A DNA stretch of 64,000 bases from Tunturibacter empetritectus (GTDB lineage: Bacteria > Acidobacteriota > Terriglobia > Terriglobales > Acidobacteriaceae), in assembly GCF_040358985.1 (NCBI RefSeq), contig NZ_CP132932.1, positions 4,464,001 through 4,528,000 on the forward strand. The letters run 5' to 3'. The position numbers were made by a program, and so were the translations under genes. Each line of letters begins with the position of its first letter. The stretch's first letter is position 1. The notes under the pieces were generated by a model. It was given only the letters and a program-made list of their open reading frames with translations, had not been told where the DNA came from and ran no database searches. Shown one piece after another: positions 1 through 64,000 of the stretch.

Positions 1-182
1 AGAGTCTGCTGTGTCTCGGCAGATCCGGGAGTGATCAGGTTTTGGTAGATCATGTCTTCAAATTGCACTTGACGTTGTCTGAAACCCGCAGTTCCAGAAT
101 TCGCGAGATTGTTTGCGATAGTGTCCAGATTTGTTTGCTGGGCGCTCATTCCGCTTGCTGCTGTGTATAGTGCACGAATCAT
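1..182 (-). CDS. flgG: Flagellar basal-body rod protein FlgG, N-terminal part (partial)
   Basis: This is the first 60 codons of a distal rod protein; the 3' part lies outside the window. The translation begins MIRALYTAASGMSAQQ and carries the rod/hook-family signature NLANSGTAGF at about residues 27-36, which is the conserved helix and turn of FlgG, FlgF, FlgE and FlgC. FlgG polymerises into the distal rod of the flagellum, outside the inner membrane. The start at 182 is fixed by an AAGGAGC ribosome binding site five bases upstream. It lies 46 bases downstream of flgF on the same strand, the usual flgF-flgG order, so the two are probably one transcript. FlgG and FlgF are paralogues; position after flgF and the MIRALYTAASGM start favour FlgG. 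Confidence 0.9.
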   Translation of the reverse strand, partial: MIRALYTAASGMSAQQTNLDTIANNLANSGTAGFRQRQVQFEDMIYQNLITPGSAETQQT

Positions 183-228
183 TTCAAGCTCCTTGTTCTG
201 TAGATGACTCAGAAATATGGGTCTCTCG

Positions 229-984
229 TCAAACTCGGGGAAGATCCTCTGAGGCCGTTTTATCGAAATCGTTATTGAAGACACTCAACGCTTTTTGCAT
301 CATCTCCGCTTGCCGTTGCATCAACACGAGTTGCATCGTGCCGTGAACGGCGTCTTCATTGGCTCCCTCTACCGAGCCTTGTTCTACCGAGACGTTTGCA
401 GCACTGGGCTTTGCCCCATTAGCGGAAAAGCGGTTGGAACCCTCAGCAGAGAGAACTGATCTATCTGCAAAATCGAAGGTTCCGACCTTACCTACAATTA
501 CGCTGCCGTCTGCTGTCGAAACCGAGATGCTGCCGTCGGGGGATACGTAGATGTTGCCCGTGGGGATGATGATGGGCTTGAGATTGGCGTCGAGCACTGG
601 CTCTGCCTGGCTTGTCTGGAGCATTCCCTTGGGGGAGCGGGAGAAAGCTCCATCTCGTGTGTACCGGATGCCGTTGGAGGTCTGGATGGCGAAGAAGCCC
701 TGCCCTTCGAGCGCCAGGTCGAGCGGATTGCCGGTGGCTTTCAGCTCTCCCTGTCCGAGATCGAGTCGGTTGCCACCTAAGACTCCGAAGCCGTTAACGG
801 ACTGGCCGACCTGCGATGCTGTCTCGGGATCCTGGTCGATGCCGCCTGCAAGAACTCCACTGAAGTAATCGCGTTGGGCACGAAAGCCGGAGGTTCCGGC
901 GTTGGCCAGATTGTTGGCCGCGGTGTCGAGTGCCTGCGTGCGTGCCAAGAGCCCTGTATATGCTGCGTAGAGTCCGCTGTCCAT
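229..984 (-). CDS. flgF: Flagellar basal-body rod protein FlgF (proximal rod)
   Basis: The 251-residue product is a complete FlgF/FlgG-type rod protein. The N terminus MDSGLYAAYTGLLART followed by ANNLANAGTSGF (about residues 23-34) is the flagellar rod signature, and the C-terminal segment with EGANEDAVHGTMQLVLMQRQ matches the conserved C-terminal helix that packs with the N-terminal one in the rod. The length is typical of FlgF. It is exported by the flagellar type III apparatus and so has no cleaved signal peptide. flgG follows 46 bases downstream. The upstream neighbour is a CheY-like regulator gene on the opposite strand. The ribosome binding site is weak, but the start is supported by the conserved N terminus. 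Confidence 0.9.
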   Translation of the reverse strand: MDSGLYAAYTGLLARTQALDTAANNLANAGTSGFRAQRDYFSGVLAGGIDQDPETASQVGQSVNGFGVLGGNRLDLGQGELKATGNPLDLALEGQGFFAIQTSNGIRYTRDGAFSRSPKGMLQTSQAEPVLDANLKPIIIPTGNIYVSPDGSISVSTADGSVIVGKVGTFDFADRSVLSAEGSNRFSANGAKPSAANVSVEQGSVEGANEDAVHGTMQLVLMQRQAEMMQKALSVFNNDFDKTASEDLPRV

Positions 985-1073
985 GCCACGAGCTTATGCA
1001 GTTCGGTGGCCGAAGTTGGAGAGGAGATAGTTAGAAAACGCTAACGGCGTTCATTCAAGGTTGCTGTTGATCT

Positions 1074-1081
1074 GCCGATAC
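1074..1081 (+). promoter_or_regulatory. Possible sigma-28 (FliA-like) -10 element
   Basis: The octamer GCCGATAC differs in one base from the FliA -10 consensus GCCGATAA and lies 20-35 bases before the response-regulator start. The corresponding -35 region (CATTCAAG, about 15 bases upstream) is a poor match to TAAA, so this is only a candidate. The flagellar and chemotaxis context makes it worth recording. Confidence 0.25.
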
Positions 1082-1100
1082 AGTAGTTAGACCAGAAGAT

Positions 1101-1502
1101 GTGTTGGGAGGGTCGGTGCGAGCTCTAATTATTGATGATTCGGCAGTGATGAGGAAGGTTATCGAGCGAGCGTTGCGGCAGGCAGGCCTCGAACTGAGCG
1201 AGGTATTGCAGGCTTCGAATGGGGAGGAGGCGTTGCAGACTCTTCGTGACAATCAAGGTTCGGGTGGGCTGTCGTTGATCCTGAGTGACATCAATATGCC
1301 GGTGATGGATGGGCTGCAGTTTCTGGAGGCTCGGAAGCAGGAGAATCTCGCGCACGGCGTTCCGGTGGTGATGATTACGACGGAGGGCAATGAGAGCTTC
1401 GTGCTGAGGGCGATCGCTGCGGGGGCGCAAGGCTATATCTGCAAGCCGTTCACTGCCGAGCAGGTCAAGGCGCGGGTTCTTCCTCTGTTGCGTGTGGCGT
1501 GA
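1101..1502 (+). CDS. CheY-like single-domain response regulator
   Basis: The 133-residue product is a lone receiver domain. It shows the acidic pair in LIIDDSAVMRKV, the phospho-acceptor Asp in LILSDINMPVMDG, the Thr of MITTEG and the conserved Lys in YICKPF, so all phosphorylation residues are present and there is no output domain. Such proteins signal to the flagellar motor switch or to other receivers. The GTG at 1101 gives the longest form. A second GTG at 1116, preceded by GGGAGGG, gives a protein beginning VRALIIDD, which is nearer the normal CheY N terminus and may be the true start. It is followed 174 bases later by a CheX-like gene and faces away from flgF, which supports a role in motility. 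Confidence 0.88.
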   Translation: MLGGSVRALIIDDSAVMRKVIERALRQAGLELSEVLQASNGEEALQTLRDNQGSGGLSLILSDINMPVMDGLQFLEARKQENLAHGVPVVMITTEGNESFVLRAIAAGAQGYICKPFTAEQVKARVLPLLRVA

Positions 1503-1676
1503 GCGATTCTGTTGCTGCTCGTGCGGGTTGAGCCTTTCGGTTGGAACCTGGTTCGTTGAGATGAGTTGGAGCTTTGCTGATTGCATCGCTTCGATCTTGA
1601 TTTGTTGGTTGGTCGGTTGGTTGAGAGTTGCTTGAGTGATTGCGGAACATAAACCTGGAGCGGGAAGAGGACGATT

Positions 1677-2129
1677 GTGTCAAATACGCAGGATGAGGCA
1701 GTGACTCGGCTGGATTCGGCTGTCGCAGAGGTTTTTGAGACGATGCTGGAGCGCAGTTGCGATCCCTTGGAGGGTGAGGTCGACACGGTGGAGGGGCGGA
1801 TCGTGGCGAGGATTCAGTTTACTGGTGCGGTGGACGGGGAGTGCCTGTTGTATGCGAGTCAGGCTACGGCGTCGGTGACTGCGGAGGCTCTGCTGGGGAC
1901 GCCGTCCGAGCCGCACGATCCGATGGTGGACGATGCGATCGGGGAGCTTTGCAATATGATCGCCGGCGGATGGAAGAGCAAGCTTGCCTCTCCGGACTCC
2001 AACTGCACGATCTCGACCCCTGCCGTCACTCGGAATGGACTTGAGGGCTATCAGGCGAGGTTCGGGACCAAGTTTAGCCGGAAGTATTCTTTTCAGGGGA
2101 ATGTGTTCGGCGTCGTACTTGCGTTCTAG
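1677..2129 (+). CDS. CheX/CheC-like chemotaxis phosphatase domain protein
   Basis: The 150-residue product resembles the CheX branch of the CheC/CheX/FliY phosphatases that dephosphorylate CheY-P. The active-site helix motif is visible as DDAIGELCNMIAGG, with the key Glu and Asn spaced E-x2-N and a conserved Pro about 22 residues further on in TISTP. The N-terminal half (AEVFETMLERSCDP) and the C-terminal FSRKYSFQGNVFGVVLAF fit the same fold. The GTG start is preceded by AGAGGA. Together with the CheY-like gene just upstream it would form a receiver and phosphatase pair. The exact partner CheY cannot be told from sequence. Confidence 0.82.
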   Translation: MSNTQDEAVTRLDSAVAEVFETMLERSCDPLEGEVDTVEGRIVARIQFTGAVDGECLLYASQATASVTAEALLGTPSEPHDPMVDDAIGELCNMIAGGWKSKLASPDSNCTISTPAVTRNGLEGYQARFGTKFSRKYSFQGNVFGVVLAF

Positions 2130-2152
2130 TAAGGGCCCCCCCCTATTACCCG

Positions 2153-2185
2153 CGCGTAAGTCTATTCTTTGTAACGACTTACGCG
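2153..2185. terminator. Stem-loop after the CheX-like gene
   Basis: CGCGTAAGTC and GACTTACGCG form a perfect 10-bp stem around a 13-base loop, 23 bases past the CheX-like stop codon. No T-run follows on either strand, so it may be a factor-dependent or mRNA-stabilising 3' hairpin rather than a classic intrinsic terminator. Confidence 0.4.
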
Positions 2186-2569
2186 GAATAGGTCTCCGCA
2201 AAATATTCATTCCAAACAGGTTGCTTGCAGATTCGTGATGGCAAAGGGCTTACGGAGAATCTGCGGTGATGGTAACCACGGCGAATGCAAGGGAGACGCA
2301 GAAATGCAAATGCGGGGTTTCTCCGCGGCGCGGACCACGATAAGACTGTGGTTCGTTTTGGTCGAAATAACGGTTCTTTTGCGACTTTTTGCGGATAGAT
2401 CTCTGTATTCAGTATAGCTGGTGGTACGTAACTAATGTGCCATGCGGATCTGTCTGATGGAAAGGCACTTAGCCTCGTGTGGGGCTTGACAGGATTTTGC
2501 TGAGAGCAATGGCGGTGAGGGACAAGGCGTTAACGATCTGCATTTGGCAGGAGTGGGGAAGATTCTGGG

Positions 2570-2598
2570 TTGACAGCATACCAACTGGTTGGTATTTT
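2570..2598 (+). promoter_or_regulatory. tetR promoter with operator in the spacer
   Basis: TTGACA (2570-2575), a 17-base spacer and TATTTT (2593-2598) form a good sigma-70 type promoter. The spacer and the start of the -10 are occupied by a perfect inverted repeat at 2578-2595: ATACCAAC, TG, GTTGGTAT. A TetR dimer bound there would block RNA polymerase, so autoregulation of the downstream tetR cassette is the simplest reading. The tetR start codon lies 24 bases after the -10. Confidence 0.75.
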
Positions 2599-2621
2599 AT
2601 TTCCATCAGAGACCTCTTCTC

Positions 2622-3245
2622 ATGATCGATATCCAGCACGAATCGAAGACGAAGTTCCTGGATGCGGCAATGCACGTGATTCGCGTGAAGGGTTACACCG
2701 CTACGCGCATTGAAGATGTCTGCGAAGAGGCAGGCCTGACCAAGGGAAGCTTCTTTCACCACTTCAAGAGCAAGGAAGAGTTGGCTACGGCTGCGGCGGA
2801 TCACTGGAGCGAGGTTACGAGCGGGTTGTTTGCGTATGCTCCGTATCGCGAGCTTTCCGATCCGCTGGATCGTGTTCTTGCCTATGTGGACTTCCGCAAG
2901 GCGATCCTGCTGGGAAGACCGCTGTGTGACTTTACGTGCCTGGTGGGTACGATGGTGCAGGAGGTGTACGACACCAATCCTCTGATACGAGAGGCGTGCA
3001 ACCGGAGCATCAGCGAGCATGCGGCGACTGTGGAGGCGGACATCGCGGAGGCTATGCAGAGGCATGGCATGGAGGTGGAGTGGACTGCGCAGAGTCTGGC
3101 ACTTTACATACAAGCGACGCTGCAAGGAGCGTTCGTCCTTGCCAAGGCCAAGAGTGGCCCCGAGATTGCACTCTCCTGTATCGATCATTTACACCGGTAT
3201 ATTGAGATGTTGTTTCTCAATCGATTCCAGGAGAGCACTTCATGA
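2622..3245 (+). CDS. TetR family transcriptional regulator
   Basis: The 207-residue protein has a TetR N-terminal DNA-binding domain. KTKFLDAAMHVIRVKGY is helix 1, and IEDVCEEAGLTKGSFFHHFKSKEEL carries the helix-turn-helix with the usual KGSFFHHF recognition helix. The remainder is an all-helical ligand and dimer domain with several Cys residues. I chose the ATG at 2622 rather than an in-frame TTG at 2589, because 2589 lies inside the operator and promoter. The stop overlaps the next gene by four bases (ATGA), so translation is probably coupled. It is expected to repress its own promoter through the inverted repeat at 2578-2595. The ligand is unknown. Confidence 0.9.
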   Translation: MIDIQHESKTKFLDAAMHVIRVKGYTATRIEDVCEEAGLTKGSFFHHFKSKEELATAAADHWSEVTSGLFAYAPYRELSDPLDRVLAYVDFRKAILLGRPLCDFTCLVGTMVQEVYDTNPLIREACNRSISEHAATVEADIAEAMQRHGMEVEWTAQSLALYIQATLQGAFVLAKAKSGPEIALSCIDHLHRYIEMLFLNRFQESTS

Positions 3246-3754
3246 CAGAGGTTCCACAGCAGGGAGTTAAGACAGTTTCTGATGGGTTGGAATCGCCGCG
3301 GTTTGAAGACGGAAGGCCGATGTTGCTGGCTGGACTGCGGGGTGAGTACACGATGGCGACGATGCCAGAGATTCCGGCGCTGTGGCAGCGTTTTGCTGCT
3401 TACCTGGGCAAGATCCCCGGACAGATTGGCAGGGTGGCTTACGGGATTTGTTTTCCTTCGTCGGATGGTTTTGGCTACATGGCGGGTGTCGAGGTACAGA
3501 GTGCGGAGGGTCTGCCTGAAGGGTTCAGCGTGGTGACGATGCCGGTAGAGCGATATGCGGTGTTCACGCACAGGGGCCATGTGTCGAAGCTGGCGGAGAC
3601 CTGCCGCGCGATTGAGCATGAGTGGCTGCCAAGGTCCCAATACTCGTTCGCGTTGGGGACGCCAGGGGCACCGGGTTTCTTCGAACGCTATGGCGAGAGC
3701 TTTGATCCGAAGATCGGCGCTGGGGATGTTGAGGTGTGGGTGCCGATTCGTTAG
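3242..3754 (+). CDS. GyrI-like / AraC effector-binding domain protein
   Basis: The 170-residue protein is a stand-alone GyrI-like small-molecule-binding domain. Recognisable parts are the opening strand with LAGLRGEYTM, the segment ALWQRFAAYLGKIPG, YGICFPSSDGFGYMAGVEV, the MPVERYAVFTHRGHV strand and the terminal VEVWVPIR, which is a common ending of this fold (compare the C-terminal domains of Rob and BmrR). No DNA-binding or membrane part is present. It starts within the tetR stop codon and so belongs to the same transcript. It could be a drug-binding or sequestering accessory to the TetR, or a hydrolase of the GyrI-like type; sequence alone does not decide. Confidence 0.8.
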   Translation: MTEVPQQGVKTVSDGLESPRFEDGRPMLLAGLRGEYTMATMPEIPALWQRFAAYLGKIPGQIGRVAYGICFPSSDGFGYMAGVEVQSAEGLPEGFSVVTMPVERYAVFTHRGHVSKLAETCRAIEHEWLPRSQYSFALGTPGAPGFFERYGESFDPKIGAGDVEVWVPIR

Positions 3755-3818
3755 GACTGACGTTTGCTTTTGAAGGTGCAGCAATGGGCCGTGCAGCTAA
3801 CTAGAGAGGAGAACCACG

Positions 3819-4274
3819 ATGGCGACAGCGACGATGCAGACCGATGTTTCGAAGGATGAGGCTGAAGTTCTGGCGGTGATCGATCAACTCCGCAAGATGA
3901 ATCATGAGAAAGATGCTGCCGGATTTGCAGCGTTGTTCGCGGCGGATGTGGCCGACTACAATCTGGCTCCGCCGCTCTCTCATCGTGGAATCGATCTCCG
4001 CGAGAAGCAGGCGTGGTTTGATTCCTGGGATGGGCCGGTGGAGGTGGAAGCGCGCGATTTTGAGGTGACGGTCAGCGGCGATGTTGCGTTCTGCCATGGC
4101 TTTATGCACATGAACGCGACCTCCAAAACAGCAGCGCGACTGGTGAGCTTCTGGATGCGTTCTACTCTTCAGTTGAAGAGAGAGGCTGGTCAGTGGAGGA
4201 TCACACACTCCCATACGTCGGTGCCGTTTTATATGGATGGCAGTCTGCGGCCGGCATTCGATCTTCAACCGTAA
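3819..4274 (+). CDS. SnoaL-like (NTF2-fold) protein
   Basis: The 151-residue product looks like an NTF2-fold SnoaL or ketosteroid-isomerase-like protein. It opens with DEAEVLAVIDQLRKMNHEKDAAGFAALFAADVADYNLAPP, the typical helix and pocket strand, and ends with the strand pattern of SFWMRSTLQLKREAGQWRITHSHTSVPF. A strong ribosome binding site (GAGAGGAGA) precedes the ATG. It is the third gene of the tetR cassette. Family members range from isomerases and cyclases to non-catalytic binding proteins, so no reaction is assigned. Confidence 0.8.
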   Translation: MATATMQTDVSKDEAEVLAVIDQLRKMNHEKDAAGFAALFAADVADYNLAPPLSHRGIDLREKQAWFDSWDGPVEVEARDFEVTVSGDVAFCHGFMHMNATSKTAARLVSFWMRSTLQLKREAGQWRITHSHTSVPFYMDGSLRPAFDLQP

Positions 4275-4339
4275 ACGATGCATTGAAGCAAACAACCGAG
4301 TTGAAGAGTCTAGATGATTCGGGTCGCAGGGAGACAACA

Positions 4340-4804
4340 TTGATCGATACTCCACAGATCGTTGAGACCGTTACGCTGCCGATGGCCTTTCTTCCTCTCA
4401 AGGTTCCGGCGTCGGAGATACGAAAGATTATGATTCCCGGGTTGAACGAGGTGAAGGCCGCGGTTGCCGCACAAGGGATTGCCGAGGCCGGACCCTGGTT
4501 TACTCACCATCTGAGGAAGCCGAAGGACACGTTTGACTTCGAGATTTGCGTGCCGGTTGCTACGCCGATTGTGACTGCGGGCCGGGTGCAGGCTGGAGCG
4601 TGGCCTGCGATGAAGCTGGTGAGGACGGTCTACCACGGGGACTACTCGGGGCTTGGCGGGGGATGGGGTGAATTTGAGGCCTGGATTGCGAAGAGTGGGT
4701 ATAAGACTGCAGACGATCTATGGGAGCGATATCTTACCGGCATGGAGGCTGGTCCGGACCCGGCTAACTGGCGGACGGAGTTGAGTCGGCCGCAGATTGC
4801 GTAG
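4340..4804 (+). CDS. Second GyrI-like effector-binding protein
   Basis: About 154 residues from the TTG at 4340, which has GGGAGA eight bases upstream. A longer reading from an ATG at 4193 would overlap the preceding gene by 80 bases and adds sequence unlike the family. The body fits a GyrI-like ligand-binding domain: PQIVETVTLPMAFLPLKVP, FTHHLRKPKDTFDFEICVPV, the WPAMKLVRTVYHGDYSGLGGGW segment and a terminal WRTELSRPQ. It is a different subfamily from the GyrI-like protein two genes upstream. A TTG at 4283 is another possible start. It is the last gene of the tetR cassette. Confidence 0.72.
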   Translation: MIDTPQIVETVTLPMAFLPLKVPASEIRKIMIPGLNEVKAAVAAQGIAEAGPWFTHHLRKPKDTFDFEICVPVATPIVTAGRVQAGAWPAMKLVRTVYHGDYSGLGGGWGEFEAWIAKSGYKTADDLWERYLTGMEAGPDPANWRTELSRPQIA

Positions 4805-4833
4805 GAATAAAACGTAGCGAATGTTGATACAAA

Positions 4834-4866
4834 TACGGGGATCCTTCACTCCGTTGGGATGACGAC
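4834..4866 (+). repeat. Intergenic GGGATCC repeat (family R2), copy 1
   Basis: ACGGGGATCCTTCACTCCG followed by TTGGGATGACGAC resembles the copies at 4918, 29289 and 30024. All share a GGGATC core and pyrimidine-rich CTTCG/CTCCG runs ending in GATGACG, and all lie between genes. Confidence 0.5.
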
Positions 4867-4917
4867 TTAAGAGGTAAGTGGAAATGGTACGAACGATTTG
4901 GGCAGAATGGGATTCGT

Positions 4918-4957
4918 CGGGATCCTTCCCTTCGACTTCGCTCAGGGGCAGGATGAC
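4918..4957 (+). repeat. Intergenic GGGATCC repeat (family R2), copy 2
   Basis: CGGGATCCTTCCCTTCGACT followed by TCGCTCAGGGGCAGGATGAC is the fuller form of the R2 repeat. It lies 52 bases after copy 1, in the same gap between the tetR cassette and the terminator of the next gene. Confidence 0.55.
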
Positions 4958-4995
4958 AGCAAAGTTCTAATACGGGCTTCGCAACTCGACCGCGC

Positions 4996-5035
4996 AAAAA
5001 AACCCGGTCCGCTGGATGCGGAGGCCGGGCTTTTT
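4996..5035. terminator. Bidirectional intrinsic terminator
   Basis: A run of A, then CCCGGTCCGC, a short loop, GCGGAGGCCGGG, C and TTTTT form a GC-rich hairpin flanked by A and T runs. It can stop the tetR cassette from the left and the minus-strand gene ending at 5067 from the right, which fits the convergent arrangement. Confidence 0.8.
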
Positions 5036-5066
5036 GCGAGTCGCTTATTTTGCAGATCGTGAGGGA

Positions 5067-6026
5067 CTACTTGACTACGGACTGGAAGAGGGGTGAGGTG
5101 AGGAGGCTGGCGAACTGGCTGTCGGAGGAGGAGTAGGAGACGGTCAGGGTACCGGCGTTGGAGTCGATGGTGGTCTGATCGAGCGCGGACTTCTCGAGCG
5201 GGGTGCCGGAGTTCTTTTTGAGGATCGAAACACCCTTCATCAGGGTGGCGGCGGTGGCGGCGGTGAGGGTGTCGGACATAACGACAGCCATGTCGAACTT
5301 GACGCCGTTCTGGAAGTCCATGGTGTAGCGGCTGCTCTTCATGCGGTTCTTGACGGTGTCGTAGTCGGTGAGTTGAGAGGCGTCACCCAGGACGCCCTTC
5401 ATCATGGTCTGGGTGCCCTTGGCATCGAGCAGGCTCCATACGGCCTTGGTATCGACGACGCCCATCTCGTTAACCATGTCGCCGTTGGAGAGGAAGTCGG
5501 GGTTCATGCCGTCACGTGCGTCCATGGCTTCCCTGACGGCGTCTTTGTCTCCGAAGACCATGGTGGTCTGGTTAAGGAATACGACGCTCATGCCGTTGGC
5601 GCCCATGGGATAGACGCTGTTGTTGCGGATCATGGTGGGCTTGACCTTGTTCTTGGTGAAGTTGGCCATGACCTCGCGGGTGTGGAACTGACCCTGAGCG
5701 ATGCCTACAATGCGGGTTCCGTCACCCTTCTGGTCGCGGAAGGCGGCAAAGGCGAGGACGTCAGCGTCCTGGTCGACCTTAAGGCCGGAGCTCTTGAGAG
5801 CGGTCTCGAGGCGCTTGAGTTCGGGGGGAAGGACGCGGTCTTTGAGATCCATCGCGGCGGGGGAGTTCTGCATGGCGCGGTAGTCGACGACGATGAGCTG
5901 CTGAATCTCTTTGGGCAGGGCCGACTTAGCGTCGCTGGAGAGCTGCGCAGCGGAGGCGAAGTTAGTTGCCAGCATGGTCGCCATGACGACGGCGGTGGTG
6001 AAGAGGTTGCACTTGATAGTGTTCAT
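5067..6026 (-). CDS. Exported hypothetical protein
   Basis: The 319-residue product has a clear signal peptide (MNTIKCNLFTTAVVMATMLA, with a cleavage-type end NFASA-AQ near residue 27). The mature part alternates helices and strands with no catalytic motif that I recognise; LPKEIQQLIVVDYRAMQNSP near the start and FDMAVVMSDTLTAATAATL near residue 245 are its most distinctive parts. I believe it is a conserved acidobacterial protein of unknown function. The ATG is supported by AAAGGAAAC upstream. It is monocistronic, with a strong terminator directly after the stop. Confidence 0.75.
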   Translation of the reverse strand: MNTIKCNLFTTAVVMATMLATNFASAAQLSSDAKSALPKEIQQLIVVDYRAMQNSPAAMDLKDRVLPPELKRLETALKSSGLKVDQDADVLAFAAFRDQKGDGTRIVGIAQGQFHTREVMANFTKNKVKPTMIRNNSVYPMGANGMSVVFLNQTTMVFGDKDAVREAMDARDGMNPDFLSNGDMVNEMGVVDTKAVWSLLDAKGTQTMMKGVLGDASQLTDYDTVKNRMKSSRYTMDFQNGVKFDMAVVMSDTLTAATAATLMKGVSILKKNSGTPLEKSALDQTTIDSNAGTLTVSYSSSDSQFASLLTSPLFQSVVK

Positions 6027-6172
6027 TGTTTCCTTTACTCCTTGAGCTACTGGCAGTGTAGCTGCAATACCACCATTGTTCCGTGAATACGCGCTAGTTG
6101 CAAGACTGGATGGGTCATGTTTCTGTTAGCAAGCTTGCTACTTTCGTGGTAGTAGCGGCGATTTTGGCGATT

Positions 6173-7093
6173 CTAATGCTGTGGCCACGCGATTGGGGAG
6201 TGGAGCCTGCGCTCGAGGACCTTGCCGTCGGGATCGAAGCCAGTGATTTGACGTACCCAATCGGAATCGGGCTCATAGGCGGCCTGTGGGATGAGGCCTA
6301 TAAGCTCAGCATCACCAATGAGGACGCCGTGGCGCTGGGCAAGATGCTGGACGGTGGCGTGGACGTGGTGCATAGGGGTGATGCGGAAGTCGGTGACGTT
6401 CATGCTGACCTGGGCGCGGCCGTTGGCGAGAACGCCGATGGCTTTGACGCCATGGAGGCCGCCATTGGCGGCGCGGATATCGCGGGCGATGGCACGGGCG
6501 GCGGCGATATCGGGCTGTTGGAGGTGGATGTTGTAGGCGATGAGGAAGCTGCGTGCTCCGACGGCGGAGGCTCCGGCGGTGGCGTGGAGTTCGGGGCCGC
6601 CGATGTCGGGGCGGCGGGTGGCGTCGCGGAGGGCGGCGTCGCGAAGGCCTTCGAACTGGCCGCGGCGGACATCTTCGAGGAGGACGCGGTCGGGGCGGGC
6701 GGCTGCGGCTCCGTAGAAGTAGACAGGGACACCGTAGCGCCGCCAGATAAGGAGACCGGCCTGGCGGGCGAGGACGGCGCAGTCGGCGAGGGAGGCTCCG
6801 CTGACGGGGATGAAGGGGATGACGTCAGCGGCGCCGATGCGGGGGTGGACGCCATTTTGCGCGGTGAGGTTGATGAGCTCAGCGGCTTTGCCTGCGGCAC
6901 GGACAGCGGCTTCGACGATGCCTTCGGGCGAGCCGGCGAAGGTGACGACGGAGCGGTTGTGGGCGGTGTCGAGGGACCAGTCCAGGAGGCGCACGCCGTC
7001 GACCTGCGTGGCGGCGACGATCTGCTCGACTTTGGCGGCGTCGGTGCCTTCCGAGAAGTTGGGGACGCACTCGATGATGGCTTCTGGGTTCAT
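6173..7093 (-). CDS. ftcD: Glutamate formimidoyltransferase
   Basis: About 306 residues. This cytosolic enzyme moves the formimino group of N-formimino-L-glutamate to tetrahydrofolate, a late step of one histidine-degradation route. The family signature is plain: ECVPNFSEG at the N terminus, DTAHNRSVVTF, GVHPRIGAADVIPFIPV, and LIAYNIHL with QVSMNVTDF later. The cyclodeaminase domain found in the bifunctional animal enzyme is absent, as usual for bacteria. I chose the ATG at 7093; a TTG at 7108 adds five residues. No other hut gene is nearby. It follows the PagL-like gene by 47 bases on the same strand. Confidence 0.9.
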   Translation of the reverse strand: MNPEAIIECVPNFSEGTDAAKVEQIVAATQVDGVRLLDWSLDTAHNRSVVTFAGSPEGIVEAAVRAAGKAAELINLTAQNGVHPRIGAADVIPFIPVSGASLADCAVLARQAGLLIWRRYGVPVYFYGAAAARPDRVLLEDVRRGQFEGLRDAALRDATRRPDIGGPELHATAGASAVGARSFLIAYNIHLQQPDIAAARAIARDIRAANGGLHGVKAIGVLANGRAQVSMNVTDFRITPMHHVHATVQHLAQRHGVLIGDAELIGLIPQAAYEPDSDWVRQITGFDPDGKVLERRLHSPIAWPQH

Positions 7094-7139
7094 TTTGAGT
7101 TTGTGCAATTACTTTGTGGTTCGTGAAGTGGTGTCGAGA

Positions 7140-7889
7140 TTATTTCCACCAGGTGTAGCCGAGAGTGAACTGGACGCTGGCGTTGACGCCGGGGTTGCGA
7201 TCTCCGAGAGAGGCGCTGGAGATGTGGATGCCGTTGGCGCTGAAGTCGATGGAGCGGCGAGGGCGGAGGAAGTAGTGGAGGCCGACGCCGCCCTGGGGGG
7301 TAAAGTTCCAGACGCTGGCATCGGCGTACTTGCCGTCATTTTGGGAGTTGTAGGGTGGGCCTCCGAAGGCTGGGTACTTATGGTTGGTCCATAGGAGGCC
7401 GCCGGCGGCTTGTCCCCAGAAGGAGAACTTCTTGGTGCCGACCAGGTTCCAGCGGAGGATGATCGGAGTGATGGAGGCTCCGGTGTAGGTGCCGCCTACA
7501 GTGTAGAGGGGCGTGCATTGCTCCGGGGTGCCGGGCGGGTTGGTGCAGAAGGGGCGCTGAAACTTTGGCGTGTAGGACTGCCAGAAGGGGAAGGCCTCGA
7601 CGGCGTACTCGAAGTTGCCTCGCAGGGGGCCAGGGCCCATGTTGGCTGTGAGAACTTTGCCGGCGTGGACGCCAGCCATGAGGAATTTGAAGTCGTCGCG
7701 ATTTTCGGTGAGGCCGAAGCCGCCTTGCACGAGGGCTCCAATCTCGAGGGGCTGATGACCTTTGGGATCGAGGAAGGGATTGTTCCCGTTGCTGACGATG
7801 GCCTGGGCGGAAGAGGTTCGTGTGACGGCGAGCAGGAGGACGAAGATCCAGAGGGCGGTCGCTCCATGGCGTGCGGGTTGCTTGATCAC
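7140..7889 (-). CDS. PagL-like / acyloxyacyl hydrolase family outer-membrane protein
   Basis: The 249-residue product has a signal peptide (WIFVLLLAVTRTSSAQA) and a beta-barrel-like mature part ending in an aromatic strand (FTLGYTWWK), as outer-membrane proteins do. Near the C terminus HISSASLGDRNPG resembles the active-site region of PagL lipid A 3-O-deacylase (His, then Ser two residues on). The position where PagL carries its catalytic Glu, 14 residues after the His, is Asn here. The family call rests on this motif and the topology; activity on lipid A is uncertain. It lies between yebC and ftcD on the same strand. Confidence 0.68.
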   Translation of the reverse strand: MIKQPARHGATALWIFVLLLAVTRTSSAQAIVSNGNNPFLDPKGHQPLEIGALVQGGFGLTENRDDFKFLMAGVHAGKVLTANMGPGPLRGNFEYAVEAFPFWQSYTPKFQRPFCTNPPGTPEQCTPLYTVGGTYTGASITPIILRWNLVGTKKFSFWGQAAGGLLWTNHKYPAFGGPPYNSQNDGKYADASVWNFTPQGGVGLHYFLRPRRSIDFSANGIHISSASLGDRNPGVNASVQFTLGYTWWK

Positions 7890-7918
7890 TTAGGTCTCCG
7901 ATGTTGGTTGCAGAAGAA

Positions 7919-7939
7919 GGCCGCCGATAAACGGCGGCC
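7919..7939. terminator. Hairpin between yebC and the PagL-like gene
   Basis: GGCCGCCG and CGGCGGCC pair perfectly around ATAAA, 27 bases past the yebC stop. There is no strong T-run, so termination may be partial; it could also be a processing or stability hairpin. Confidence 0.5.
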
Positions 7940-7965
7940 GTTTGGGGCTTAGCTACCGTCTTCGA

Positions 7966-8715
7966 TCAATGGCTTGCATTGGCGACTGCCGCTTCGTCGA
8001 AGTCGAAGTTGGAGTAGACGTTTTGCGTGTCGTCGAGGTCTTCGATGGTCTCGAGGAGGCGGATCATAGCGTTGGCTTGTGTGCCTTCAAGTTTGGTGTA
8101 GGTGGAAGCGATCTTGGTGACCTCGGCGTGTTCGGGGGTGATCTTGGCGGCTTTGAGGGCTTCGGTTACTGCTTCGAAGTCTTTGGGGTCGGTGAGTACC
8201 TCCCAGTTTTCGCCTTCGTCGGAGAGGTCTTCGGCACCTGCATCGAGGACGATCTCAGTGAGTTTGTCTTCGCCTGCGGCTGATTTGGCGATGGTGACCA
8301 CGCCCTTCTTGCTGAACATCCATGAGACGGAGTTGGATTCGCCCAAGTTTCCACCGTTCTTGGAGAAAGCATGGCGGATCTCGCTTACGGCGCGGTTCTT
8401 GTTATCGGTGAGGACGTCGACGATGACGGCTACGCCGCCGGGACCGTAGCCCTCGTAGGTAATCTCTTCGTAGCTAACGCCTTCGAGTTCGCCGGTTCCG
8501 CGCTGAATGGCGCGTTTTATATTGTCGGCGGGCATATTCTCGGCCTTGGCGGCAACGATGGCGCCACGGAGGCGGGGGTTACCGTCGGGATCGCCTCCGC
8601 CGGTCTTGGCGGCGATGGTGATTTCCTTGATGAGGCGGGTGAAGATCTTGCCGCGTTTGGCGTCTGTTGCGCCCTTTTTATGCTTAATTGTCGCCCATTT
8701 TGAGTGGCCGGACAT
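7966..8715 (-). CDS. yebC: YebC/PmpR family protein
   Basis: The 249-residue protein is a full-length YebC/TACO1 family member. It begins [15 protein letters not shown] and continues with [31 protein letters not shown] and [19 protein letters not shown], all hallmark stretches. The family was described as DNA-binding regulators (PmpR) and later tied to translation of difficult sequences (TACO1). It acts in the cytosol. It heads a minus-strand group with the PagL-like and ftcD genes, although a hairpin separates them. Confidence 0.95.
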
Positions 8716-8843
8716 GGACTACCTCGGTGTTGATTTTGCGTGTGCCTACGATCGGTTGCGGGCTTGCGCGACCTTGTGATTTTAGCATGTTGAGGGGGGA
8801 ATCATGCATCCGGTTCGAGGAGGGTTCGCGCTGTCGCGCGAAT

Positions 8844-8872
8844 GCCCGCATCTCAGAATCGAGATATGGGGC
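8844..8872. repeat. Short palindromic repeat (R4)
   Basis: CCCGCATCTC, AGAATC, GAGATATGGGG form an imperfect hairpin in the gap between yebC and the peptidase gene. From memory, very similar CATCTC-GAGATATGGGG elements recur in Terriglobia genomes; only one copy was found here, so the repeat status is inferred. Confidence 0.35.
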
Positions 8873-9002
8873 ACCCGCCATCTTTGTGGTTTTGGCAAGT
8901 TGATGAGAGCAAGCGCATGCGGCGGGCCGGTGAAACTGTTTCGGCTGCGGGCGAGTCCTATAAGAGATCGAGTGATCGGGCAGAGTCCGGTTTGAGGTTG
9001 GG

Positions 9003-9971
9003 ATGAGATGTTTGTGGGGACGGACTGGTGTACTGATGTGCGTGTGCCTGACGCTTCTCTGGCCTTGCTGTGTTGGTTGCGCGCAAGGACGGCACTGGAA
9101 AAATGAGCAGATCGTTGCTTCGCAGAGTTTTGTGGAGCGTGGAAGCACGATTCAGGTGGACTTTGCGGCGGGAGATCTTGATCTGTCGCACTCTGACATT
9201 GTCTCGTGGGTGCAGGCATCGGCGCATTCGGTGGCGGTGTTCTACGGCAAGTTTCCGGTGTCGCGGGCGCGAGTGGTGATCGAGCCGAACGCGGGCGAGT
9301 CCGATTCGATTCACGGCACGACGTGGGGAGATATGGGTGGCTTCCCTGCTGTGACACGGATTCGTTTGGCGCAGCATGCGACCAGAGACGATCTGAAGGA
9401 CGACTGGGTGATGACGCATGAGCTTGTGCATACAGCGTTGCCGGATCTTCCGGATGATCAGCACTGGATGGAAGAGGGATTGGCGACGTACATCGAACCG
9501 ATTGCGCGGGCGGGGACTGGCAGGCTGACTGAAAACAGGGTTTGGGCGGAGTTTCTGCACGAGATGCACAATGGTGAGCCAGGGCGTGGTGATCGCGGAC
9601 TGAATGAGACACAGACGTGGGGTCGGACATACTGGGGTGGGGCGATGTTTTGTCTGATGGCGGATGTTTCGATTCGACGTCAGACGAATGACAAGAAGGG
9701 GCTTAGGGATGCGCTGCGAGCGGTTGTGGATAACGGGGGTGGAATCGATAAGGATTGGCCGTTGTCGCGTGTGCTGCAGATTGGGGATCGCGCTACGGGA
9801 ACTACTGTTCTGACCGACATGTACGCGAAGTGGAGCGACAGCCCAGTCCCTGTGGATCTGCCGGCGTTGTGGAGAGAGTTGGGCGTGAGCGCGGGGCCGA
9901 ATAATGGAGTTGTGTTTGACGCGAAGGCGCCGCTGGCCGGGGTGCGACAGTCAATTAGTTCTGCGAGATGA
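9003..9971 (+). CDS. Secreted putative zinc metallopeptidase (HELVH)
   Basis: The 322-residue product starts with a signal peptide (MRCLWGRTGVLMCVCLTLLW, then PCCVGCAQG). Around residue 140 it has the zincin motif HELVH in WVMTHELVHTALPDL, followed by HWMEEGLATYIEP, where the downstream Glu can be the third zinc ligand as in the peptidase-MA-like clan. A later YWGGAMFCLMADVSIR segment is also typical of that clan. The substrate is unknown. It converges on the metallo-beta-lactamase gene with 42 bases between the stops. Confidence 0.75.
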   Translation: MRCLWGRTGVLMCVCLTLLWPCCVGCAQGRHWKNEQIVASQSFVERGSTIQVDFAAGDLDLSHSDIVSWVQASAHSVAVFYGKFPVSRARVVIEPNAGESDSIHGTTWGDMGGFPAVTRIRLAQHATRDDLKDDWVMTHELVHTALPDLPDDQHWMEEGLATYIEPIARAGTGRLTENRVWAEFLHEMHNGEPGRGDRGLNETQTWGRTYWGGAMFCLMADVSIRRQTNDKKGLRDALRAVVDNGGGIDKDWPLSRVLQIGDRATGTTVLTDMYAKWSDSPVPVDLPALWRELGVSAGPNNGVVFDAKAPLAGVRQSISSAR

Positions 9972-10013
9972 CACCATCGCATCGCATGAGTGGAAAAAAC
10001 TGTAGGCAGAACG

Positions 10014-10907
10014 TCAATGAGCCGCGGCGGCTTCCTGTTTGCTTAGAGCCTTCTCGAAGGTCTCCTGAGCGTCGGCGACGAACTCCTTGTAGCCGGCAGG
10101 GTCGATAAAGACACGGGGGCCATCTTTCGGGTAGCGCTTCAGTTTGGTGAGCATGTCGAAGTACCCGCCATGGGCTCCAAGAAAGAGATCGCAGGGCAAA
10201 CTGTGCAGCGTCGAAAACGTATGCTGAAAGTCCTGAACGATGCCGGGGTAGCTTACGGGATGGCCGGGGGTGGCGACGAAGTGATACTCCGACCAGAAAC
10301 CTGTGCCTCCGACGATGACGATATTGCGCATCGTTCCCGCTGGCTCTCCCGGAAGGTGAGAGCGCATCGTCCATGTGGTGCATCCGCGCGTATGGCCTGC
10401 GGTTTTGTGGGCTGTCAGAGTCACATCCCCCAGACTTACCGTGTCTCCGTCATGGAGAACGCGATCTACAGGAACTGGAGCGTACCCCGGGACGTTAGAC
10501 GAAGGCGCTAAGAAGTCCGTCCGTGCGCCGGTTTCAACGACGCTCGCGTCACCGTCCATCACCATGTTCTTCGCATGGGTCTCGCGAATCACTTCCGCCG
10601 CGCCTGCCATGTGATCGAAGTGCGCCTGGCTGTTGAGCAGAATCTTGATTTCATTCCAGTGAAAACCTAACTTCTCCACACTCGCCCGTATCTGCGACGG
10701 AGAGGTAGCCAGGTTCGCGTTGATGAGGATGTCTCCTTGTGGCGTGACAACGAGGTAGCTGGCAAGGTCGTGGCTTCCCACGTAGTAGAGGTTGTCAGCT
10801 ATTCGAAACGGAGCAATCGGAGTTGTCCATGAAGGGTTTGTCTCAGCGAGGACGACATTAGGGTTAACAAATAAAAGCAAGAACAGGCAGGAGAGGATAA
10901 GGCGCAT
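10014..10907 (-). CDS. Subclass B3 metallo-beta-lactamase, Gln-116 type
   Basis: This is a periplasmic MBL-fold hydrolase close to subclass B3 beta-lactamases. The first zinc motif is NSQAHFDHMAGA, so the usual HxHxDH reads QxHxDH. The other ligands are present: His in KTAGHTRGCTTW and His in LGAHGGYF. B3 enzymes with Gln in this position are known (GOB type). I chose the ATG at 10907 because it directly begins a signal peptide (MRLILSCLFLLLF, ending VVLA-ET); in-frame starts at 10952, 10973 and 10988 (GTG) would add up to 27 residues. The upstream neighbour is lysA on the same strand. Activity against beta-lactams is inferred, not shown. Confidence 0.85.
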   Translation of the reverse strand: MRLILSCLFLLLFVNPNVVLAETNPSWTTPIAPFRIADNLYYVGSHDLASYLVVTPQGDILINANLATSPSQIRASVEKLGFHWNEIKILLNSQAHFDHMAGAAEVIRETHAKNMVMDGDASVVETGARTDFLAPSSNVPGYAPVPVDRVLHDGDTVSLGDVTLTAHKTAGHTRGCTTWTMRSHLPGEPAGTMRNIVIVGGTGFWSEYHFVATPGHPVSYPGIVQDFQHTFSTLHSLPCDLFLGAHGGYFDMLTKLKRYPKDGPRVFIDPAGYKEFVADAQETFEKALSKQEAAAAH

Positions 10908-11014
10908 TCTGCTTTGTAGCAGAGCGTAAGAGGATAAGTTAGTCCGAAACATCGAAGAAGGCAGAGCGCTCATTGACTTCAAAGGCACTCCCCTGATTCG
11001 TGCTTTGTTTGGCG

Positions 11015-12334
11015 TTAGAGAAGTTCGGGGGCGAGGAGATCGCGCATGGTTTCGCGGCGGCGGATGAGTTTTGCGGTGGCGCCGTCGATGAGGATCTCGG
11101 CGGGGCGGGGGCGGGAGTTGTAGTTGGAGGTTTGGGACATGCCGTAGGCTCCGGCGTCGAGGAGGAGGAGGAGGTCGTTCGGCTTTACGGGAGGCAGGAC
11201 GCGGTCGCGGGCGAAGAAGTCTCCGGACTCGCAGACAGGGCCGACTACGTCTACTTTGTTCTCGTCGGTTTCCGGGAGGGGCTGCTTCCCTGCTGGTTGT
11301 TTGATGGGAATGATCTCGTGGTGCGCGTGGTAGAGTGCTGGGCGGATGAGGTCGTTCATGCCTGCGTCGGTGATGACGAAGGTTTTGGTGCCGTTCTTTT
11401 TAACGTAGAGGACGCGGGTGAGGAGCGCGCCAGCCTGCGCGATGATGAAGCGGCCGGGCTCAAGGAGGAGATGGGCGGATTCTGTTCCTAAACCCTTCGT
11501 AAGTGCAGCGGCGTACTTTGCTACCTGTTTCGCTGGATCGAACGCTGTCGCGCCGTAGTCAATGCCGAGACCTCCACCAGCGTCGACGTAGCGGATATTG
11601 TGGCCGTCTTTTCGTAGATCCGCGATAAGGCTGGTGACGCGGGTGAGCGCAGCGGCGAAGGGATCTACCTTGCGGATCTGCGAGCCGATGTGGACGGATA
11701 CACCTGCGGGGTCGAGCCACTTTGACTTTTTTGCACTGCGATAGATGGCTCGTGCGGCTTTGATGTCGATGCCGAACTTGTGCTCGCTGAGGCCAGTGGA
11801 GATGTAGGGGTGGGTTTCGGTGAAGACGTCGGGGTTGACGCGGAGGGCGAAGCGGGCGACTTTTCCGATGGCTTCGGCGCGAGCGGCTAGAAGATGGAGT
11901 TCGGCTTCGGACTCTACGTTGAAGAGGAGGATGTCGGCTTCGAGGGCGGCGTCGATCTCCCATGTTTGTTTGCCTACGCCAGAGAAGACTACTTTTTTGA
12001 GGGCGGGTTTGTGGGCTTTGCGGACGCGTTCGAGTTCGCCGCCGGAGACGATGTCGAAGCCTGCTCCCTGTTTGGCGAGGAGACGCAGAATGGCAAGGGA
12101 AGAGTTTGCCTTGACGGCGTAGCAGATGGTGTGGGGGCGAGTGGCGAAGGCGCCTTTGAAGAGCTGGAGGCGGTGGGAGATCTGTTGGGCGGAGTAGACG
12201 TAGAGAGGTGTGCCGTGTTCGGCGGCGAGCGCGGTGAGGTCGGCTCCGTCGCAGTAGAGGAGACGATTGCGGTAGGCAAAGGGGCGTGGATTGGCCTCGA
12301 TTAGAGGCGGGGTTGCGGCGATCTTTTTTGACAA
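11015..12334 (-). CDS. lysA: Diaminopimelate decarboxylase
   Basis: The 439-residue product is a fold-III PLP enzyme that decarboxylates meso-diaminopimelate to L-lysine, the last step of lysine synthesis. The PLP lysine is K75 in CYAVKANSSL. SGGELERV, VSVHIGSQI, YVDAGGGLGIDYG, LEPGRFIIAQAG and the catalytic-site GPVCESGDFFA are all in place. The length fits LysA. It starts two bases after the stop of the PspC-type gene, which suggests one transcript, and the beta-lactamase gene follows on the same strand. No regulatory RNA is visible ahead of the pair. Confidence 0.96.
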   Translation of the reverse strand: MSKKIAATPPLIEANPRPFAYRNRLLYCDGADLTALAAEHGTPLYVYSAQQISHRLQLFKGAFATRPHTICYAVKANSSLAILRLLAKQGAGFDIVSGGELERVRKAHKPALKKVVFSGVGKQTWEIDAALEADILLFNVESEAELHLLAARAEAIGKVARFALRVNPDVFTETHPYISTGLSEHKFGIDIKAARAIYRSAKKSKWLDPAGVSVHIGSQIRKVDPFAAALTRVTSLIADLRKDGHNIRYVDAGGGLGIDYGATAFDPAKQVAKYAAALTKGLGTESAHLLLEPGRFIIAQAGALLTRVLYVKKNGTKTFVITDAGMNDLIRPALYHAHHEIIPIKQPAGKQPLPETDENKVDVVGPVCESGDFFARDRVLPPVKPNDLLLLLDAGAYGMSQTSNYNSRPRPAEILIDGATAKLIRRRETMRDLLAPELL

Positions 12335-12336
12335 AC

Positions 12337-12654
12337 TTAGGTGCTCTTTACGGGAAACGCGTAGGGGGCTTCGGGGATGATGACCCAGGCGGCGATGTAG
12401 GCGATGGCGCCGACGCCGGTGAGGACGATCATGAGTGCGGTGAGAACGCGGACGAGGTTGAGATCCCAGCCGTAGTGGAGGGCGAAGCCTGCGCAGACGC
12501 CGGCAATCATGCGGTTGGTGCGTGGGCGTGTGAGTTGCGTGGTTGCGGCCGGGTAGTAGCCCATCGGGGGAGGAACTGACGGCGCGGGCGCTCCACAGGC
12601 AGTACAGAAGCGGGAGGAGGGATCGACTTTATTGCCACACTGTGTGCAGTACAT
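12337..12654 (-). CDS. Zinc-ribbon PspC-domain small membrane protein
   Basis: The 105-residue protein opens with a double CxxC zinc ribbon (CTQCGNKVDPSSRFCTACG), followed by a Pro-rich linker and a PspC-type domain with RMIAGVCAGFALHYGWD and one hydrophobic helix (VLTALMIVLTGVGAIAYIAA) ending VIIPEAP. PspC domains act at the inner membrane in envelope-stress systems, though many such short proteins have no known role. No other psp gene is present. It is two bases upstream of lysA. Confidence 0.85.
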   Translation of the reverse strand: MYCTQCGNKVDPSSRFCTACGAPAPSVPPPMGYYPAATTQLTRPRTNRMIAGVCAGFALHYGWDLNLVRVLTALMIVLTGVGAIAYIAAWVIIPEAPYAFPVKST

Positions 12655-12740
12655 AGGTGTCTCCGAGAGCTTCTATTTTGCCATATGCTCTCGAGGTTGA
12701 ATACGCAAAGATTGGGCTGTTAGTTCAGTTTATCCGACAG

Positions 12741-13772
12741 TTAGCGGTTCAGCTGCTGGGAGAAGAAGTCGGCCATGTAGCCGTAGGCTTCTTTGGTCTC
12801 GGGGAGGCTGATGTCGTTCCAGAAGGCGTGGGGAAGGGCTTCGAAGACGATGAGACGGGCGTCATCTCCACTGCGGAGGAAGGCGCGATGCAGGATGCCG
12901 GTGCCGCTGAGGAGAATGTCGCGGCCGCTGGTGATGAAAAGGGTGGGAGGCATGCCGTGGAGGTCGGCGTAGAGGGGCGAGAGAACGGGGTATTTAGGGT
13001 CGGTGGTGCCGGTGTACTCGGTGCTGCGAGGCTCGGTGCCGGCTACTGAGAGGCTGCCGGTGAGGCCGCGGAGGGCATAAAGGGAGAGGGAGTCGCCGTT
13101 CTGGCTGAAGTCGCCCATGCCGGAGAAGATGCCGAGGGCTGCGGGGAGGGGCAGGTTGAGCTGCTTGAGGCGGACGGCTACTTCGGCGGTGAGGATGGCT
13201 CCGGCAGAGGTGCCGTAGAGGGCGATGTGGGCGGGCTTGTAAGTCTTGAGGAGGTCGCGGTAGACGGCGATGGTGTCGTCGATGGCGGCAGGAAAGGGGT
13301 GCTCGGGTGCGAGGCGGTAGAGGACGGCAACGACGCGGGTGTGAGTGAGGTTGGCGATGGGGATGGACTCGGTGAAGGAGCCGGAGTCGGAGTTGAAGCC
13401 GCCGCCGTGGACGTTGATGAGGACGTGGTCGGGGTGTGTGTCTTCAAGGGGGAGGACGTTGCGTACCGGGACGTTGGCGATGGTGAGCGATTCGATCTTG
13501 ACGGGGTAGGCTTTGCGGGATGTTTCGCCGGCGCGGGTCTGCCAGGCGTCGGTGCTGGTGCGGCGCTCGGCCAGGGTTCGGTTTTCGGCTCCGGCGGGGC
13601 GGCGTAGGGAGGCTTGGGCCTCGGAGCTGATGGTGGTGGGGACGGGAACGACGCGGGTGATGTGTGCGGTGCCGTTGGCGTCGAGGGTGCTGGTGTTGGT
13701 TCGCGGGGGCTGTTGGGCGGAGAGGGTTGTGGCGACTGCTATCAGGGTGATGAGGGCTAGGTGGGCTCGCAT
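12741..13772 (-). CDS. Exported alpha/beta-hydrolase, hormone-sensitive-lipase type
   Basis: About 343 residues from the ATG at 13772, which begins a signal peptide (MRAHLALITLIAVATTLSAQ). The HSL-family oxyanion motif HGGGF, the nucleophile elbow GTSAG, the acid loop near SGRDILLSGT and the catalytic His in LPHAFW are all present, so it should be an active esterase with short acyl or acetyl substrates. The reading frame continues open upstream to 13907, but that extension is translated repeat DNA (R1 copy A) and should not be taken as protein. The TPR gene lies upstream on the same strand. Confidence 0.9.
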   Translation of the reverse strand: MRAHLALITLIAVATTLSAQQPPRTNTSTLDANGTAHITRVVPVPTTISSEAQASLRRPAGAENRTLAERRTSTDAWQTRAGETSRKAYPVKIESLTIANVPVRNVLPLEDTHPDHVLINVHGGGFNSDSGSFTESIPIANLTHTRVVAVLYRLAPEHPFPAAIDDTIAVYRDLLKTYKPAHIALYGTSAGAILTAEVAVRLKQLNLPLPAALGIFSGMGDFSQNGDSLSLYALRGLTGSLSVAGTEPRSTEYTGTTDPKYPVLSPLYADLHGMPPTLFITSGRDILLSGTGILHRAFLRSGDDARLIVFEALPHAFWNDISLPETKEAYGYMADFFSQQLNR

Positions 13773-13867
13773 AGGTTTGATCAGGCTAGCAGAGCTTGCG
13801 GGGTAAGCCTGGGTTCGCTTACTTGCTCGCAATCGTCGCGACTTGGATTGCGCTTGCTTCGCCGCAT

Positions 13868-13925
13868 GTGTCCTGCCGGACGGGCCCACTGCGCGTGGCG
13901 CGGCCACTTCGTGGCGTGCGTGTCG
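13868..13925 (+). repeat. Repeat R1, copy A (truncated)
   Basis: TGTCCTGCCGGACGGGCC followed by CTGCGCG and CCACTTCGTGGCGTG matches the left half of the R1 unit. It lies between the TPR gene stop (13938) and the esterase start (13772). Other copies are at 22200, 25828, 25968, 39556 and 44033. Confidence 0.8.
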
Positions 13926-13937
13926 TGCTGCGCACCT

Positions 13938-15173
13938 TTATTTTCCGGTGTAGGGCGTCTTGAGGTAACGGTGGGCTGCGTCGGATTGGGATTGATCGCC
14001 GCCTCCGGCTGAGGCTAGCTCGTATTGTTTGGTAGCTTCTTCGCGTTTGTGGAGGAGGTCGAACATCTCGCCGGCGTTGAGCTGGGCGCGACGGCGGATC
14101 CAGTCGCTGCAGGTTGGTTGGGCAGCGGCCTTGATGTAGTTCTGGGCGGCGGCGGCGATCTGGTTCTGGCCGCGCTGGGTGTCGGCAAGACCGAAGTAGG
14201 TCATGTGGAGGCGCGGCTCGATGAAGTAGCCGGGCTTTTTGGCGTCGGCGAGAATCGCGTTATAGAGAGTGATGGCTCCGGGACCGTTGCCGGAGTCCTT
14301 GGTGAGATTGGCCACCTCGAGGCGGAAGAGATAGTCGCGGGGATACTGATCGGCGAGGCCCTTCTGGACGGCGATGGCTTCGGCGTAGCGGGCGTCGTGG
14401 CGCAGGAAGAGCGAGAGCGCGGTGCGGGACTCGATGGGCGTGACGATACCGTGGGCGGCGGATTCACGGAGGAGGTCGAGGCCTTTTTCTTTGTTGCCCC
14501 CTACGCCGGCGATTCCTACTAGCATGCGGACGAGGCGTGGGAGGCTGGCAACGGCGAACTGTTGGATACCCATAGCCATCTTGGCGTCGGCGTAGTCGGG
14601 GTCGATCTTGAGGGTAGCTTCGCTGTCGTTGCGGGAGGCAAGACCCTGACGGGCTGCGGCGACGTAACTGTGATCAACGAGCGTGATGAAGGCGGCGTGC
14701 ATGCCGCGGGCGTATCCGCGGGCGAAGTAGGCGTTGGCGTCGTTGGGATTGGCTTTAATCTGCTGATCGGCGAGGGCTACGGCCTGGTTTGTGAGGGATT
14801 CGATGCGGTCGCGGATGGGTGGGGGAACGGGGACGTTGCGTTTGGAGGTGAGGAAAGAGTCGTGGGCGTAGTAGGTGGTGTCGAGGAGATCCTGACGGTA
14901 GAGCTCACGGAAGACGAGGGTAAGCAGGATGTTGCCGGTGGCGATGACGCTTTGCGGATTGGCGCGCTGCACGGCCTCGAAGCGGGAGAGAGCGCCTTCA
15001 TAGTCGAGGTCGTAGAAGTGCTCGAAGGCGTCGCGAACCTGGGGGGTGAGGTTGATGGGGTCGGTGTGGGCGGCAGGATTGTAGGACTGCGAGTGGGAGG
15101 GAGCAGCCAGCGCGAGTGCGAGGAGGAGGCTGAAAGTTTTGACGCTGCGTTTTATAGTTCTTCTCCGGGCCAT
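13938..15173 (-). CDS. Exported TPR-like hypothetical protein
   Basis: About 411 residues from the ATG at 15173, which begins a basic n-region and hydrophobic core (MARRRTIKRS, then FSLLLALALAAPSHSQ). The mature part is helical with TPR-like units: FYDLDYEGALSRFEAVQRANPQS, ANPNDANAYFARGYARG and later ARYAEAIAVQKGLADQYP. No enzymatic motif is seen. An upstream in-frame start at 15293 would bury the signal peptide and is less likely. It probably serves as a periplasmic protein-interaction scaffold; this is inference. Confidence 0.78.
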   Translation of the reverse strand: MARRRTIKRSVKTFSLLLALALAAPSHSQSYNPAAHTDPINLTPQVRDAFEHFYDLDYEGALSRFEAVQRANPQSVIATGNILLTLVFRELYRQDLLDTTYYAHDSFLTSKRNVPVPPPIRDRIESLTNQAVALADQQIKANPNDANAYFARGYARGMHAAFITLVDHSYVAAARQGLASRNDSEATLKIDPDYADAKMAMGIQQFAVASLPRLVRMLVGIAGVGGNKEKGLDLLRESAAHGIVTPIESRTALSLFLRHDARYAEAIAVQKGLADQYPRDYLFRLEVANLTKDSGNGPGAITLYNAILADAKKPGYFIEPRLHMTYFGLADTQRGQNQIAAAAQNYIKAAAQPTCSDWIRRRAQLNAGEMFDLLHKREEATKQYELASAGGGDQSQSDAAHRYLKTPYTGK

Positions 15174-15345
15174 GGGCTGCGAAGCGTTTAAGGAAGTTGG
15201 CAGCTTGCGATGCAGACTCTGATGCTGAGACTCATCTTTGATAGCGTACACGGAGTTGGACGCATGACATCGCAGACTGTACCCTGTGGGCATCGGGACG
15301 GACCGAGATGCAGCGGTATCCTTCTTTCAAACGGAAACGGATTTT

Positions 15346-15786
15346 ATGACACGGGTTGAGTTGCTTCAGTTACTAGTCGGGCAGGCGCGTAGCAACGGGT
15401 TCGAGTTCCGCAAATGGTATGTGGGGAAGCTTGGTTTGCCGTGGCAGAGCGCGCGGCATGCAGTGGAGATGCTGGCAGCGGAGCGGCGTTACTATGCGCT
15501 GCTGTTCTCGCATGAGTTTGCGTCGAGTTTCTGGAAGCCGGGGGAGTTGATGACCTTCCAGGTTCCAATGCAGTCGTTTACGCGCAGGATGAAGGACGGG
15601 TCGATCGGGACGGTGCAGCGGAAGGGATATACGCGACGGAGCGCGAGGGAGGATGCGTGGCTCTATCACCTGAAGGAGATGGCTGCTGCCGAAGAGCCGC
15701 TTCGTTATATGCGACGTTACCTGCGGGTCGAGGACGATCTGGAAGAAGAAAAGGCTGAGGCTGCGGTAGGTGAGTCGGAGGAATAA
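15346..15786 (+). CDS. Conserved hypothetical protein
   Basis: About 146 residues from the ATG at 15346 (a GTG-type longer form from 15286 overlaps the divergent TPR gene's upstream region). The protein is basic in the middle (FTRRMKDGSIGTVQRKGYTRR) and acidic at the end (DDLEEEKAEAAVGESEE). The N-terminal TRVELLQLLVGQARSNGFEFRKWYV has a helical, DNA-binding-like look, but I recognise no family. No signal peptide or membrane segment is present. It converges on the DinB gene. Confidence 0.6.
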   Translation: MTRVELLQLLVGQARSNGFEFRKWYVGKLGLPWQSARHAVEMLAAERRYYALLFSHEFASSFWKPGELMTFQVPMQSFTRRMKDGSIGTVQRKGYTRRSAREDAWLYHLKEMAAAEEPLRYMRRYLRVEDDLEEEKAEAAVGESEE

Positions 15787-15835
15787 ACCGCCGAGCTCGC
15801 GACCTTGAAACGGCGGTTTCGAAATCTACTTTTTC

Positions 15836-16396
15836 TTACGCCTGGTGGGTTGGTCGATCGATGGGCGAAAGACTGTGGGCTTTGCGAATGGCGAGGATCT
15901 GCTTGAGGTGATGCTCGCCGTGAATGAGCTGGAACTTTCGCCACTGATTGACGTCGAGCGGGCCGAGGACTGCGTGGCTGGCAAACTTGCATTTGGTTCC
16001 AAAGAACTCTTCCGCTTCAGCGCAGAGCAGGTCGAGGTGAGCGAGATGTTCGGCGGCGGCGGTGGTGAGCTCTTCGCCGCAGAGAGGATGGGCCGTGGGA
16101 GCAGGCGTCACCATGGGCGGAGCTTTGCGTCCGTGCGGGAAGTAGCCGAGACGGATAAGCGTGTACTGGCCGAGATGTTGGGGGATGCTGGGCTTTGCGC
16201 GGGTGGGAGCTTGTTTGGCGAGTCGGGCGTTGAGAGCCAGCTCGGTGCCGGAGTAACTGAGCAGGAGATGCTCCATGATCTGCTGGATGGTCCACTTATG
16301 GGGGCGCGAGGGTGGTTGGAGCTGGGTTTGAGCGGCGTCGAGTCCGCCGAGGGAGAAGGCGATCTCGCGCTGAAGGCGATGGAGGGTTGAGTTCAT
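15836..16396 (-). CDS. DinB-like four-helix protein (DUF1569 type)
   Basis: The 186-residue protein has the DinB/YfiT layout with potential metal-binding His residues in WTIQQIMEHLLLSY and in IHGEHHLKQI, the positions used by the family's three-His site. HKWTIQQIMEHL and FQLIHGEHHLKQILAIRK are typical of the DUF1569 branch. Members include thiol-dependent transferases and many of unknown role. It is transcribed alone on the minus strand. Confidence 0.8.
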   Translation of the reverse strand: MNSTLHRLQREIAFSLGGLDAAQTQLQPPSRPHKWTIQQIMEHLLLSYSGTELALNARLAKQAPTRAKPSIPQHLGQYTLIRLGYFPHGRKAPPMVTPAPTAHPLCGEELTTAAAEHLAHLDLLCAEAEEFFGTKCKFASHAVLGPLDVNQWRKFQLIHGEHHLKQILAIRKAHSLSPIDRPTHQA

Positions 16397-16491
16397 AAGA
16401 CAGGACTACGTTACACCGGTTACAGACGTGGGGGCTAGTGTCTCTGCGGGTGTGCGGAGGAGATGGACTGGCAGGGATCTGCGGTGGCCGG

Positions 16492-17232
16492 TTACTTGAG
16501 TTGATCCAATGCCTTATGAGCTTCTTTCGCTCTTTCGCCATCGGGATCGAGCTTCAGGTAGGTCTGGAACTCGGCGATAGCCTCGTCTTTCTTCTTCATC
16601 TTTTGTGCGATCTCGGCGAGGGCGTAGTGCGCGGCTGAGTAGTCAGGCTGGGTTTTGACGGCGTCCTGGGCGCGAAGGTAGGCACCGGGAAGGTTATCGT
16701 CGCGCATATAGAACTTTGCGACTTTCAGGTCTTCGTCTACGCGCTCGTCGTCTGTTTGGACACGCTTGACCTTGGGGAGCTTGCGGTGGACGGAGCTGCC
16801 TTCGGTGCCTGGCTTCGGCATGTCGGTGTCGGGAACGGCGTCGGGGTCTGGGGTGGAGCTGGAGTCGGAGCTGCTGCTACTGCTGCTGGAGTCGTCGCCT
16901 GGAAGTCTGGGGGCGGGCGTTGTGGGAAAGGGATGCTCCTCTGCAGCTGAGGAGGGTTTTGTGGCGGGACTGGGGGAGTCGGGCGGAGGTGTTGGGGAAG
17001 AGTCTGAAGGGGTCGAAGGCTTTGCGGGGCTCCCGGGGAAGGGGAACTGTTCGGCGGTTGAGGGCTTCTTTACCGATGGCGGCGGGGAGCATGGCGTGGC
17101 GGGTTGAGATGTGTTTTGACCGGGAGCCGGGCATGGTGCGGGTGGGTTTTGCGCTGGCGTGGACTGGGCATGGCAGGCTGCGGAGAAGAGGAACACAGCG
17201 AGCGTTGCGCGGGTTTTAGAGCCGGTTGTCAT
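16492..17232 (-). CDS. Exported Pro/Ser-rich TPR protein
   Basis: The 246-residue product has an N-terminal export signal (MTTGSKTRATLAVFLFSAAC, with a Cys that could be a lipobox), a low-complexity region of about 110 residues rich in Pro, Ser and Thr that includes an eight-Ser run, and a C-terminal TPR pair (LPGAYLRAQDAVKTQPDYSAAHYALAEIAQ and DEAIAEFQTYLKLDPDGERA). The layout suits an envelope-tethered interaction module on a flexible stalk. It is divergent from the SET-domain gene. Confidence 0.75.
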   Translation of the reverse strand: MTTGSKTRATLAVFLFSAACHAQSTPAQNPPAPCPAPGQNTSQPATPCSPPPSVKKPSTAEQFPFPGSPAKPSTPSDSSPTPPPDSPSPATKPSSAAEEHPFPTTPAPRLPGDDSSSSSSSSDSSSTPDPDAVPDTDMPKPGTEGSSVHRKLPKVKRVQTDDERVDEDLKVAKFYMRDDNLPGAYLRAQDAVKTQPDYSAAHYALAEIAQKMKKKDEAIAEFQTYLKLDPDGERAKEAHKALDQLK

Positions 17233-17368
17233 GAGGTTCAGAGTTCTTATTCGGTACTTGGACGGTGTTGCGAGGTGGTTTGTTATAGTCAGCTCACCTT
17301 GGCTGTTTCTCTGCCACTATTTTAACCGTTTTATTTTTATTATTTTATTGGATGGAACTTCTTTGACT

Positions 17369-17827
17369 ATGGTTGATGGGCTAATTATTCGTTCTTCGTC
17401 GATTCATGCAGCGGGCTGTTATACCACGCGGGCGATCAAGAAAGGGAAGCGGGTCTGCGAGTATGACGGGCCGCGGTTTACTAAGGACGAGGCGGACGAC
17501 AGATATCAGGATCGGGATATTACCTACCTGTTCAGCTGCGGGGAGAATGGGTTGGTGATCGACGGGTTTGGTACGGCCATGTTTATCAATCACTCTTGCG
17601 ATCCAAACTGCGAGTCGGAGAACGTCGATGGTCGCGTGTTTGTGGTTGCGATCCGGGATATCGCCGCCGGCGAGGAGTTGACCTATGAGTACAACCTCTA
17701 CGACAGCGACGATGACGAGCAGAACTGCTATTGCGGAGCGACGAAGTGCCGGGGGACGATGTTCAGCGAGGCTGAGGTGAAGCGGCGGGCGCGGAAGGCT
17801 CGGGCTTTGGCTCGGACTGGGCGGTAG
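17369..17827 (+). CDS. SET-domain protein, eukaryote-like with post-SET cysteines
   Basis: About 152 residues from the ATG at 17369; a longer reading from 17159 overlaps the neighbouring gene and its promoter and is unlikely. It is almost only a SET domain: AAGCYTTRAIKKGKRVCEYDG at the start, the pseudoknot motif FINHSCDPNCES, GEELTYEYN, and then a post-SET-like CYCGATKCRG with three Cys that could share zinc with the NHSCDPNC Cys. SET proteins transfer methyl from S-adenosylmethionine to protein lysines. The C-terminal tail is Arg/Lys/Ala-rich. The target is unknown; the adjacent genes give no hint. An AT-rich stretch at 17318-17350 probably holds its promoter. Confidence 0.88.
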   Translation: MVDGLIIRSSSIHAAGCYTTRAIKKGKRVCEYDGPRFTKDEADDRYQDRDITYLFSCGENGLVIDGFGTAMFINHSCDPNCESENVDGRVFVVAIRDIAAGEELTYEYNLYDSDDDEQNCYCGATKCRGTMFSEAEVKRRARKARALARTGR

Positions 17828-17883
17828 ATATAACTTCAAAAGCTAAAGGCGTGCTGCGCGCACGGCGCGATCTGCCATCGAGG

Positions 17884-17902
17884 CTGACGCGCCTTCGGCG
17901 CC
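17884..17902 (+). repeat. Short repeat R3, copy 1
   Basis: CTGACGCGCCTTCGGCGCC recurs at 30117 exactly, and as a variant at 25080 (CTGATGCGCCTCGGGCGCC). It is a small GC-rich hairpin lying between genes, here ahead of dnaX. Confidence 0.5.
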
Positions 17903-17994
17903 ATTCGTTGCAGAGGATAAATGGCTGGGCGATGGGCGATACAATAGAGGCTGCGGACCGGTCGCGACAGTTGTGACTTCCCTATCTTTTCTAT

Positions 17995-20040
17995 ATGGCA
18001 TATCAGGTACTTGCTAGGAAATACCGGCCCCAGCGTTTCGTAGATGTTGCGGGACAGGACCACGTGACCGTGACGCTGATGAATGCGCTGACACAGGGCC
18101 GCATCGCGCATGGTTATATCTTTAGCGGACATCGCGGCATTGGAAAGACGACTATTGCGCGAATCCTGGCGATGGCGCTGAACTGCCGGAATGCGATTGG
18201 GTCGGCGGTGCGGCCTACGGCAGAGCCCTGCGAGGTCTGCGAGAGCTGCACGGAGATCAAAGCAGGCAATGCGGTGGATGTGATTGAGATCGACGCAGCG
18301 ACTAACCGCGGTATCGATGAGATTCGTGAGCTGCGGGATGCTGCGCGCTATCGGCCGGCTCGGGATAAGTACAAGATTTACATTCTGGATGAGGCGCACC
18401 AGATTACGGATGCGGCTTTCAATGCGCTGTTGAAGACGCTGGAAGAGCCGCCGGATCATATCGTCTTTATGATGGCGACGACGCAGCCGGAGGATATTCC
18501 GCAGACGGTGCGGTCGCGATGTCAGCACTTCAGCTTTCATGCGGTGAAGCTGGTGGACATTCTGGGTGAGTTGCGCGGCATTGCAGAGCGGGAGGGCGTA
18601 GATGCGGATGAGTCTGCGCTGAGTTTGCTGGCCGAGGCTGGCGATGGGTCGATGCGCGATGCGCTGTCGATTATGGACCAGGCGATTGCGAGCGCACCGG
18701 TGGAAGACGGGCGAGCGCGGCTGGATGCGGGACAGATTCGGGAGCTGATGGGGACGGTTCCAAATGCGGTGTTTGAGCGGATACTCGAGGCGGTAGATGG
18801 AAATCGCAGCGCAGAGGTGATTACGGTTGCGAACCAGTTGCTGGATGCGGGAAACTCTCCGGCGCAGCTGGCACGGCAGTTTGTGAGGTATCTGCGGAAT
18901 GCAGTGATTGCAAAGATTGCGGGGATCGGCGTGGATGGGGCCGGTGCGGATGGGGTTGCGGGGGAACTGCTGCAGATCTCGGCCGATGAGCAGCGGCGTG
19001 CTGGGCGGTCGGCTGCGTTGTTCGGCGAAGAAGAGCTGACGCGATTTTTGCAGGTGATGCTGAGGACGTTTGATGAGTTGGGATATCGGCAGGAGCAGCG
19101 GTTTCACTTCGAACTGGGACTGTTGAAACTGGTGCATCTGCGGCGGCTGTTGCCGATTGAAGAGGTGTTGAGCCAGTTCCCTGTTGGCGGCGGCTCGCGG
19201 CCTGGCCCGGGTGTGGCGACGGCGAGGACGGTGAGCTCGGCTTCCGCGCCTGCCAGGGGTCCGGTGAGCGGAGCTGCGACGGCGCGGGTGTTGGAGACGA
19301 GCACAACGGTGGCGAGCGCCAGACCGGCGTTTTCTCCGTTTGAAAAAGACCAGAGTAGAAATCGATTTGATGAGAAGGCGGTAGCGGCTGCACCGGTTGC
19401 AGTTTTGCCTGTGGCTCCTGTTGTGTCGATCGTTGCGCCGATGCCTATGCGTGTGGCTGTTCCGACACCAGCACCCGTGGCGACTCCTGCGGAGATGGTG
19501 CTGACTGACGGTGATGTGCTCGGAGCTGCGCTGATGGAGACTGGGGATTTGGCGGAGACGGCAGTTGTGGCTTTGCCGGTGTTCGTGCCGATTGAAGAAG
19601 CGGTGGCACAGAGTGCGGGCAGCTCTGATATGCAACCGACTTCGTTACATTCTTCGGAAGAGCTGCAGAGGGTGGCTGTTGATGCGTCGTCGGCTGCAAA
19701 GAATCAGGCGACAGCAGCGGATGCTCTGGCGGATGCAGAGTGGACCGTAACGGAGAACGAAATTCGGGTGCAGACGGAGCTTTCAAAGACGATGCTGCCG
19801 ATGGTGATCAACGCGGAGGCAGAGAAGCTGGTAAAGACTGCACTGCGAGGTGCAGGTGCTGGAGCGTTGAAGCTGGTGCTACTGCCGGGCGTGAAGAGTG
19901 CTGACAGCGCAAAAAAGCCGAGGGCAGCGAAGAGTGGAAGCGTTCAGGCAAAGGCGTTGGAGCATCCAATTGTGCAGAGGGCGCAGACGTTGTTCAATGC
20001 CGAGGTTCGGAATGTGATCGATCTGCGGGATAACGATTAG
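17995..20040 (+). CDS. dnaX: DNA polymerase III subunit gamma/tau
   Basis: The 681-residue clamp-loader ATPase has MAYQVLARKYRPQRFVDVAGQ at the start, Walker A GHRGIGKT at residues 45-52, the zinc cysteines C64, C79, C82 and C85, Walker B ILDEAH at 130-135 and the SRC arginine-finger region. Domain III ends near residue 410. The rest is a low-complexity Ala/Pro/Val linker and a C-terminal domain expected to bind DnaE and DnaB. It loads the sliding clamp in the cytosol. It starts the conserved dnaX-ybaB-recR operon. An A5 run near codon 450 could allow slippage but is weak. Confidence 0.97.
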   Translation: MAYQVLARKYRPQRFVDVAGQDHVTVTLMNALTQGRIAHGYIFSGHRGIGKTTIARILAMALNCRNAIGSAVRPTAEPCEVCESCTEIKAGNAVDVIEIDAATNRGIDEIRELRDAARYRPARDKYKIYILDEAHQITDAAFNALLKTLEEPPDHIVFMMATTQPEDIPQTVRSRCQHFSFHAVKLVDILGELRGIAEREGVDADESALSLLAEAGDGSMRDALSIMDQAIASAPVEDGRARLDAGQIRELMGTVPNAVFERILEAVDGNRSAEVITVANQLLDAGNSPAQLARQFVRYLRNAVIAKIAGIGVDGAGADGVAGELLQISADEQRRAGRSAALFGEEELTRFLQVMLRTFDELGYRQEQRFHFELGLLKLVHLRRLLPIEEVLSQFPVGGGSRPGPGVATARTVSSASAPARGPVSGAATARVLETSTTVASARPAFSPFEKDQSRNRFDEKAVAAAPVAVLPVAPVVSIVAPMPMRVAVPTPAPVATPAEMVLTDGDVLGAALMETGDLAETAVVALPVFVPIEEAVAQSAGSSDMQPTSLHSSEELQRVAVDASSAAKNQATAADALADAEWTVTENEIRVQTELSKTMLPMVINAEAEKLVKTALRGAGAGALKLVLLPGVKSADSAKKPRAAKSGSVQAKALEHPIVQRAQTLFNAEVRNVIDLRDND

Positions 20041-20067
20041 GCACGAAGAGCAGGTTTGGGGGTGAGG

Positions 20068-20400
20068 ATGGATTTTTCTGATCTGGGTAAGATGAAAGAG
20101 ATGATGGGGCAGGCGAAGCTGATGCAGGAGCAGATGGAGAAGAAGCTCGCTGCGACGGTGGTGGAAGCTTCAAGCGGCGGCGGGGTGGTGACGGTGCGGA
20201 TGAATGGCAAGAAGGAAGTCCTTCGGGTAAAGATTGAGTCGACTGCGATGGGAAGTTCGGCAAGCGATCTGGAGTTGCTGGAGGATCTGATTGCGGCGGC
20301 GGTGAATGAGGCGGGGCGGCGGGCCGATGAGGCGATGAAGTCGAGCGTGGCCGGAATGATGGGTGGGCTGGGCCTGCCGGATCTGCCGGGGTTGGGCTAG
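20068..20400 (+). CDS. ybaB: YbaB/EbfC family nucleoid-associated protein
   Basis: About 110 residues from the ATG at 20068 (a TTG at 20056 adds four). The core is typical: MDFSDLGKMKEMMGQAKLMQEQMEKKL, then VRMNGKKEVLRVKIES and DLELLEDLIAAAVNEAGRRADE, ending with a Gly/Leu-rich tail. The dimer binds DNA as a nucleoid-associated factor. It lies 27 bases after dnaX and directly abuts recR, which is the usual operon order. Confidence 0.95.
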   Translation: MDFSDLGKMKEMMGQAKLMQEQMEKKLAATVVEASSGGGVVTVRMNGKKEVLRVKIESTAMGSSASDLELLEDLIAAAVNEAGRRADEAMKSSVAGMMGGLGLPDLPGLG

Positions 20401-21024
20401 GTGGCTGGTTCGTTCCATGCAGCGCCGAGCCGCTTTGCGGAGCCGATGTCGCGGCTGATCGAGGAGTTGAGGAAGCTCCCTGGAATTGGAAGCAAGAGTG
20501 CGCAGCGGCTGGCGTTTCATGTGCTGCGGTCCTCGGCGGAGGATGCCGAGGCTTTGTCAGTTGCGATCCGTGAGTTGAAGCTGCATCTGCGGCTGTGCTC
20601 AGTCTGCAACAACATCACCGACGTCGATCCTTGTGGATATTGCACGAGTCCGGTGCGGAATCAGCGGGTGGTTTGCGTGGTGGAAGAGCCTACCAATATT
20701 GCGACGATTGAGAAGACGCGGAGTTATCACGGGGTGTATCACGTGCTGCATGGGACGCTGTCGCCGATTGGTGGAGTGGGCCCGGAGCAGTTGCGAATTG
20801 CGAATCTGCTGACCCGGTTGGCGGAGGTGGATGAGGTGATCCTTGCGACTTCGCCGACGACTGAGGGCGAGGCGACGGCTGGGTATCTTGCGCTGGAGTT
20901 GCGCAAGACAAAGGGCGAGGTAAAGGTGACGCGGATTGCTACGGGAGTCCCGGCGGGGAGCGATATTGAATACGCCGATGAAGTGACGATGACACGAGCG
21001 ATGGAGGGACGGCGCGAGTTCTAG
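20401..21024 (+). CDS. recR: Recombination mediator RecR
   Basis: The 207-residue protein has the helix-hairpin-helix [20 protein letters not shown], the zinc finger [16 protein letters not shown], and the Toprim domain beginning [16 protein letters not shown] with GVGPEQL and [13 protein letters not shown]. The C terminus [28 protein letters not shown] is canonical. It acts with RecF and RecO to load RecA on gapped DNA. The GTG start sits immediately after the ybaB stop, so translation is coupled. Confidence 0.97.
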
Positions 21025-21122
21025 CTGCATGACCTGAGATGATTTGCTTGTGTGGCTCGTTTTCTTGAGTGAACTCGCCTTCTTTGTCGCTCCCAAGATT
21101 AAGAATCGCTGAATGCCTCGTC

Positions 21123-21146
21123 AACACTGTGTAACAAGGCAGTGTT
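21123..21146. promoter_or_regulatory. Inverted repeat just before the phosphatase start
   Basis: AACACTG and CAGTGTT flank a 10-base spacer and end 11 bases before the ATG at 21158. It could be an operator or an mRNA hairpin limiting translation. The next bases (ATAAAAACAGT) contain no usual ribosome binding site, which makes a control role conceivable. Confidence 0.3.
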
Positions 21147-21157
21147 ATAAAAACAGT

Positions 21158-22174
21158 ATGACTGTGAATAACGCGCTGTCCCGCCGCGGCTTTCTTCGAC
21201 AGAGTTTTGCTTTTAGTGCGCTAGCCGGGCTTGGCAGTTTACCTTCTTTGGCTGGTGCGAAACCTGCGGGGTCCCGGGGTGGGTCGCGGTTGTTGATGGT
21301 GGGGGATTGGGGTTATGAGGACTTCCAGGCCCAGAGCCGCGTGGCCGCTGCGATGCAGGCGTATGTGCGGGAGCAGGGGTTCAGGACCGAGGGGCTGCTT
21401 ATGCTGGGGGATAACTGGTATGGGCCGTTGCCGGGCGGGGTGAAAGACCCGCGGTGGAAGACGCAGTTTGAGGAGATGTATCCGAAGAGCGTGTTCGACT
21501 GTCAGGCGTATGCAATTCCGGGCAACCATGACTACCAGACGATGCCGGCGAGCAAGGTGGCGGCGGAGCTAGAGTATGCGAAGGCAGGTAGGACGCGGTG
21601 GACGATGCCTTCGCTCTGGTACAGCTTTGAGTTTCCGGCGAAGAAGCCGTTGATGACGGTGATTGCGCTGGACAGCAACATGCCGCACGAGGACGGCAAG
21701 CCGAACAAAGGAGAGAACTTTACCTTGACTCCAGCGCAGCAGGCGGATCAGTTGACCTGGCTGGCGGCGGAGTTGGAGAAGCCAAGGACGACTCCGTTTC
21801 TTATTGTGATGGGGCATCATCCGATCTTTTCGAATGGGCCGCATGGGGATCATAAGGTGCTGGTTCGGGACTGGGAGCCGCTACTAAGGAAGCATAAAGC
21901 TCATATGTATCTGGCCGGGCATGATCATGATATGCAGCATCTGGAGTTTGAGGGGCATCCTACTTCGTTTGTGTTGTCCGGTGGGGGTGGCGCGGACTTG
22001 TATCCTCTTGTGATTGATGAGGCTCAGCGTGGGCCTTATGCGCAGCGGGTTTATGGGTTCAGCGATCTTGAGGTTACTCCGGAGACGCTTACGCTGAGGC
22101 ATCTGGATGAGAAGGGGCGGTTGATCCACGCGTTTACTAAGAAGGTGGATGGGACGGTTACTAACTTCGCTTGA
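21158..22174 (+). CDS. Tat-exported metallophosphoesterase (acid-phosphatase type)
   Basis: About 338 residues from the ATG at 21158. A twin-arginine signal (SRRGFLRQSF at residues 8-17, then a hydrophobic stretch to AGA) marks export in folded form. The calcineurin-like metal motifs appear in order: GDWG, GDNWYGPL, GNHDY, GHHPIF and GHDHD, the set seen in purple and tartrate-resistant acid phosphatases. A dinuclear metal phosphatase in the periplasm is the likely activity; the substrate is unknown. It converges on gpmI, and an R1 repeat lies between the stops. Confidence 0.9.
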   Translation: MTVNNALSRRGFLRQSFAFSALAGLGSLPSLAGAKPAGSRGGSRLLMVGDWGYEDFQAQSRVAAAMQAYVREQGFRTEGLLMLGDNWYGPLPGGVKDPRWKTQFEEMYPKSVFDCQAYAIPGNHDYQTMPASKVAAELEYAKAGRTRWTMPSLWYSFEFPAKKPLMTVIALDSNMPHEDGKPNKGENFTLTPAQQADQLTWLAAELEKPRTTPFLIVMGHHPIFSNGPHGDHKVLVRDWEPLLRKHKAHMYLAGHDHDMQHLEFEGHPTSFVLSGGGGADLYPLVIDEAQRGPYAQRVYGFSDLEVTPETLTLRHLDEKGRLIHAFTKKVDGTVTNFA

Positions 22175-22199
22175 ATACTGCTTGCGCTTCGCGCCGTAT

Positions 22200-22296
22200 C
22201 GTCCTGCCGGACGGGCTCCCTGCGCGGGAGGCGGTCACTTCGTGACGTGTGTACCGGTCTCGATGGGTTAGGAGTGTGGGTCCTCCCTTTGGTCGG
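22200..22296 (+). repeat. Repeat R1, copy B (full)
   Basis: CGTCCTGCCGGACGGGCTCC, CTGCGCGGGAGGCGG, TCACTTCGTGACG and the far end GGTCCTCCCTTTGGTCGG make a complete unit. It fills the gap between the convergent phosphatase and gpmI genes, so it may act as a 3' end or terminator element for both. Confidence 0.85.
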
Positions 22297-22303
22297 AAGA
22301 AAA

Positions 22304-23926
22304 TTAGTCGGCATTAGGTTTTGCGCGGAGGTTGCCGCCGGTCATTTGGTTGGGTTGTTCTACGTTTAGCAGCGACAGGATAGTGGGGGAGATGTCGCGC
22401 AGGCTGCCGCCTTCGCGCATGGTTGGCTTGTTGCCGTCTTTGGTGATGTAGAGGAAGGGTACGGGGTTGGTGGTGTGGGCCGTGTGCGGGCCGCCGGTTG
22501 CGGGGTCGATGAGCATCTCGGCGTTGCCGTGGTCGGCGGTGACCAGAAGCGAGCCGCCGCGTTGTTTGATGGCTTGATAGATGCGGCCTAGTTGGGTGTC
22601 CACGGTTTCGACGGCGCGGATGGTGGGCTCCATCTTGCCGGAGTGGCCAACCATGTCGGCGTTGGCGAAGTTGACGATGATGACGTCGAAGGCGGTGTCG
22701 TTGACGGCTTTGAGGACGGCATCGGCGATGCCTGCGGCGGACATCTCGGGGGCGAGGTCGTAGGTGGCTACCTTTTGCGAGTCGACGAGGGCGCGGTCTT
22801 CGCCGGGGAAGGGCTTTTCGATGCCGCCGTTGAAGAAGTAGGTGACGTGGGCGTATTTCTCGGTCTCGGCTACGCGGAGGTTGCGGAGGTTGGCCTGGGA
22901 CATGAGGTTGGCTAGGAGATTGTCCATCGACTCGGCGGGGATGACGATGGGGAGTTTGAAGTTTTTGTCGTACTGGGTCATGCAGACGTAGTGGAGGTTG
23001 GAGGGGATGAGGTCGAGGGGGATCTCGGCGTCGAGTTCGGCGGCTTTGGGGAGTTGATGGCCCTGGCTGCCGATGGGGTCGGCGGTAAGGCCGGACTTGC
23101 GGGTGAGGACGCGGGTGATCTGGCGGACGCGGTCGGCGCGATAGTTGAAGTTGATGACGACGTCTTCGTCGCGGATGAGGGCGATGGGGTCGCCTTCTGA
23201 GTTAGTGCAGGTGAAGGGTGGGATGAACTCGTCGGTAATGCCGCTGTTGTAGAGGTCCTTGATTCGAAGGAGTGGGTCAGGGTAGGTGCCGCCTTCGGGG
23301 TGGCCGGTAACGAGGGCGTCAAAGGCCTGGTGCTCCTTCTCCCAGCGGCAGTCGCGGTCCATGGCGTAGTAGCGGCCGCTGACGGAGGCGATGTGGCCGA
23401 TGCCGGCTTCGCGGAGGGTCTGCTGGAGTAGTTCTAAGTAGCCGAGGCCGCTGGTAGGCATGGTGTCGCGGCCATCCATAAAGGCGTGGATGTAGACGCG
23501 GGTGAGCCTATGCCGGGCGGCCATGCGGATGAGGGCGTCGAGGTGGCGCTGGTGGGAGTGGACGCCGCCGTCGGAGAGGAGGCCGATGAGGTGGAGTGCT
23601 CTTCCCTTCTGGGCTGTCAGCTCATAGGCGCGGACGAGCGTGGGGTCGGTGTAGAGGCTGCCGTCGAGGATCGCGGTGTCGATGCGGGTCATGTCCATGC
23701 GGACGATGCGGCCGGCACCCAGGTTGAGGTGGCCGACTTCGCTGTTGCCCATCTGGCCGTCGGGGAGGCCGACGAAGTGTTCGCTGGCGCGGAGGAGAGT
23801 GTTGGGGTAGTCGCGGAGGAGCGCGTCGTAGGTGGGTTTGCGGGCCTGGGCGATGGCGTTGCCGTGGGTCTCGGCGCGGTAACCCCATCCGTCGAGGATG
23901 GTGAGGACTACAGGTGCTTTGGGCAT
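22304..23926 (-). CDS. gpmI: 2,3-bisphosphoglycerate-independent phosphoglycerate mutase
   Basis: The 540-residue cytosolic enzyme interconverts 3- and 2-phosphoglycerate using two Mn ions and a phosphoserine. [10 protein letters not shown] gives the first metal Asp, [14 protein letters not shown] carries the nucleophile S62, and later FINHADMVGH-type ([12 protein letters not shown]) and TADHGNAEM motifs complete the metal site. Phosphate-binding [13 protein letters not shown] is intact. The length is typical. Its glycolytic neighbour enolase is encoded 2.1 kb further on, on the same strand but not in the same operon. Confidence 0.97.
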
Positions 23927-24207
23927 GATGGGCTTGTCTCTCGCGGATGGTTGTGGGTTCGAGGCTCGTGGTCAGGATATCAACAAAGCCGGGGAGTGTT
24001 GATTCGGGGATCGGCGTTTGAACTGGCAGCGGCAAATGCTTGTTTCGACCGTGGCACTCACGATGGTGTTATTAGCGCCTTTCCTCAGGATGACACCACC
24101 TCTTTGGGTTGGCAAAAAAGAGAACCGGTAACGACGAACAGCAGTTTTTTCACTTCGCGAAACAAAAATCTCGTTCCTGTCGAAAGGACAGTTCTTCGGG
24201 GAGTTCC

Positions 24208-25044
24208 GTGAGTAACGCGGGGGGTTACAATCACGAGGGTGGTTCGTTGGGTGGATATGCGATGAAGTCTTCTCAAGAGGATGCGGCAGCGGTGGACCGA
24301 ACTCCTCGGCGAATGGAGCTGCCAGGGCTGCAGGGTGTTGACCTGCATGCGGAGTATCACTCGGTGCGGACGGGCGGAGACTTTTTTGATGCGGTGGACC
24401 TTGGCTCGCATGTGATCTTTCTGCTGACCGATATTGCGGGCACCAAAGAAGCAACGCAACCGATTGCGGCCGAGGTTCAGAGGATCTTTCGCGGGAGCGC
24501 TACAGAGCTGCTGGGGCCGGCTGGCACGAATGTGATGGATGCTACGGCTCAGCTGGCGCAGGCGGTGAACCATGCGTTGATCCGGGCGGCGAAGGGAGTT
24601 CGATTTTCCCCGACCTTTCTGGGTTGCTACGATGTGTCGCTTGGGGTTCTTGCCTATGTGAATGCGGGTGGCCTGACGGCGGTGTTTCATGACGCGGAGG
24701 GTGCGCGAATTCTGCCGAGCGAATCGGCTCCGCTGGGTCTGTTTACGCACCTGACGCATGAGCCTGTGATGCAGGCGTTTGAGCCAGGGGCAAAGCTGCT
24801 GCTGGTGACCAAGGGTGTAATGGAGACGCAGCATGGACGGACGCACTTTGGGGTAGAGCGTCTGATTCCGCTGCTGGATGAGACCCAAACCCAATCGGCG
24901 ACGGAGATTTGCCGCGCGGCGTTGAAGGCGGCCGAGGAATTCAAGCGGGTTCCCTGGTATAGGGGGCTCAATCCCTTTGGGCCGCGACGGGACGATGAGG
25001 ATCTGACTGCGCTTGCGCTGGTGAGGCACGCCAAAGCGGGTTAG
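24208..25044 (+). CDS. SpoIIE/PP2C-type protein phosphatase with altered metal motif
   Basis: About 278 residues from the GTG at 24208, chosen because GGGGAG stands four bases before it; an ATG at 24262 is the alternative. It is a lone PPM-fold domain of the RsbU/SpoIIE type: RTGGDFFDAV, LLTDIAGTKEA, LAYVNAGGLTAVF, and the last acidic motif DDEDLTALALV. The metal motif that normally reads TDGVxE is VTKGVMET here, so one metal Asp is Lys. Such proteins dephosphorylate anti-anti-sigma factors; activity here is uncertain because of that change. No sensor domain or membrane segment is present. Confidence 0.82.
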   Translation: MSNAGGYNHEGGSLGGYAMKSSQEDAAAVDRTPRRMELPGLQGVDLHAEYHSVRTGGDFFDAVDLGSHVIFLLTDIAGTKEATQPIAAEVQRIFRGSATELLGPAGTNVMDATAQLAQAVNHALIRAAKGVRFSPTFLGCYDVSLGVLAYVNAGGLTAVFHDAEGARILPSESAPLGLFTHLTHEPVMQAFEPGAKLLLVTKGVMETQHGRTHFGVERLIPLLDETQTQSATEICRAALKAAEEFKRVPWYRGLNPFGPRRDDEDLTALALVRHAKAG

Positions 25045-25079
25045 GGTGCGGTGGTTCGATGGAAATGCTCACAGCGAGC

Positions 25080-25102
25080 CTGATGCGCCTCGGGCGCCTT
25101 TT
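25080..25102 (+). repeat. Short repeat R3, copy 2 (variant)
   Basis: CTGATGCGCCTCGGGCGCC, followed by TTTT, is a variant of the R3 element at 17884 and 30117. It sits between the convergent phosphatase and sirtuin genes, where its hairpin and T-run could end the plus-strand transcript. Confidence 0.45.
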
Positions 25103-25111
25103 CTACGGGAT

Positions 25112-25810
25112 TTACGGGACAAGAGCGGGGAGGAGTTCGGTGGCGGTGCCGAGGAGGATCTCGTCGAAGGCTTCATGGTTGAGTGGTTCTTCGGGGCCGA
25201 TGTAGATGGTGCGAGTGCCCTGCTGGTTGGCGATGTGGACGAGGCCGGCAGCAGGATAGACGGAGCCGGAGGTGCCTACGACGAGGAGGACAGTGGCGCG
25301 TTCGAGCTTGCGGTAGATGGCGTCCATGTCGAGGGGGATTTCGCCGAACCAGACGATGTGAGGACGGACGGGGGAGCCGCAGCGATCGCAGGTGGGGAGG
25401 GTTGCGGCGGTCTCGTAGAGAGCGGTGTCTGAGAAGGGCTGGTTGCAGCGGGTGCAACGGGATTGGAAGAGGTTGCCGTGCATGTGGTGGATGCGCTGGG
25501 AGCCGGCTTGCTCGTGGAGTTCATCGACGTTTTGCGTGCAGAGGTAGAAGCGGTCGCCTAGTTGATGTTCGATTTTGGCGAGGGCGATGTGCCCAGCGTT
25601 GGGTTGGGCAGAGATGGCATTGCGGCGGCGCTGGGAGTAGAAGTGCCAGACGAGTTCGGGATCGGCGGCCCAGGCTTCTGGAGTGGCTACCTGCTCGACG
25701 CGATAGCCGTTCCAGAGGCCGCCGGAGCCGCGGAAGGTGGCGAGGCCGCTTTCGGCGGAGATACCGGCTCCGGTTAGGACGAAGAGACGGTCTTGTGGGG
25801 TTACGTGCAT
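25112..25810 (-). CDS. Sirtuin, NAD-dependent protein deacylase
   Basis: About 232 residues from the ATG at 25810 (MHVTPQDRLFVLTGAG). The Sir2 fold is clear: GAGISAESGLATFRG, TQNVDELHEQAG with the catalytic His further on in HMHGNLFQSRC, a zinc ribbon with CTRCNQPF and CDRCG, VRPHIVWFGEIP, and GTSGSVYPAAGL. ALA-free TFRG and the later RxxxY region suggest the CobB-type class III deacylases that remove acyl groups, but this is not decisive. The frame stays open upstream to 26065, through two R1 repeats and an inverted repeat; that extension is repeat DNA, not protein. Confidence 0.93.
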   Translation of the reverse strand: MHVTPQDRLFVLTGAGISAESGLATFRGSGGLWNGYRVEQVATPEAWAADPELVWHFYSQRRRNAISAQPNAGHIALAKIEHQLGDRFYLCTQNVDELHEQAGSQRIHHMHGNLFQSRCTRCNQPFSDTALYETAATLPTCDRCGSPVRPHIVWFGEIPLDMDAIYRKLERATVLLVVGTSGSVYPAAGLVHIANQQGTRTIYIGPEEPLNHEAFDEILLGTATELLPALVP

Positions 25811-25827
25811 GAGGGTTTTGATGCGGT

Positions 25828-25958
25828 TGTCCTGCCTGACGGGCCCGCTGCGCTTGGTCACCCCGCAAACAAAGACCTGTTTGCGGGGACCCCGATTCGG
25901 GCGGTCACTTCGTGACTTGTGTTGCTTGTTTAGAGGCATGAGTCCTCGCGTTGCTCGG
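25828..25958 (+). repeat. Repeat R1, copy C (with nested hairpin insert)
   Basis: TGTCCTGCCTGACGGGCCCG begins the unit, GGTCACTTCGTGACTTG is the middle and GTCCTCGCGTTGCTCGG the end. Between the left and middle parts an extra inverted repeat (CCCCGCAAACA, six bases, TGTTTGCGGGG; 25861-25888) is inserted that other copies lack. Copy C faces copy D end to end. Confidence 0.8.
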
Positions 25959-25984
25959 CTTTGGATTCCGAGCAACGCGAGGAC
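25942..25984. repeat. Perfect 17-bp inverted repeat
   Basis: GTCCTCGCGTTGCTCGG and its exact complement are separated by nine bases. The arms are the facing right ends of R1 copies C and D. A transcript from either strand would fold into a very stable hairpin between eno and the sirtuin gene; no T-run follows. Confidence 0.85.
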
Positions 25985-26066
25985 CTTTGATGCTTGGCTG
26001 CCGAGACCGGTATACCCGTCACGAAGTGACCGCGCGCCGCGCAGGCGGCCCGTCCGGCAGGACATT
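25968..26066 (-). repeat. Repeat R1, copy D (inverted)
   Basis: Read on the minus strand this is TGTCCTGCCGGACGGGCC, CTGCGCGG, CGGTCACTTCGTGACGGG, then TACCGGTCTCGG and the GGTCCTCGCG end. It begins next to the enolase stop codon (26068) and is the mirror of copy C. Confidence 0.85.
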
Positions 26067-26067
26067 T

Positions 26068-27731
<1,664 letters not shown>

Positions 27732-28658
27732 ATGAAGATGCACATCACCACCGCCGCTCTTGTTCTTGCTGCTGCTCCCGCGTTCTCTCAGAGTGCTATG
27801 ACGGGAGTTTCGCACCCTGACTCTGCTGCAATCTCGAGTACAGATGATGCGACTCAGCAGACGCCGATAGCGAAGCCGAGTGCGGATGTGCCGGTGGTTG
27901 CTCCTTCGTCGCCTGCGGCACAGTATGGGCCTTATGTTCCGTACCAGGGTGCGACAGCTGCGGGTTCGAGCTTGATGATGGCTGAACCTTCGGCGGATGA
28001 TCCGAACGATCCGGACGCGATGATTGTGACGAGTGTGCCGGAGCGTACTGGCACGTTGCGGGAAGGGACTCTGCTGAAGGTAAAGATTGGTGAGACGCTG
28101 GCTACAGACAGGACGATCGCGGGGACGAGATTTTCGGCGACTGTTACGGAAGCAATCGAGAGGAATGGACGTGTGATCATTCCCGCTGGATCAATTCTTG
28201 AGGGGCGAGTGACGGAGGTTCGCGGTGGGCGGCGAATTACGGGTGCGGCGTTGCTGCATCTGGAGACGAACGATGTCACGCTGCCGGATGGGACGCACTA
28301 TATTGTTCATGCTCAGCTGATCGATACGGGCAAGAGCGAGTTCAATGTCAACAACGAAGGAACGTTGAAGCGCAAGGATCATCCGAAGGAGATGCTGGCG
28401 GTTGCGGGCGGCGTGACTGGGGCGAGCGCGGTGGCTGGAGCGCTGGTTGGCGGCGGCGTTGGCGCAGTGGTGGGTGCTGGCATTGGAGCGGGCGTGAGCA
28501 CGGTGATCTGGTTGAAGCAGGATCGACAGGCTACGCTGCCGAAGGATGAGCTGCTGGTGTTCAGTCTGACTACACCAATGATTTTGACTCCGCTGAGTGG
28601 CTCGCCCGTGAGTAGCTTGAATCCTGTTGCGGTGGGTGGAGTGGGCGCTACGCAGTAA
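27732..28658 (+). CDS. Exported glycine-zipper protein
   Basis: About 308 residues from the ATG at 27732, which begins a signal peptide (MKMHITTAALVLAAAPAFSQ). The middle has a strand-rich domain: GTLLKVKIGETLATDRTIAG, FSATVTEAI and VIIPAGSILEGRVTEVRGG. It is followed by a glycine zipper (AVAGALVGGGVGAVVGAGIG) that can insert in a membrane, and a strand region FSLTTPMILTPL. A related layout occurs in the lipoprotein gene at 49581. The pattern resembles parts of TrbI/VirB10-type domains but no secretion genes are nearby. Function unknown. Confidence 0.72.
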   Translation: MKMHITTAALVLAAAPAFSQSAMTGVSHPDSAAISSTDDATQQTPIAKPSADVPVVAPSSPAAQYGPYVPYQGATAAGSSLMMAEPSADDPNDPDAMIVTSVPERTGTLREGTLLKVKIGETLATDRTIAGTRFSATVTEAIERNGRVIIPAGSILEGRVTEVRGGRRITGAALLHLETNDVTLPDGTHYIVHAQLIDTGKSEFNVNNEGTLKRKDHPKEMLAVAGGVTGASAVAGALVGGGVGAVVGAGIGAGVSTVIWLKQDRQATLPKDELLVFSLTTPMILTPLSGSPVSSLNPVAVGGVGATQ

Positions 28659-28675
28659 CTTTGCGAGCGATACAG

Positions 28676-28705
28676 CCTGTTCACCCAATTCTCTGCGTGA
28701 ACAGG
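28676..28705 (+). terminator. Hairpin after the glycine-zipper gene
   Basis: CCTGTTCAC and GTGAACAGG form a 9-bp stem with a 12-base loop, 18 bases past the stop. No long T-run follows, so termination is plausible but unproven. Confidence 0.5.
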
Positions 28706-28724
28706 TTGCGAATGTTCCGTGAGT

Positions 28725-28747
28725 CTTGTGTCGTTCTACGACACAAG
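28725..28747 (+). promoter_or_regulatory. Second tandem hairpin, upstream of the small HTH gene
   Basis: CTTGTGTCG, TTCTA, CGACACAAG is a perfect 9-bp stem with a 5-base loop, 20 bases after the first hairpin and 75 bases before the next start codon. It could be an operator for a dimeric regulator (possibly the product of the next gene) or a leader hairpin. Confidence 0.4.
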
Positions 28748-28821
28748 CGACACCATTTGATACAACGAGATGTCTTCAGCCGGTCTGCCGATCTTACCCC
28801 GTGTGTAGGAAAGGACACTTC

Positions 28822-29130
28822 ATGGCTGTTTCTATCTCTGGCTCTCTCTCGTCTCAATCGCCCGTTGCTGCTCCCTCGCCCTCTGAATCGACCCCAACGG
28901 AGGTCGTTCAGAGACCGGTTTCGGCACCCGGGGACACGGTGAAGCTCTCGCAAGCTGCGCAGATTCACCTGATGAAGCAACAGGGGCAGGCACTCTTTCA
29001 AATAGCTTCAAACCTTGGCATCCCGGTTGCAACCGTCGATGGCTATCTGGGTGTTACCGTGCCGAAGGCTGCTCCGGCAGCCAGTGCGACTCCAAGCGTA
29101 AAGGCGGCCGCGGTCCCGGCAAAGGGGTGA
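28822..29130 (+). CDS. Small protein with helix-turn-helix-like segment
   Basis: About 102 residues from the ATG at 28822, preceded by GGAAAGGAC. The N-terminal 40 residues and the C-terminal 25 are Ser/Pro/Ala-rich and probably disordered. The centre, DTVKLSQAAQIHLMKQQGQALFQIASNLGI followed by PVATVDGYLGV, has the spacing of a helix-turn-helix (QIASNLGIPVATVDGYL). I recall similar short proteins in other bacteria with no assigned role. A good terminator follows. It could be a small regulator; a flagellar or Zn-free ligand role cannot be excluded. Confidence 0.65.
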   Translation: MAVSISGSLSSQSPVAAPSPSESTPTEVVQRPVSAPGDTVKLSQAAQIHLMKQQGQALFQIASNLGIPVATVDGYLGVTVPKAAPAASATPSVKAAAVPAKG

Positions 29131-29187
29131 TGGATTCCTTAGCGTGCCCGCTCATTCGATGGCTACTGCGGTTGAGTATGTTTTAGC

Positions 29188-29213
29188 AGGGCTCTTGCGG
29201 AGCCCCCTTTTTC
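29188..29213 (+). terminator. Intrinsic terminator of the small HTH gene
   Basis: GGGCTC, TTGCG, GAGCCC then CCTTTTT is a compact GC-rich hairpin with a T-run, 58 bases past the stop. Confidence 0.85.
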
Positions 29214-29288
29214 TTTGTCGGTGTGATGAGTGCTGACGCGATTCCTCGTTGATAGGCGGTGGTTAGGCAACGTAGAGGCAAAGATGAA

Positions 29289-29348
29289 ATACGGGGATCT
29301 CTACGCTGCGTCGAGCGATGAGACTGCGCGACTTCGGTCGAGATGACG
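29289..29348 (+). repeat. Intergenic GGGATCC repeat (family R2), copy 3
   Basis: ATACGGGGATCTCTACGCTG begins it and ACTTCGGTCGAGATGACG ends it, resembling the copies at 4834 and 4918. It lies between convergent genes. Confidence 0.45.
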
Positions 29349-29391
29349 AATCATGAGGGGAGACGACAGAAACGGTTTAGTGGGCCGCGGT

Positions 29392-29913
29392 TTAGTAGGC
29401 CGCGAAGGTTGCTTTCATGGCGCTCTCCTCTTGGCGGATGCGATTGGCGAAGAGGATGAGGACAATAGGCAGACCGACTGCGAGCGTGTGATAGGCGTGA
29501 AGTACAAGGGCAACACCTACCAGCTCCGGAGTTGCGTTCAAAAAGTAGTTGGGGTGCCTGGTGAGACGAAAGAAGGGATGAAGCACGAGGGCGTGATCCC
29601 GGGCGATCAGAAGTTTGACGGTCCAGAGGCGGCCGAGAAGGTGGATGACTACGAGGAGGGCGATGACGCTGATGCCGTAGAGTACGAATCCGACGGCAGA
29701 GACGAGGTCAAAGGGTGCGTTGCGGATCGCTCCTTCGATAGCTGCAGCGATGAGGTAGCTGGTGTAGGCGATGGTGAGGATCTTAGAGTTGAGCACACCG
29801 TACTCGGTGGCGCCATTCTTTCGGAGGGCTCGCTGGTGGCGGATTGATATCGCCAGAGTTGCGAGACGAAAGAGGAAGACGAAGGCGATGAAGGCCAAGG
29901 CTGCGGGTCTCAT
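29392..29913 (-). CDS. Isoprenylcysteine carboxylmethyltransferase-like membrane protein
   Basis: The 173-residue protein has four to five hydrophobic helices (ALAFIAFVFLFRLATLAIS, LTIAYTSYLIAAAI, GFVLYGISVIALLVVIHLLG, LVGVALVLHAYHTLAVGLPI) and the ICMT-family motif FRLTRHPNYFLNATPELVGV followed by an acidic end (ANRIRQEESAM). Bacterial members methylate small or lipid-linked carboxylates or have unknown targets. Transcribed alone on the minus strand. Confidence 0.8.
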   Translation of the reverse strand: MRPAALAFIAFVFLFRLATLAISIRHQRALRKNGATEYGVLNSKILTIAYTSYLIAAAIEGAIRNAPFDLVSAVGFVLYGISVIALLVVIHLLGRLWTVKLLIARDHALVLHPFFRLTRHPNYFLNATPELVGVALVLHAYHTLAVGLPIVLILFANRIRQEESAMKATFAAY

Positions 29914-30023
29914 GTCATTAAGGATGCTCGATGGTGGCTGCGCGCCCGTTGCATTTTAGAGCCCCGTCAAAGTAGTAGAGTCCTACCGACGAGCGGATGA
30001 ACAGAGAGATGAACAGGCAAAAG

Positions 30024-30060
30024 CTAGGGATCCTTTCGCTCCGCTCGGGTCGATTGAGGT
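30024..30060 (+). repeat. Intergenic GGGATCC repeat (family R2), copy 4
   Basis: CTAGGGATCCTTTCGCTCCG followed by CTCGGGTCGATTGAGG matches the R2 family. It lies upstream of the ICMT-like gene and 57 bases before an R3 element. Confidence 0.45.
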
Positions 30061-30116
30061 GAAGGATATTGCTATTTTGATAGTGAGAGGCAGGAAACAG
30101 CAACGGCAAGGGCGGG

Positions 30117-30141
30117 CTGACGCGCCTTCGGCGCCTTTTTT
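30117..30141 (+). repeat. Short repeat R3, copy 3, with T-run
   Basis: CTGACGCGCCTTCGGCGCC is identical to the copy at 17884. GCGCC, TTC, GGCGC and T6 would make a small terminator on the plus strand, although no plus-strand gene lies directly upstream. Confidence 0.5.
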
Positions 30142-30170
30142 GCGGCTTGATGCTTGCTCGTTGCCTGCGG

Positions 30171-32669
30171 CTAGTTGCGGACCTGGGCCAGTAGGCGCTT
30201 CCAGTTTTTCTGATTGCGGCGGTAGCTTTTTTTCAGGTCTTCTAGGATTCGCTCGAAGTCGGCGTGGCCCTTTAGCTTGCGCCAGGCTGGGTTGATGCTG
30301 AACCAAGGGTAGTTCTCGTTGCCTAAGTAGATGGCGCGGCGAAGCCAGTGGAGAGCTTCGGACTCGTCTCCTTCGAGGGCGAAGTAAGTGGCGAGGCGGT
30401 AGGCCATCTCGCTGTCGGCTTCGGCGGCGGAGAGGGTCTCGTCGACGATGAAGGTGGCGGCTTTTTCGCGTTCGCCGAGCTGGACGTAGCAGAGGGCGAT
30501 CGTCGGGAAGACGATGCGGAGGGAGGTGTCGTCGCGGATGACGTTTTCCAGGGTTTCGATGGCCTTGGGGAGGTCGCCGGTGCGCATCTGCTGGTAGCCG
30601 AGAGAGATTCTGAGCAACGGCTGGCGGGGTTCGAGGGTGAGGCCCTTTTCGATCTCGTCGGAGGCCAGCTCCATCTGGTTTTGGTACTGGTAGACGCGGG
30701 CGCGGTGGTTGTAGATCATGGCGGCGTTCGAGGGGTTCATGCGGAGCGAGGCGTTGAACTGCTCGAGGGCCTCGTCGTACATGCCGTCGATGCGGAGGGT
30801 CTGGCCGGCGACGAGGCGGACGTTCCAGTCGTTGCCTGCGGTCTGGAGGAGGTTTTCGATGCCGTGGCGGGCGGACTCTTTTTCTCCGCGGGAGAGGAGC
30901 ATGTAGACGCGGTAGAGATTGGCTTCGACGGAGCCTGGGTCTAGCTGAAGGGCTTTGTCGAAGGCGCGACGGGCTTCGAGGACGTGCATCTGGCCACCGA
31001 GGCCGTGGCGAACGTACTGGAGATGGGTAACACCGAGGCCGGACCAGGCGGGGGAGTATTTTTCATCCTGGCTGACGACAGAGGTGAAGAGCTCGCAGGC
31101 GCGGTTGAGGTCGTCGCGGGAGCCGGTGCGGGTCATGAAGGAGGAGAGGACGGCGCGGGCCTGGAGATACTCCTCGGAGAGCGCCTGATTGAGGGAGCGC
31201 GCGGGTGGTGCGCCGGCACGGTTGTTTTCCTGAGGGGCGAGGTCGCCAAAGCCCTGGAGAGTGCTGAAGACTTCGTTACAGATCTCGGATTGCACGGAGA
31301 CGAGATCGAAGGAGGCTACGTTGATGGAGCCGCCGGCGCGGACGCTCTGGTTGGGGACGTCGAGGAGCTGCCAGTTGAGATCGAAGCCTTTGTCGGAGCG
31401 AAGAAAGTTACCGGCCAGGACATAGTTAACCAGCAGCTTTTTGCCGATGCTTAAAGGGTCGAGCTGCTGGGTGGGGATGTTCATAAAAGAGCTGGAGGGG
31501 CGGACGACGAGGGTGGACATACGGGTGAGGCGGGTGGCGATGGCGTCGGCTAGGGCGTAGCCGTAGAGGGGTGCGACGTCGGCGGGCCCGAAGTTGACGA
31601 AGGGCAGGACGACGATGCTGTTTTGATTGCTGGTGGAGGAGGTGCCGGACTCCCGGAAGCGCTCGGCGAGCATGGAGAGGATACCGGTGGTGCGCTTTTC
31701 TTCATCAGGGGTGTCGAGGGGGAGGCGGGCCTGATTAGGGCGGAGGGAGATGTTGTCGCCGGGGAGGAGGACGGAGTCGAGCTGCATGGCGCGCATGATG
31801 GTCTTGAGCGCATCGCGGACCTCGGCCGCGGAGCCAAAGCGGGCGGAGGGCTGCTTTTCGAGGCAGCGCAGGATGACGGATTCGAGTTCGACGGGGAGGT
31901 CGGGGGCGATGTCGCGGATGGGGGGCGGGTCGGCGAACTGGATGGCGCGGATGGACTGGAACTCGGCGGCGTCGGGACGGTGGAAGGGGTGGCGGCCGGT
32001 GGCGAGCTCGTAGAGGATGAGGCCGAGGGCGAAGATGTCGGACTGGACGCTGGACTGGCCGGTGACGAACTGCTCGGGCGCCATGTAAGCGATGGTGCCT
32101 CCGCGGGCGGTGTAGGTGGCTCCGGCGAGCGGGGTGCGTTTGTTCACGGGTCCGCCGGGGTCAAACTCGGTCTGATCGGGGCGGAGGCGGCGAGCGAGGC
32201 CGAAGTCGAGGATCTTGATGAGGCCACCGTCGGTGAGCATGACGTTGGCTGGTTTGAGGTCGCGGTGGAAGATGCCGAGCGAGTGGGCGGCGGAGAGGCC
32301 GTCGGAGGTCTGGATGCCGGCGGAGAGGACGAGCTGGAGGCTGGCGGGGCCTTCGGCGATGAGCTTGTCGAGGGACTTGCCGGGGATGTACTGCATGACG
32401 ATGTAGGCTTCTTCCCCGCTGCCGTTCTCTTCCAGGGCTTCGCCGACGTCGTAGATGGCGCAGACGTTAGGGTGGTCGATGGCGGAGGCGAGGCGGGCTT
32501 CGCGAAGCTGGGTGGCGCGCATCTGCTCGATGGTGAGGTTGCCGCGCTTGAGGAGTTTGAGCACGACGGGGCGCTGGAGGAGGGTGTCATTGGCGAGGTA
32601 TACGACGCCGCTGCCGCCGGTGCCGATCTTGCGGACGAACTCGTACTGCTTGATCTCGCGGCGCTTCAT
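30171..32669 (-). CDS. Cytosolic Ser/Thr protein kinase with TolB-like domain and TPRs
   Basis: The 832-residue protein has a Hanks-type kinase domain at residues 9-280: glycine loop GTGGSG (16-21), K38 in VLKLLK, FHRDLKPANV, LDFGLARR and YMAPEQF. All catalytic residues are present. Residues about 340-470 (SIVVLPFVNFGP, LADAIATRLTRMSTLVVRP) match the N-terminal alpha/beta module that precedes TPRs in many acidobacterial kinases and adenylate cyclases. From about 500 on there are at least six TPR-like repeats. No transmembrane helix links the parts, so it is probably cytosolic. It stands alone on the minus strand; its targets are unknown. Confidence 0.93.
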   Translation of the reverse strand: MKRREIKQYEFVRKIGTGGSGVVYLANDTLLQRPVVLKLLKRGNLTIEQMRATQLREARLASAIDHPNVCAIYDVGEALEENGSGEEAYIVMQYIPGKSLDKLIAEGPASLQLVLSAGIQTSDGLSAAHSLGIFHRDLKPANVMLTDGGLIKILDFGLARRLRPDQTEFDPGGPVNKRTPLAGATYTARGGTIAYMAPEQFVTGQSSVQSDIFALGLILYELATGRHPFHRPDAAEFQSIRAIQFADPPPIRDIAPDLPVELESVILRCLEKQPSARFGSAAEVRDALKTIMRAMQLDSVLLPGDNISLRPNQARLPLDTPDEEKRTTGILSMLAERFRESGTSSTSNQNSIVVLPFVNFGPADVAPLYGYALADAIATRLTRMSTLVVRPSSSFMNIPTQQLDPLSIGKKLLVNYVLAGNFLRSDKGFDLNWQLLDVPNQSVRAGGSINVASFDLVSVQSEICNEVFSTLQGFGDLAPQENNRAGAPPARSLNQALSEEYLQARAVLSSFMTRTGSRDDLNRACELFTSVVSQDEKYSPAWSGLGVTHLQYVRHGLGGQMHVLEARRAFDKALQLDPGSVEANLYRVYMLLSRGEKESARHGIENLLQTAGNDWNVRLVAGQTLRIDGMYDEALEQFNASLRMNPSNAAMIYNHRARVYQYQNQMELASDEIEKGLTLEPRQPLLRISLGYQQMRTGDLPKAIETLENVIRDDTSLRIVFPTIALCYVQLGEREKAATFIVDETLSAAEADSEMAYRLATYFALEGDESEALHWLRRAIYLGNENYPWFSINPAWRKLKGHADFERILEDLKKSYRRNQKNWKRLLAQVRN

Positions 32670-32735
32670 GGATTGATTATCGCAAGGCGCAAGGGTGTGG
32701 ATGGTTGAGGGAGGGTTATTTGTGGGGTATACCTT

Positions 32736-33962
32736 CTATGGGCGCTTTCTGGCCGGTTCCAGATTGGGAAGGAGCCAGGTGAGGAGGCCGATGGCGGGCA
32801 GGTAGGCGCAGAGCTGATAGACGTGGATGATGCTGGTGGCGTCGGCTACTTTGCCGAGAACGGCGGCGCCGATGCCTCCCATGCCAAAGGCGAAGCCGAA
32901 GAAGAGGCCGGAGATCATGCCTACGCGGCCGGGGACAAGCTCCTGCGCGTAGACGAGGATTGCTGAGAAGGCGGAGGCGAGGACGAAGCCGATGATGACG
33001 GTGAGGATGGCAGTCCAGAGCAGATTGGCGTGGGGCAGGATGAGGGTGAAGGGCAGGACGCCGAGGATGCTGACCCAGATGACGTACTTGCGGCCATAGC
33101 GGTCGCCTACGGGTCCGCCGATAAGGGTTCCGGCGGCGACTGCGGCGAGGAAGAGGAAGAGCAGCTCCTGCGAGGTGCGGACGGAGACCTGGAAGCGGCT
33201 GATGAGGTAGAAGGTGTAGTAGCTGGTGAGGCTGGCGAGATAGAAGTACTTCGAAAAGATGAGTGCGATGAGTACCGCGATGGCTCCGATGACTTTGCCG
33301 CGGGAGAGGTGGGTGTGGGGAGTGACTTCGGGGCGCTTGTTGGCGGCGGTGTTGGCGTGGGTGGTGCGGTACCAGCGGCCAACCCAGATGAGGATGCAGA
33401 TGGCGAGGAGAGCAGGGATGGCGAACCAGGCCATGCCGATCTGTCCGCGCGGCAGGACGATGAAGGCTGCGAGGAGTGGGCCGATGGCTGAGCCGGCGTT
33501 TCCGCCAACCTGGAAGAAAGACTGCGCGAAGCCGTGATGACCACCGGAGGCCATGCGCGCGATGCGGGAGGATTCGGGGTGGAAGATGGCGGAGCCGATG
33601 CCGACAAAGGAGGCCGCAAAGATGAGCCATCCGAAGGTGGGTGCCACGGCGAGGAGGAGCAGGCCGGCAAGGGTGAAGGTCATGCCGATGGGCAGAGCGA
33701 AGGGACGGGGAGTGCGGTCTCCCAGATGGCCGATGACGGGCTGAAGGAGAGAGGCGGTGATCTGGAAGGTGAGAGTGAGGATGCCGATCTGGGTGAAGTT
33801 GAGGTGGAAGGAGCTTTTAAGGATGGGATAGATGGAGGGCAGCAGGGACTGCACCATGTCGTTGAGGAGATGGCAGAAGCTAGCGGCAGTGAGGACGCGC
33901 AGCAGAGTCCGGGAGGAGGATGCGGCGGAGAGTGGGGTGGCTACGGTGGAGGTCTGACCCAT
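32736..33962 (-). CDS. MFS exporter, fosmidomycin-resistance (Fsr) type
   Basis: The 408-residue protein has about 12 hydrophobic helices. The opening TAASFCHLLNDMVQSLLPSIYPIL, the DRTPRPFALPIGM loop, FHPESSRIARMASGG and QVGGNAGSAIGPLLAA are characteristic of the Fsr subfamily of inner-membrane drug and metabolite exporters. The cytosolic loop GDRYGRKYVIW is the MFS motif A of the second half. The true substrate cannot be deduced. It lies just upstream of the kinase gene on the same strand (gap 66 bases). Confidence 0.9.
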   Translation of the reverse strand: MGQTSTVATPLSAASSSRTLLRVLTAASFCHLLNDMVQSLLPSIYPILKSSFHLNFTQIGILTLTFQITASLLQPVIGHLGDRTPRPFALPIGMTFTLAGLLLLAVAPTFGWLIFAASFVGIGSAIFHPESSRIARMASGGHHGFAQSFFQVGGNAGSAIGPLLAAFIVLPRGQIGMAWFAIPALLAICILIWVGRWYRTTHANTAANKRPEVTPHTHLSRGKVIGAIAVLIALIFSKYFYLASLTSYYTFYLISRFQVSVRTSQELLFLFLAAVAAGTLIGGPVGDRYGRKYVIWVSILGVLPFTLILPHANLLWTAILTVIIGFVLASAFSAILVYAQELVPGRVGMISGLFFGFAFGMGGIGAAVLGKVADATSIIHVYQLCAYLPAIGLLTWLLPNLEPARKRP

Positions 33963-34088
33963 GGATTAAGGGTAGCGTGTCCGGGCAGGCATAGCTGTAT
34001 AGATTTTTCCTATGAAGCCGGATAGTGAGTTGAGAGTTGTCTCGGCGACGAAGTCATCCTCGGTCATGTCAAATTCGATGTGCTTGGA

Positions 34089-34343
34089 TTAGTGGCGGGG
34101 GCCAGTGGGTTTTTCCCAGGGGCGGGGGTCGACGGGGTCGTCTTGCCATTTTTGGCGGCGGCCTACGAAGTACATGATGGCTCCGAAGAGGAACATGAGG
34201 AGACCCCAGGTGAGGTTGAGGTTAATGCCCATGGATTTTTCGTAGACGGCGGCGCTGTGGCGGGTGATGAGGCCGTAGACGCTCATGAGGCCGCCGATGA
34301 GCAGGAAGATCAGGCCGAGGGGGATGCGGATGTCTAGTCCCAA
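34089..34343 (-). CDS. Small two-helix membrane protein
   Basis: The 84-residue product has two hydrophobic helices (IPLGLIFLLIGGLMSVYGLI and TWGLLMFLFGAIMYFVGRR) and a short polar tail ending in WQDDPVDPRPWEKP. It looks real by hydrophobic pattern and codon use, and I recall similar small proteins in Terriglobia, but there is no known function. Confidence 0.7.
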   Translation of the reverse strand: MGLDIRIPLGLIFLLIGGLMSVYGLITRHSAAVYEKSMGINLNLTWGLLMFLFGAIMYFVGRRQKWQDDPVDPRPWEKPTGPRH

Positions 34344-34476
34344 GATGTGTCCTTTTCGTAGTTGAGGTTAATTATGCACCGAAGAGGAGCATGGCTATCC
34401 GTAAATCCCACAAAGGTGGTGCTCCGTTACACCCTGCGGCGTGGGACTATTCTTTGCGCCTCCCCGGAGCAAAAAC

Positions 34477-34650
34477 ATGATGCCGAAGTGTCCCGAATGT
34501 GTAAGTCAAGGTGAAGTGAGACGATCCCATCGTCATCCACTCGATAAACTACTTAGCCTGATCTTTCTGTTTCCGTTCCGATGTGACCGTTGCGATCGCC
34601 GTTTCTTTCGTTTTCAGAGGCCGGTGGATCAGCAGACGGTACCGAGATAG
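34477..34650 (+). CDS. Small zinc-ribbon-like protein
   Basis: About 57 residues from ATG-ATG at 34477/34480; a GTG at 34441 is a longer option. It has two Cys pairs, MPKCPECVSQG and FRCDRCDRRFF, around a Leu-rich hydrophobic segment (LDKLLSLIFLFPFRC). This pattern, a ribbon with a short hydrophobic loop, recurs in small acidobacterial proteins. It probably binds one zinc. Function unknown. Confidence 0.6.
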   Translation: MMPKCPECVSQGEVRRSHRHPLDKLLSLIFLFPFRCDRCDRRFFRFQRPVDQQTVPR

Positions 34651-34743
34651 ATCAGCAACTCTGAAAACACGAAAGACAGTGCCGTCACCGTCTTCCATCT
34701 TCTGAATGGTTGATGGTAAGGGCTGCTTGTTGTTTTGGCATGA

Positions 34744-36585
34744 CTACGCGAAGACGAGGTTGAGGACGATGAGCATGGCGAGGACGACGAGGCCGAGGGG
34801 AGCGGGCTTCTGATACCAGCTGAGGTGGGTATCGATGGGCTTGGGAGTGAGGGAGTAGACGAGGCCTACCAGTTCAGGCTCGGGTCGGGGCTTGGTGACG
34901 AGGGAGACAGCGATAGTGACGAGCAGGTTGATGGTGAACGCGAAGATGGCGGTCCAGAAGTTCTGCGCCATATCGCTGGGGTAGTGGTGGAGGATGGCGA
35001 TCCAGCCACCGTGGATGCCGGGGGACACATCGGCTGGCAGGGTGAGGCCGTGGTGCACGAGAGCTGCGCCGGTGCCGGCGATCAATCCTGTAAAGGCACC
35101 GTGGCCTGTCGTCCGCTTCCAGAACATCCCTAGCAGGAAGGTGGCGAAGAGGGGTGCGTTGACGATTGAGAAGACAAGCTGGAGCGCGTCCATGATGTTG
35201 TTGAAGTTAGTGACGAGGTAGGCGGCGCCGACGGAGAGGGCGACGCCTCCGATGGTGGCCATACGACCCATCCAGAGGTAGTGGGCGTCGGTTTCCTTTT
35301 TGTTGATGTAGGCCTGGTAGATGTCGTAGGTCCAGACAGTGTTGAAGGCGGTGACGTTGCCTGCCATGCCGGACATGAAGCTGGCTAGTAGGGCGGTGAG
35401 GCCTAGACCAAGGATTCCGGTTGGGAAGAAGTGGAGGAGCATGACGGGGATGGCGAGGTCGTAGTTATAGACGGGGTTGCCGTGGTTGTCGAGGACGGCC
35501 TGGCCGGTGACGGGGTTGGTCTTTTCGGGGATGATGCCGTGAGGGTGCTGGTCGTCGAGGGGTGGGGTGTAGAGGGCGGGCTCGGTGCCTTCGACGCCGT
35601 GATGGGTGACGGTGAGGGACTGGGTGACGACGGGTGTGGTCTGGCCTGCTCCGGCCATGTGGCTGGTGACCGTGACGGCGATGAGGCCGGGGAGGATGAC
35701 CAGGAAGGGGAAGAACATCTTGGGGATGGCGGCGATGAGGGGGACGCGGCGGGCGGAGACTTCGGAGTCGGCGGCCATGGCCCGCTGGATGACCAGGAAG
35801 TCGGTGCACCAGTAGCCGAAGGAGAGAACGAAGCCAAGGCCCATGGCGAGACCGACCCACTCGACGCCGAGGGTGTTGGTGGAGGCGTGGGCCATGCCGC
35901 GCCAGGAGTGGGTCATGGTGGCGGGGAGGGTTTGCTTGATTCCCTGCCAGCCGCCTACGTTGCGAAGGCCGATCCAGACCAGGGGGGCGAAGCCGGCGAC
36001 GATGAGGAAAAACTGAAGGACCTCGTTGTAGATGGCGCTGGTAAGACCGCCGAGAAAGATATAGCCCAGCACAATAATTGCCGATAGGAAGACTGAGACG
36101 TGAAAGACATAGGCGTCGGGGATGATGCCGTGGAAGAGGCCGAGGGTTTGAATCAAAAGCGCCATGGCGTACATGGAGATGCCGGAGGAGAGCACGGTCA
36201 TGATGGCGAAGGAGAAGGCGTTGACGGCGCGGGTCTTCTCGTCGAAGCGCATGCGGAGGTACTCGGGCACCGATCTCGCTTTAGACCCGTAGTAGAAGGG
36301 CATCATGAAGATGCCGACGAAGACCATCGCAGGGATGGCGCCGATCCAGTAGAAGTGGCTGGTGATGATGCCGTACTTGGCGCCTGAAGCGCCCATGCCG
36401 ATGACCTCCTGGGCGCCGAGATTCGCGCTGATGAAGGCGAGTCCGCAGACCCAGGCCGGAATGGAGCGGCCGGCGAGAAAGAAATCGTTCGAGGTGCGCA
36501 TGTAGCGCTTGAGGGCGAAGCCTATGCCCAGAACGAAGACGAAATAGACCAGCATGATGAGCCAGTCGATGATGGAGAGATTCAC
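34744..36585 (-). CDS. Sodium:solute symporter (SSS/SGLT family)
   Basis: About 613 residues from the GTG at 36585, which has AAGGG seven bases upstream; a longer frame to 36684 adds non-conserved sequence. There are about 14 hydrophobic helices. The N-terminal FFLAGRSIPAWVCGLAFIS and NLGAQEVIGM, the FLGGLTSAIYNEVLQFFLI helix and GLTALLASFMSGMAGNVTAFNTVWTYDIYQ are family signatures. It imports a sugar, polyol or other organic solute with Na+ at the inner membrane. The loop after helix 9 is long and His-rich. Substrate unknown; it faces the receiver gene across a structured region. Confidence 0.92.
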   Translation of the reverse strand: MNLSIIDWLIMLVYFVFVLGIGFALKRYMRTSNDFFLAGRSIPAWVCGLAFISANLGAQEVIGMGASGAKYGIITSHFYWIGAIPAMVFVGIFMMPFYYGSKARSVPEYLRMRFDEKTRAVNAFSFAIMTVLSSGISMYAMALLIQTLGLFHGIIPDAYVFHVSVFLSAIIVLGYIFLGGLTSAIYNEVLQFFLIVAGFAPLVWIGLRNVGGWQGIKQTLPATMTHSWRGMAHASTNTLGVEWVGLAMGLGFVLSFGYWCTDFLVIQRAMAADSEVSARRVPLIAAIPKMFFPFLVILPGLIAVTVTSHMAGAGQTTPVVTQSLTVTHHGVEGTEPALYTPPLDDQHPHGIIPEKTNPVTGQAVLDNHGNPVYNYDLAIPVMLLHFFPTGILGLGLTALLASFMSGMAGNVTAFNTVWTYDIYQAYINKKETDAHYLWMGRMATIGGVALSVGAAYLVTNFNNIMDALQLVFSIVNAPLFATFLLGMFWKRTTGHGAFTGLIAGTGAALVHHGLTLPADVSPGIHGGWIAILHHYPSDMAQNFWTAIFAFTINLLVTIAVSLVTKPRPEPELVGLVYSLTPKPIDTHLSWYQKPAPLGLVVLAMLIVLNLVFA

Positions 36586-36930
36586 GGTAACCCTTGTTGT
36601 TCTACTGCTGCTCGGCGCAGTTTCGCTACGGGAAGTTTGGATGGTACTGGGCCAACTGTAAATTGTTTTGGTATGGTCTTCCAAATTTTGTAGGGTGTTG
36701 GAGTAGGATTTCCAGGGAGATTTAGACCTGAGACATGGACAAAATGTTGCAGGGATCTCCCTTTTTTTCCTAAAGTAGGGAATCTGGTTACCAACGTTTG
36801 ATCGAGAGCGTGCATCACATAGATTGAATTGGTCGGATCACCTGTGGCTGCACGAGACGTAAATTTTCTGAAAAGAGGTTCTGAATTGGATTTACTGGTG
36901 AACTCTCCTTTGGAGCAAACGACCTCTCGA
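36586..36930. other. Gene-free divergent region with structured terminator
   Basis: These 345 bases separate the symporter and the receiver gene. Besides their promoters, which I cannot place, the region holds a long nested hairpin with a T-run at 36714-36768 on the plus strand. Since no plus-strand gene precedes that hairpin, a short RNA between about 36600 and 36768 is possible. Confidence 0.45.
36714..36768 (+). terminator. Nested hairpin with T-run (terminator or attenuator)
   Basis: AGGGAGAT at 36714-36721 pairs exactly with ATCTCCCT at 36755-36762. Inside, CCTG pairs with CAGG and ACAT with ATGT around a seven-base loop. A T7 run follows immediately. Placement 162 bases before the receiver gene suggests either an attenuator of that gene or the 3' end of a small RNA. 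Confidence 0.65.
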
Positions 36931-37326
36931 ATGCCGGCCACCCTTCTCCTTATCGATGACAATGCTGTACAGGCTGCGACCCGGCAGACGATTTTGAAGC
37001 GGGCGGGGTACTTTGTAATTGCGGCTCTGAATCCGTCGCGGGCGCTGGAGCAGATTCAGCGGGGCGAGTTTCCTGCAGAGATTGGCTTGGTGATTACGGA
37101 CCACTTGATGCCGGGGATGACGGGTGCGGATTTTGTTCGCGCTTTGCGTAAGACCAATCCGGCGCTGCCTGTGCTGGTCATTAGCGGGCTACAGGAGGCC
37201 GAAGAAGAGTACCGGGAGTTGAACGTGACGTTTCGGATGAAGCCACTGCTACCGGATCATCTGCTGGCGACTGTGCACGGCTTGGTGCGGGATGGACGGC
37301 GCGACACGGACGTATTGCCACAGTAG
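36931..37326 (+). CDS. Orphan single-domain response regulator
   Basis: About 131 residues from the ATG at 36931. The receiver is complete: LLLIDDNAVQAATRQT, acceptor Asp in GLVITDHLMPGMTG, LVISGLQE in place of the usual Ser/Thr loop, and Lys in FRMKPLLPD. No output domain is present. There is no kinase gene nearby, so its partner is unknown. The frame is open upstream to 36829, but that part crosses the leader region. Confidence 0.85.
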   Translation: MPATLLLIDDNAVQAATRQTILKRAGYFVIAALNPSRALEQIQRGEFPAEIGLVITDHLMPGMTGADFVRALRKTNPALPVLVISGLQEAEEEYRELNVTFRMKPLLPDHLLATVHGLVRDGRRDTDVLPQ

Positions 37327-37471
37327 CGAGTCTAGGCTGTTGGCCGTATGCCTGGCTGCGGCCCGTCGTGACTGGCATGCTTCCTGTGGACTTGTCCGGT
37401 AACCGATGCGTCCATCCATTGGTTGATTGCTGATACGCTCTGCGCTTGAGAGAATAAGGGCAGAGGAATTC

Positions 37472-39541
37472 ATGCGACTGCATCCTATGCCGGAGTTTGG
37501 TAGTTTTACGCTATTGCTGGCTCTGGCACTGAGCGCTTACACGCTGGTGATGGGTGGGATCGCGTTGTGGCGTACGCGCGGGATGGCGGCGGGCGTCGAC
37601 GGCGGCGCAGGGCGGCTGGGGGAGACTGCTCGGCGAGCGGGGATATCCAGTTTCGTCGCACTGAGCTGCGCAGCGTTTGCGCTGGTGTGGGGTTCGTTTA
37701 CCAACGACTATTCGGTCTCGTACATTCTGCACCATACGAATCGTGATTTGAATACGGCGTATAAGTTCTCTGCGCTTTGGTCGGGGCAGGAGGGTTCGCT
37801 GCTGCTGTGGGCCTGGTTGCTTTCGGCGTACGGGTTTGTACTGCGGATACGGCACAAGGTAGATGTGCGGCTGTCGGCGTTTGCTTCGACGATTCTGGCT
37901 GGGATTCAGGTCTTCTTTTTGCTGCTGCTGAACTTTGCGGCGCCGCCGTTTGCGATTCAGCCGGGACCGGTGGCGACGGATGGGTTTGGGTTGAATCCGC
38001 TGTTGCAGTATCCGGAGATGGTGATTCATCCTCCAATGCTTTATCTAGGCTACGTCGGATTTTCTGTCCCGTTTGCGTTTGCGCTGGGTGCGCTGATGAT
38101 GCGGTATCCGGGGGAGAAGTGGATTCACATTACGCGGCGCTGGACGATGGTGACGTGGCTGTTTTTGACGTGCGGGATCTTCCTGGGAGCACACTGGGCT
38201 TATAGCGTGCTGGGGTGGGGCGGGTATTGGGGTTGGGATCCGGTGGAGAACGCGAGCCTGATGCCGTGGCTGACCGGGACAGCGTTTCTGCACTCGGTAA
38301 TGATGCAGGAGAAGCGTGGGATGATGAAGAGCTGGAACGTGTGGCTGATCTTCTCGACGTTCATGCTGACGATTCTGGGGACGCTGCTGACGCGGTCGGG
38401 GATTGTGAGCTCGGTGCATGCGTTTGCGCAGAGCTCGATCGGCGACTGGTTTTATGGGTTCATCCTGATTGTGTTTGCGGTGTGTTTGTTTACGTTCTTC
38501 AAGCAGCGGGATCATTTGAAGTCGGAGAACAGGCTGGAGTCGCTGGTGAGCCGTGAGTCCAGTTTTCTGTTTAACAATCTGATCCTACTGGCGGCTTGTT
38601 TTACGGTGCTGTGGGGCACGCTGTTTCCGGTGCTCAGCGAGTATGTGCAGGGCACAAAGGTTACGATGGGTGCTCCATTTTATAACCGCGTGAATCTGCC
38701 GATCGGATTGTTTCTTCTATTCTTGACTGGGATTGGTCCGCTGCTGGCCTGGCGTTCTACTTCGCTGCGATCGATTCGCAGGAATTTTATTCTGCCTTCG
38801 ATTGCTATGGGTGTTGCGCTGGTGGTGTTGCTGGGTGTGGGCGTCAGGCCGTGGCAGGCTGGCGATGACTGGCAGGCTACGCTGTTTTCACTGGTGACGT
38901 TTACGCTGGCGGCTGGTGTAATCACGGCGATTGCTGCTGAGTTTCTGCGTGGGGCCAATGTGGTGGCTACGCAGACGGGAAAGAATCTGGTGGCTTCTAC
39001 TGTGCTTCTGGTGCGGCGGAACACGCGGCGATATGGCGGGTATGTTGTTCACTTCGGAATAGTGGTGATGTTTATCGGGATTGCTGGTGGCGCGTTCAAC
39101 CAGTCGCATGAGCAGGAGATGGGCTTTGGCGATACGTTGAAGCTGGGACCGTATCGGCTGGTGTGCAAGAGCTATACGCAGGACAGCAACAAGAACTACG
39201 ACACAGAGTATGCGCTGATGGATGTCTTCCGTGGGAGTAAGAAGATTACGCAGCTTGCTCCGGAGAAGCGGTTTTACATTGCGAGCCAGACTTCTTCGAC
39301 GATGGTGGCGCTGCACTCGACGCTGGCGAGCGATCTATATGTGATCTATGAGGGGCAAAATCCTGATACGGATCGGCCGATCATCAAGGTGTTTTTGAAT
39401 CCGCTGATGAACTGGATCTGGATTGGGGTTTTGATTGTGGTGGCGGGGACGTTCCTGGCGCTGGTGCCGAACCTTGCCCGGACCTCTGCGCGTGCGGCTG
39501 CGGAGACGCCGGTGATTGAGGCTGAGGTTCATCATGTTTGA
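37472..39541 (+). CDS. ccmF: Cytochrome c maturation heme lyase CcmF
   Basis: About 689 residues from the ATG at 37472 (GAGG six bases before it). It is a polytopic inner-membrane protein with the tryptophan-rich heme-handling WWD motif GWGGYWGWDPVENASLMPWL and conserved His residues in external loops (for example HTNRD and EMVIHPPMLYLGYVG). With CcmH it attaches heme to CxxCH motifs of apocytochromes in the periplasm. The C-terminal soluble part (ITQLAPEKRFYIASQTSSTMV) is typical. It starts an operon of six genes; its stop overlaps the next start. Cytochrome c itself is not encoded here. Confidence 0.95.
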   Translation: MRLHPMPEFGSFTLLLALALSAYTLVMGGIALWRTRGMAAGVDGGAGRLGETARRAGISSFVALSCAAFALVWGSFTNDYSVSYILHHTNRDLNTAYKFSALWSGQEGSLLLWAWLLSAYGFVLRIRHKVDVRLSAFASTILAGIQVFFLLLLNFAAPPFAIQPGPVATDGFGLNPLLQYPEMVIHPPMLYLGYVGFSVPFAFALGALMMRYPGEKWIHITRRWTMVTWLFLTCGIFLGAHWAYSVLGWGGYWGWDPVENASLMPWLTGTAFLHSVMMQEKRGMMKSWNVWLIFSTFMLTILGTLLTRSGIVSSVHAFAQSSIGDWFYGFILIVFAVCLFTFFKQRDHLKSENRLESLVSRESSFLFNNLILLAACFTVLWGTLFPVLSEYVQGTKVTMGAPFYNRVNLPIGLFLLFLTGIGPLLAWRSTSLRSIRRNFILPSIAMGVALVVLLGVGVRPWQAGDDWQATLFSLVTFTLAAGVITAIAAEFLRGANVVATQTGKNLVASTVLLVRRNTRRYGGYVVHFGIVVMFIGIAGGAFNQSHEQEMGFGDTLKLGPYRLVCKSYTQDSNKNYDTEYALMDVFRGSKKITQLAPEKRFYIASQTSSTMVALHSTLASDLYVIYEGQNPDTDRPIIKVFLNPLMNWIWIGVLIVVAGTFLALVPNLARTSARAAAETPVIEAEVHHV

Positions 39542-40106
39542 GTTTGCTGCAGAGCTGTCCTGCCGGACGGGCCTCCTGCGCGGAGTGCGGGTACTTCGTG
39601 CCTTGTGTACCCCTTCGGGTGCGGCTCCCGCTGGTCGCTTTCAGTTTCGTCGCTTTGTCGGTGCTGGTTTGGTTTGTTTGCTCGCAGTGGTGATGCTGGG
39701 GGCTACGCCTGCATCGCGATTCGATAAGGTGGGACACGAGATGATGTGTGCCTGCGGATGCGGGCAGATTCTGCTGGAGTGCAACCACGTGGGGTGCCCG
39801 GATTCAGATAGGATGATTGGGGAGTTGCGCGACCAGATTGCGGGTGGAGGCTCTGACAGCGCGGTGATGAGCTGGTTCGAGACGAAGTATGGGGCGACGG
39901 TGCTGGCGGCACCGATACGTGGGGGGTTCGATAACGTGGCGTGGATCGCGCCGATGGCGGTGTTCTTGCTCGCTACGATTGGAACGGGATTGCTGGTGAG
40001 GATGTGGTCGCAGCGGTCGGCGCAGCGTCGGTCTGTAAGCGCGGCGGGGCCTGTGTTGGGTGGCGATGCTGTGCGCGAGCGGATTCGGCGGGAGACGGAG
40101 TACTGA
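39534..40106 (+). CDS. ccmH: Cytochrome c maturation protein CcmH, N terminus encoded by a repeat
   Basis: About 190 residues from the ATG at 39534, overlapping the ccmF stop by eight bases. The functional CcmH part begins with a membrane helix (FVGAGLVCLLAVVML) and the thioredoxin-like motif MCACGCGQILLECNHVGC, with paired Cys for apocytochrome reduction; a second helix (IAPMAVFLLATIGTGLLV) follows. Residues about 8-35 are translated from R1 copy E (39556-39638), which explains the Arg/Leu-rich, foreign-looking start. Alternative starts inside the helix (TTG near 39670) would cut the membrane anchor. The next gene starts two bases after the stop. Confidence 0.88.
   Translation: MFEFAAELSCRTGLLRGVRVLRALCTPSGAAPAGRFQFRRFVGAGLVCLLAVVMLGATPASRFDKVGHEMMCACGCGQILLECNHVGCPDSDRMIGELRDQIAGGGSDSAVMSWFETKYGATVLAAPIRGGFDNVAWIAPMAVFLLATIGTGLLVRMWSQRSAQRRSVSAAGPVLGGDAVRERIRRETEY
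39556..39638 (+). repeat. Repeat R1, copy E, inside the ccmH reading frame
   Basis: CTGTCCTGCCGGACGGGCCT, CTGCGCGGAG, GGTACTTCGTGCCTTGTGTA and the end GGCTCCCGCTGGTCGC match the R1 unit from left to right. It stays in frame with ccmH. Confidence 0.85.
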
Positions 40107-40107
40107 G

Positions 40108-40401
40108 ATGGGTATGATTGCGGGTGTGGTACTGACGTTGGCGCTGTTTGGATTTATCTTTTGGCCGGAAAGGAATCCTTTTGTTCAGGCGGATAAGACG
40201 CGGGTGGATTATCTGCGGGAGCGGAAGGATGTGATCTATGAGAATCTGCGGGATCTGAACTTCGAGTATCTGGCTGGGAAGTATCCAGAGCAGGACTACG
40301 CGGAGCAGCGGGCAGGGCTTGAAGATGAGGCGGCGCGGGTGATTGCGGAGATGGAGGCGCTGGAGGCTCATGGGGATTTTGGGCGGCGGAGCAGGGCCTG
40401 A
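40108..40401 (+). CDS. Short CcmI-like membrane protein of the ccm operon
   Basis: The 97-residue protein has one N-terminal helix (MGMIAGVVLTLALFGFIFWP) and a coiled-coil-like charged part (YLRERKDVIYENLRDLNFEYLAGKYPEQDYAE, then LEDEAARVIAEMEAL). The pattern of a membrane anchor followed by KxxxxxxLxDLxFE-YxxGKxxxxDY resembles the CcmI N-terminal half. It lies two bases after ccmH, so co-translation is likely. CcmI presents apocytochrome; that role is inferred. Confidence 0.75.
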   Translation: MGMIAGVVLTLALFGFIFWPERNPFVQADKTRVDYLRERKDVIYENLRDLNFEYLAGKYPEQDYAEQRAGLEDEAARVIAEMEALEAHGDFGRRSRA

Positions 40402-40438
40402 GGCGTTGGTGACAGTGGGTTTGACGTAAACTTGAAGG

Positions 40439-41791
40439 GTGAGATACTTACCTTCTTCTTTTCTTTGGCGTGTTGTTTTGGCTGCTACTGTGGTGGCGGC
40501 ATCTTCCAGTTTGGCGTTTGCTGATTCGATCACCGGCACGGTTACAAATAAGACGACGAACAAGCCTGCGGCTGGTGATGATGTGGTGTTAATTCGTCTG
40601 CAGCAGGGAATGCAGGAGGCGACACGGACCAAGACAGATGCGAAGGGCCGCTTTTCGCTGGATGTTCCGGCGAACGAGAGCCAGGCGATTCATCTGGTGC
40701 GGGTGACGCATGATAAGGCGAATTATTTTCGGCCGGCGCCTCCGGGGACGCAGTCGGTTGAGGTGGATGTCTATAACGCTGCGGCGAAGGTGAAGGGTGT
40801 GAGCAGCGAGGCTGATGTGATGCGGCTGCAGACGGATGAGAGTGGGAAGTCGCTGCGGGTGGTTGAAAACTTTTTTGTGAAGAACGAGTCGAGTCCTCCG
40901 TTGACCCAGTTCAGTGACCGGCCTTTTGAGTTTTACCTGCCGGAGGGCGCGGTGGTGGAGGGGTCGGCTGCGCTGTCGCCGGGTGGGATGCCGGTGCAGG
41001 CGTCGCCGGTGCCGCTGGGCGACGCGAATCACTACGCGTTCATCTTTCCGATTCGGCCAGGAGAGACGCGGTTTCAGATTACCTACAAGCTGCCGTATAG
41101 CGGGAGTTTGAAGTTTTCGCCGCGGGTGATGATGCCTACCGACACGATTGCGGTGATGATGCCGAAGAGCATGACGTTCAAGGCGGGGCCTTCTGCACCT
41201 TATGCTCCCGTGACGGAGGAGACTACGGCGCAGACTTATGTGGCGCGGAGTGTGGCTCCATCGCAGGCGCTGGATTTTACGATCTCAGGGACGGGGCAGA
41301 TGCCGCGGGATACCGGTGCTGCGGCAACGGCTGGTGAAGGTGGAGCGGCGGGGGATGCTTCGGCGCAGCCTGGTGCGGGCGGGACCACGAGTGCGGCAGC
41401 AAGTGATACGCGGCCGGGTGGAGGACTTGGGACGCCCCTCGATCCTGAGGGAACGAACGATCCATGGGCGAAGTACAAGTGGTGGATTCTGGGTGGGCTT
41501 GGGCTAGTGCTGGCGGTAGGTGCGGGTGTGATGTTGAAGAATGGGCCTGCTCCTGCGGTGGGATCAGCCGCTGGGGTTGCGGGGGGGAGTGGTTCGCCGG
41601 CGGGGCCTGGTTCCCTGCTTGCGGCGATGAAGGAAGAGTTGTTCTCGCTTGAAACGGATCGATTGCAAGGGAAGTTAACCGAAAGCGAGTATGTTGAGCA
41701 GAAGGCTGCGCTCGAGGTGATGCTGCGCAGGGCATTAGCGCGTGGCGAACGGAGTAAAGAGACGTCTGATGTGGCGGGACCCGTAGTCTGA
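40439..41791 (+). CDS. Exported protein with carboxypeptidase-regulatory-like domain and CcmI-like tail
   Basis: The 450-residue product has a signal peptide (VVLAATVVAASSSLAFADS), a beta-sandwich domain of the carboxypeptidase regulatory type at the start of the mature part (SITGTVTNKTTNKPAAGDDVVLIRL), a Gly/Ala-rich linker, a single transmembrane helix (KWWILGGLGLVLAVGAGVML) and a short cytosolic tail LFSLETDRLQGKLTESEYVEQKAALE that resembles the tail of the preceding small protein. It sits 37 bases after that gene. A link to cytochrome maturation is likely by context only. Confidence 0.75.
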   Translation: MRYLPSSFLWRVVLAATVVAASSSLAFADSITGTVTNKTTNKPAAGDDVVLIRLQQGMQEATRTKTDAKGRFSLDVPANESQAIHLVRVTHDKANYFRPAPPGTQSVEVDVYNAAAKVKGVSSEADVMRLQTDESGKSLRVVENFFVKNESSPPLTQFSDRPFEFYLPEGAVVEGSAALSPGGMPVQASPVPLGDANHYAFIFPIRPGETRFQITYKLPYSGSLKFSPRVMMPTDTIAVMMPKSMTFKAGPSAPYAPVTEETTAQTYVARSVAPSQALDFTISGTGQMPRDTGAAATAGEGGAAGDASAQPGAGGTTSAAASDTRPGGGLGTPLDPEGTNDPWAKYKWWILGGLGLVLAVGAGVMLKNGPAPAVGSAAGVAGGSGSPAGPGSLLAAMKEELFSLETDRLQGKLTESEYVEQKAALEVMLRRALARGERSKETSDVAGPVV

Positions 41792-41801
41792 GGGACTGGC
41801 G

Positions 41802-42650
41802 ATGAATACGTTCAAGTCGACGTTACTTCTGGTGCTGCTAACGGTGTTCCTGATTTTGATCGGGGATCGTTTTGGCGGCCGAAACGGCATGGTGCTGGCG
41901 TTTGTCCTGTCGGTTGCGTTCAACTTCGGGACTTACTTCTTCTCGGACAAGATAGCGCTGCGGATGTACAACGCACAGGCGGTGACGAGGGAGCAGTTGC
42001 CTCGGGCTTACGCGGCGGTGGAGAGGCTAACGGCGAAGCAGGGGCTGCCGATGCCGAAGATCTACGTTCTGCCGACGGAGTCTCCGAATGCATTTGCTAC
42101 GGGGAGAAATCCGCAGCATGCTTCGGTGGCGGTGACGCATGGGATTCTGCAGCTACTGGATGATGAGGAGCTGGAGGGTGTGCTGGCGCATGAGTTGGGG
42201 CACGTGCGAAATCGGGATATTCTGACCAGCTCGATTGCTGCGACGCTGGCCGGGGCAATTACGATGGTGGCGCGGATGGGCTACTATGCTTCGTTGTTTG
42301 GCGGGGGCGGTGGTAGAGACAGACGCGGCGGTGGCGGGCTGCAGGCTCTCTTGATGATTATTGTTGCGCCGATTGCAGCTTCGCTGATTCAACTGTGGAT
42401 CTCGCGAACGCGGGAGTTTGAGGCCGATGCGACAGGGGCGGCGACGACGGGGAATCCGTATGCGCTGGCTCGTGCGCTGCAGAAGCTGGATGAATATTCG
42501 AAGAGAATTCCGATGGAGGCTTCGCCTTCAAACGCGCATCTGTTTATCGTGGCTCCGCTACTAGGAAGCGGCGGCATTGCGGGTCTTTTTTCGACGCATC
42601 CTCCGATGAAGGAACGAATTCAACGGCTGATTGGAAGGGATCACATCTAG
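41802..42650 (+). CDS. htpX: Membrane zinc metallopeptidase HtpX
   Basis: The 282-residue M48 peptidase has two N-terminal helices (STLLLVLLTVFLILIGD and GMVLAFVLSVAFNFGTYFF), the zinc motif HELGHVRNRD, the third ligand in REFEADATGA, and two further helices. It degrades misfolded membrane proteins from the cytosolic side. It lies 10 bases downstream of the ccm-associated gene, an unusual partner for HtpX that may point to co-regulation. Confidence 0.95.
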   Translation: MNTFKSTLLLVLLTVFLILIGDRFGGRNGMVLAFVLSVAFNFGTYFFSDKIALRMYNAQAVTREQLPRAYAAVERLTAKQGLPMPKIYVLPTESPNAFATGRNPQHASVAVTHGILQLLDDEELEGVLAHELGHVRNRDILTSSIAATLAGAITMVARMGYYASLFGGGGGRDRRGGGGLQALLMIIVAPIAASLIQLWISRTREFEADATGAATTGNPYALARALQKLDEYSKRIPMEASPSNAHLFIVAPLLGSGGIAGLFSTHPPMKERIQRLIGRDHI

Positions 42651-42674
42651 TGATTCGAGGGGACCAACTCTAGG

Positions 42675-43177
42675 ATGCAGACTTTGCTTCGGGCTCTGCG
42701 GTTGTTTGCGATAGTGGCGTGGGTGGGAGGCTGGGATTCTTCGCCTTTGTGGTGGCGCCTGTGGCTTTTCATAGTCTGGCGAGTGCGCATGATGCAGGGA
42801 GGGTAGTGGGTGGAACGCTGCGGGTGCTGCACTGGATCGGGCTGGTGGGGGGTGCAGTGTTCTATGTTGCGACAGCGTTGTTGTGGCTGCGGGCCAAAGT
42901 GGCGGCGAGGATGGAGTTTGCGATTGAGATGATTCTTGCCGGGATGATGATGGCGACAACGTACTATTCGCAGTTCAAAGTACTGCCGGCGATGGAGGTG
43001 GATCGGGCGCTGGCAGGTGGAGTGGTGGAGACGGCTCCGGTGGGGAACGCGGGGCGAGCGGACTTTGAGCGGCTGCATATTTTGTCGGAGCAGTTGGAGG
43101 GGTTCGTTTTCTTTTGCGGATTGGGTGTGGTGTTTGTACTGTCTCGTGAGTCGCATCAGGAGACGGTAGAATCTTAA
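42675..43177 (+). pseudogene. DUF4149-type membrane protein, disrupted by a frameshift
   Basis: From the ATG at 42675 the frame reads MQTLLRALRLFAIVAWVGG, a typical start of this membrane family, and then goes off frame. In the next frame the protein continues GFFAFVVAPVAFHSLASAHD to the stop at 43177, with further helices (VLHWIGLVGGAVFYVATALLW). Inserting one base near 42731 (GGCTG to GGCCTG) would restore one reading through GGLGFFAF. It therefore looks like a recent one-base deletion or a sequencing error. A protein from the GTG at 42719 alone would lack the first helix. Confidence 0.7.
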
Positions 43178-43181
43178 GATC

Positions 43182-43277
43182 ATGAAGATCTGCGCGATTG
43201 GTTTGCTGCGAGGAGATGCGGCGACTTTATTTTCCGGGACGGATGGCGATGAGTTGAAGATCGTCTGGAGGAGCTAG
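43182..43277 (+). CDS. Possible 31-residue peptide
   Basis: A small frame MKICAIGLLRGDAATLFSGT to LKIVWRS lies between the DUF4149 gene and the ZIP gene and covers the ZIP ribosome binding site (GGAGGAG). It lacks a good site of its own. It might be a gene remnant or a translation-coupling leader; evidence is weak. Confidence 0.2.
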   Translation: MKICAIGLLRGDAATLFSGTDGDELKIVWRS

Positions 43278-43279
43278 CG

Positions 43280-44008
43280 GTGTCGGCGTTGTGGTTGAGC
43301 CTGACGCTGGGGCTGGTAGCGGGTCTGGCTGATTTTCTGGGTGGATTTTTGCTGGTGCGGCAGTCGCCTTCGGCCCGGGCTCTGCGCTACTTCGTCGCGC
43401 TAGGCGCGGGTTTTATGCTGGCAGCGGCGATGCTGGAGATGATTCCGGAGGGTCTGCGGGTGAATGCGCGGTTTGCTCCGCTGCTGATTCTGGCTGGGTA
43501 CTGCGGGGTGCATCTGCTGGAGCATTCGCTGGTGCCTCACTTTCACTTTGGGGAGGAGACGCACCACCACGAGTTTCTTTCAGCGAAGACCAGCTACTCG
43601 GTTCTGCTGGGATTGGCGACGCACACTTTTTTTGACGGGGTGGCTATAGGGTCGGGGTTTGTGCTGTCGCATTGGCTGGGATGGATTTTGTTCTTTGCGG
43701 TATTTCTGCACAAGATTCCTGAAGGCTTTACGATGGCGAGCGTGATGCTGGCGGGTGGCCGGGGCGCGGCGGCGGCGTTGAACTCGGCTTTGTTCCTGGG
43801 GGCCATGACGGTGCTTGGGGTGCTTGTGATTAATCTCGAGCCTAGCTGGGTGCGGGTGGGGCTGCCGTTGTCGGCCGGGGTGACGATCTATGTCGCGGCG
43901 ACGGATCTGGTGCCGGAGGTGAACCGGGAACCTGGGTTGAGGATGGCTCTGGTGTTCTTCGCTGGGGTGGTGGTGTTTTTTATTCTGCGGCTGCTGGGGC
44001 CTGGGTAG
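43280..44008 (+). CDS. ZIP family metal transporter
   Basis: The 242-residue inner-membrane protein begins with a GTG preceded by GGAGGAG. Eight hydrophobic helices are visible. Helix 4 has the ZIP metal motif GLATHTFFDGVAIGSGF and helix 5 has FFAVFLHKIPEGFTMASV, with His, Asp and Glu ligands in place. The His-rich loop (HFHFGEETHHHEF) between helices 3 and 4 suits metal capture. It probably moves Zn2+ or another divalent cation; direction is not certain. It converges on the NHL-repeat gene. Confidence 0.92.
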   Translation: MSALWLSLTLGLVAGLADFLGGFLLVRQSPSARALRYFVALGAGFMLAAAMLEMIPEGLRVNARFAPLLILAGYCGVHLLEHSLVPHFHFGEETHHHEFLSAKTSYSVLLGLATHTFFDGVAIGSGFVLSHWLGWILFFAVFLHKIPEGFTMASVMLAGGRGAAAALNSALFLGAMTVLGVLVINLEPSWVRVGLPLSAGVTIYVAATDLVPEVNREPGLRMALVFFAGVVVFFILRLLGPG

Positions 44009-44032
44009 GTTTTTGTTTTTTGGGAATACGCT

Positions 44033-44132
44033 TGTCCTGCCGAACGGGCTCCCTGCGCGGGAGGCGGTCACTTCGTGACTTGTACACCTTTTCCGGGGTA
44101 TGGTGAGTTTGCTGGTCCTCCCGTTGGTCGGA
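44033..44132 (+). repeat. Repeat R1, copy F (full)
   Basis: TTGTCCTGCCGAACGGGCTC, CTGCGCGGGAGGCGG, TCACTTCGTGACTTG and GGTCCTCCCGTTGGTCGG form a complete unit very similar to copy B. It lies between the convergent ZIP and NHL-repeat genes. Confidence 0.85.
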
Positions 44133-44143
44133 ATCGGCTGGAG

Positions 44144-46663
44144 TTAGCTGGCTGGATCGAGAGTGAGGGTTACGGTGGCGGAGTGCTGTAGGGGGCTTCC
44201 GGTGGGGGAGGTGGCAGTGCCGGTTACCGTGATGGTGTAGCTCTTTGCGGGTGAGGTTAGCTGAGGGTCGGAGTTGATGCGGGCTCCGCAGCCGCTGGCA
44301 AGGGTGAGGGTGACGCCGGCGATGGCCAGGATGATAAGTTTGGTTGCGGTGAGGTGGTGCTTGCGTCTGCGTAGAGCCGCGCGTGCAAGGGGACAAACGA
44401 GTAAGACTCCTGCAAGGAAGGATCGGTAGAGGCCGTGGGCTGAGGGGCTGTTTGTTGCGACGGTCGTAGGTGTCGCGATGGTCATGGTGAAGGAGTTGGG
44501 CGTGGCACCGGGAGGCAGGGTGGCGGGGTTGAAGGAGGCGGTGGCGAGATTCGGCAGGCCGGTGGCGGCGAGGGTGATGGGACTGGAGAGACTGTTCTGC
44601 GTCTGAACGGCGAAGGTAAAGCTGGCAGTGGAGCCGGAGAGGATGGTCTGCGTTGTGCTGCCAGTGGCGGAGAGAGCGAAGTCGGGTGTGGCGGGAGGGC
44701 CAGTTCCGACGGTGATCAGCTGCGGCGCAGAGAGGCTGGGGGTGAAGTTGGTGCTGCCGTCATAAACAGCAGTAAAGGTGTGAGAGCCCTGAGCGAGGAG
44801 GCTGGTGAGGAACACTGCGTCTCCAGAGGAGAGTGGGTTGGTGAAGAGAGGGCTGCTGCCATCGAGCAAGGTGACGGAGCCGGTTGGCGTGCCGGTAGTG
44901 GTGCTGGCGACGTGCACCGTGAGGGTAAAGGCTGATCCGGTTGATCCGGTGGCTCCAGTGGTGCCGGTAGCTACGAGGTTGCTGAGCGTGATGACGGTGC
45001 CGGCCGGGGTGATGGTAAGGGAGGGGTAGGGTGCAGCAATGGTGTAGTTCCCTGCTGTCGGTCCGGTGAGAGCAGGCGTGACGGGATAGGTTCCGGCGGA
45101 CGAACCTGTAGTAGCGGCGGTGGTGAAGGCGACGGTGAGGTTTGCAGCATCCTGAGGGAGAACGCCGGTGAGAGTACCGCTGAGGCGTGGGATCGACTGA
45201 CCGTACAGAACAAAAATAGGATCGGTGGTCGCAGTGAGTTGCTGAGGGTTGATGGTGAGAGCCAGCGGGGGACTCTGGGTGGAGGGATGAGTCTGATCGC
45301 CGGAGTAGATTGCGGTGAGACTATAGGCGCCAGCAGGCAAGGTGGTGGTTGAGAAGGTTGCGGTGTTAGAGACGAGCGGCGCGGTGCCCAGTGTCTTCGT
45401 TATGACGGAGGTGGTCGCTAGAAAGGTGATGCTGCCTGTGGCTGTATTATCCGCGGTGCTGGTGGCGAGGTTGGCTGTGAGCTGCCCGGTGCCGTAGGCG
45501 ATGGCTGAGGGTGCGGTGAGGGTGAGTGCTCCGGGTGTAGTGGAACCGAGTCCCGCGATGGTGGTGATGTTGCTGCCTGCGGGCTGGGTCTCGACCTGAC
45601 GGATGCGCTGATTGCCGGTGTCGGAGAGGGTGAGGCTGCTGGCGGGAGAGAGGGAGGTTGCGGTTGGGCTATCGAGCGAGGCGGCTGTGGGGGGGCCGTT
45701 GTCGCCGGAGAAGGTCTGGGTGCCGTCACCGACGACGGTGGTGATGAGGCCGGTGCTGGCGTCAATGCGGCGGATGCGGTGGTTCGCCGTGTCGGCGAGG
45801 TAGAGGTTGCCGGAGGCGTCGGCGGTGAGGCCGTGAGGGAGTGCGAGGGTTGCGGCAGACGCGGAAGCGGAGTCGCCGGAGAAGCCGGGCAGGCCAGTGC
45901 CGGCGATGGTGGTGATCAGGCCGGTGCTGGAGGTGATCTTGCGGATGCGGTGGTTGTGGGTGTCGGCAAGGTAGAGATTGCCGGAGGGGTCGATGGCAAT
46001 GCCCGTGGGTGAGTCGATGGCAGCGGAGAGGACGGCGGCCCCGTCGCCGGAGTAGCCTTGCGTGCCTGTGCCGGCGATGGTGGTGATGAGACCAGTGCTG
46101 GCATCGATGCGGCGGATGCGGTGGTTCGCGGTGTCGGCGAGATAGAGGTTGCCGGAGGCGTCGATGGCGAGAGCGGTGGGGAGGTTGAGTTGGGCGGAGA
46201 GGGCGGGGGCGCCGTCTCCTGAAAAGCCCGAGGTGGTACCTGCGATGGTGGTGATGAAGCCAGTGGTTAGGTTGAGTCTGCGGATGCGGTGGTTGTGGGT
46301 GTCCGCGATGTAGAGGTTGTTTGCCGAGTCGAGGGCGAGGCCCTGGGGGGAGTCGAGGGTGGCAGAGGTGGCAGGACCTGTGTCGCCGGAAAAGCCCTGA
46401 GTGCCGGTGCCTGCGATGGTCGTGAGATTGCCGTTGGTGTCGACCTTGCGGATGACGTGGTTCCCTGTTTCGGCGAAGTAGAGATTGCCGGCTGAATCGA
46501 AGGCGATGGCGGAGGGAAGGACGAGAGGGATCGTCAGCGCAGAGACAGATGTGGTTTGTGCGGGAAGGCTCGAGAGGGAGAGGAGCCAGAGCAGGAGGGG
46601 GAGCGCGATCCTGAAGGGAACGATTCTTGTGCGGAGAGGGTGAGGGAGGCTCTGCTTACCCAT
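44144..46663 (-). CDS. Secreted NHL-repeat protein with Ig-like domains
   Basis: The 839-residue product has a signal peptide (IALPLLLWLLSLSSLPAQ), then six NHL beta-propeller repeats, each near 55 residues with the pattern ITTIAGTGTQGFSGD, LDSPQGLALD, NLYIADTHNHRIRRI. Residues about 370-680 are Ig-like/MBG-type domains rich in Thr, Ser and Gly. A C-terminal hydrophobic segment (KLIILAIAGVTLTLASGCG) and a last beta-rich tail follow. Such proteins are abundant in Terriglobia and are thought to act at the surface or outside the cell; binding partners are unknown. Confidence 0.88.
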   Translation of the reverse strand: MGKQSLPHPLRTRIVPFRIALPLLLWLLSLSSLPAQTTSVSALTIPLVLPSAIAFDSAGNLYFAETGNHVIRKVDTNGNLTTIAGTGTQGFSGDTGPATSATLDSPQGLALDSANNLYIADTHNHRIRRLNLTTGFITTIAGTTSGFSGDGAPALSAQLNLPTALAIDASGNLYLADTANHRIRRIDASTGLITTIAGTGTQGYSGDGAAVLSAAIDSPTGIAIDPSGNLYLADTHNHRIRKITSSTGLITTIAGTGLPGFSGDSASASAATLALPHGLTADASGNLYLADTANHRIRRIDASTGLITTVVGDGTQTFSGDNGPPTAASLDSPTATSLSPASSLTLSDTGNQRIRQVETQPAGSNITTIAGLGSTTPGALTLTAPSAIAYGTGQLTANLATSTADNTATGSITFLATTSVITKTLGTAPLVSNTATFSTTTLPAGAYSLTAIYSGDQTHPSTQSPPLALTINPQQLTATTDPIFVLYGQSIPRLSGTLTGVLPQDAANLTVAFTTAATTGSSAGTYPVTPALTGPTAGNYTIAAPYPSLTITPAGTVITLSNLVATGTTGATGSTGSAFTLTVHVASTTTGTPTGSVTLLDGSSPLFTNPLSSGDAVFLTSLLAQGSHTFTAVYDGSTNFTPSLSAPQLITVGTGPPATPDFALSATGSTTQTILSGSTASFTFAVQTQNSLSSPITLAATGLPNLATASFNPATLPPGATPNSFTMTIATPTTVATNSPSAHGLYRSFLAGVLLVCPLARAALRRRKHHLTATKLIILAIAGVTLTLASGCGARINSDPQLTSPAKSYTITVTGTATSPTGSPLQHSATVTLTLDPAS

Positions 46664-46755
46664 GAAGGCTGGTCAAACGTACTCTGCGAAGAAGATCTTG
46701 TGGCTGGTTTGTTGCACCTTGTCCTACTTTACCGGAAGATGAGGGCTCTCCATGC

Positions 46756-46789
46756 AGAAGACCCCGGACGAGAGCATCCGGGGTCTTCT
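46756..46789. terminator. Strong hairpin between the two NHL-repeat genes
   Basis: AGAAGACCCCGGA, eight bases, TCCGGGGTCTTCT is a perfect 13-bp stem, 22 bases past the stop of the minus-strand gene ending at 46811. It is most likely that gene's terminator, although the T-run is short. Confidence 0.75.
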
Positions 46790-46810
46790 GATGGTTTGTA
46801 GCGTAGTGGG

Positions 46811-48919
46811 TTAGGGGACGGTCTGGAAGCGGCCGTTCTTCAGGCCAACCGCGTAGGGCGCATAGATTGGTACACCAGCACCGACGATCTCGGTGATGAA
46901 GTTGGCACCGTCGCCTGCAACCCAGACGTTACCGGCCTGGTCGACTGCGGTGGCGCGACCGGAGGTAAAGACGGTCGAATCCTTCTGGTAGCCGGTGGCG
47001 GGAGAGAGTCCGCCCGCGATGTTCTGACTTCCGAGTTCGCTGACGCTACCGGTACCAGTGCCATTTGTATTGTTAGGAATCCACACGTTGAGACGGCCAT
47101 CGACTGCGATGGAGGTTGGGGCGGCGGCTCCGATCATTGCCGGAGTATTGTAGGGGAAGCCGTTGAGGTTGGTGTAGGTGCCAGCAGAGAGAATGAGTCC
47201 ATCGATGTTGCCGTTGTTGAACGACGAGACGAAGAGTCTGTTGTCATGGCTGAGCGAGATGCCGTAGGAGTTGCCGGAGGTTGGGATTGAGCTGGTGAGG
47301 AAGCCATTCAGGTTTCCACCTGCGACGCTGGGCGATACCTCGGCGACTGACGTCGTACCGGTGGTCACGAAGATGTTGCCCTGGATAGCATTTCCCTGGT
47401 AGTCCGGCATGAGGCGAACCGGGTTTGTGCCAACGTTGCTGGAGATCTGAATCGGAGTGACCGCGGTAGTTGCTGCCGCTGCGTTGGGGATCCTGTAGAG
47501 AGAGCCAACAGCGCCCGCGACGGAGGTGAAATAAACGTTCCCGACGCCATCTGCTGTAACCCCGCCGACGGGCGAGACGGTGGCTGGGAAGGCGAGAGCG
47601 GTGGAGTTGGACGGGTTGTAGCGATAAAGGCTTGCGCCGGAACCGATCCAGACGTTGTTGTTGGAGTCGATAGTCGCTCCGCCTTGCGATCCGCCGCTGC
47701 CGAGAAGGACGCAGGTGGTGGGTACTCCAGCGCCCGAGATCTCAGAGAGGTTGCCGGTACCGGCCTGCGAGTTGGCGATCCATACGTTGTCCGCCGCGTC
47801 GATATTGATGTCGATGGGCGAGCTGATGAAGCCGCCGCTGCCGCCTGTGCTGGTACCGCAGGTGCTCATGCTGGAGTAGCTGACCGCGATGGTCCAATCC
47901 GTAGGCTGGGTGGCAGCCGCGGGTTGATAGGGACCGGCGACTCCGCCGGCGAGGCCGAAGAGCGTAGCTACGTTGGCTGTGCTGCCGTTACTGGGATTGG
48001 TGAGAATGTAGTAGATCGCCTGGAGAGTATCGGTTGCTGCGGTGAAATTAGTGTTGAAGTTGTTGGTGTACGCCGAGGTTGGCGGTACCGCGGCTGCGAA
48101 GAGTGAGGTGCAGGGTGCCGAGGCGCTGGTGGCGGTGTTGATGCAGGCAGAGAGGATGTTTCCGAGCAGATTAAGTTTGCCGGCCTCGGGCGTTGCCGTG
48201 ACGGAGACGCCAGGAGCGATGTTTCCGCTGGCTGCGTTCAGTGTGGTCGAAGAGACGGCGGTACCTGCGGAGGAGTCAGCCAGAAGTGCGATGGTCGCTG
48301 GAATCTGTTTGATGATGGTGGACTGCTGGCCAGTACCGTCGGAAACGATGGCATATGGGATCGCACCGCCGGTCGGATTGAAGAACTGTTGCACGGCTGC
48401 CATTGTTGCGACGGTGGTCACTTCTGTCATATCGACGTGGTTAGCTGCGGTGAGTTCAATGCAGGTGCCGTAGACAGAGATGAAAGCAGCGGCAGTATTG
48501 TTCTGCGAAGTATCCCCGTTGTTCTGGGTATTTCCGCCCTTCGAGATGACGTAGACCAGCGGGTCATTGTTGCCGGCGGGGCAGGAGAAGGTGTTTCCGG
48601 TATCGGTGTTGCCGTTGACGGGGTCCTTGATGAAGGCAAAATTTCCGCTGGCGTCGGTGGTTGTGGTCGCGGCGACGCTGGGCAGCGTTCCTGGGCTGCC
48701 CTTCAGTCCGGCGTAGTACAAGCTCACGGTTGCGCCGACGACAGGTTGGTTGCCGCCGTGGATCTTTCCGCTGAGGGTGGCAGCCTGGCTGAGTGGGTTT
48801 GTGTTCGTAGCCGTCGTCGCCATATTCGAACAGCCGGCGGTGAAGACCGCGCTCGATGCCATAAGCGCGAGCAGATTTCGCTTTGAGCCCGTCAGCCGGG
48901 CGAAAGAGTTGCCAATCAT
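46811..48919 (-). CDS. Lipoprotein with NHL/Vgb-like beta-propeller
   Basis: About 702 residues from the ATG at 48919, which has GGAGGG seven bases upstream. The start MIGNSFARLTGSKRN leads to a lipobox (SSAVFTAGCSN), so it is probably a lipoprotein. A prealbumin/carboxypeptidase-regulatory-like domain (LSGKIHGGNQPVVGATVSLY) follows, then a Thr/Asn-rich region, and from about residue 370 a propeller with units such as SPIDINIDAADNVWIANSQAG, ATIDSNNNVWIGSG and TAVDQAGNVWVAGDG. Function unknown; probably a surface-exposed binding protein. It is transcribed towards the other NHL gene. Confidence 0.85.
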   Translation of the reverse strand: MIGNSFARLTGSKRNLLALMASSAVFTAGCSNMATTATNTNPLSQAATLSGKIHGGNQPVVGATVSLYYAGLKGSPGTLPSVAATTTTDASGNFAFIKDPVNGNTDTGNTFSCPAGNNDPLVYVISKGGNTQNNGDTSQNNTAAAFISVYGTCIELTAANHVDMTEVTTVATMAAVQQFFNPTGGAIPYAIVSDGTGQQSTIIKQIPATIALLADSSAGTAVSSTTLNAASGNIAPGVSVTATPEAGKLNLLGNILSACINTATSASAPCTSLFAAAVPPTSAYTNNFNTNFTAATDTLQAIYYILTNPSNGSTANVATLFGLAGGVAGPYQPAAATQPTDWTIAVSYSSMSTCGTSTGGSGGFISSPIDINIDAADNVWIANSQAGTGNLSEISGAGVPTTCVLLGSGGSQGGATIDSNNNVWIGSGASLYRYNPSNSTALAFPATVSPVGGVTADGVGNVYFTSVAGAVGSLYRIPNAAAATTAVTPIQISSNVGTNPVRLMPDYQGNAIQGNIFVTTGTTSVAEVSPSVAGGNLNGFLTSSIPTSGNSYGISLSHDNRLFVSSFNNGNIDGLILSAGTYTNLNGFPYNTPAMIGAAAPTSIAVDGRLNVWIPNNTNGTGTGSVSELGSQNIAGGLSPATGYQKDSTVFTSGRATAVDQAGNVWVAGDGANFITEIVGAGVPIYAPYAVGLKNGRFQTVP

Positions 48920-49580
48920 GGGTGTTCCCTCCGAAAGGTGGTAGTGCGGTTTGCTGTTCAAGGTGATGCTGACCAGAGACGAATGTCAAATCAAGAGCAC
49001 GATATCAAGAGTGAGACAGGCTGGGGGAAAAATGTCGGTCTGTCGGATAAATACAAACTGTCAGGTCAATGCAGGCTGCAAGGTTAATGCAAAAAACTAT
49101 GGAGCATCTGGAACTTCCTTTGATAACGGAGCCTCTTCGGGTCGGAGAGCCCCTGAGGGGGGAGGACAGTTACAGGACAACGGAAAGTCTTTCAACATCT
49201 CATGATGGAGCATAACCGAGGTTGGCCATTCTGTTGCTAAATAACTCGTGACACTTTTGGGTCATTCATATGGAAGAGTTAACAGGCTCGACGGCGTAGC
49301 TGCCCGCAATATGCAACTAATTGCAGTCCTCCGATGCAGGCGTTACCGACGGCCTGGTTTCTTCTTAGGGATGCGGGTGGGACTTTGACCATTATTCGAC
49401 TGATTCGCTTGGGCAAACTGCCGGCGGTTCGCCCCCGGAGCTTAATGTTTTGCCGACCCGGTTGAGGGGTGACTGAGGGTGATTTTGACTGGCGGGGTGG
49501 CCGGTGACAACGTTCGGGAAAGAGAGCTAATCTAACCGAGTAGACTGCTACCATTAGATCGTTCGCTAACGGAGAAGACC
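48920..49580. other. Largest gene-free region (661 bases)
   Basis: The region lies between outward-facing genes. I see no gene, repeat copy or strong hairpin. Short frames (for example 48951-49205) have no family likeness, poor codon use and no ribosome binding site. The left part (48960-49100) is richer in A and contains several GTCA/GTCGG and AATGCA motifs in tandem (GTCAATGCAGGCTGC, GTTAATGC). Promoters for both genes must be here. Confidence 0.4.
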
Positions 49581-50417
49581 ATGAAACCAATGTATCTTGC
49601 AGCAAGCTTAGCTCTTTCTACGACCTTACTCCTGGGCGGATGCAAAAGTTCCACGCCTGCTCCGGCTCCAGCTGCTACTCCGGCTCCAACCCAAAGCCTG
49701 AATCCGGATGGGACACCTGCTAACCCGGGTTCGTCGAGCGCGGCGGCGCCGGCTACTCCTGCGGTATCGCCTACGACTTCGACTCCTGCGATTCCCCCTC
49801 CGCCGCCTCCAGGCCCCGTAGCTGCAGCGGCTCCGAATCTACCTCCACCTCCGCCGCCTCCGGTGAGATTGACCGCCCCGGCAGGGGCTTCGGTGACGGT
49901 TACGGTGACCGAGCAGCTGAGTGCAAGCAAAAACAGTGTTGGCGATGGGTTCTCCGGGGTGTTGGCGGCTCCGGTGAAGACTGCCGGAGGCGGGGTTGTC
50001 TTCCCGCGAGGAGCCCATGTCGTCGGCACCGTAGTTGCGGCTAAGGGTCGCGGACGGTTCAAGGGATCAGGCGCGCTTGGCATCGCGGTGACGCAGATCT
50101 CTGGGACGGCGGTAAGTACGAGCTCCTATGAGAAGGATCAGTCGGGCAAAGGAAAGCGTTCGGCTGGCTTTATTGGCGGCGGCGCCGGTGGCGGCGCTCT
50201 GATTGGCGGAATCGCCGGCGGCGGCAAGGGTGCATTGCTGGGCGGTTTACTTGGAGCGGGCGCAGGAACGGCCGGCGCAGCGTTTACGGGGAATAAGGAT
50301 GTGGTGATTCCGTCGGAGTCGACTGTCACCTTTCACCTGACGGCGCCGGTCTCGATCACAGTCCGCAATCGAGATCGGAATCGGGACAACAGCGATAGAC
50401 CAAGCGATACACCATAA
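49581..50417 (+). CDS. Glycine-zipper lipoprotein
   Basis: The 278-residue product has a lipoprotein signal (MKPMYLAASLALSTTLLLGG, Cys in the lipobox LLGGC), a Pro/Ala/Thr-rich linker of about 75 residues, a strand-rich domain (VTVTVTEQLSASKNSVGDGF, VVFPRGAHVVGTVVAAKGRG), a long glycine zipper (GGALIGGIAGGGKGALLGGL) and a final strand with FHLTAPVSI. The domain order matches the exported protein at 27732, so the two are probably paralogues. GAGAAGACC precedes the ATG. Function unknown; an envelope-inserted factor is likely. Confidence 0.78.
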   Translation: MKPMYLAASLALSTTLLLGGCKSSTPAPAPAATPAPTQSLNPDGTPANPGSSSAAAPATPAVSPTTSTPAIPPPPPPGPVAAAAPNLPPPPPPPVRLTAPAGASVTVTVTEQLSASKNSVGDGFSGVLAAPVKTAGGGVVFPRGAHVVGTVVAAKGRGRFKGSGALGIAVTQISGTAVSTSSYEKDQSGKGKRSAGFIGGGAGGGALIGGIAGGGKGALLGGLLGAGAGTAGAAFTGNKDVVIPSESTVTFHLTAPVSITVRNRDRNRDNSDRPSDTP

Positions 50418-50442
50418 GATCCGCAATGGTTTGATTGATAAG

Positions 50443-50475
50443 CACCTGCTCGATCTTCCGGGCAGGTGTTTTTTT
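50443..50475 (+). terminator. Intrinsic terminator before engB
   Basis: CACCTGC, a 12-base loop, GCAGGTG and T7 form a standard terminator 26 bases past the glycine-zipper lipoprotein stop. It separates that gene from engB. Confidence 0.9.
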
Positions 50476-50515
50476 GTGCGCAGAGAACACGGTTGGATGA
50501 CGGTAGACTTGAAAG

Positions 50516-51127
50516 ATGCGACTGAATCCTGTTTTTTTGTTGTCCGCCACCGATGTGGCACACTTCCCTACTGAAGCGAAGACCTTCGGCGCGCCTGAGG
50601 TGGCGTTTCTCGGGCGGTCGAATGTTGGAAAGTCCTCGTTGATCAACTCCCTGCTGGGTTCGCGCGAGGCGAAGGTGTCGTCGACGCCGGGGCGGACACG
50701 GGCGATCAATTTTTTTGCGCTGCATGAGGGCGCGGGAGACAAGATGAAGGTGAGGCCGACGTTGATCTTCGCGGACCTGCCGGGGTATGGGTATGCAAAG
50801 ATCTCGAAGTCGATCTCGGCGGAGTGGCCGTCGTTTATCGAGCCTTATCTTGCGGAGCGGGAGACGCTGACCCTTTGCATCTGCCTGGTGGATACGAATA
50901 TTCCGCCGCAGGAGAATGATACTCAATTGATTACATATTTCAAACAGACGCAGCGGCCCTACCTGGTGGTAGGGACCAAAGCGGACCGGCTTTCGAATAA
51001 TCAACTGGCGAAGTCTGTTGCGGCGTTGAAGAAGGCTCATGAAGTAGAGGAGATTTTGCCGGTGTCCGCGAAGACGGATGCGGGGACAAAGGTGCTTTGG
51101 GCGAAGATGATGGAGGTGGCGGAGTAG
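50516..51127 (+). CDS. engB: Ribosome-biogenesis GTPase EngB (YihA/YsxC)
   Basis: The 203-residue TRAFAC GTPase has the G1 motif GRSNVGKSS, the G2-region Thr in SSTPGRTRAIN, the G3 motif DLPGYGYAK and the G4 motif TKADRL. The start FLLSATDVAHFPTEAKTFG is normal for the family. EngB helps assemble the large ribosomal subunit in the cytosol. It follows a strong terminator and so has its own promoter. Confidence 0.95.
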   Translation: MRLNPVFLLSATDVAHFPTEAKTFGAPEVAFLGRSNVGKSSLINSLLGSREAKVSSTPGRTRAINFFALHEGAGDKMKVRPTLIFADLPGYGYAKISKSISAEWPSFIEPYLAERETLTLCICLVDTNIPPQENDTQLITYFKQTQRPYLVVGTKADRLSNNQLAKSVAALKKAHEVEEILPVSAKTDAGTKVLWAKMMEVAE

Positions 51128-51257
51128 CTGGAAGAAACCTTCATCGGATGAAAGGCGATTTCCGGCGCGACTGCCATTAATCATACGGGGCTACAATTTT
51201 GGCGTCGTGGCTGAGACGGGCCAAAATCTCCCAGGCAATTCTTCCGAAGGAGTTTTT

Positions 51258-51665
51258 ATGAAACGCACGTTGATGATGTTTTTTGTTGCAGTGCTGGGCT
51301 TGGCCCCGGTGGTGATGGCGCAGGGGCAGACGGTCGGCCAAAAGGAGACGGGGCTTGCGGCCGTTTATTCCAGCAGACTCAATGGGCATGTTACGGCGAG
51401 TGGGCAGATGTATAACGGATCGGCCTTGACGGCAGCGCACAAGACGCTTCCCTACGGAACCAAGATCAAAGTGACCAATACCAAGAATGATAAGAGCGTG
51501 GTGTTGCAGGTCAACGATCGAGGACCTGTGCAGGCTGGCCGCATTCTCGATATCACTCCGGCTGCAGCGGCACGGTTGGGCATTCCGAGAAAGGCGATGC
51601 GGGATGTACCGGTCGAGGTGATCGAGCAAGGCAATGGCAAGACGACTCGACAGCACGCGGAGTAA
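51258..51665 (+). CDS. RlpA-like double-psi beta-barrel exported protein
   Basis: About 135 residues from the ATG at 51258, which begins a signal peptide (MKRTLMMFFVAVLGLAPVVM, ending AQG). The mature protein is a single DPBB domain of the RlpA type: AVYSSRLNGHVTASGQMYN, AAHKTLPYGTKIKVTN and VNDRGPVQAGRILDITPAAA. It lacks a SPOR domain. The conserved Asp of NDRGP and DITP are those linked to lytic transglycosylase activity on naked glycan strands, so peptidoglycan cleavage in the periplasm is possible. A terminator follows. Confidence 0.85.
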   Translation: MKRTLMMFFVAVLGLAPVVMAQGQTVGQKETGLAAVYSSRLNGHVTASGQMYNGSALTAAHKTLPYGTKIKVTNTKNDKSVVLQVNDRGPVQAGRILDITPAAAARLGIPRKAMRDVPVEVIEQGNGKTTRQHAE

Positions 51666-51682
51666 GGTGCCGTAGAGATGGA

Positions 51683-51724
51683 AAGGGCGGCGATGACAGA
51701 TTTGTCATGCCGCCCTTGTTTTTC
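51683..51724. terminator. Intrinsic terminator of the RlpA-like gene
   Basis: AAGGGCGGC, G, ATGACA, GAT, TTGTCAT, GCCGCCC and then TTGTTTTT form a long hairpin with a T-rich tail. It lies between convergent genes and may also serve ino1 from the other side. Confidence 0.9.
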
Positions 51725-51741
51725 TTGGAACGTGTGGTGGG

Positions 51742-53097
51742 CTAGTCGCCGTAGTATTCGAGGCCGAGATGGGTGATGAGGTCTTCCCCCATGATGTGAC
51801 GGAGGGTGTTCTTCAGCTTGATGTGCTGAATGAAGAGGTCATGCTCTGGGTAGACGCCGGGGGCGGAGTCCGGATCCTTGAAGTAGAAGCTGAGCCACTC
51901 CTGAATGCCGAGGCCACGCAGTGAAGGTGTGCGGGCGGCCAGATCCATGAAGAGGATCAGATCGAGAGCGAGTGGAGCAGCAAGGATGGAATCGCGGCAG
52001 AGGAAGTCTACCTTGAGCTGCATGGGATAGCCGAGCCAGCCGAAGATGTCAATGTTGTCCCAGCCTTCTTTATTGTCGCCGCGGGGCGGGTAGTAGTTGA
52101 TGCGGACCTTGTGATAGAGATCCTTGTAGAGATCTGGGTGCAGCTCGGGCTGAAAGATGTGCTCGAGAACGCCGAGCTTCGAGACCTCTTTGGTCTTGAA
52201 AGAGTCGGGATCGTCGAGAACTTCGCCGTCGCGGTTGCCAAGAATATTGGTGGAGTACCAGCCTGCGACGCCGAGGTTGCGGACCTTGAATGCGGGAGCG
52301 AGAACGGTTTTGATGAAGGTCTGGCCGGTCTTGAAGTCCTTGCCGCAGATGGGAGCGTTCATCTTCTTCGAAAGCTCCTGCAGTGCGGGGATGTCGACGG
52401 TGAGGTTTGGTGCGCCGTTGGCGAAGGGTATGCCTTCCTTGAGCGCGGCCCAGGCGTACAACATCGAGGGCGAGATACCGGGGTCGTTATCGACGAGGCC
52501 CTTCTCGAAGGCTTCGAGCGTCTGGTGGACTGCTGTCTGCTCGAGGTAGATTTCAGTAGAGCCGCACCAGATCATGACCTGGCGGTCGGTTTTGGTTTTG
52601 AACTCCGCAATGTCGTTGCGAATCTGGTTGGCGAGGTCGCACTTGTTCTTGCCGGTCTTGATCTTCTGGCCGGTGAGGCGCTTGACGTAGTGCTGGTCGA
52701 AGACGGCGGGCATCGGCTCGATGGACTCGAGGAAGGGACGCATCTGTTCGAGCTGGTCGCGGTCGAGTACCTGCGCGGTCTTGGCTGCGTCGTAGAGGTT
52801 GCCGCCGAAGATGTCCCAGCCGGTGAAGACGATGTCGTTGAGGTCTGCGATGGGGACGAAGTTCTTGATGAGCGGGGTGCGTGCATCGGTGCGTTTGCCG
52901 AGACGGATGGTGGCCATCTGCGAGGTGGAACCGATGGGTTTAGCGAAGCCGCGGCGAATAGCTTCTACACCGGCGATAAGTGTGGTGGCGACGGCTCCCA
53001 TGCCGGGAATCATGACGCCTAGTTTTCCAGTGGCAGGCTTGATGGTTGCCGCGTCCTGCGCAGCGGATGCTGGCTTAGCGGCCGGGGGTGTAGACAT
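51742..53097 (-). CDS. ino1: Inositol-3-phosphate synthase
   Basis: About 451 residues from the ATG at 53097; a longer frame to 53205 is not family-like. The enzyme turns glucose 6-phosphate into myo-inositol 3-phosphate with NAD+. LGVMIPGMGAVATTLIAGVE is the NAD-binding loop. NGAPNLTVDIPALQEL, GKDFKTGQTFIKTVLAP and NYYPPRGDNKEGWDNIDIFG match the catalytic region of MIPS. It is probably the first step towards inositol or phosphatidylinositol, or a compatible solute; no other inositol gene is nearby. Confidence 0.93.
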   Translation of the reverse strand: MSTPPAAKPASAAQDAATIKPATGKLGVMIPGMGAVATTLIAGVEAIRRGFAKPIGSTSQMATIRLGKRTDARTPLIKNFVPIADLNDIVFTGWDIFGGNLYDAAKTAQVLDRDQLEQMRPFLESIEPMPAVFDQHYVKRLTGQKIKTGKNKCDLANQIRNDIAEFKTKTDRQVMIWCGSTEIYLEQTAVHQTLEAFEKGLVDNDPGISPSMLYAWAALKEGIPFANGAPNLTVDIPALQELSKKMNAPICGKDFKTGQTFIKTVLAPAFKVRNLGVAGWYSTNILGNRDGEVLDDPDSFKTKEVSKLGVLEHIFQPELHPDLYKDLYHKVRINYYPPRGDNKEGWDNIDIFGWLGYPMQLKVDFLCRDSILAAPLALDLILFMDLAARTPSLRGLGIQEWLSFYFKDPDSAPGVYPEHDLFIQHIKLKNTLRHIMGEDLITHLGLEYYGD

Positions 53098-53273
53098 TCT
53101 TGGCGGTACCCTTCTGTCGTGCGATATTCCGTGTAGTGCGGACTCTCTAGTATCGCTTAGCGGAGAGGAGGGGTGCAAATGGGGAGGCACTGTCCGAACA
53201 TCCACAGGGCGATGTTTGTTCGCAACTATGTTTGCGCAACTCTGACGATAGCCAGAGGCGTGGGATAGGGTTT

Positions 53274-54119
53274 CTACCTCGGAGGCGTATCCAGGTATTT
53301 GATGAGCAGGACTTCGTTGCCGATCTCGCTGTAGATCAGCTCGTCTACGGTGCCGTTTGCGAGGAGGAGGCCGTATCCGCCGGGGCGCATTCCATCCTCT
53401 TCGCGCTTCCGGATATGGGCGGTGGGATCCTGTGGAGGATTTGCGATGGCGGCGTGGGTGAGAGACTCCTGGCGGAATCCTGCGCCGGGGTCGCGTACGT
53501 GAAAGACCAGTGTTCGTGCGGTGCTAATGGCGGTGACCTCGACGACCTGCTCGGGATTGAAGGCGGCGCCATGCTCCATGGCATTGAGCAGGATCTCTCG
53601 CAGCGCCTGCATCAGGTCGAGTTGTGCAGTGTCGGGTAGAAGGTTGGTGAACTCTTTAGCAAAGGTGAGGAGGCGCTCGGCGGTGATGAGGCGGCAACTG
53701 ACACGGACGGAGACCCAGCCAGGACGAGCGGAGAGAACATGGATGTCCTGTTGCCACCGATTGTCGGAGGTTGTATCGGCGGCCAGGTTCGCGATCGCCT
53801 GCACATCAAAGGGGGGCGTAAAGCAGGCGAACACGTGGGCTCGCAAGGCCGCGATTACGTCTTCCGGCGTGCTGTGGTGGGCGAGAGCGATGCACTTTAC
53901 GCCCGGACGGATGTGGCGCATCTCGTCGAGCAGAGCCAGATCTTCTTCGACGGAGCTGTTGGCGCAGGTGATGACAACGCTGAAGGATCGCATCCGCAGG
54001 CGCTGCAGGGCGTCGGCGTGACCAGAGGCATAGTCACTGGGGATACGGGCGAGAGCGAGTGCATCGCCGATACTTTTGGCGACTTGGGTATCACTTCCAA
54101 TGACCAGGACACGGCTCAT
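53274..54119 (-). CDS. Degenerate receiver fused to a HATPase (RsbW-like) domain
   Basis: The 281-residue protein starts with a receiver-like fold (MSRVLVIGSDTQVAKSIGDA to about residue 120). The phospho-acceptor Asp is missing: the strand reads VVITCANSS, and the usual KP motif is TPPF. The C-terminal domain (about 140-275) is a GHKL ATPase with the N-box LREILLNAMEHGA, VRDPGAGF and a GGYGLLLANGTVDEL lid, as in anti-sigma kinases such as RsbW. It could be a phosphorylation-independent sensor controlling a sigma factor or phosphatase. It lies apart from the SpoIIE-type gene. Confidence 0.82.
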   Translation of the reverse strand: MSRVLVIGSDTQVAKSIGDALALARIPSDYASGHADALQRLRMRSFSVVITCANSSVEEDLALLDEMRHIRPGVKCIALAHHSTPEDVIAALRAHVFACFTPPFDVQAIANLAADTTSDNRWQQDIHVLSARPGWVSVRVSCRLITAERLLTFAKEFTNLLPDTAQLDLMQALREILLNAMEHGAAFNPEQVVEVTAISTARTLVFHVRDPGAGFRQESLTHAAIANPPQDPTAHIRKREEDGMRPGGYGLLLANGTVDELIYSEIGNEVLLIKYLDTPPR

Positions 54120-54236
54120 GGTTGGCTCCGAGGAAGGTCACGTTTAACTTTAGATTATCTCGTTCGCAGAGTCGTGGCAGGTTTTCGCGATATTCTTCAT
54201 TCCGTCAAACCGAGGTCTATCACGGACGGCGGGTGC

Positions 54237-54638
54237 TTAGATTTCGGAGAAGAAGACGGACGGGGGAACGTGAAAGCGGCGGCTCAGACGCTGGATATGG
54301 TCGCGCGTAAGCTGGCGGCGCCCGGAGAGAATGAGTGAGACGGTGGTTTCGCTCCCGAGTTCGTTGGCGATGTCGCGCTGGGTGAGACCGTTTTGGTCGA
54401 GCAGAAAGCGTAGCACCTCTGCAGGCTCGGCGTCAGGCACGACGTGATGTTGAGATTCATACTGGTCGATGAGCAGAGTGAGGAGCGCGATCGCTTCGTC
54501 CTCGTAAGCGGTCGGGGCAGACTTCGCGGTGAGCTCGAACAATGCTTTCGAATAGGCGGCAAGTTCCTTGTCGGAGCGTATGAGGTGGGGCGCTCCCAGG
54601 CGAATCATCCTGGCGGGATTGGCTAGCGTTGTACTCAT
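54237..54638 (-). CDS. higA: HigA-type antitoxin
   Basis: The 133-residue protein has a helical N-terminal part and a C-terminal Cro/C1-type helix-turn-helix (LRFLLDQNGLTQRDIANELGSETTVSLILSG). This is the HigA form found with HigB toxins. It starts within the higB stop (ATGA overlap), the usual toxin-first order. Bound to toxin, it is expected to repress the promoter at 55009-55038. Confidence 0.88.
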   Translation of the reverse strand: MSTTLANPARMIRLGAPHLIRSDKELAAYSKALFELTAKSAPTAYEDEAIALLTLLIDQYESQHHVVPDAEPAEVLRFLLDQNGLTQRDIANELGSETTVSLILSGRRQLTRDHIQRLSRRFHVPPSVFFSEI

Positions 54639-54961
54639 CGTTTGACCCCCTTGTCCCAGTTGGCTGTGTTGTCGTACTGCTTGTGCGTAAGAAAAGACCG
54701 GATGTAGATGTGGCCTTCGGTGATGCGTGAGGCCCTCTGCCGCGAATAGTGAATGATGGTAATGAGTCGAAAGCGGTTCTGACGAATATTGAAGATAACG
54801 TATCCCTCGACGGCATCTGCGTCTGGGAAGACCTGCCTGACCTCCACAAAGTTTCTCCGCCGTGCAGCGGTCGCGATCTTGTACCAGGCTCTTATCTCAT
54901 TTGCGGCCTCTGGATACCGGGTTTCGGCTTCGAGCAGATGCTTTCGGGTTACTACATTCAT
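54635..54961 (-). CDS. higB: HigB-type mRNA interferase toxin
   Basis: About 108 residues from the ATG at 54961; an upstream frame to 55009 would enter the promoter. It matches the HigB toxin family: MNVVTRKHLLEAETRYPEAA, AWYKIATAARRRNFVEVRQ, FNIRQNRFRLITIIHYSRQR and the end YIRSFLTHKQYDN with the His/Lys pair of RelE-fold nucleases. It cleaves mRNA on the ribosome and is neutralised by HigA. Overlaps higA by four bases. Confidence 0.88.
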   Translation of the reverse strand: MNVVTRKHLLEAETRYPEAANEIRAWYKIATAARRRNFVEVRQVFPDADAVEGYVIFNIRQNRFRLITIIHYSRQRASRITEGHIYIRSFLTHKQYDNTANWDKGVKR

Positions 54962-54992
54962 AGACGAAAGCCTGTCATGAGAGCCTAACTTA

Positions 54993-55010
54993 CTCTCCAA
55001 TCTCTCCAAT
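54993..55010 (-). repeat. Tandem nonamer CTCTCCAAT x2 in the higBA leader
   Basis: Two adjacent copies of CTCTCCAAT lie between the higBA promoter and the higB start; read in the sense direction they are ATTGGAGAG twice, which may act as overlapping purine-rich ribosome or regulator binding sites. Confidence 0.45.
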
Positions 55011-55038
55011 CTTACTTTGCATAATGCAAAGTAGTCAA
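55009..55038 (-). promoter_or_regulatory. higBA promoter with operator in the spacer
   Basis: On the minus strand TTGACT (55033-55038) and TAAGAT (55009-55014) are spaced by 18 bases. Between them is a perfect inverted repeat at 55013-55033: TACTTTGCAT, one base, ATGCAAAGTA. This is the expected position for HigA autorepression. Confidence 0.78.
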
Positions 55039-55072
55039 CCGACGCCGTGCCATGCGGTAGAGGCGGTTGCGG

Positions 55073-55699
55073 CTAGGCAGCTTCGGTGCGGATGCGGTTC
55101 TTCCAGTGGGAGGTAATGAACCAGACTGCGCCGATCACCAGGACTATTTCTACGCCGAGGTGGAAGCGGTGGAAGATGGCTTTGAACTGGGGGTTGGTGT
55201 TCCAGCTTGCGCCTAGTTTCATGCCTACCCAGGCGAGGGCGTAGCACCAGGGCCACGAGCCGATGAAGGTGTAGAGATGGAAGCGAAGCTGGTTCATCTT
55301 TGCGACGCCCGCGGGGAAGGCAATGAAAGTGCGGACAATGGGGAGCATGCGGCCGATGAGGACGGTGATGGAGCCGTATTTGGAGAAGAAGTGATCGACC
55401 AGGTCGAGATCGCGACGGCTTAGAAGCATCATGCTGCCGTAGCGCTCCACCATGGGACGACCGCCCTTTGCGCCGACCCAGTAGGCGGGAATGGAGCCGA
55501 GGTTCGAGGCCAGCGATGCCACCGTGGCCAGGATGATGAGCTGGAGCTGCGTGTGGGCGAGAGCGTAGCCGGCAAGCGGCATAATGACTTCAGACGGGAT
55601 GGGGATGCAGGCGGACTGAATCGCCATCAGGAGGATAACGCTGGCGTAACCGCCCGCGGCTATGGCGCCGATGAGGAGTGCAATGATTTTTTCTGACAT
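55073..55699 (-). CDS. DedA family membrane protein
   Basis: The 208-residue protein has about five hydrophobic helices. The family signatures are SACIPIPSEVIMPLAGYA, SLASNLGSIPAYWVGAKGG with the following Arg/Asp-rich loop, and FFSKYGSITVLIGRMLPIVRTFIAFPAGVA. DedA proteins move lipid carriers such as undecaprenyl phosphate across the inner membrane or keep the proton gradient. The gene is separate from higBA. Confidence 0.92.
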   Translation of the reverse strand: MSEKIIALLIGAIAAGGYASVILLMAIQSACIPIPSEVIMPLAGYALAHTQLQLIILATVASLASNLGSIPAYWVGAKGGRPMVERYGSMMLLSRRDLDLVDHFFSKYGSITVLIGRMLPIVRTFIAFPAGVAKMNQLRFHLYTFIGSWPWCYALAWVGMKLGASWNTNPQFKAIFHRFHLGVEIVLVIGAVWFITSHWKNRIRTEAA

Positions 55700-55769
55700 G
55701 CAGGTGCAGTATACGGGGTGAGGGTTTGGTGAGGATGAGCTAGCATGGAAGAGTCAGGAGATCTGCACC

Positions 55770-56603
55770 ATGTCGAATACTGTTACCGAAGCGGGAACCT
55801 CTGTTGCTACCGAGACTAATCCTAGTGCGCCGACTCAGGCGGGACGGCCAGCGAGTGGCTATGGGACGGGTTCTCAGCCGCAGGCGGCTCCGCATGACCC
55901 TTCGAAGCCGGCGGTGAAGCGGCAGATTGTTTGCTTCAGCTTCTACAAGGTGATGCCGGAGTGGCGGCGATTGCCGGCGCAGGAGAAGGCGGCGCATAAG
56001 GCTGCGTTTGCCGAGGTGCTGGCGAAGTGGAATAAGCCGGGGGAGTTTGTGTCGCTGACGTACTCGACGATTGGGACACGCGGCGATGTGGATATGTGCG
56101 TGTGGTCCATTGGGTATGGGGTGGATGAGCTGAACCAGATGCGAAGCGAGTTGATGCGGACGCCGCTGGGGGGATATCTGAACTCGCCGCATAACTTTCT
56201 GGCGATGACGAAGCGTTCGCAGTATCAGATTGACCGGCCGGATGAGAGCGAGGGCGAAGGGCGTGGAGCGATTCGGCCGGGTGGGCAGAAGTACATCTTT
56301 ATCTACCCGTTCTGGAAGACGCGGCCCTGGTATCTGCTGTCAGCTGCGGAGCGGAAGCGGTTGATGGATGAGCATATCCGGATTGGGCTGATGTATCCGC
56401 GGGTGAAACTGAATACGACCTACTCGTTCGGGATCGACGACCAGGAGTTTGTGGTGGCGTTTGAGACCAACTTTCCGGAGGACTTTCTGGATCTGGTGCA
56501 GCAGCTTCGGGAGACCGAGATCAGTCTTTATACGCTGGCTGATACTCCGATCTTCAGCTGTGTGCGGGTGCCTGCGTCAGAGATGCTGGATCGTCTGGGT
56601 TAG
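55770..56603 (+). CDS. hemQ: Coproheme decarboxylase HemQ (chlorite-dismutase family)
   Basis: The 277-residue protein has a disordered N-terminal 50 residues, then the Cld-family dimeric ferredoxin-like fold: VKRQIVCFSFYKVMPEWRRL, MCVWSIGYGVDELNQMRSEL, IFIYPFWKTRPWYLL and SFGIDDQEFVVAFET. The YPFWKTRPWY stretch is a HemQ hallmark. It oxidatively removes two propionates from iron-coproporphyrin to give heme b, the last step of the coproporphyrin route. AGGAG precedes the ATG. nth follows six bases downstream. hemC and hemD are nearby on the other strand. Confidence 0.9.
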   Translation: MSNTVTEAGTSVATETNPSAPTQAGRPASGYGTGSQPQAAPHDPSKPAVKRQIVCFSFYKVMPEWRRLPAQEKAAHKAAFAEVLAKWNKPGEFVSLTYSTIGTRGDVDMCVWSIGYGVDELNQMRSELMRTPLGGYLNSPHNFLAMTKRSQYQIDRPDESEGEGRGAIRPGGQKYIFIYPFWKTRPWYLLSAAERKRLMDEHIRIGLMYPRVKLNTTYSFGIDDQEFVVAFETNFPEDFLDLVQQLRETEISLYTLADTPIFSCVRVPASEMLDRLG

Positions 56604-56608
56604 AGCGC

Positions 56609-57379
56609 ATGACGAAGACGACTGTGGCTCGGACTGCTGCTAAGAGTAAGGCCGTGGTTGGAGCGAAGGCTCGCGCGATTGCGAAGACTGAGCCGGTTTC
56701 GGCTAAGAAGAAAGCTGGAAAGACGGTGAATCCGACTTCGCCCGAGCGGGTAGCGGCGATTCTTGATGCTCTGCGGAAGGCCTATCCCGGAGTGGTGTGT
56801 GCGCTGAATCATAAGAGTGCGTGGGAGCTGACGGCGGCTACGATTCTGTCGGCGCAGTGTACGGATGTTCGCGTGAATCTGGTGACTCCGGCGCTGTTCA
56901 AGGCGTTTCCTACCCCGAAGGCGATGGCCGCTGCTTCCCTGCCGGAACTTGAGGAGTTGATTCGGACGACTGGTTTTTTTCGCAATAAGGCGAAGTCGAT
57001 TCAGGGTGCGGCAAGGGTGGTAGTAGAGAAGTTTGGGGGGAAGGTGCCTCAGACGATGGAACAGATTCTTACGCTGCCGGGGGTGGCTCGGAAGACTGGG
57101 AACGTGGTGTTGGGGTCGTGGTTCAACATTGCGGTAGGAGTGGTTGTAGATACGCATGTTATGCGCCTGTCGCGGCGGCTGGAGTTGACCGGAGAGACTG
57201 CGCCGGAGAAGGTGGAGCGGGATCTGATGAAGATACTTCCGCAGGACCGGTGGATCGCGTTTTCCCATGAACTCATTCATCATGGGCGGCAGATTTGCGT
57301 GGCTCGAAAGCCAAGGTGCGCGGACTGTACGCTGGAGAGGCTTTGCAACTCAGCGGACAAAACGTGGAGCTCACATTAG
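56609..57379 (+). CDS. nth: Endonuclease III
   Basis: The 256-residue DNA glycosylase/AP lyase has an extra Lys/Ala-rich tail of about 40 residues at the N terminus (TKTTVARTAAKSKAVVGAKA), then the family fold: SAQCTDVRVNLVTPALF, the helix-hairpin-helix TLPGVARKTGNVVLG with the catalytic Lys, the catalytic Asp in VVDTHVMRLSRRL and the iron-sulfur motif C-x6-C-x2-C-x5-C (CVARKPRCADCTLERLC). It removes oxidised pyrimidines. It is six bases after hemQ, so the two are co-transcribed. Confidence 0.96.
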   Translation: MTKTTVARTAAKSKAVVGAKARAIAKTEPVSAKKKAGKTVNPTSPERVAAILDALRKAYPGVVCALNHKSAWELTAATILSAQCTDVRVNLVTPALFKAFPTPKAMAAASLPELEELIRTTGFFRNKAKSIQGAARVVVEKFGGKVPQTMEQILTLPGVARKTGNVVLGSWFNIAVGVVVDTHVMRLSRRLELTGETAPEKVERDLMKILPQDRWIAFSHELIHHGRQICVARKPRCADCTLERLCNSADKTWSSH

Positions 57380-57585
57380 TACCCTCCCTCCCTTCTCGAT
57401 ATAACGCAAAAAATCTGAAAATAAATCCCAAAAACCTGGCGTACTTTTCGCCGCCTAAAACATGGCTGTCAACTCACCATGTTTCACCACCCAACCACCA
57501 CAAACTCACCAGCGAAATACCACGCCAAACACCACATATTTCTCAAAAAACCCTTTTAAAACCACAAATCGCCTCACTTGATTTT
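57380..57585. repeat. A/C-rich strand-biased tract with CCAC periodicity
   Basis: This gap between the convergent nth and hemD genes is much richer in A and C on the plus strand than its surroundings. From 57470 to 57540 CCAC or CCA occurs every 9 to 12 bases (CACCATGTTTCACCACCC, AACCACCACAAACTCACC, ATACCACGCC, CACCACATAT). I recall similar GTGGTG-rich tracts in other Terriglobia. No gene is seen. Confidence 0.4.
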
Positions 57586-58356
57586 TTACCGATGAGTGAA
57601 GTGAGTGGCCAGGGATTGGACAAGGGCCGGGATGGTGGGTTCGGCAGCTTCGATCGAGGGTTCGTGGCCAAGGTCGCGAAGCTCCTGGCTGGTGACGGGA
57701 CCGATGGAGGCGAGGGTGATCTTAGGCGGGAGGGTGAGATTGGCAACTTCTAACAAACCCATAAGGTGACGGGCAGTGGAGGCGCTGGTGAAGGTGATGG
57801 CGTCGGGATAGTTCTCCGGTGCGCTAAAGAGATGTTGAAGCGCGGGGATGGAGTCGGGTGGTGTCTGGTTGCGGTAAGCTTCGGCGATGGTGACGGTGGC
57901 TCCGGCGGCGGTGAGGGTTGCGGGGAGCGTGTCGCGGGCTTCAGCGGCGCGGGGGAGCAGGAAGGATCTGCCGGGGGCTTCGGGCAAAAGAGCTTCGGCC
58001 AGCGATTCGGCGATGTATTGCGGAGGGACGAGATCGACAGTGAGGCCGATGGCGTTGGCGGCGCGAAGGGTGGCGGGGCCGATGACGGCGATGTGTTTGG
58101 CAAGTTGGGTGAGGTGGAGGAACTGCGCTCGGCGATGGAAGGCTTCAACGGCGTTGGCGCTGGTGAAGAGGAGCCAATCGTAGGTGCGGAGGCAGGTGAG
58201 GGCTGCGTCGAGTGCGGCGAAGGAGGCCGGCGGGACGATCTCGATGGTAGGGATCAGGATGGTGATCGCGCCAAAGGCTTCGAGTTTTGTTGCAAGCTCG
58301 GAGGCCTGATGGCGGGTTCGCGTGATGAGGATGCGTTTGTTAGTTAGGGTTGGCAT
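57586..58356 (-). CDS. hemD: Uroporphyrinogen-III synthase
   Basis: About 256 residues from the ATG at 58356. HemD sequences vary widely, but the fold is recognisable: KRILITRTRHQASELATKLEA, WLLFTSANAVEAFHRRAQ, AVIGPATLRAANAIG, SFLLPRAAEARDTLPATL and the second-domain ITFTSASTARHLMGL with ASIGPVTSQELRDLGH. It closes hydroxymethylbilane to uroporphyrinogen III. It is on the same strand as hemC but 2.9 kb away, with three genes between. Confidence 0.9.
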   Translation of the reverse strand: MPTLTNKRILITRTRHQASELATKLEAFGAITILIPTIEIVPPASFAALDAALTCLRTYDWLLFTSANAVEAFHRRAQFLHLTQLAKHIAVIGPATLRAANAIGLTVDLVPPQYIAESLAEALLPEAPGRSFLLPRAAEARDTLPATLTAAGATVTIAEAYRNQTPPDSIPALQHLFSAPENYPDAITFTSASTARHLMGLLEVANLTLPPKITLASIGPVTSQELRDLGHEPSIEAAEPTIPALVQSLATHFTHR

Positions 58357-58446
58357 CCTTTGGATATTGTATGTCTCTCGCTGATAGCGCATCTTATGCA
58401 GCGGGTCGAGAGAAGCAAAGTTGTAACCTTCCCGGCTTCCAAACGA

Positions 58447-58473
58447 AAAGCCGAACCTGGTAGGTCCGGCTTT
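58447..58473 (-). terminator. Intrinsic terminator of the SnoaL-like gene
   Basis: AAAGCCG, A, ACCT, GGT, AGGT, C, CGGCTTT is a hairpin with one mismatch. Read on the minus strand it is followed by TTTTCGTTT, 30 bases past the stop of the gene at 58503. It separates that gene from hemD. Confidence 0.7.
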
Positions 58474-58502
58474 AGTGAAGACATATAACTGGGAAGAGGC
58501 GA

Positions 58503-58961
58503 CTAAGCCGTTTTACCGGTTAGCACGGGTGGAGCAGCTAAGGATTTGGCTGGTTTGATGACTCCGATTTGTTGCATGATTCCGAGTTGGTCGGAGCTCC
58601 CCCAGCGTTCGGTGATCTTTCCGTCTTTGAACTTTGAGATCTGCATGCCGCGGGCTTTAACCTTTTTGCCGGAGGGCGGGATGCCGAGGAAGTTGCCGTC
58701 GTGCGTGCCTGTGATGGTATAAGCGAAGCCTACATTGTCCTCGTCTGCGACGAGATGCTCGACAGCGATGGACAGGTCCGGAAAGGCAGCGCGAAGTTCT
58801 GTGAAAAACATGATGAAACCTTCCACCCCTTTACCTTGATCGGGTGCGGGATCGTGGTCTTTTACATCGGACGCCATGACGTCGTGGAGTCTCTCGAGTT
58901 TGCCGCTGTTGATAGCTTCGCCCATTTTTTTCTGTGCTTCGATGTTCGATTCCTTGCTCAT
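58503..58961 (-). CDS. SnoaL-like polyketide-cyclase/ester-cyclase family protein
   Basis: The 152-residue protein is an NTF2-fold member of the SnoaL/ester cyclase type: NSGKLERLHDVMASDVKDHDPAP, GFIMFFTELRAAFPDLSIAVEHLVADEDNV, FLGIPPSGKKVKARGMQISKF and WGSSDQLGIMQQIG are typical. No secretion signal. Such stand-alone proteins often have unknown substrates. The formaldehyde/alcohol dehydrogenase gene lies upstream on the same strand. Confidence 0.88.
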   Translation of the reverse strand: MSKESNIEAQKKMGEAINSGKLERLHDVMASDVKDHDPAPDQGKGVEGFIMFFTELRAAFPDLSIAVEHLVADEDNVGFAYTITGTHDGNFLGIPPSGKKVKARGMQISKFKDGKITERWGSSDQLGIMQQIGVIKPAKSLAAPPVLTGKTA

Positions 58962-59025
58962 GAGTTCCCTTCCTGGTGAAGTCGGGCCCGTTGATGAGGC
59001 TCGGCGGTTGAGAGTTAGGTGAAGA

Positions 59026-60183
59026 TCATGCGGCGTGGGGGTGGAGGATTACTTTAGTCCAGCCATCATCGCGGTTGTCGAAGTGCTTGTAGGCTTCGGG
59101 AGCCTGGGATAAAGGAAGCTCGTGGGAGATGATGATGGATGGATTGGCCTTGCCGTGGTGGATGAGGTCCATCAAGCGGCGGTTGTAGGCCTTAACGTTG
59201 CATTGACCGGTACCCATCTTCTGTCCCTTGAACCAGAATTTACCGAAGTCAAAGGCAATTTGGCCCTTCTTTTCGAGGGGGTCGTCGGCTTTGGGATCGT
59301 GCGGGATAAAGACGCCGACTACACCGAGCGTTCCAGTGGCTTTGACGGCGTCCACAAGGGCGTTCATGACCATATTGGGCACCTCCTTGCCTTTGGAGTT
59401 GTGGCACTGGTAGCCGATGCACTCTGCGCCACAGTCTGCGCCTAATCCGTTGGTCAATTCGCGAATCTGTTCGCTGACGTTGTCGTTGGACGAGTCGATG
59501 GGAGTGGCTCCAAGTTTTTTAGCGAGGGTGAGGCGGTCGGCTTTGTGGTCGACAACGAAGATCTGACTGGCGCCTTGGATCTTGGCCGAGAGTGCAGCCA
59601 TGAGACCGACGGGGCCGGCTCCATAGATGAGGATGGATTCGCCGGGTTTGAGGTCGGCGAGACGAGTGGAGTGCCAGCCGGTGGGAAAGATGTCAGAGAG
59701 CATGACGTAGTCTTTCTCTTTGGCGGTGGCGTCTTCGGGGAGTTTGAGGCAGTTGAAGTCGGCGTAGGGGACGCGGAGGTACTCGGCCTGCCCGCCGGAG
59801 TAGGGGCCCATGCCGGCGAATCCGTAGGCTGCTCCGGCCATGCCTGGCATGACTGATGGGTCGGAGCAGGTGAGACAGTAGCCGGTGAGGCCGCGCTCGC
59901 AGTTAGCGCAGAATCCACAGCCAATGTTGAAAGGGAGGACAACCTTCATTCCCTTCTTCACAGAGTCGACGGCTTTCCCAACCTCGACCACTTCTCCGAG
60001 ATTTTCGTGGCCGAGGATTTTGCCTTTTTCTACGTCGGTACGGCCTTCATACATATGAAGGTCAGAGCCGCAGATGTTGGTAGTAGTGAGCTTGATGATG
60101 ACATCGGTCTGCTTTTCGATTTTGGCGTCGGGGACAGAGTCAATACTAACTTTCTTCGGGCCGTGGTAGACGAGTGCTTTCAT
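59026..60183 (-). CDS. Zinc-dependent alcohol dehydrogenase, glutathione-independent formaldehyde dehydrogenase type
   Basis: About 385 residues from the ATG at 60183, which has AAGGAA seven bases upstream. It is a medium-chain zinc dehydrogenase: catalytic zinc ligands in NICGSDLHMYEG and LGHENLGEV, a structural zinc motif C-x2-C-x2-C-x7-C (CGFCANCERGLTGYC), and the NAD-binding GAGPVGLMAA. GFAGMGPYSGGQAEYLRVP and DIFPTGWHSTRLA are characteristic of the Pseudomonas-type formaldehyde dehydrogenase/dismutase group. It oxidises formaldehyde or small alcohols. The gene order SnoaL, dehydrogenase suggests one unit. Confidence 0.9.
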   Translation of the reverse strand: MKALVYHGPKKVSIDSVPDAKIEKQTDVIIKLTTTNICGSDLHMYEGRTDVEKGKILGHENLGEVVEVGKAVDSVKKGMKVVLPFNIGCGFCANCERGLTGYCLTCSDPSVMPGMAGAAYGFAGMGPYSGGQAEYLRVPYADFNCLKLPEDATAKEKDYVMLSDIFPTGWHSTRLADLKPGESILIYGAGPVGLMAALSAKIQGASQIFVVDHKADRLTLAKKLGATPIDSSNDNVSEQIRELTNGLGADCGAECIGYQCHNSKGKEVPNMVMNALVDAVKATGTLGVVGVFIPHDPKADDPLEKKGQIAFDFGKFWFKGQKMGTGQCNVKAYNRRLMDLIHHGKANPSIIISHELPLSQAPEAYKHFDNRDDGWTKVILHPHAA

Positions 60184-60462
60184 GTGACGTTCCTTTTCTG
60201 GTGAGGCTTGGCTGCTTTGTGGCGCAGCCGGGTTAGGCAATGGTGCTCGCCTGTTTGGTTCGGTTCTGGATTTATTGCCGTCGCTGCTCTGGGCGGTGCT
60301 GTTATTAGCAGACGCTGCATAGGAAAGGTTCGAAACACTCTCGGCGTACGGAGAGAAATGTGGCCGGCGACGACGCGATCGGTCGCCGGCTATGCAAGAA
60401 GTAGATGCGAAGGAGCCGGGTGAGGTTTGCCGGCTTGCGTGGGATGGTGTGATTGGTCTTAT

Positions 60463-61212
60463 TTATGGTGTGTGCGCTTTGGGGGTCTCAGGTTCGGAGA
60501 TTTGGGCCGGGATGGGGGGTTTGTCAGGAATCTTGACGATCCGTTCCTGCACTCCTTCTACGACGTCGCTGACACCTTTGCTGAGCAAGAAGGTGAATGC
60601 GGCGAATGCAAAGAGTCCTAAGGAGCTTAGATCTCGTGCGGGCATGTGGGTGAGGTTGGATTTTTGAAGAAGCGTGAGATTCGACAAGATTGCGATAACG
60701 ATTTGCGACAGGCCATAGAAGATCTTCAGATGTTTTTTGAACAGGTAGAGGAGGATGCCCACGAGGAGGAGGCCGGTGCAAAGGATAGAGCGCGCGAGTA
60801 CGTTGTAGTAGAAGGAATGGGAGGCGAAGTGGTCTCCGACGGATCGGCGAAAGACCAGGTACCAGCAGAGCAGGCTGACCAGAAGGCCGGTCAGTGCAGC
60901 GATGGTGAGATGGAGCCAGTAGAGTTGGCGTGTGCGGGATTTCTCGAATGCGTGAGACTTTTTGTAGAGGATGAAGAGAAACACGGCTATCGGCAGGATG
61001 AAAAATACGATGGCGTGGACGATGACGAGGTGTGGACCCCACTTTTCAATCCAGCTGAGGTAGATATCGTTCCAGTGAATCTCCGTTGGGGTGATGCGAA
61101 AGGCTGCCCAGAAGATCAGCCACCACAAACCGGCGAAGAAAAGCACAAGTAGCGCGGCAAGAAGAAAGAATCGCGGCCTTAGCTTTTCAGGCTTATCGTT
61201 TTCCTCTGGCAT
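60463..61212 (-). CDS. Six-helix membrane protein of unknown function
   Basis: About 249 residues from the ATG at 61212. Six hydrophobic helices are visible (FFLLAALLVLFFAGLWWLIF, VIVHAIVFFILPIAVFLFIL, LHLTIAALTGLLVSLLCWYL, ARSILCTGLLLVGILLYLF, LSQIVIAILSNLTLL and LFAFAAFTFLLSKGVSDVV), with a Pro-rich cytosolic tail. I recognise no family. It lies between hemC and the dehydrogenase on the same strand. Confidence 0.7.
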   Translation of the reverse strand: MPEENDKPEKLRPRFFLLAALLVLFFAGLWWLIFWAAFRITPTEIHWNDIYLSWIEKWGPHLVIVHAIVFFILPIAVFLFILYKKSHAFEKSRTRQLYWLHLTIAALTGLLVSLLCWYLVFRRSVGDHFASHSFYYNVLARSILCTGLLLVGILLYLFKKHLKIFYGLSQIVIAILSNLTLLQKSNLTHMPARDLSSLGLFAFAAFTFLLSKGVSDVVEGVQERIVKIPDKPPIPAQISEPETPKAHTP

Positions 61213-61287
61213 AGTCGTATCCAATAAAACAAGCGCGGAGACGTATGGCCCGGGACCCGTGAAGCAGGCATCATTTTACAAGAACGG

Positions 61288-62268
61288 TTAGCTGTTGGAG
61301 AGTGCGAGGGTAAGGAGATCGAGGGCGCCTTTGGATTTGAGGTCGTCGGCGACGCGGAGGCCGAGGGTGATGGGGTCGGTGTCGGGAGCGGCTTCAGTTT
61401 CGACCTGGACCATGGATTCGCCGTCGGGGGAGACGACCTGGGCGACCATCTTCCACTTCCCTTCTTCGTGGAAGCAGTGAGCGCCGATGGGGAGTGAGCA
61501 GCCGCCGCCGAGGGCGTCGAGTGTGGTGCGCTCGGCGTCGATGGCGAAGCGGGTGTAGGGGTGCTCGAGGAAGGCGATGGCGTTGCGGAGGTAGGTGTCG
61601 CGGGCTTCGTCGATGGCGTGTTCGGGGCTGCGGGTTTCGAGGGCGAGGGCTCCCTGGCCGGGGGCGGGACAGAGCTCGCAGGGGGAGAAGCGCTGGTGGA
61701 CGGATTCAGTGCGCTTGAGCCGGTCGAGGCCGGCGGCGGCGAGGACCAGGGCGTCACACTGGCCCTGCTCGAGTTTGCGCAGACGGGTATCTATGTTGCC
61801 ACGGACATCTACGAAGGTGACGTCGGGGCGGAGGGCGAGGATCTGTGCGCGGCGGCGGGGGCTGGTGGTGCCGATGCGGCCTCCTGCAGGGAGGGTGTGG
61901 AGCGCCCAGTAGGGTTCGCAGACCCAGACGTCGCGGGCGTCGGCGCGTTTGGGGATTGCAGCGAGGGTGAACTGCGGGGCTAGTTTTGTCGGGAGGTCTT
62001 TCAAGCTGTGGACGGCGAGGTCGATGCGGCCTTCTTCGAGAGCCTCTTCGATTTCTTTGATGAAGATGCCTTTGCCGTCGAGGTTTGGCGGAGGGATGAA
62101 GCCCGGTTGCTGCATGCGGTCGCCAGTCGTGCGAATGATCTCGAGCTCGACGTGGTACCCGGCGTCACGAAGGGCGTAGAGGATGTGGTTGGCCTGCCAG
62201 AGAGCGAGTTGAGAGCCTCGGCTGCCTATGCGAATTGGGTTGCTGGAGTTATTGTGCTCGGAACTCAT
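61288..62268 (-). CDS. hemC: Porphobilinogen deaminase (hydroxymethylbilane synthase)
   Basis: About 326 residues from the ATG at 62268 (a longer frame to 62397 is not conserved-like). It joins four porphobilinogens into hydroxymethylbilane. IRIGSRGSQLALWQAN, KGIFIKEIEEALEEGRIDLAVHSLKDLP, GTTSPRRRAQ, DVRGNIDTRLRKL and PAPGQGALALE are canonical, and the cofactor Cys is in LGGGCSLPIGA. Divergent from the permease gene; 230 bases lie between, with both promoters. Confidence 0.96.
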   Translation of the reverse strand: MSSEHNNSSNPIRIGSRGSQLALWQANHILYALRDAGYHVELEIIRTTGDRMQQPGFIPPPNLDGKGIFIKEIEEALEEGRIDLAVHSLKDLPTKLAPQFTLAAIPKRADARDVWVCEPYWALHTLPAGGRIGTTSPRRRAQILALRPDVTFVDVRGNIDTRLRKLEQGQCDALVLAAAGLDRLKRTESVHQRFSPCELCPAPGQGALALETRSPEHAIDEARDTYLRNAIAFLEHPYTRFAIDAERTTLDALGGGCSLPIGAHCFHEEGKWKMVAQVVSPDGESMVQVETEAAPDTDPITLGLRVADDLKSKGALDLLTLALSNS

Positions 62269-62499
62269 AGTCTTAATTAGGATACGGGATGATGGGCCGG
62301 TGTTTGCATGATAGAGCTGTGGTTTGTACCCGGGGTGAGGAAAAGCAGGTTGCTCCACTTCCGTTTTGACTCTCCTTGGGGGCAGGTTCGATGCCACGTA
62401 TTATCGGTGGCAATCATTCCTCAAAATTTCAGCGTTCGTGGAACCAAGTCGGTGGTGAGAGCGTAAGTGCCTGACAGACATGAGAGCTGGAGGGAGTTC

Positions 62500-64000
62500 A
62501 TGCAGGATATTCGGGTTGCGTTGCGTCAGTTTTACAAGTCGCCGGGCTTTGCCATTACGGTTGTGCTTACGATTGCGTTGGGAATCGGGGCGAATACGGC
62601 GATCTTTACGCTGGTGCACGCGATCCTGTTGAAGTCGTTGCCGGTAGCGGATCCGAAGACACTGTTTCGCGTGGGGGACCAGGATGATTGCTGCGTCAAT
62701 GGCGGCTTTATCAATGACAATGGGGACTTCGATCTTTTTTCTTACGAGTTGTACAAGCACTTTCAGGAGACGACGCCAGAGTTTGAACGGCTTGCGGCGA
62801 TGCAGGCTGGCGGAGAGCAGAAGACGACGCGGCGAGGCTCGGAGCCGGCGAAGTCTGAGCGGGCGCAGTATGTGTCGGGAAACTTCTTTACGACGTTTGG
62901 GATTGGGGCGTTTGCCGGGAGAATGTTGACGGATGCGGACGATACGCCGGGTGGGGCTCCGGCTGTGGTGATGAGTTACCAGGCGTGGCAATCGGACTAT
63001 GGCAGCGATCCAAAGGTGGTGGGATCGACGTTTTATCTACAGGGCCAGCCAGCTACGGTGGTGGGGATCGCTCCGCCGGGATTCTTTGGGGACCGGATCA
63101 GGAGTAATCCACCGGGGCTGTGGATTCCATTGGCGATGGAGCCTGCCATTGAAGGGAAGAACTCGATTTTGCATGTTCCGGATAGCAACTGGCTGTATGC
63201 CGTGGGGAGGATGAAGCCGGGGGTCAGCATTACGGCGCTGCAGGAGAAGATGTCGGGGAGCTTGAGGCAGTTCCTTTCGGCGCAGCCTAATTATTCTCGT
63301 AATGGTGGGTCGACGATTATTCCGAAGCAGCATGTGGTGATTGTGCCGGGTGGCGCGGGTATTCAGAATCTGCAGAAGCAGACGGGCAAGGGACTCTATC
63401 TGCTGATGACGATCTCGGGGCTGGTGCTGCTGGTGGCATGCGCGAATGTGGCGAACCTGTTACTGGCGCGGGGGACAACACGGCGGGCTGATACTTCGGT
63501 ACGGATGGCGCTGGGCGCGGCTAGGAGCAGGTTGATACGGCAGATGCTGACGGAGAGTCTCCTGCTAGGTTGCGCTGGTGGGCTGGCCGGACTGGCAGTA
63601 GCTTATGCGGGGACGCGAATGATTCTGGCGCTTGCCTTTCCTGATTCGCCGCAACTGCCAATTGCGGCGAGCCCTTCACTGGCCGTGCTGGGATTTGCAT
63701 TCTTGCTGTCACTGTTGACGGGAGTGGTGTTTGGGGTTGTGCCGGCGTGGATTACCTCGCACTCTGACCCCGCCGAGGCGTTGCGGGGTGCGAACCGCTC
63801 GACGCGGGACAGGTCGTCGCTGCCGCAGAGATCGTTGATTGTGTTTCAGGCGGCGCTGTCGCTGGTGCTACTGGTAGGCGCGGGGTTGTTGACTAAGAGC
63901 CTACGGAATATGGAGCACCAGAAATTTGGAATTCAGACGGCAAACCGGTATGTTCTGCATCTTGATCCGGCTGGCGCAGGTTACAAGCCGGAGACGCTTC
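62500..64000 (+). CDS. MacB-like ABC permease of the acidobacterial ADOP type (3' end cut off)
   Basis: The reading frame starts at the ATG at 62500 (GGAGGGAG six bases before it) and is still open at the end of the window, after 500 codons. The start MQDIRVALRQFYKSPGFAIT and LTIALGIGANTAIFTLVHAI give a first transmembrane helix. A periplasmic MacB-type core domain follows (ERAQYVSGNFFTTFGIGAFA, then VVGIAPPGFFGDR). The FtsX-like helical part is seen in LLMTISGLVLLVACANVANL and LARGTTRRADTSVRMALGAAR, with a second set of helices and a second similar domain beginning near residue 445. No ATPase gene is in view; this orphan pattern is typical of Acidobacteriota. It probably exports or senses envelope substrates. 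Confidence 0.92.
   Translation, partial: MQDIRVALRQFYKSPGFAITVVLTIALGIGANTAIFTLVHAILLKSLPVADPKTLFRVGDQDDCCVNGGFINDNGDFDLFSYELYKHFQETTPEFERLAAMQAGGEQKTTRRGSEPAKSERAQYVSGNFFTTFGIGAFAGRMLTDADDTPGGAPAVVMSYQAWQSDYGSDPKVVGSTFYLQGQPATVVGIAPPGFFGDRIRSNPPGLWIPLAMEPAIEGKNSILHVPDSNWLYAVGRMKPGVSITALQEKMSGSLRQFLSAQPNYSRNGGSTIIPKQHVVIVPGGAGIQNLQKQTGKGLYLLMTISGLVLLVACANVANLLLARGTTRRADTSVRMALGAARSRLIRQMLTESLLLGCAGGLAGLAVAYAGTRMILALAFPDSPQLPIAASPSLAVLGFAFLLSLLTGVVFGVVPAWITSHSDPAEALRGANRSTRDRSSLPQRSLIVFQAALSLVLLVGAGLLTKSLRNMEHQKFGIQTANRYVLHLDPAGAGYKPETL

What the first reader, a model, noticed from the sequence alone, without database searches (positions are those of the whole stretch)
25828..26066. Two R1 copies in mirror orientation form a 17-bp perfect hairpin
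Copies C and D meet end to end between eno and the sirtuin gene. Their ends give a perfect 17-bp stem with a 9-base loop. Such pairs are known from REP/BIME elements and are often the mobile unit. Any transcript through the gap will be strongly structured.
Basis: seen in the sequence. Interest (0 to 1): 0.6.

Follow-up and report, generated by a model that had tools for sequence, protein, structure and literature searches.

The report
Soil-bacterium paired hairpin repeat family
The hairpin between the enolase and sirtuin genes is one copy of a family of hairpin-rich DNA repeats in the soil bacterium Edaphobacter, many of which sit just after stop codons and differ from strain to strain in whole hairpins while staying in place.

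Summary
In detail: 25942-25958/25968-25984 is a perfect 17-bp stem with a 9-base loop, in the middle of a mirror-symmetric element (25828-26064) between eno and a sirtuin gene. It is one of many: the own genome (Edaphobacter lichenicola group, Acidobacteriota) holds at least 150 arms. The unit is a half: three small hairpins plus half of the central one, alone or in outward-facing pairs (17 of 17 close pairs). The arm hairpins covary on both sides. Arms tend to abut stop codons (peak 4-8 nt; eno 4 nt). Between strains the sites persist while hairpins change as intact modules: 30 of 112 orthologous arm comparisons keep the same stem. It works like a REP/BIME, but membership tests fail: no GTAG tag, no CGTC-type stem, no Y1 transposase flanked by it (0 of 50 loci); four repeat-rich genomes have no Y1 match. 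No target-site duplication was found. Most likely action here: a stem-loop barrier in an eno-sirtuin transcript (inferred, untested). Filed as a new variant of a known kind. Two oddities: exactly one non-C:G pair in most variable stems, and a pair at one place among phage genes in four other genomes.

The parts
25828..26064 (.). whole paired element (two inverted half units)
   Evidence: outer inverted repeat 26 nt, 88%; family comparison
25829..25941 (+). left half unit without its half-centre, 'long' arm type; its first hairpin has one mismatch (GTCCTGCCTGAC)
25861..25888 (+). extra 11-bp hairpin of the long arm type (25861-25871/25878-25888, loop 25872-25877)
   Evidence: read from the sequence; same module in other long arms
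25904..25916 (+). hairpin H3 of left arm, GTCAC-TTC-GTGAC
   Evidence: read; H3 as counted
25942..25958 (.). central stem, left side (half-centre of left unit)
25968..25984 (.). central stem, right side (half-centre of right unit)
26003..26064 (-). right half unit, canonical arm: H1 26063-26060/26055-26052, H2 26048-26044/26038-26034 (CCGCC-TGCGC-GGCGC), H3 26030-26026/26022-26018
26068..27516 (-). eno ORF (Enolase_N from residue 56; the real start is probably the ATG at 27360); stop codon 4 nt before the GTCC end
25112..25810 (-). sirtuin gene (SIR2); start codon 17 nt from the element
13869..13930 (+). single R1 arm
22200..22310 (+). single R1 half unit with half-centre
39556..39640 (+). single R1 half unit
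44033..44130 (+). single R1 half unit with half-centre

Best explanation
The feature is one paired member of a REP/BIME-like repeat family found mainly in the Edaphobacter genus. SHOWN: the monomer is a half unit (outer hairpin H1, variable hairpin H2, hairpin H3, half-centre); two halves in mirror orientation make the pair, and their half-centres make the 17-bp stem. SHOWN: the local hairpins are preserved by two-sided changes, and whole hairpins or arm types differ between strains at sites that persist. INFERRED: the exchange is non-allelic gene conversion between copies. INFERRED: copies first spread by an unidentified hairpin-recognising enzyme and are kept because a stem-loop a few bases after a stop codon is tolerable or useful. 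INFERRED for this site: eno and the sirtuin gene are read in one direction, with the eno stop codon 4 nt before the GTCC end and the sirtuin start codon 17 nt after the element, so a joint transcript must carry it; the structure should hold back ribosomes and 3' exonucleases at the end of eno and lower expression of the sirtuin gene relative to eno.
For: Copy number: 150 arm matches at E <= 2.4e-18 in the own genome (only 150 candidates scored). Orientation: 17 of 17 pairs of these arms closer than 400 nt face outward. Covariation in 44 own canonical arms: 96.4% cells paired vs 87.7 shuffled, score 0.236 vs 0.068, slid controls 0.012-0.065. In a set of 25 rows (2 from the window, 23 from other genomes) all three helices have pairs changed on both sides, score 0.418 vs 0.132, slid at most 0.084. 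Unit: half-centre motif (4 of 13 mismatches allowed, which chance alone gives to roughly a tenth) in 316 of 330 arms; with a stricter motif 104 of 153 single and 135 of 171 paired arms. Position: ORF of 120+ codons ending within 150 nt of the outer end in 182 of 268 arms, 65 of them at 4-8 nt; 35 of 268 with the anchor moved 300 nt. Pairs: gene end on both sides 25, on one side 38, on neither 4, of 67. Module exchange: 112 orthologous arm comparisons (flanks 85-100%, median 91%): 29 same H2, 33 different and both perfectly paired, 17 different with a mispair, 31 changed arm type, 1 both non-canonical, 1 identical; they come from 64 sites, of which 48 show more than one state and 16 one. Known precedent: REPs within 15 nt of a stop codon lower translation (PMC12306157, passages); REPs lie close to gene 3' ends (PMC3733652 section 15).
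Against: No expression data. Single arms with only one gene end beside them show no orientation preference (21 outer end first, 26 inner end first), which speaks against a strand-specific RNA role. The RNA fold of lowest energy is one long rod joining the arms, not the local hairpins that covary. No mobiliser found. In the relatives without R1 the two genes are not neighbours, so the effect of the repeat on this gene pair cannot be read from comparison. Many loci were fetched because they resemble the repeat, so pairing percentages may be upper estimates. The 112 comparisons are not independent.
Confidence: 0.6

Rival explanations
1. REPIN mobilised by a RAYT (Y1 HUH transposase), as in Pseudomonas and E. 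coli.
For: Pair layout, hairpins, gene-end position and absence of target duplications fit. Y1 genes are common in the genus (49 of 60 genomes).
Against: 0 of 50 Y1 loci carry an R1 end within about 1.5 kb (less where a contig ends): 30, the own 2, 18. They include all 31 Y1 matches of the 16 repeat-rich genomes that have any, but only about 50 of the 129 matches. One more Y1 locus, in another genus with weak R1 matches (L330), has none either. Of 20 genomes with 12 or more arm matches, 4 have no Y1 match (G002, G014, G028, G029); of the other 40, 7 have none. The own Y1 gene in L042 is flanked by a different repeat.
Confidence: 0.15
2. Short non-autonomous transposon (MITE) of a DDE transposase, the R1 ends being its terminal inverted repeats.
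For: Conserved outer ends, pair length mostly 160-240 nt.
Against: No direct repeats beside 99 pairs clearly above chance at 2-12 nt and three offsets; 153 of 324 arms have no partner. DDE genes flanked by R1 were not searched for.
Confidence: 0.07
3. A dedicated two-way transcription terminator kept by selection on RNA.
For: Sits after stop codons and between gene ends; present at one place among phage genes in four genomes.
Against: The only terminator-like hit inside the element is weak and on the + strand, and the region as a whole has 6 hits against 3.7 (sd 2.1) in shuffles. G.T pairs are about as rare as other mispairs in the variable stem, 9 against 13 of 834 cells; RNA-selected stems usually hold more G-U (recalled).
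Confidence: 0.2
4. No function: perfect stems are kept by template switching during replication, not by selection.
For: Two-sided changes almost without G.T intermediates; such a process is described for RNA genes (PMC8794818, abstract, introduction start and outline).
Against: Template switching alone does not explain changes of whole arm type (31 of 112) nor that 35 of 50 changed stems differ at exactly two pairs, as expected if one existing allele replaces another. It does not explain the gene-end position.
Confidence: 0.2

Closest known systems
BIME / REP of Enterobacteria and Pseudomonas (GTAG superfamily)
   Same: Many short palindromic units between genes, single or in mirror pairs, close to gene 3' ends; mosaic inner motifs (the last recalled)
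   Different: Half unit of roughly 95-135 nt with several hairpins instead of 20-40 nt (size from the abstract of PMC3733652); no GTAG tag; no RAYT beside any copy tested
CGTC-REP families 1-4 (PMC3733652, section 6 read)
   Same: Outer end reads TGTC in most copies; mirror pairs; no transposase link
   Different: No 8-9 bp stem with A/T first pairs next to the tag; GTCC itself is paired in H1. The CCA tail was not looked for
TIR families beside TIRYT genes in Acidobacteria (PMC3733652, section 16 read)
   Same: Same phylum, inverted repeats in moderate numbers
   Different: Those lie beside tyrosine transposase genes; R1 lies beside none of the 50 Y1 loci tested

Membership tests
REP/BIME in the broad sense | high-copy palindromic units, single or in mirror pairs | tested here: met
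REP/BIME in the broad sense | located at gene 3' ends | tested here: met
   63 of 67 pairs have a gene end on at least one side; 182 of 268 arms
GTAG-REP (RAYT/REPIN type) | GTAG tag at the foot of the hairpin | tested here: not met
   the conserved end is (T)GTCC paired with GGAC, and no GTAG shows in the 30 nt outside it; note that arms were found by this end motif
GTAG-REP (RAYT/REPIN type) | cognate RAYT gene flanked by the repeat | tested here: not met
   0 of 50 Y1 loci
CGTC-REP | unpaired CGTC/TGTC tag, then 8-9 bp stem with A/T first pairs | tested here: not met
   alignment A1: GTCC pairs with GGAC, the next stem has 5-6 pairs; definition
MITE of a DDE transposon | target-site duplication | tested here: not met
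   99 pairs, none clearly above chance
Curated RNA family | match to an Rfam model | tested here: not met
   whole window, gathering threshold, 0 matches
Translation-lowering REP (within 15 nt of a stop codon) | distance of at most 15 nt | tested here: met
   eno 4 nt; 103 of 268 arms
Translation-lowering REP (within 15 nt of a stop codon) | measured ribosome stalling | not testable with these tools
   needs an experiment

The most novel reading that the evidence does not exclude
R1 is a pool of exchangeable hairpin modules without a transposase of its own: sites after stop codons act as sockets, intact hairpins are copied between sockets by gene conversion, and each variable stem obeys a code of exactly one non-C:G pair among three positions (248 of 259 fully paired stems; 119.5 expected), read by an unknown hairpin-binding factor; phages carry such a socket too.
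Probability: 0.2. Interest if true: 0.78.

Novelty: new variant of a known kind. Interest (0 to 1): 0.5.

Why it matters
REP-like repeats are usually explained by a RAYT transposase. Here a family with at least 150 arms in one genome is abundant also in four genomes without any Y1 transposase match, and its hairpins change far faster than the DNA around them while staying paired. It offers a natural data set, several related strains with flanks about 91% identical, to separate three causes of compensatory change (selection on RNA, selection on DNA hairpins, copying between repeats), and a testable set of hairpins placed a few nt after stop codons in a soil phylum.

Tried and rejected
Rfam on the whole window: nothing. 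Exact arm pattern in IMG/VR: 0 contigs; a relaxed pattern was not tried. Target-site duplications and complementarity of the outer flanks: not clearly above chance, although four single elements (L029, L104, L004, L080) have 7-8 nt matching flanks. Linkage of H2 with its loop, tail or spacer: within the shuffled range; same H2 in both arms of a pair 13 of 46, 8.3 expected, so the idea that the two arms are kept identical was dropped. Tail and spacer next to each other ARE linked (0.473 bits, shuffled at most 0.368). The idea that the AAG-rich outer flank is only the stop codon of the neighbour was dropped, because arms without a near gene end show it too. The first ortholog grouping joined unrelated sites at 75-83% identity in one cluster of 14 arms; one search uses only flanks of 85% or more over 150 nt. 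One search used a mis-registered structure for H2 and H3; one search is the corrected count and the only one used. In A2 the row L137 probably does not hold the arm (its contig begins within the flank), and it was left in the count. Stretches (L089-L099) were fetched and used only for arms, not compared gap by gap. Literature: the R1 sequence was looked for in one search, which found only an unrelated plant paper; other searches for a described family were (listings). Papers: PMC3733652 outline, abstract, passages and sections 6, 15, 16; PMC12306157 passages; PMC8794818 abstract, start of introduction, outline.

Rows dropped before counts: motif places without an H3-like hairpin (a recount over all loci, finds 56 of 393 such places; about 1.8 chance hits per 64 kb); arms within 110 nt of a locus end; within 900 nt of an end for gene tests; canonical arms out of register (284 to 278); same-locus ortholog pairs.

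Full report
WHAT IS THERE. The pair lies in a 237-bp symmetric element, 25828-26064. Its outer ends are an inverted repeat of 26 nt (88%), and its middle is the perfect 17-bp stem with a 9-base loop. Its GTCC end lies 4 nt after the stop codon of eno, and the element ends 17 nt before the start codon of a SIR2 gene; both genes run on the minus strand. Six R1 ends lie in the window at five sites. A search of the own genome gives 78 BLAST matches from only 40 scored candidates, and a covariance model of the arm gives 150 matches at E <= 2.4e-18 with only 150 candidates scored. The true number is therefore probably higher.

ANATOMY. Printed side by side, the copies show a common plan. An arm reads TGTCCTGCCGGACGGGC, then a variable hairpin, then GGTCACTTCGTGAC, then a tail (TTGTATACC or similar), then half of the central stem. 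It folds into three local hairpins: H1 GTCC-TGCC-GGAC, H2 with a stem of 5-6 pairs around TGCGC, and H3 GTCAC-TTC-GTGAC. Some arms carry an extra hairpin in place of the right half of H2 ('long' type, 28 of 330; the left arm here), others differ in another way (18 of 330). The half-centre is present in 316 of 330 arms with a loose motif, and with a strict one in 104 of 153 single and 135 of 171 paired arms, so the monomer is arm plus half-centre. Of 324 arms with enough sequence, 171 have an inverted partner end within 330 nt and 153 do not. All 17 close pairs among the 150 scored own arms face outward.

THE HAIRPINS ARE REAL. In 44 canonical own arms 96.4% of cells pair against 87.7% in shuffles, and the covariation score is 0.236 against 0.068. 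In a set of 25 rows, 23 from other genomes, where the outer end may differ (for example GCGC-TGCC-GCGC), H1, H2 and H3 all have two-sided changes: 0.418 against 0.132. In 278 canonical arms the three variable H2 pairs give 812 Watson-Crick, 9 G.T and 13 other of 834 cells. Arms fetched with the covariance model are biased towards pairing; those from the DNA pattern, which leaves these positions free, give 460 of 471 (5 G.T), the rest 352 of 363. An unexpected rule appeared: of 259 fully paired stems (19 of 278 are not), 248 have exactly one non-C:G pair among the three, 8 have two, 3 have none; shuffling gives 119.5 on average and at most 151. In the loci alone it is 139 of 146. I cannot explain it; avoidance of a sliding or slippage-prone CCCCC/GGGGG stem is a guess. 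Copies are related, so the shuffles overstate independence.

EXCHANGE OF MODULES. At the eno-sirtuin gap, G042 (same species) has the same element; G025 and G032, whose sirtuin is 89% identical, have pairs with the same H2 on the eno side but other hairpins on the sirtuin side and another centre. Over all fetched loci, 112 orthologous arm comparisons with flanks of 85-100% identity (median 91%) split into 29 with the same H2 stem, 33 with different but perfectly paired stems, 17 different with a mispair, 31 with a changed arm type, 1 both non-canonical and 1 identical. They come from 64 sites; 48 of these show more than one state, 16 one. Of the 50 changed stems 35 differ at exactly two pairs, 10 at one, 5 at three; two is what replacement of one existing allele by another gives. 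The loop changed with the stem in 24 of the 50 and stayed in 26. H2 is not linked to its loop or tail beyond the shuffled range. A few hybrids (left half of one allele, right half of another) are visible in the alignments. I infer non-allelic gene conversion with hybrids being lost; template switching may add to it (PMC8794818, abstract and outline only).

WHERE IT SITS. 182 of 268 arms have an ORF of at least 120 codons ending within 150 nt of the outer end, 65 of them at 4-8 nt, against 35 of 268 when the anchor is moved 300 nt; 103 of 268 lie within 15 nt. ORFs were called by length only, without a gene finder. Of 67 pairs, 25 have a gene end on both sides, 38 on one, 4 on none. Single arms: 63 between two gene ends, 21 outer end first, 26 inner end first, 11 neither, of 121. 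This is the placement of known REPs (PMC3733652, section 15), and REPs within 15 nt of a stop codon are reported to lower translation (PMC12306157, passages that cite an earlier study).

MOBILITY. Sites differ between strains: the sites at 39557, 44034 and 22201 are lacking in G055, 44034 also in G014, and 13870 was found only in the own species; a pair in G032 is absent from the matching places in the window and in G014. One 'empty' site (L302) is a deletion that left part of the repeat. Upstream of the sirtuin, 7 of 17 relatives have an R1 end within 400 nt, 9 have none and 1 has a doubtful hit. No target duplication beside 99 pairs. Y1 transposases: 49 of 60 genomes of the genus have a match, 129 matches in all; none of 50 loci examined carries an R1 end, and four of the 20 genomes with 12 or more arm matches have no Y1 match. 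Contig lengths identify G042, G025, G014 and G002 with strains M8UP22, M8US30, M8UP30 and X5P2.

COPY AMONG PHAGE GENES. Of 10 genomes with 1-4 arm matches, four (G001, G023, G045, G049) have an R1 pair between a Terminase_6C gene and a HipA_2-like gene; a phage portal gene follows in L139 and L140, and DUF3037 in L139. The other six have copies elsewhere. So the repeat seems to travel with phages or to be kept by them, but IMG/VR gave no exact match.

JUDGEMENT. Works like a REP/BIME: probably yes. Member of the GTAG or CGTC superfamilies, or a RAYT-driven REPIN: defining features tested and not met. Function at eno-sirtuin is inferred from position and fold alone.

Noticed in passing
L042:1740-2510 (G000 C1 about 617740-618510): The own Y1 transposase gene is flanked on both sides by another repeat (GGTGCCCCATCCTTTCGCAGTCTCATCGCGATAGGGTGGGGTATTCGCGCC...), probably the repeat that belongs to that gene.
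   Followed up: no
L139:9503-9700, L140:9238-9434, L310:about 1350-1562, L312:about 1366-1562: R1 pair at one place in four other Edaphobacter-group genomes, between terminase and HipA-like genes.
   Followed up: partly
window 39557 against L071:7468: Within one species the arm type differs at this site: canonical in the window genome, long type in G042, with flanks about 90-92% identical there while the other four R1 sites of the window are 98-100% identical.
   Followed up: no
window 8823-8843 (-): Another palindromic unit, ATTCGCGCGACAGCGCGAACC, beside the place where G032 carries an R1 pair and the window does not.
   Followed up: no
window 26068-27516: The listed eno ORF starts too far upstream; the enolase N-terminal domain begins at residue 56, so the ATG at 27360 is the likely start.
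   Followed up: no
canonical arms of all fetched loci: Exactly one non-C:G pair among the three central H2 pairs in 248 of 259 fully paired stems, cause unknown.
   Followed up: partly
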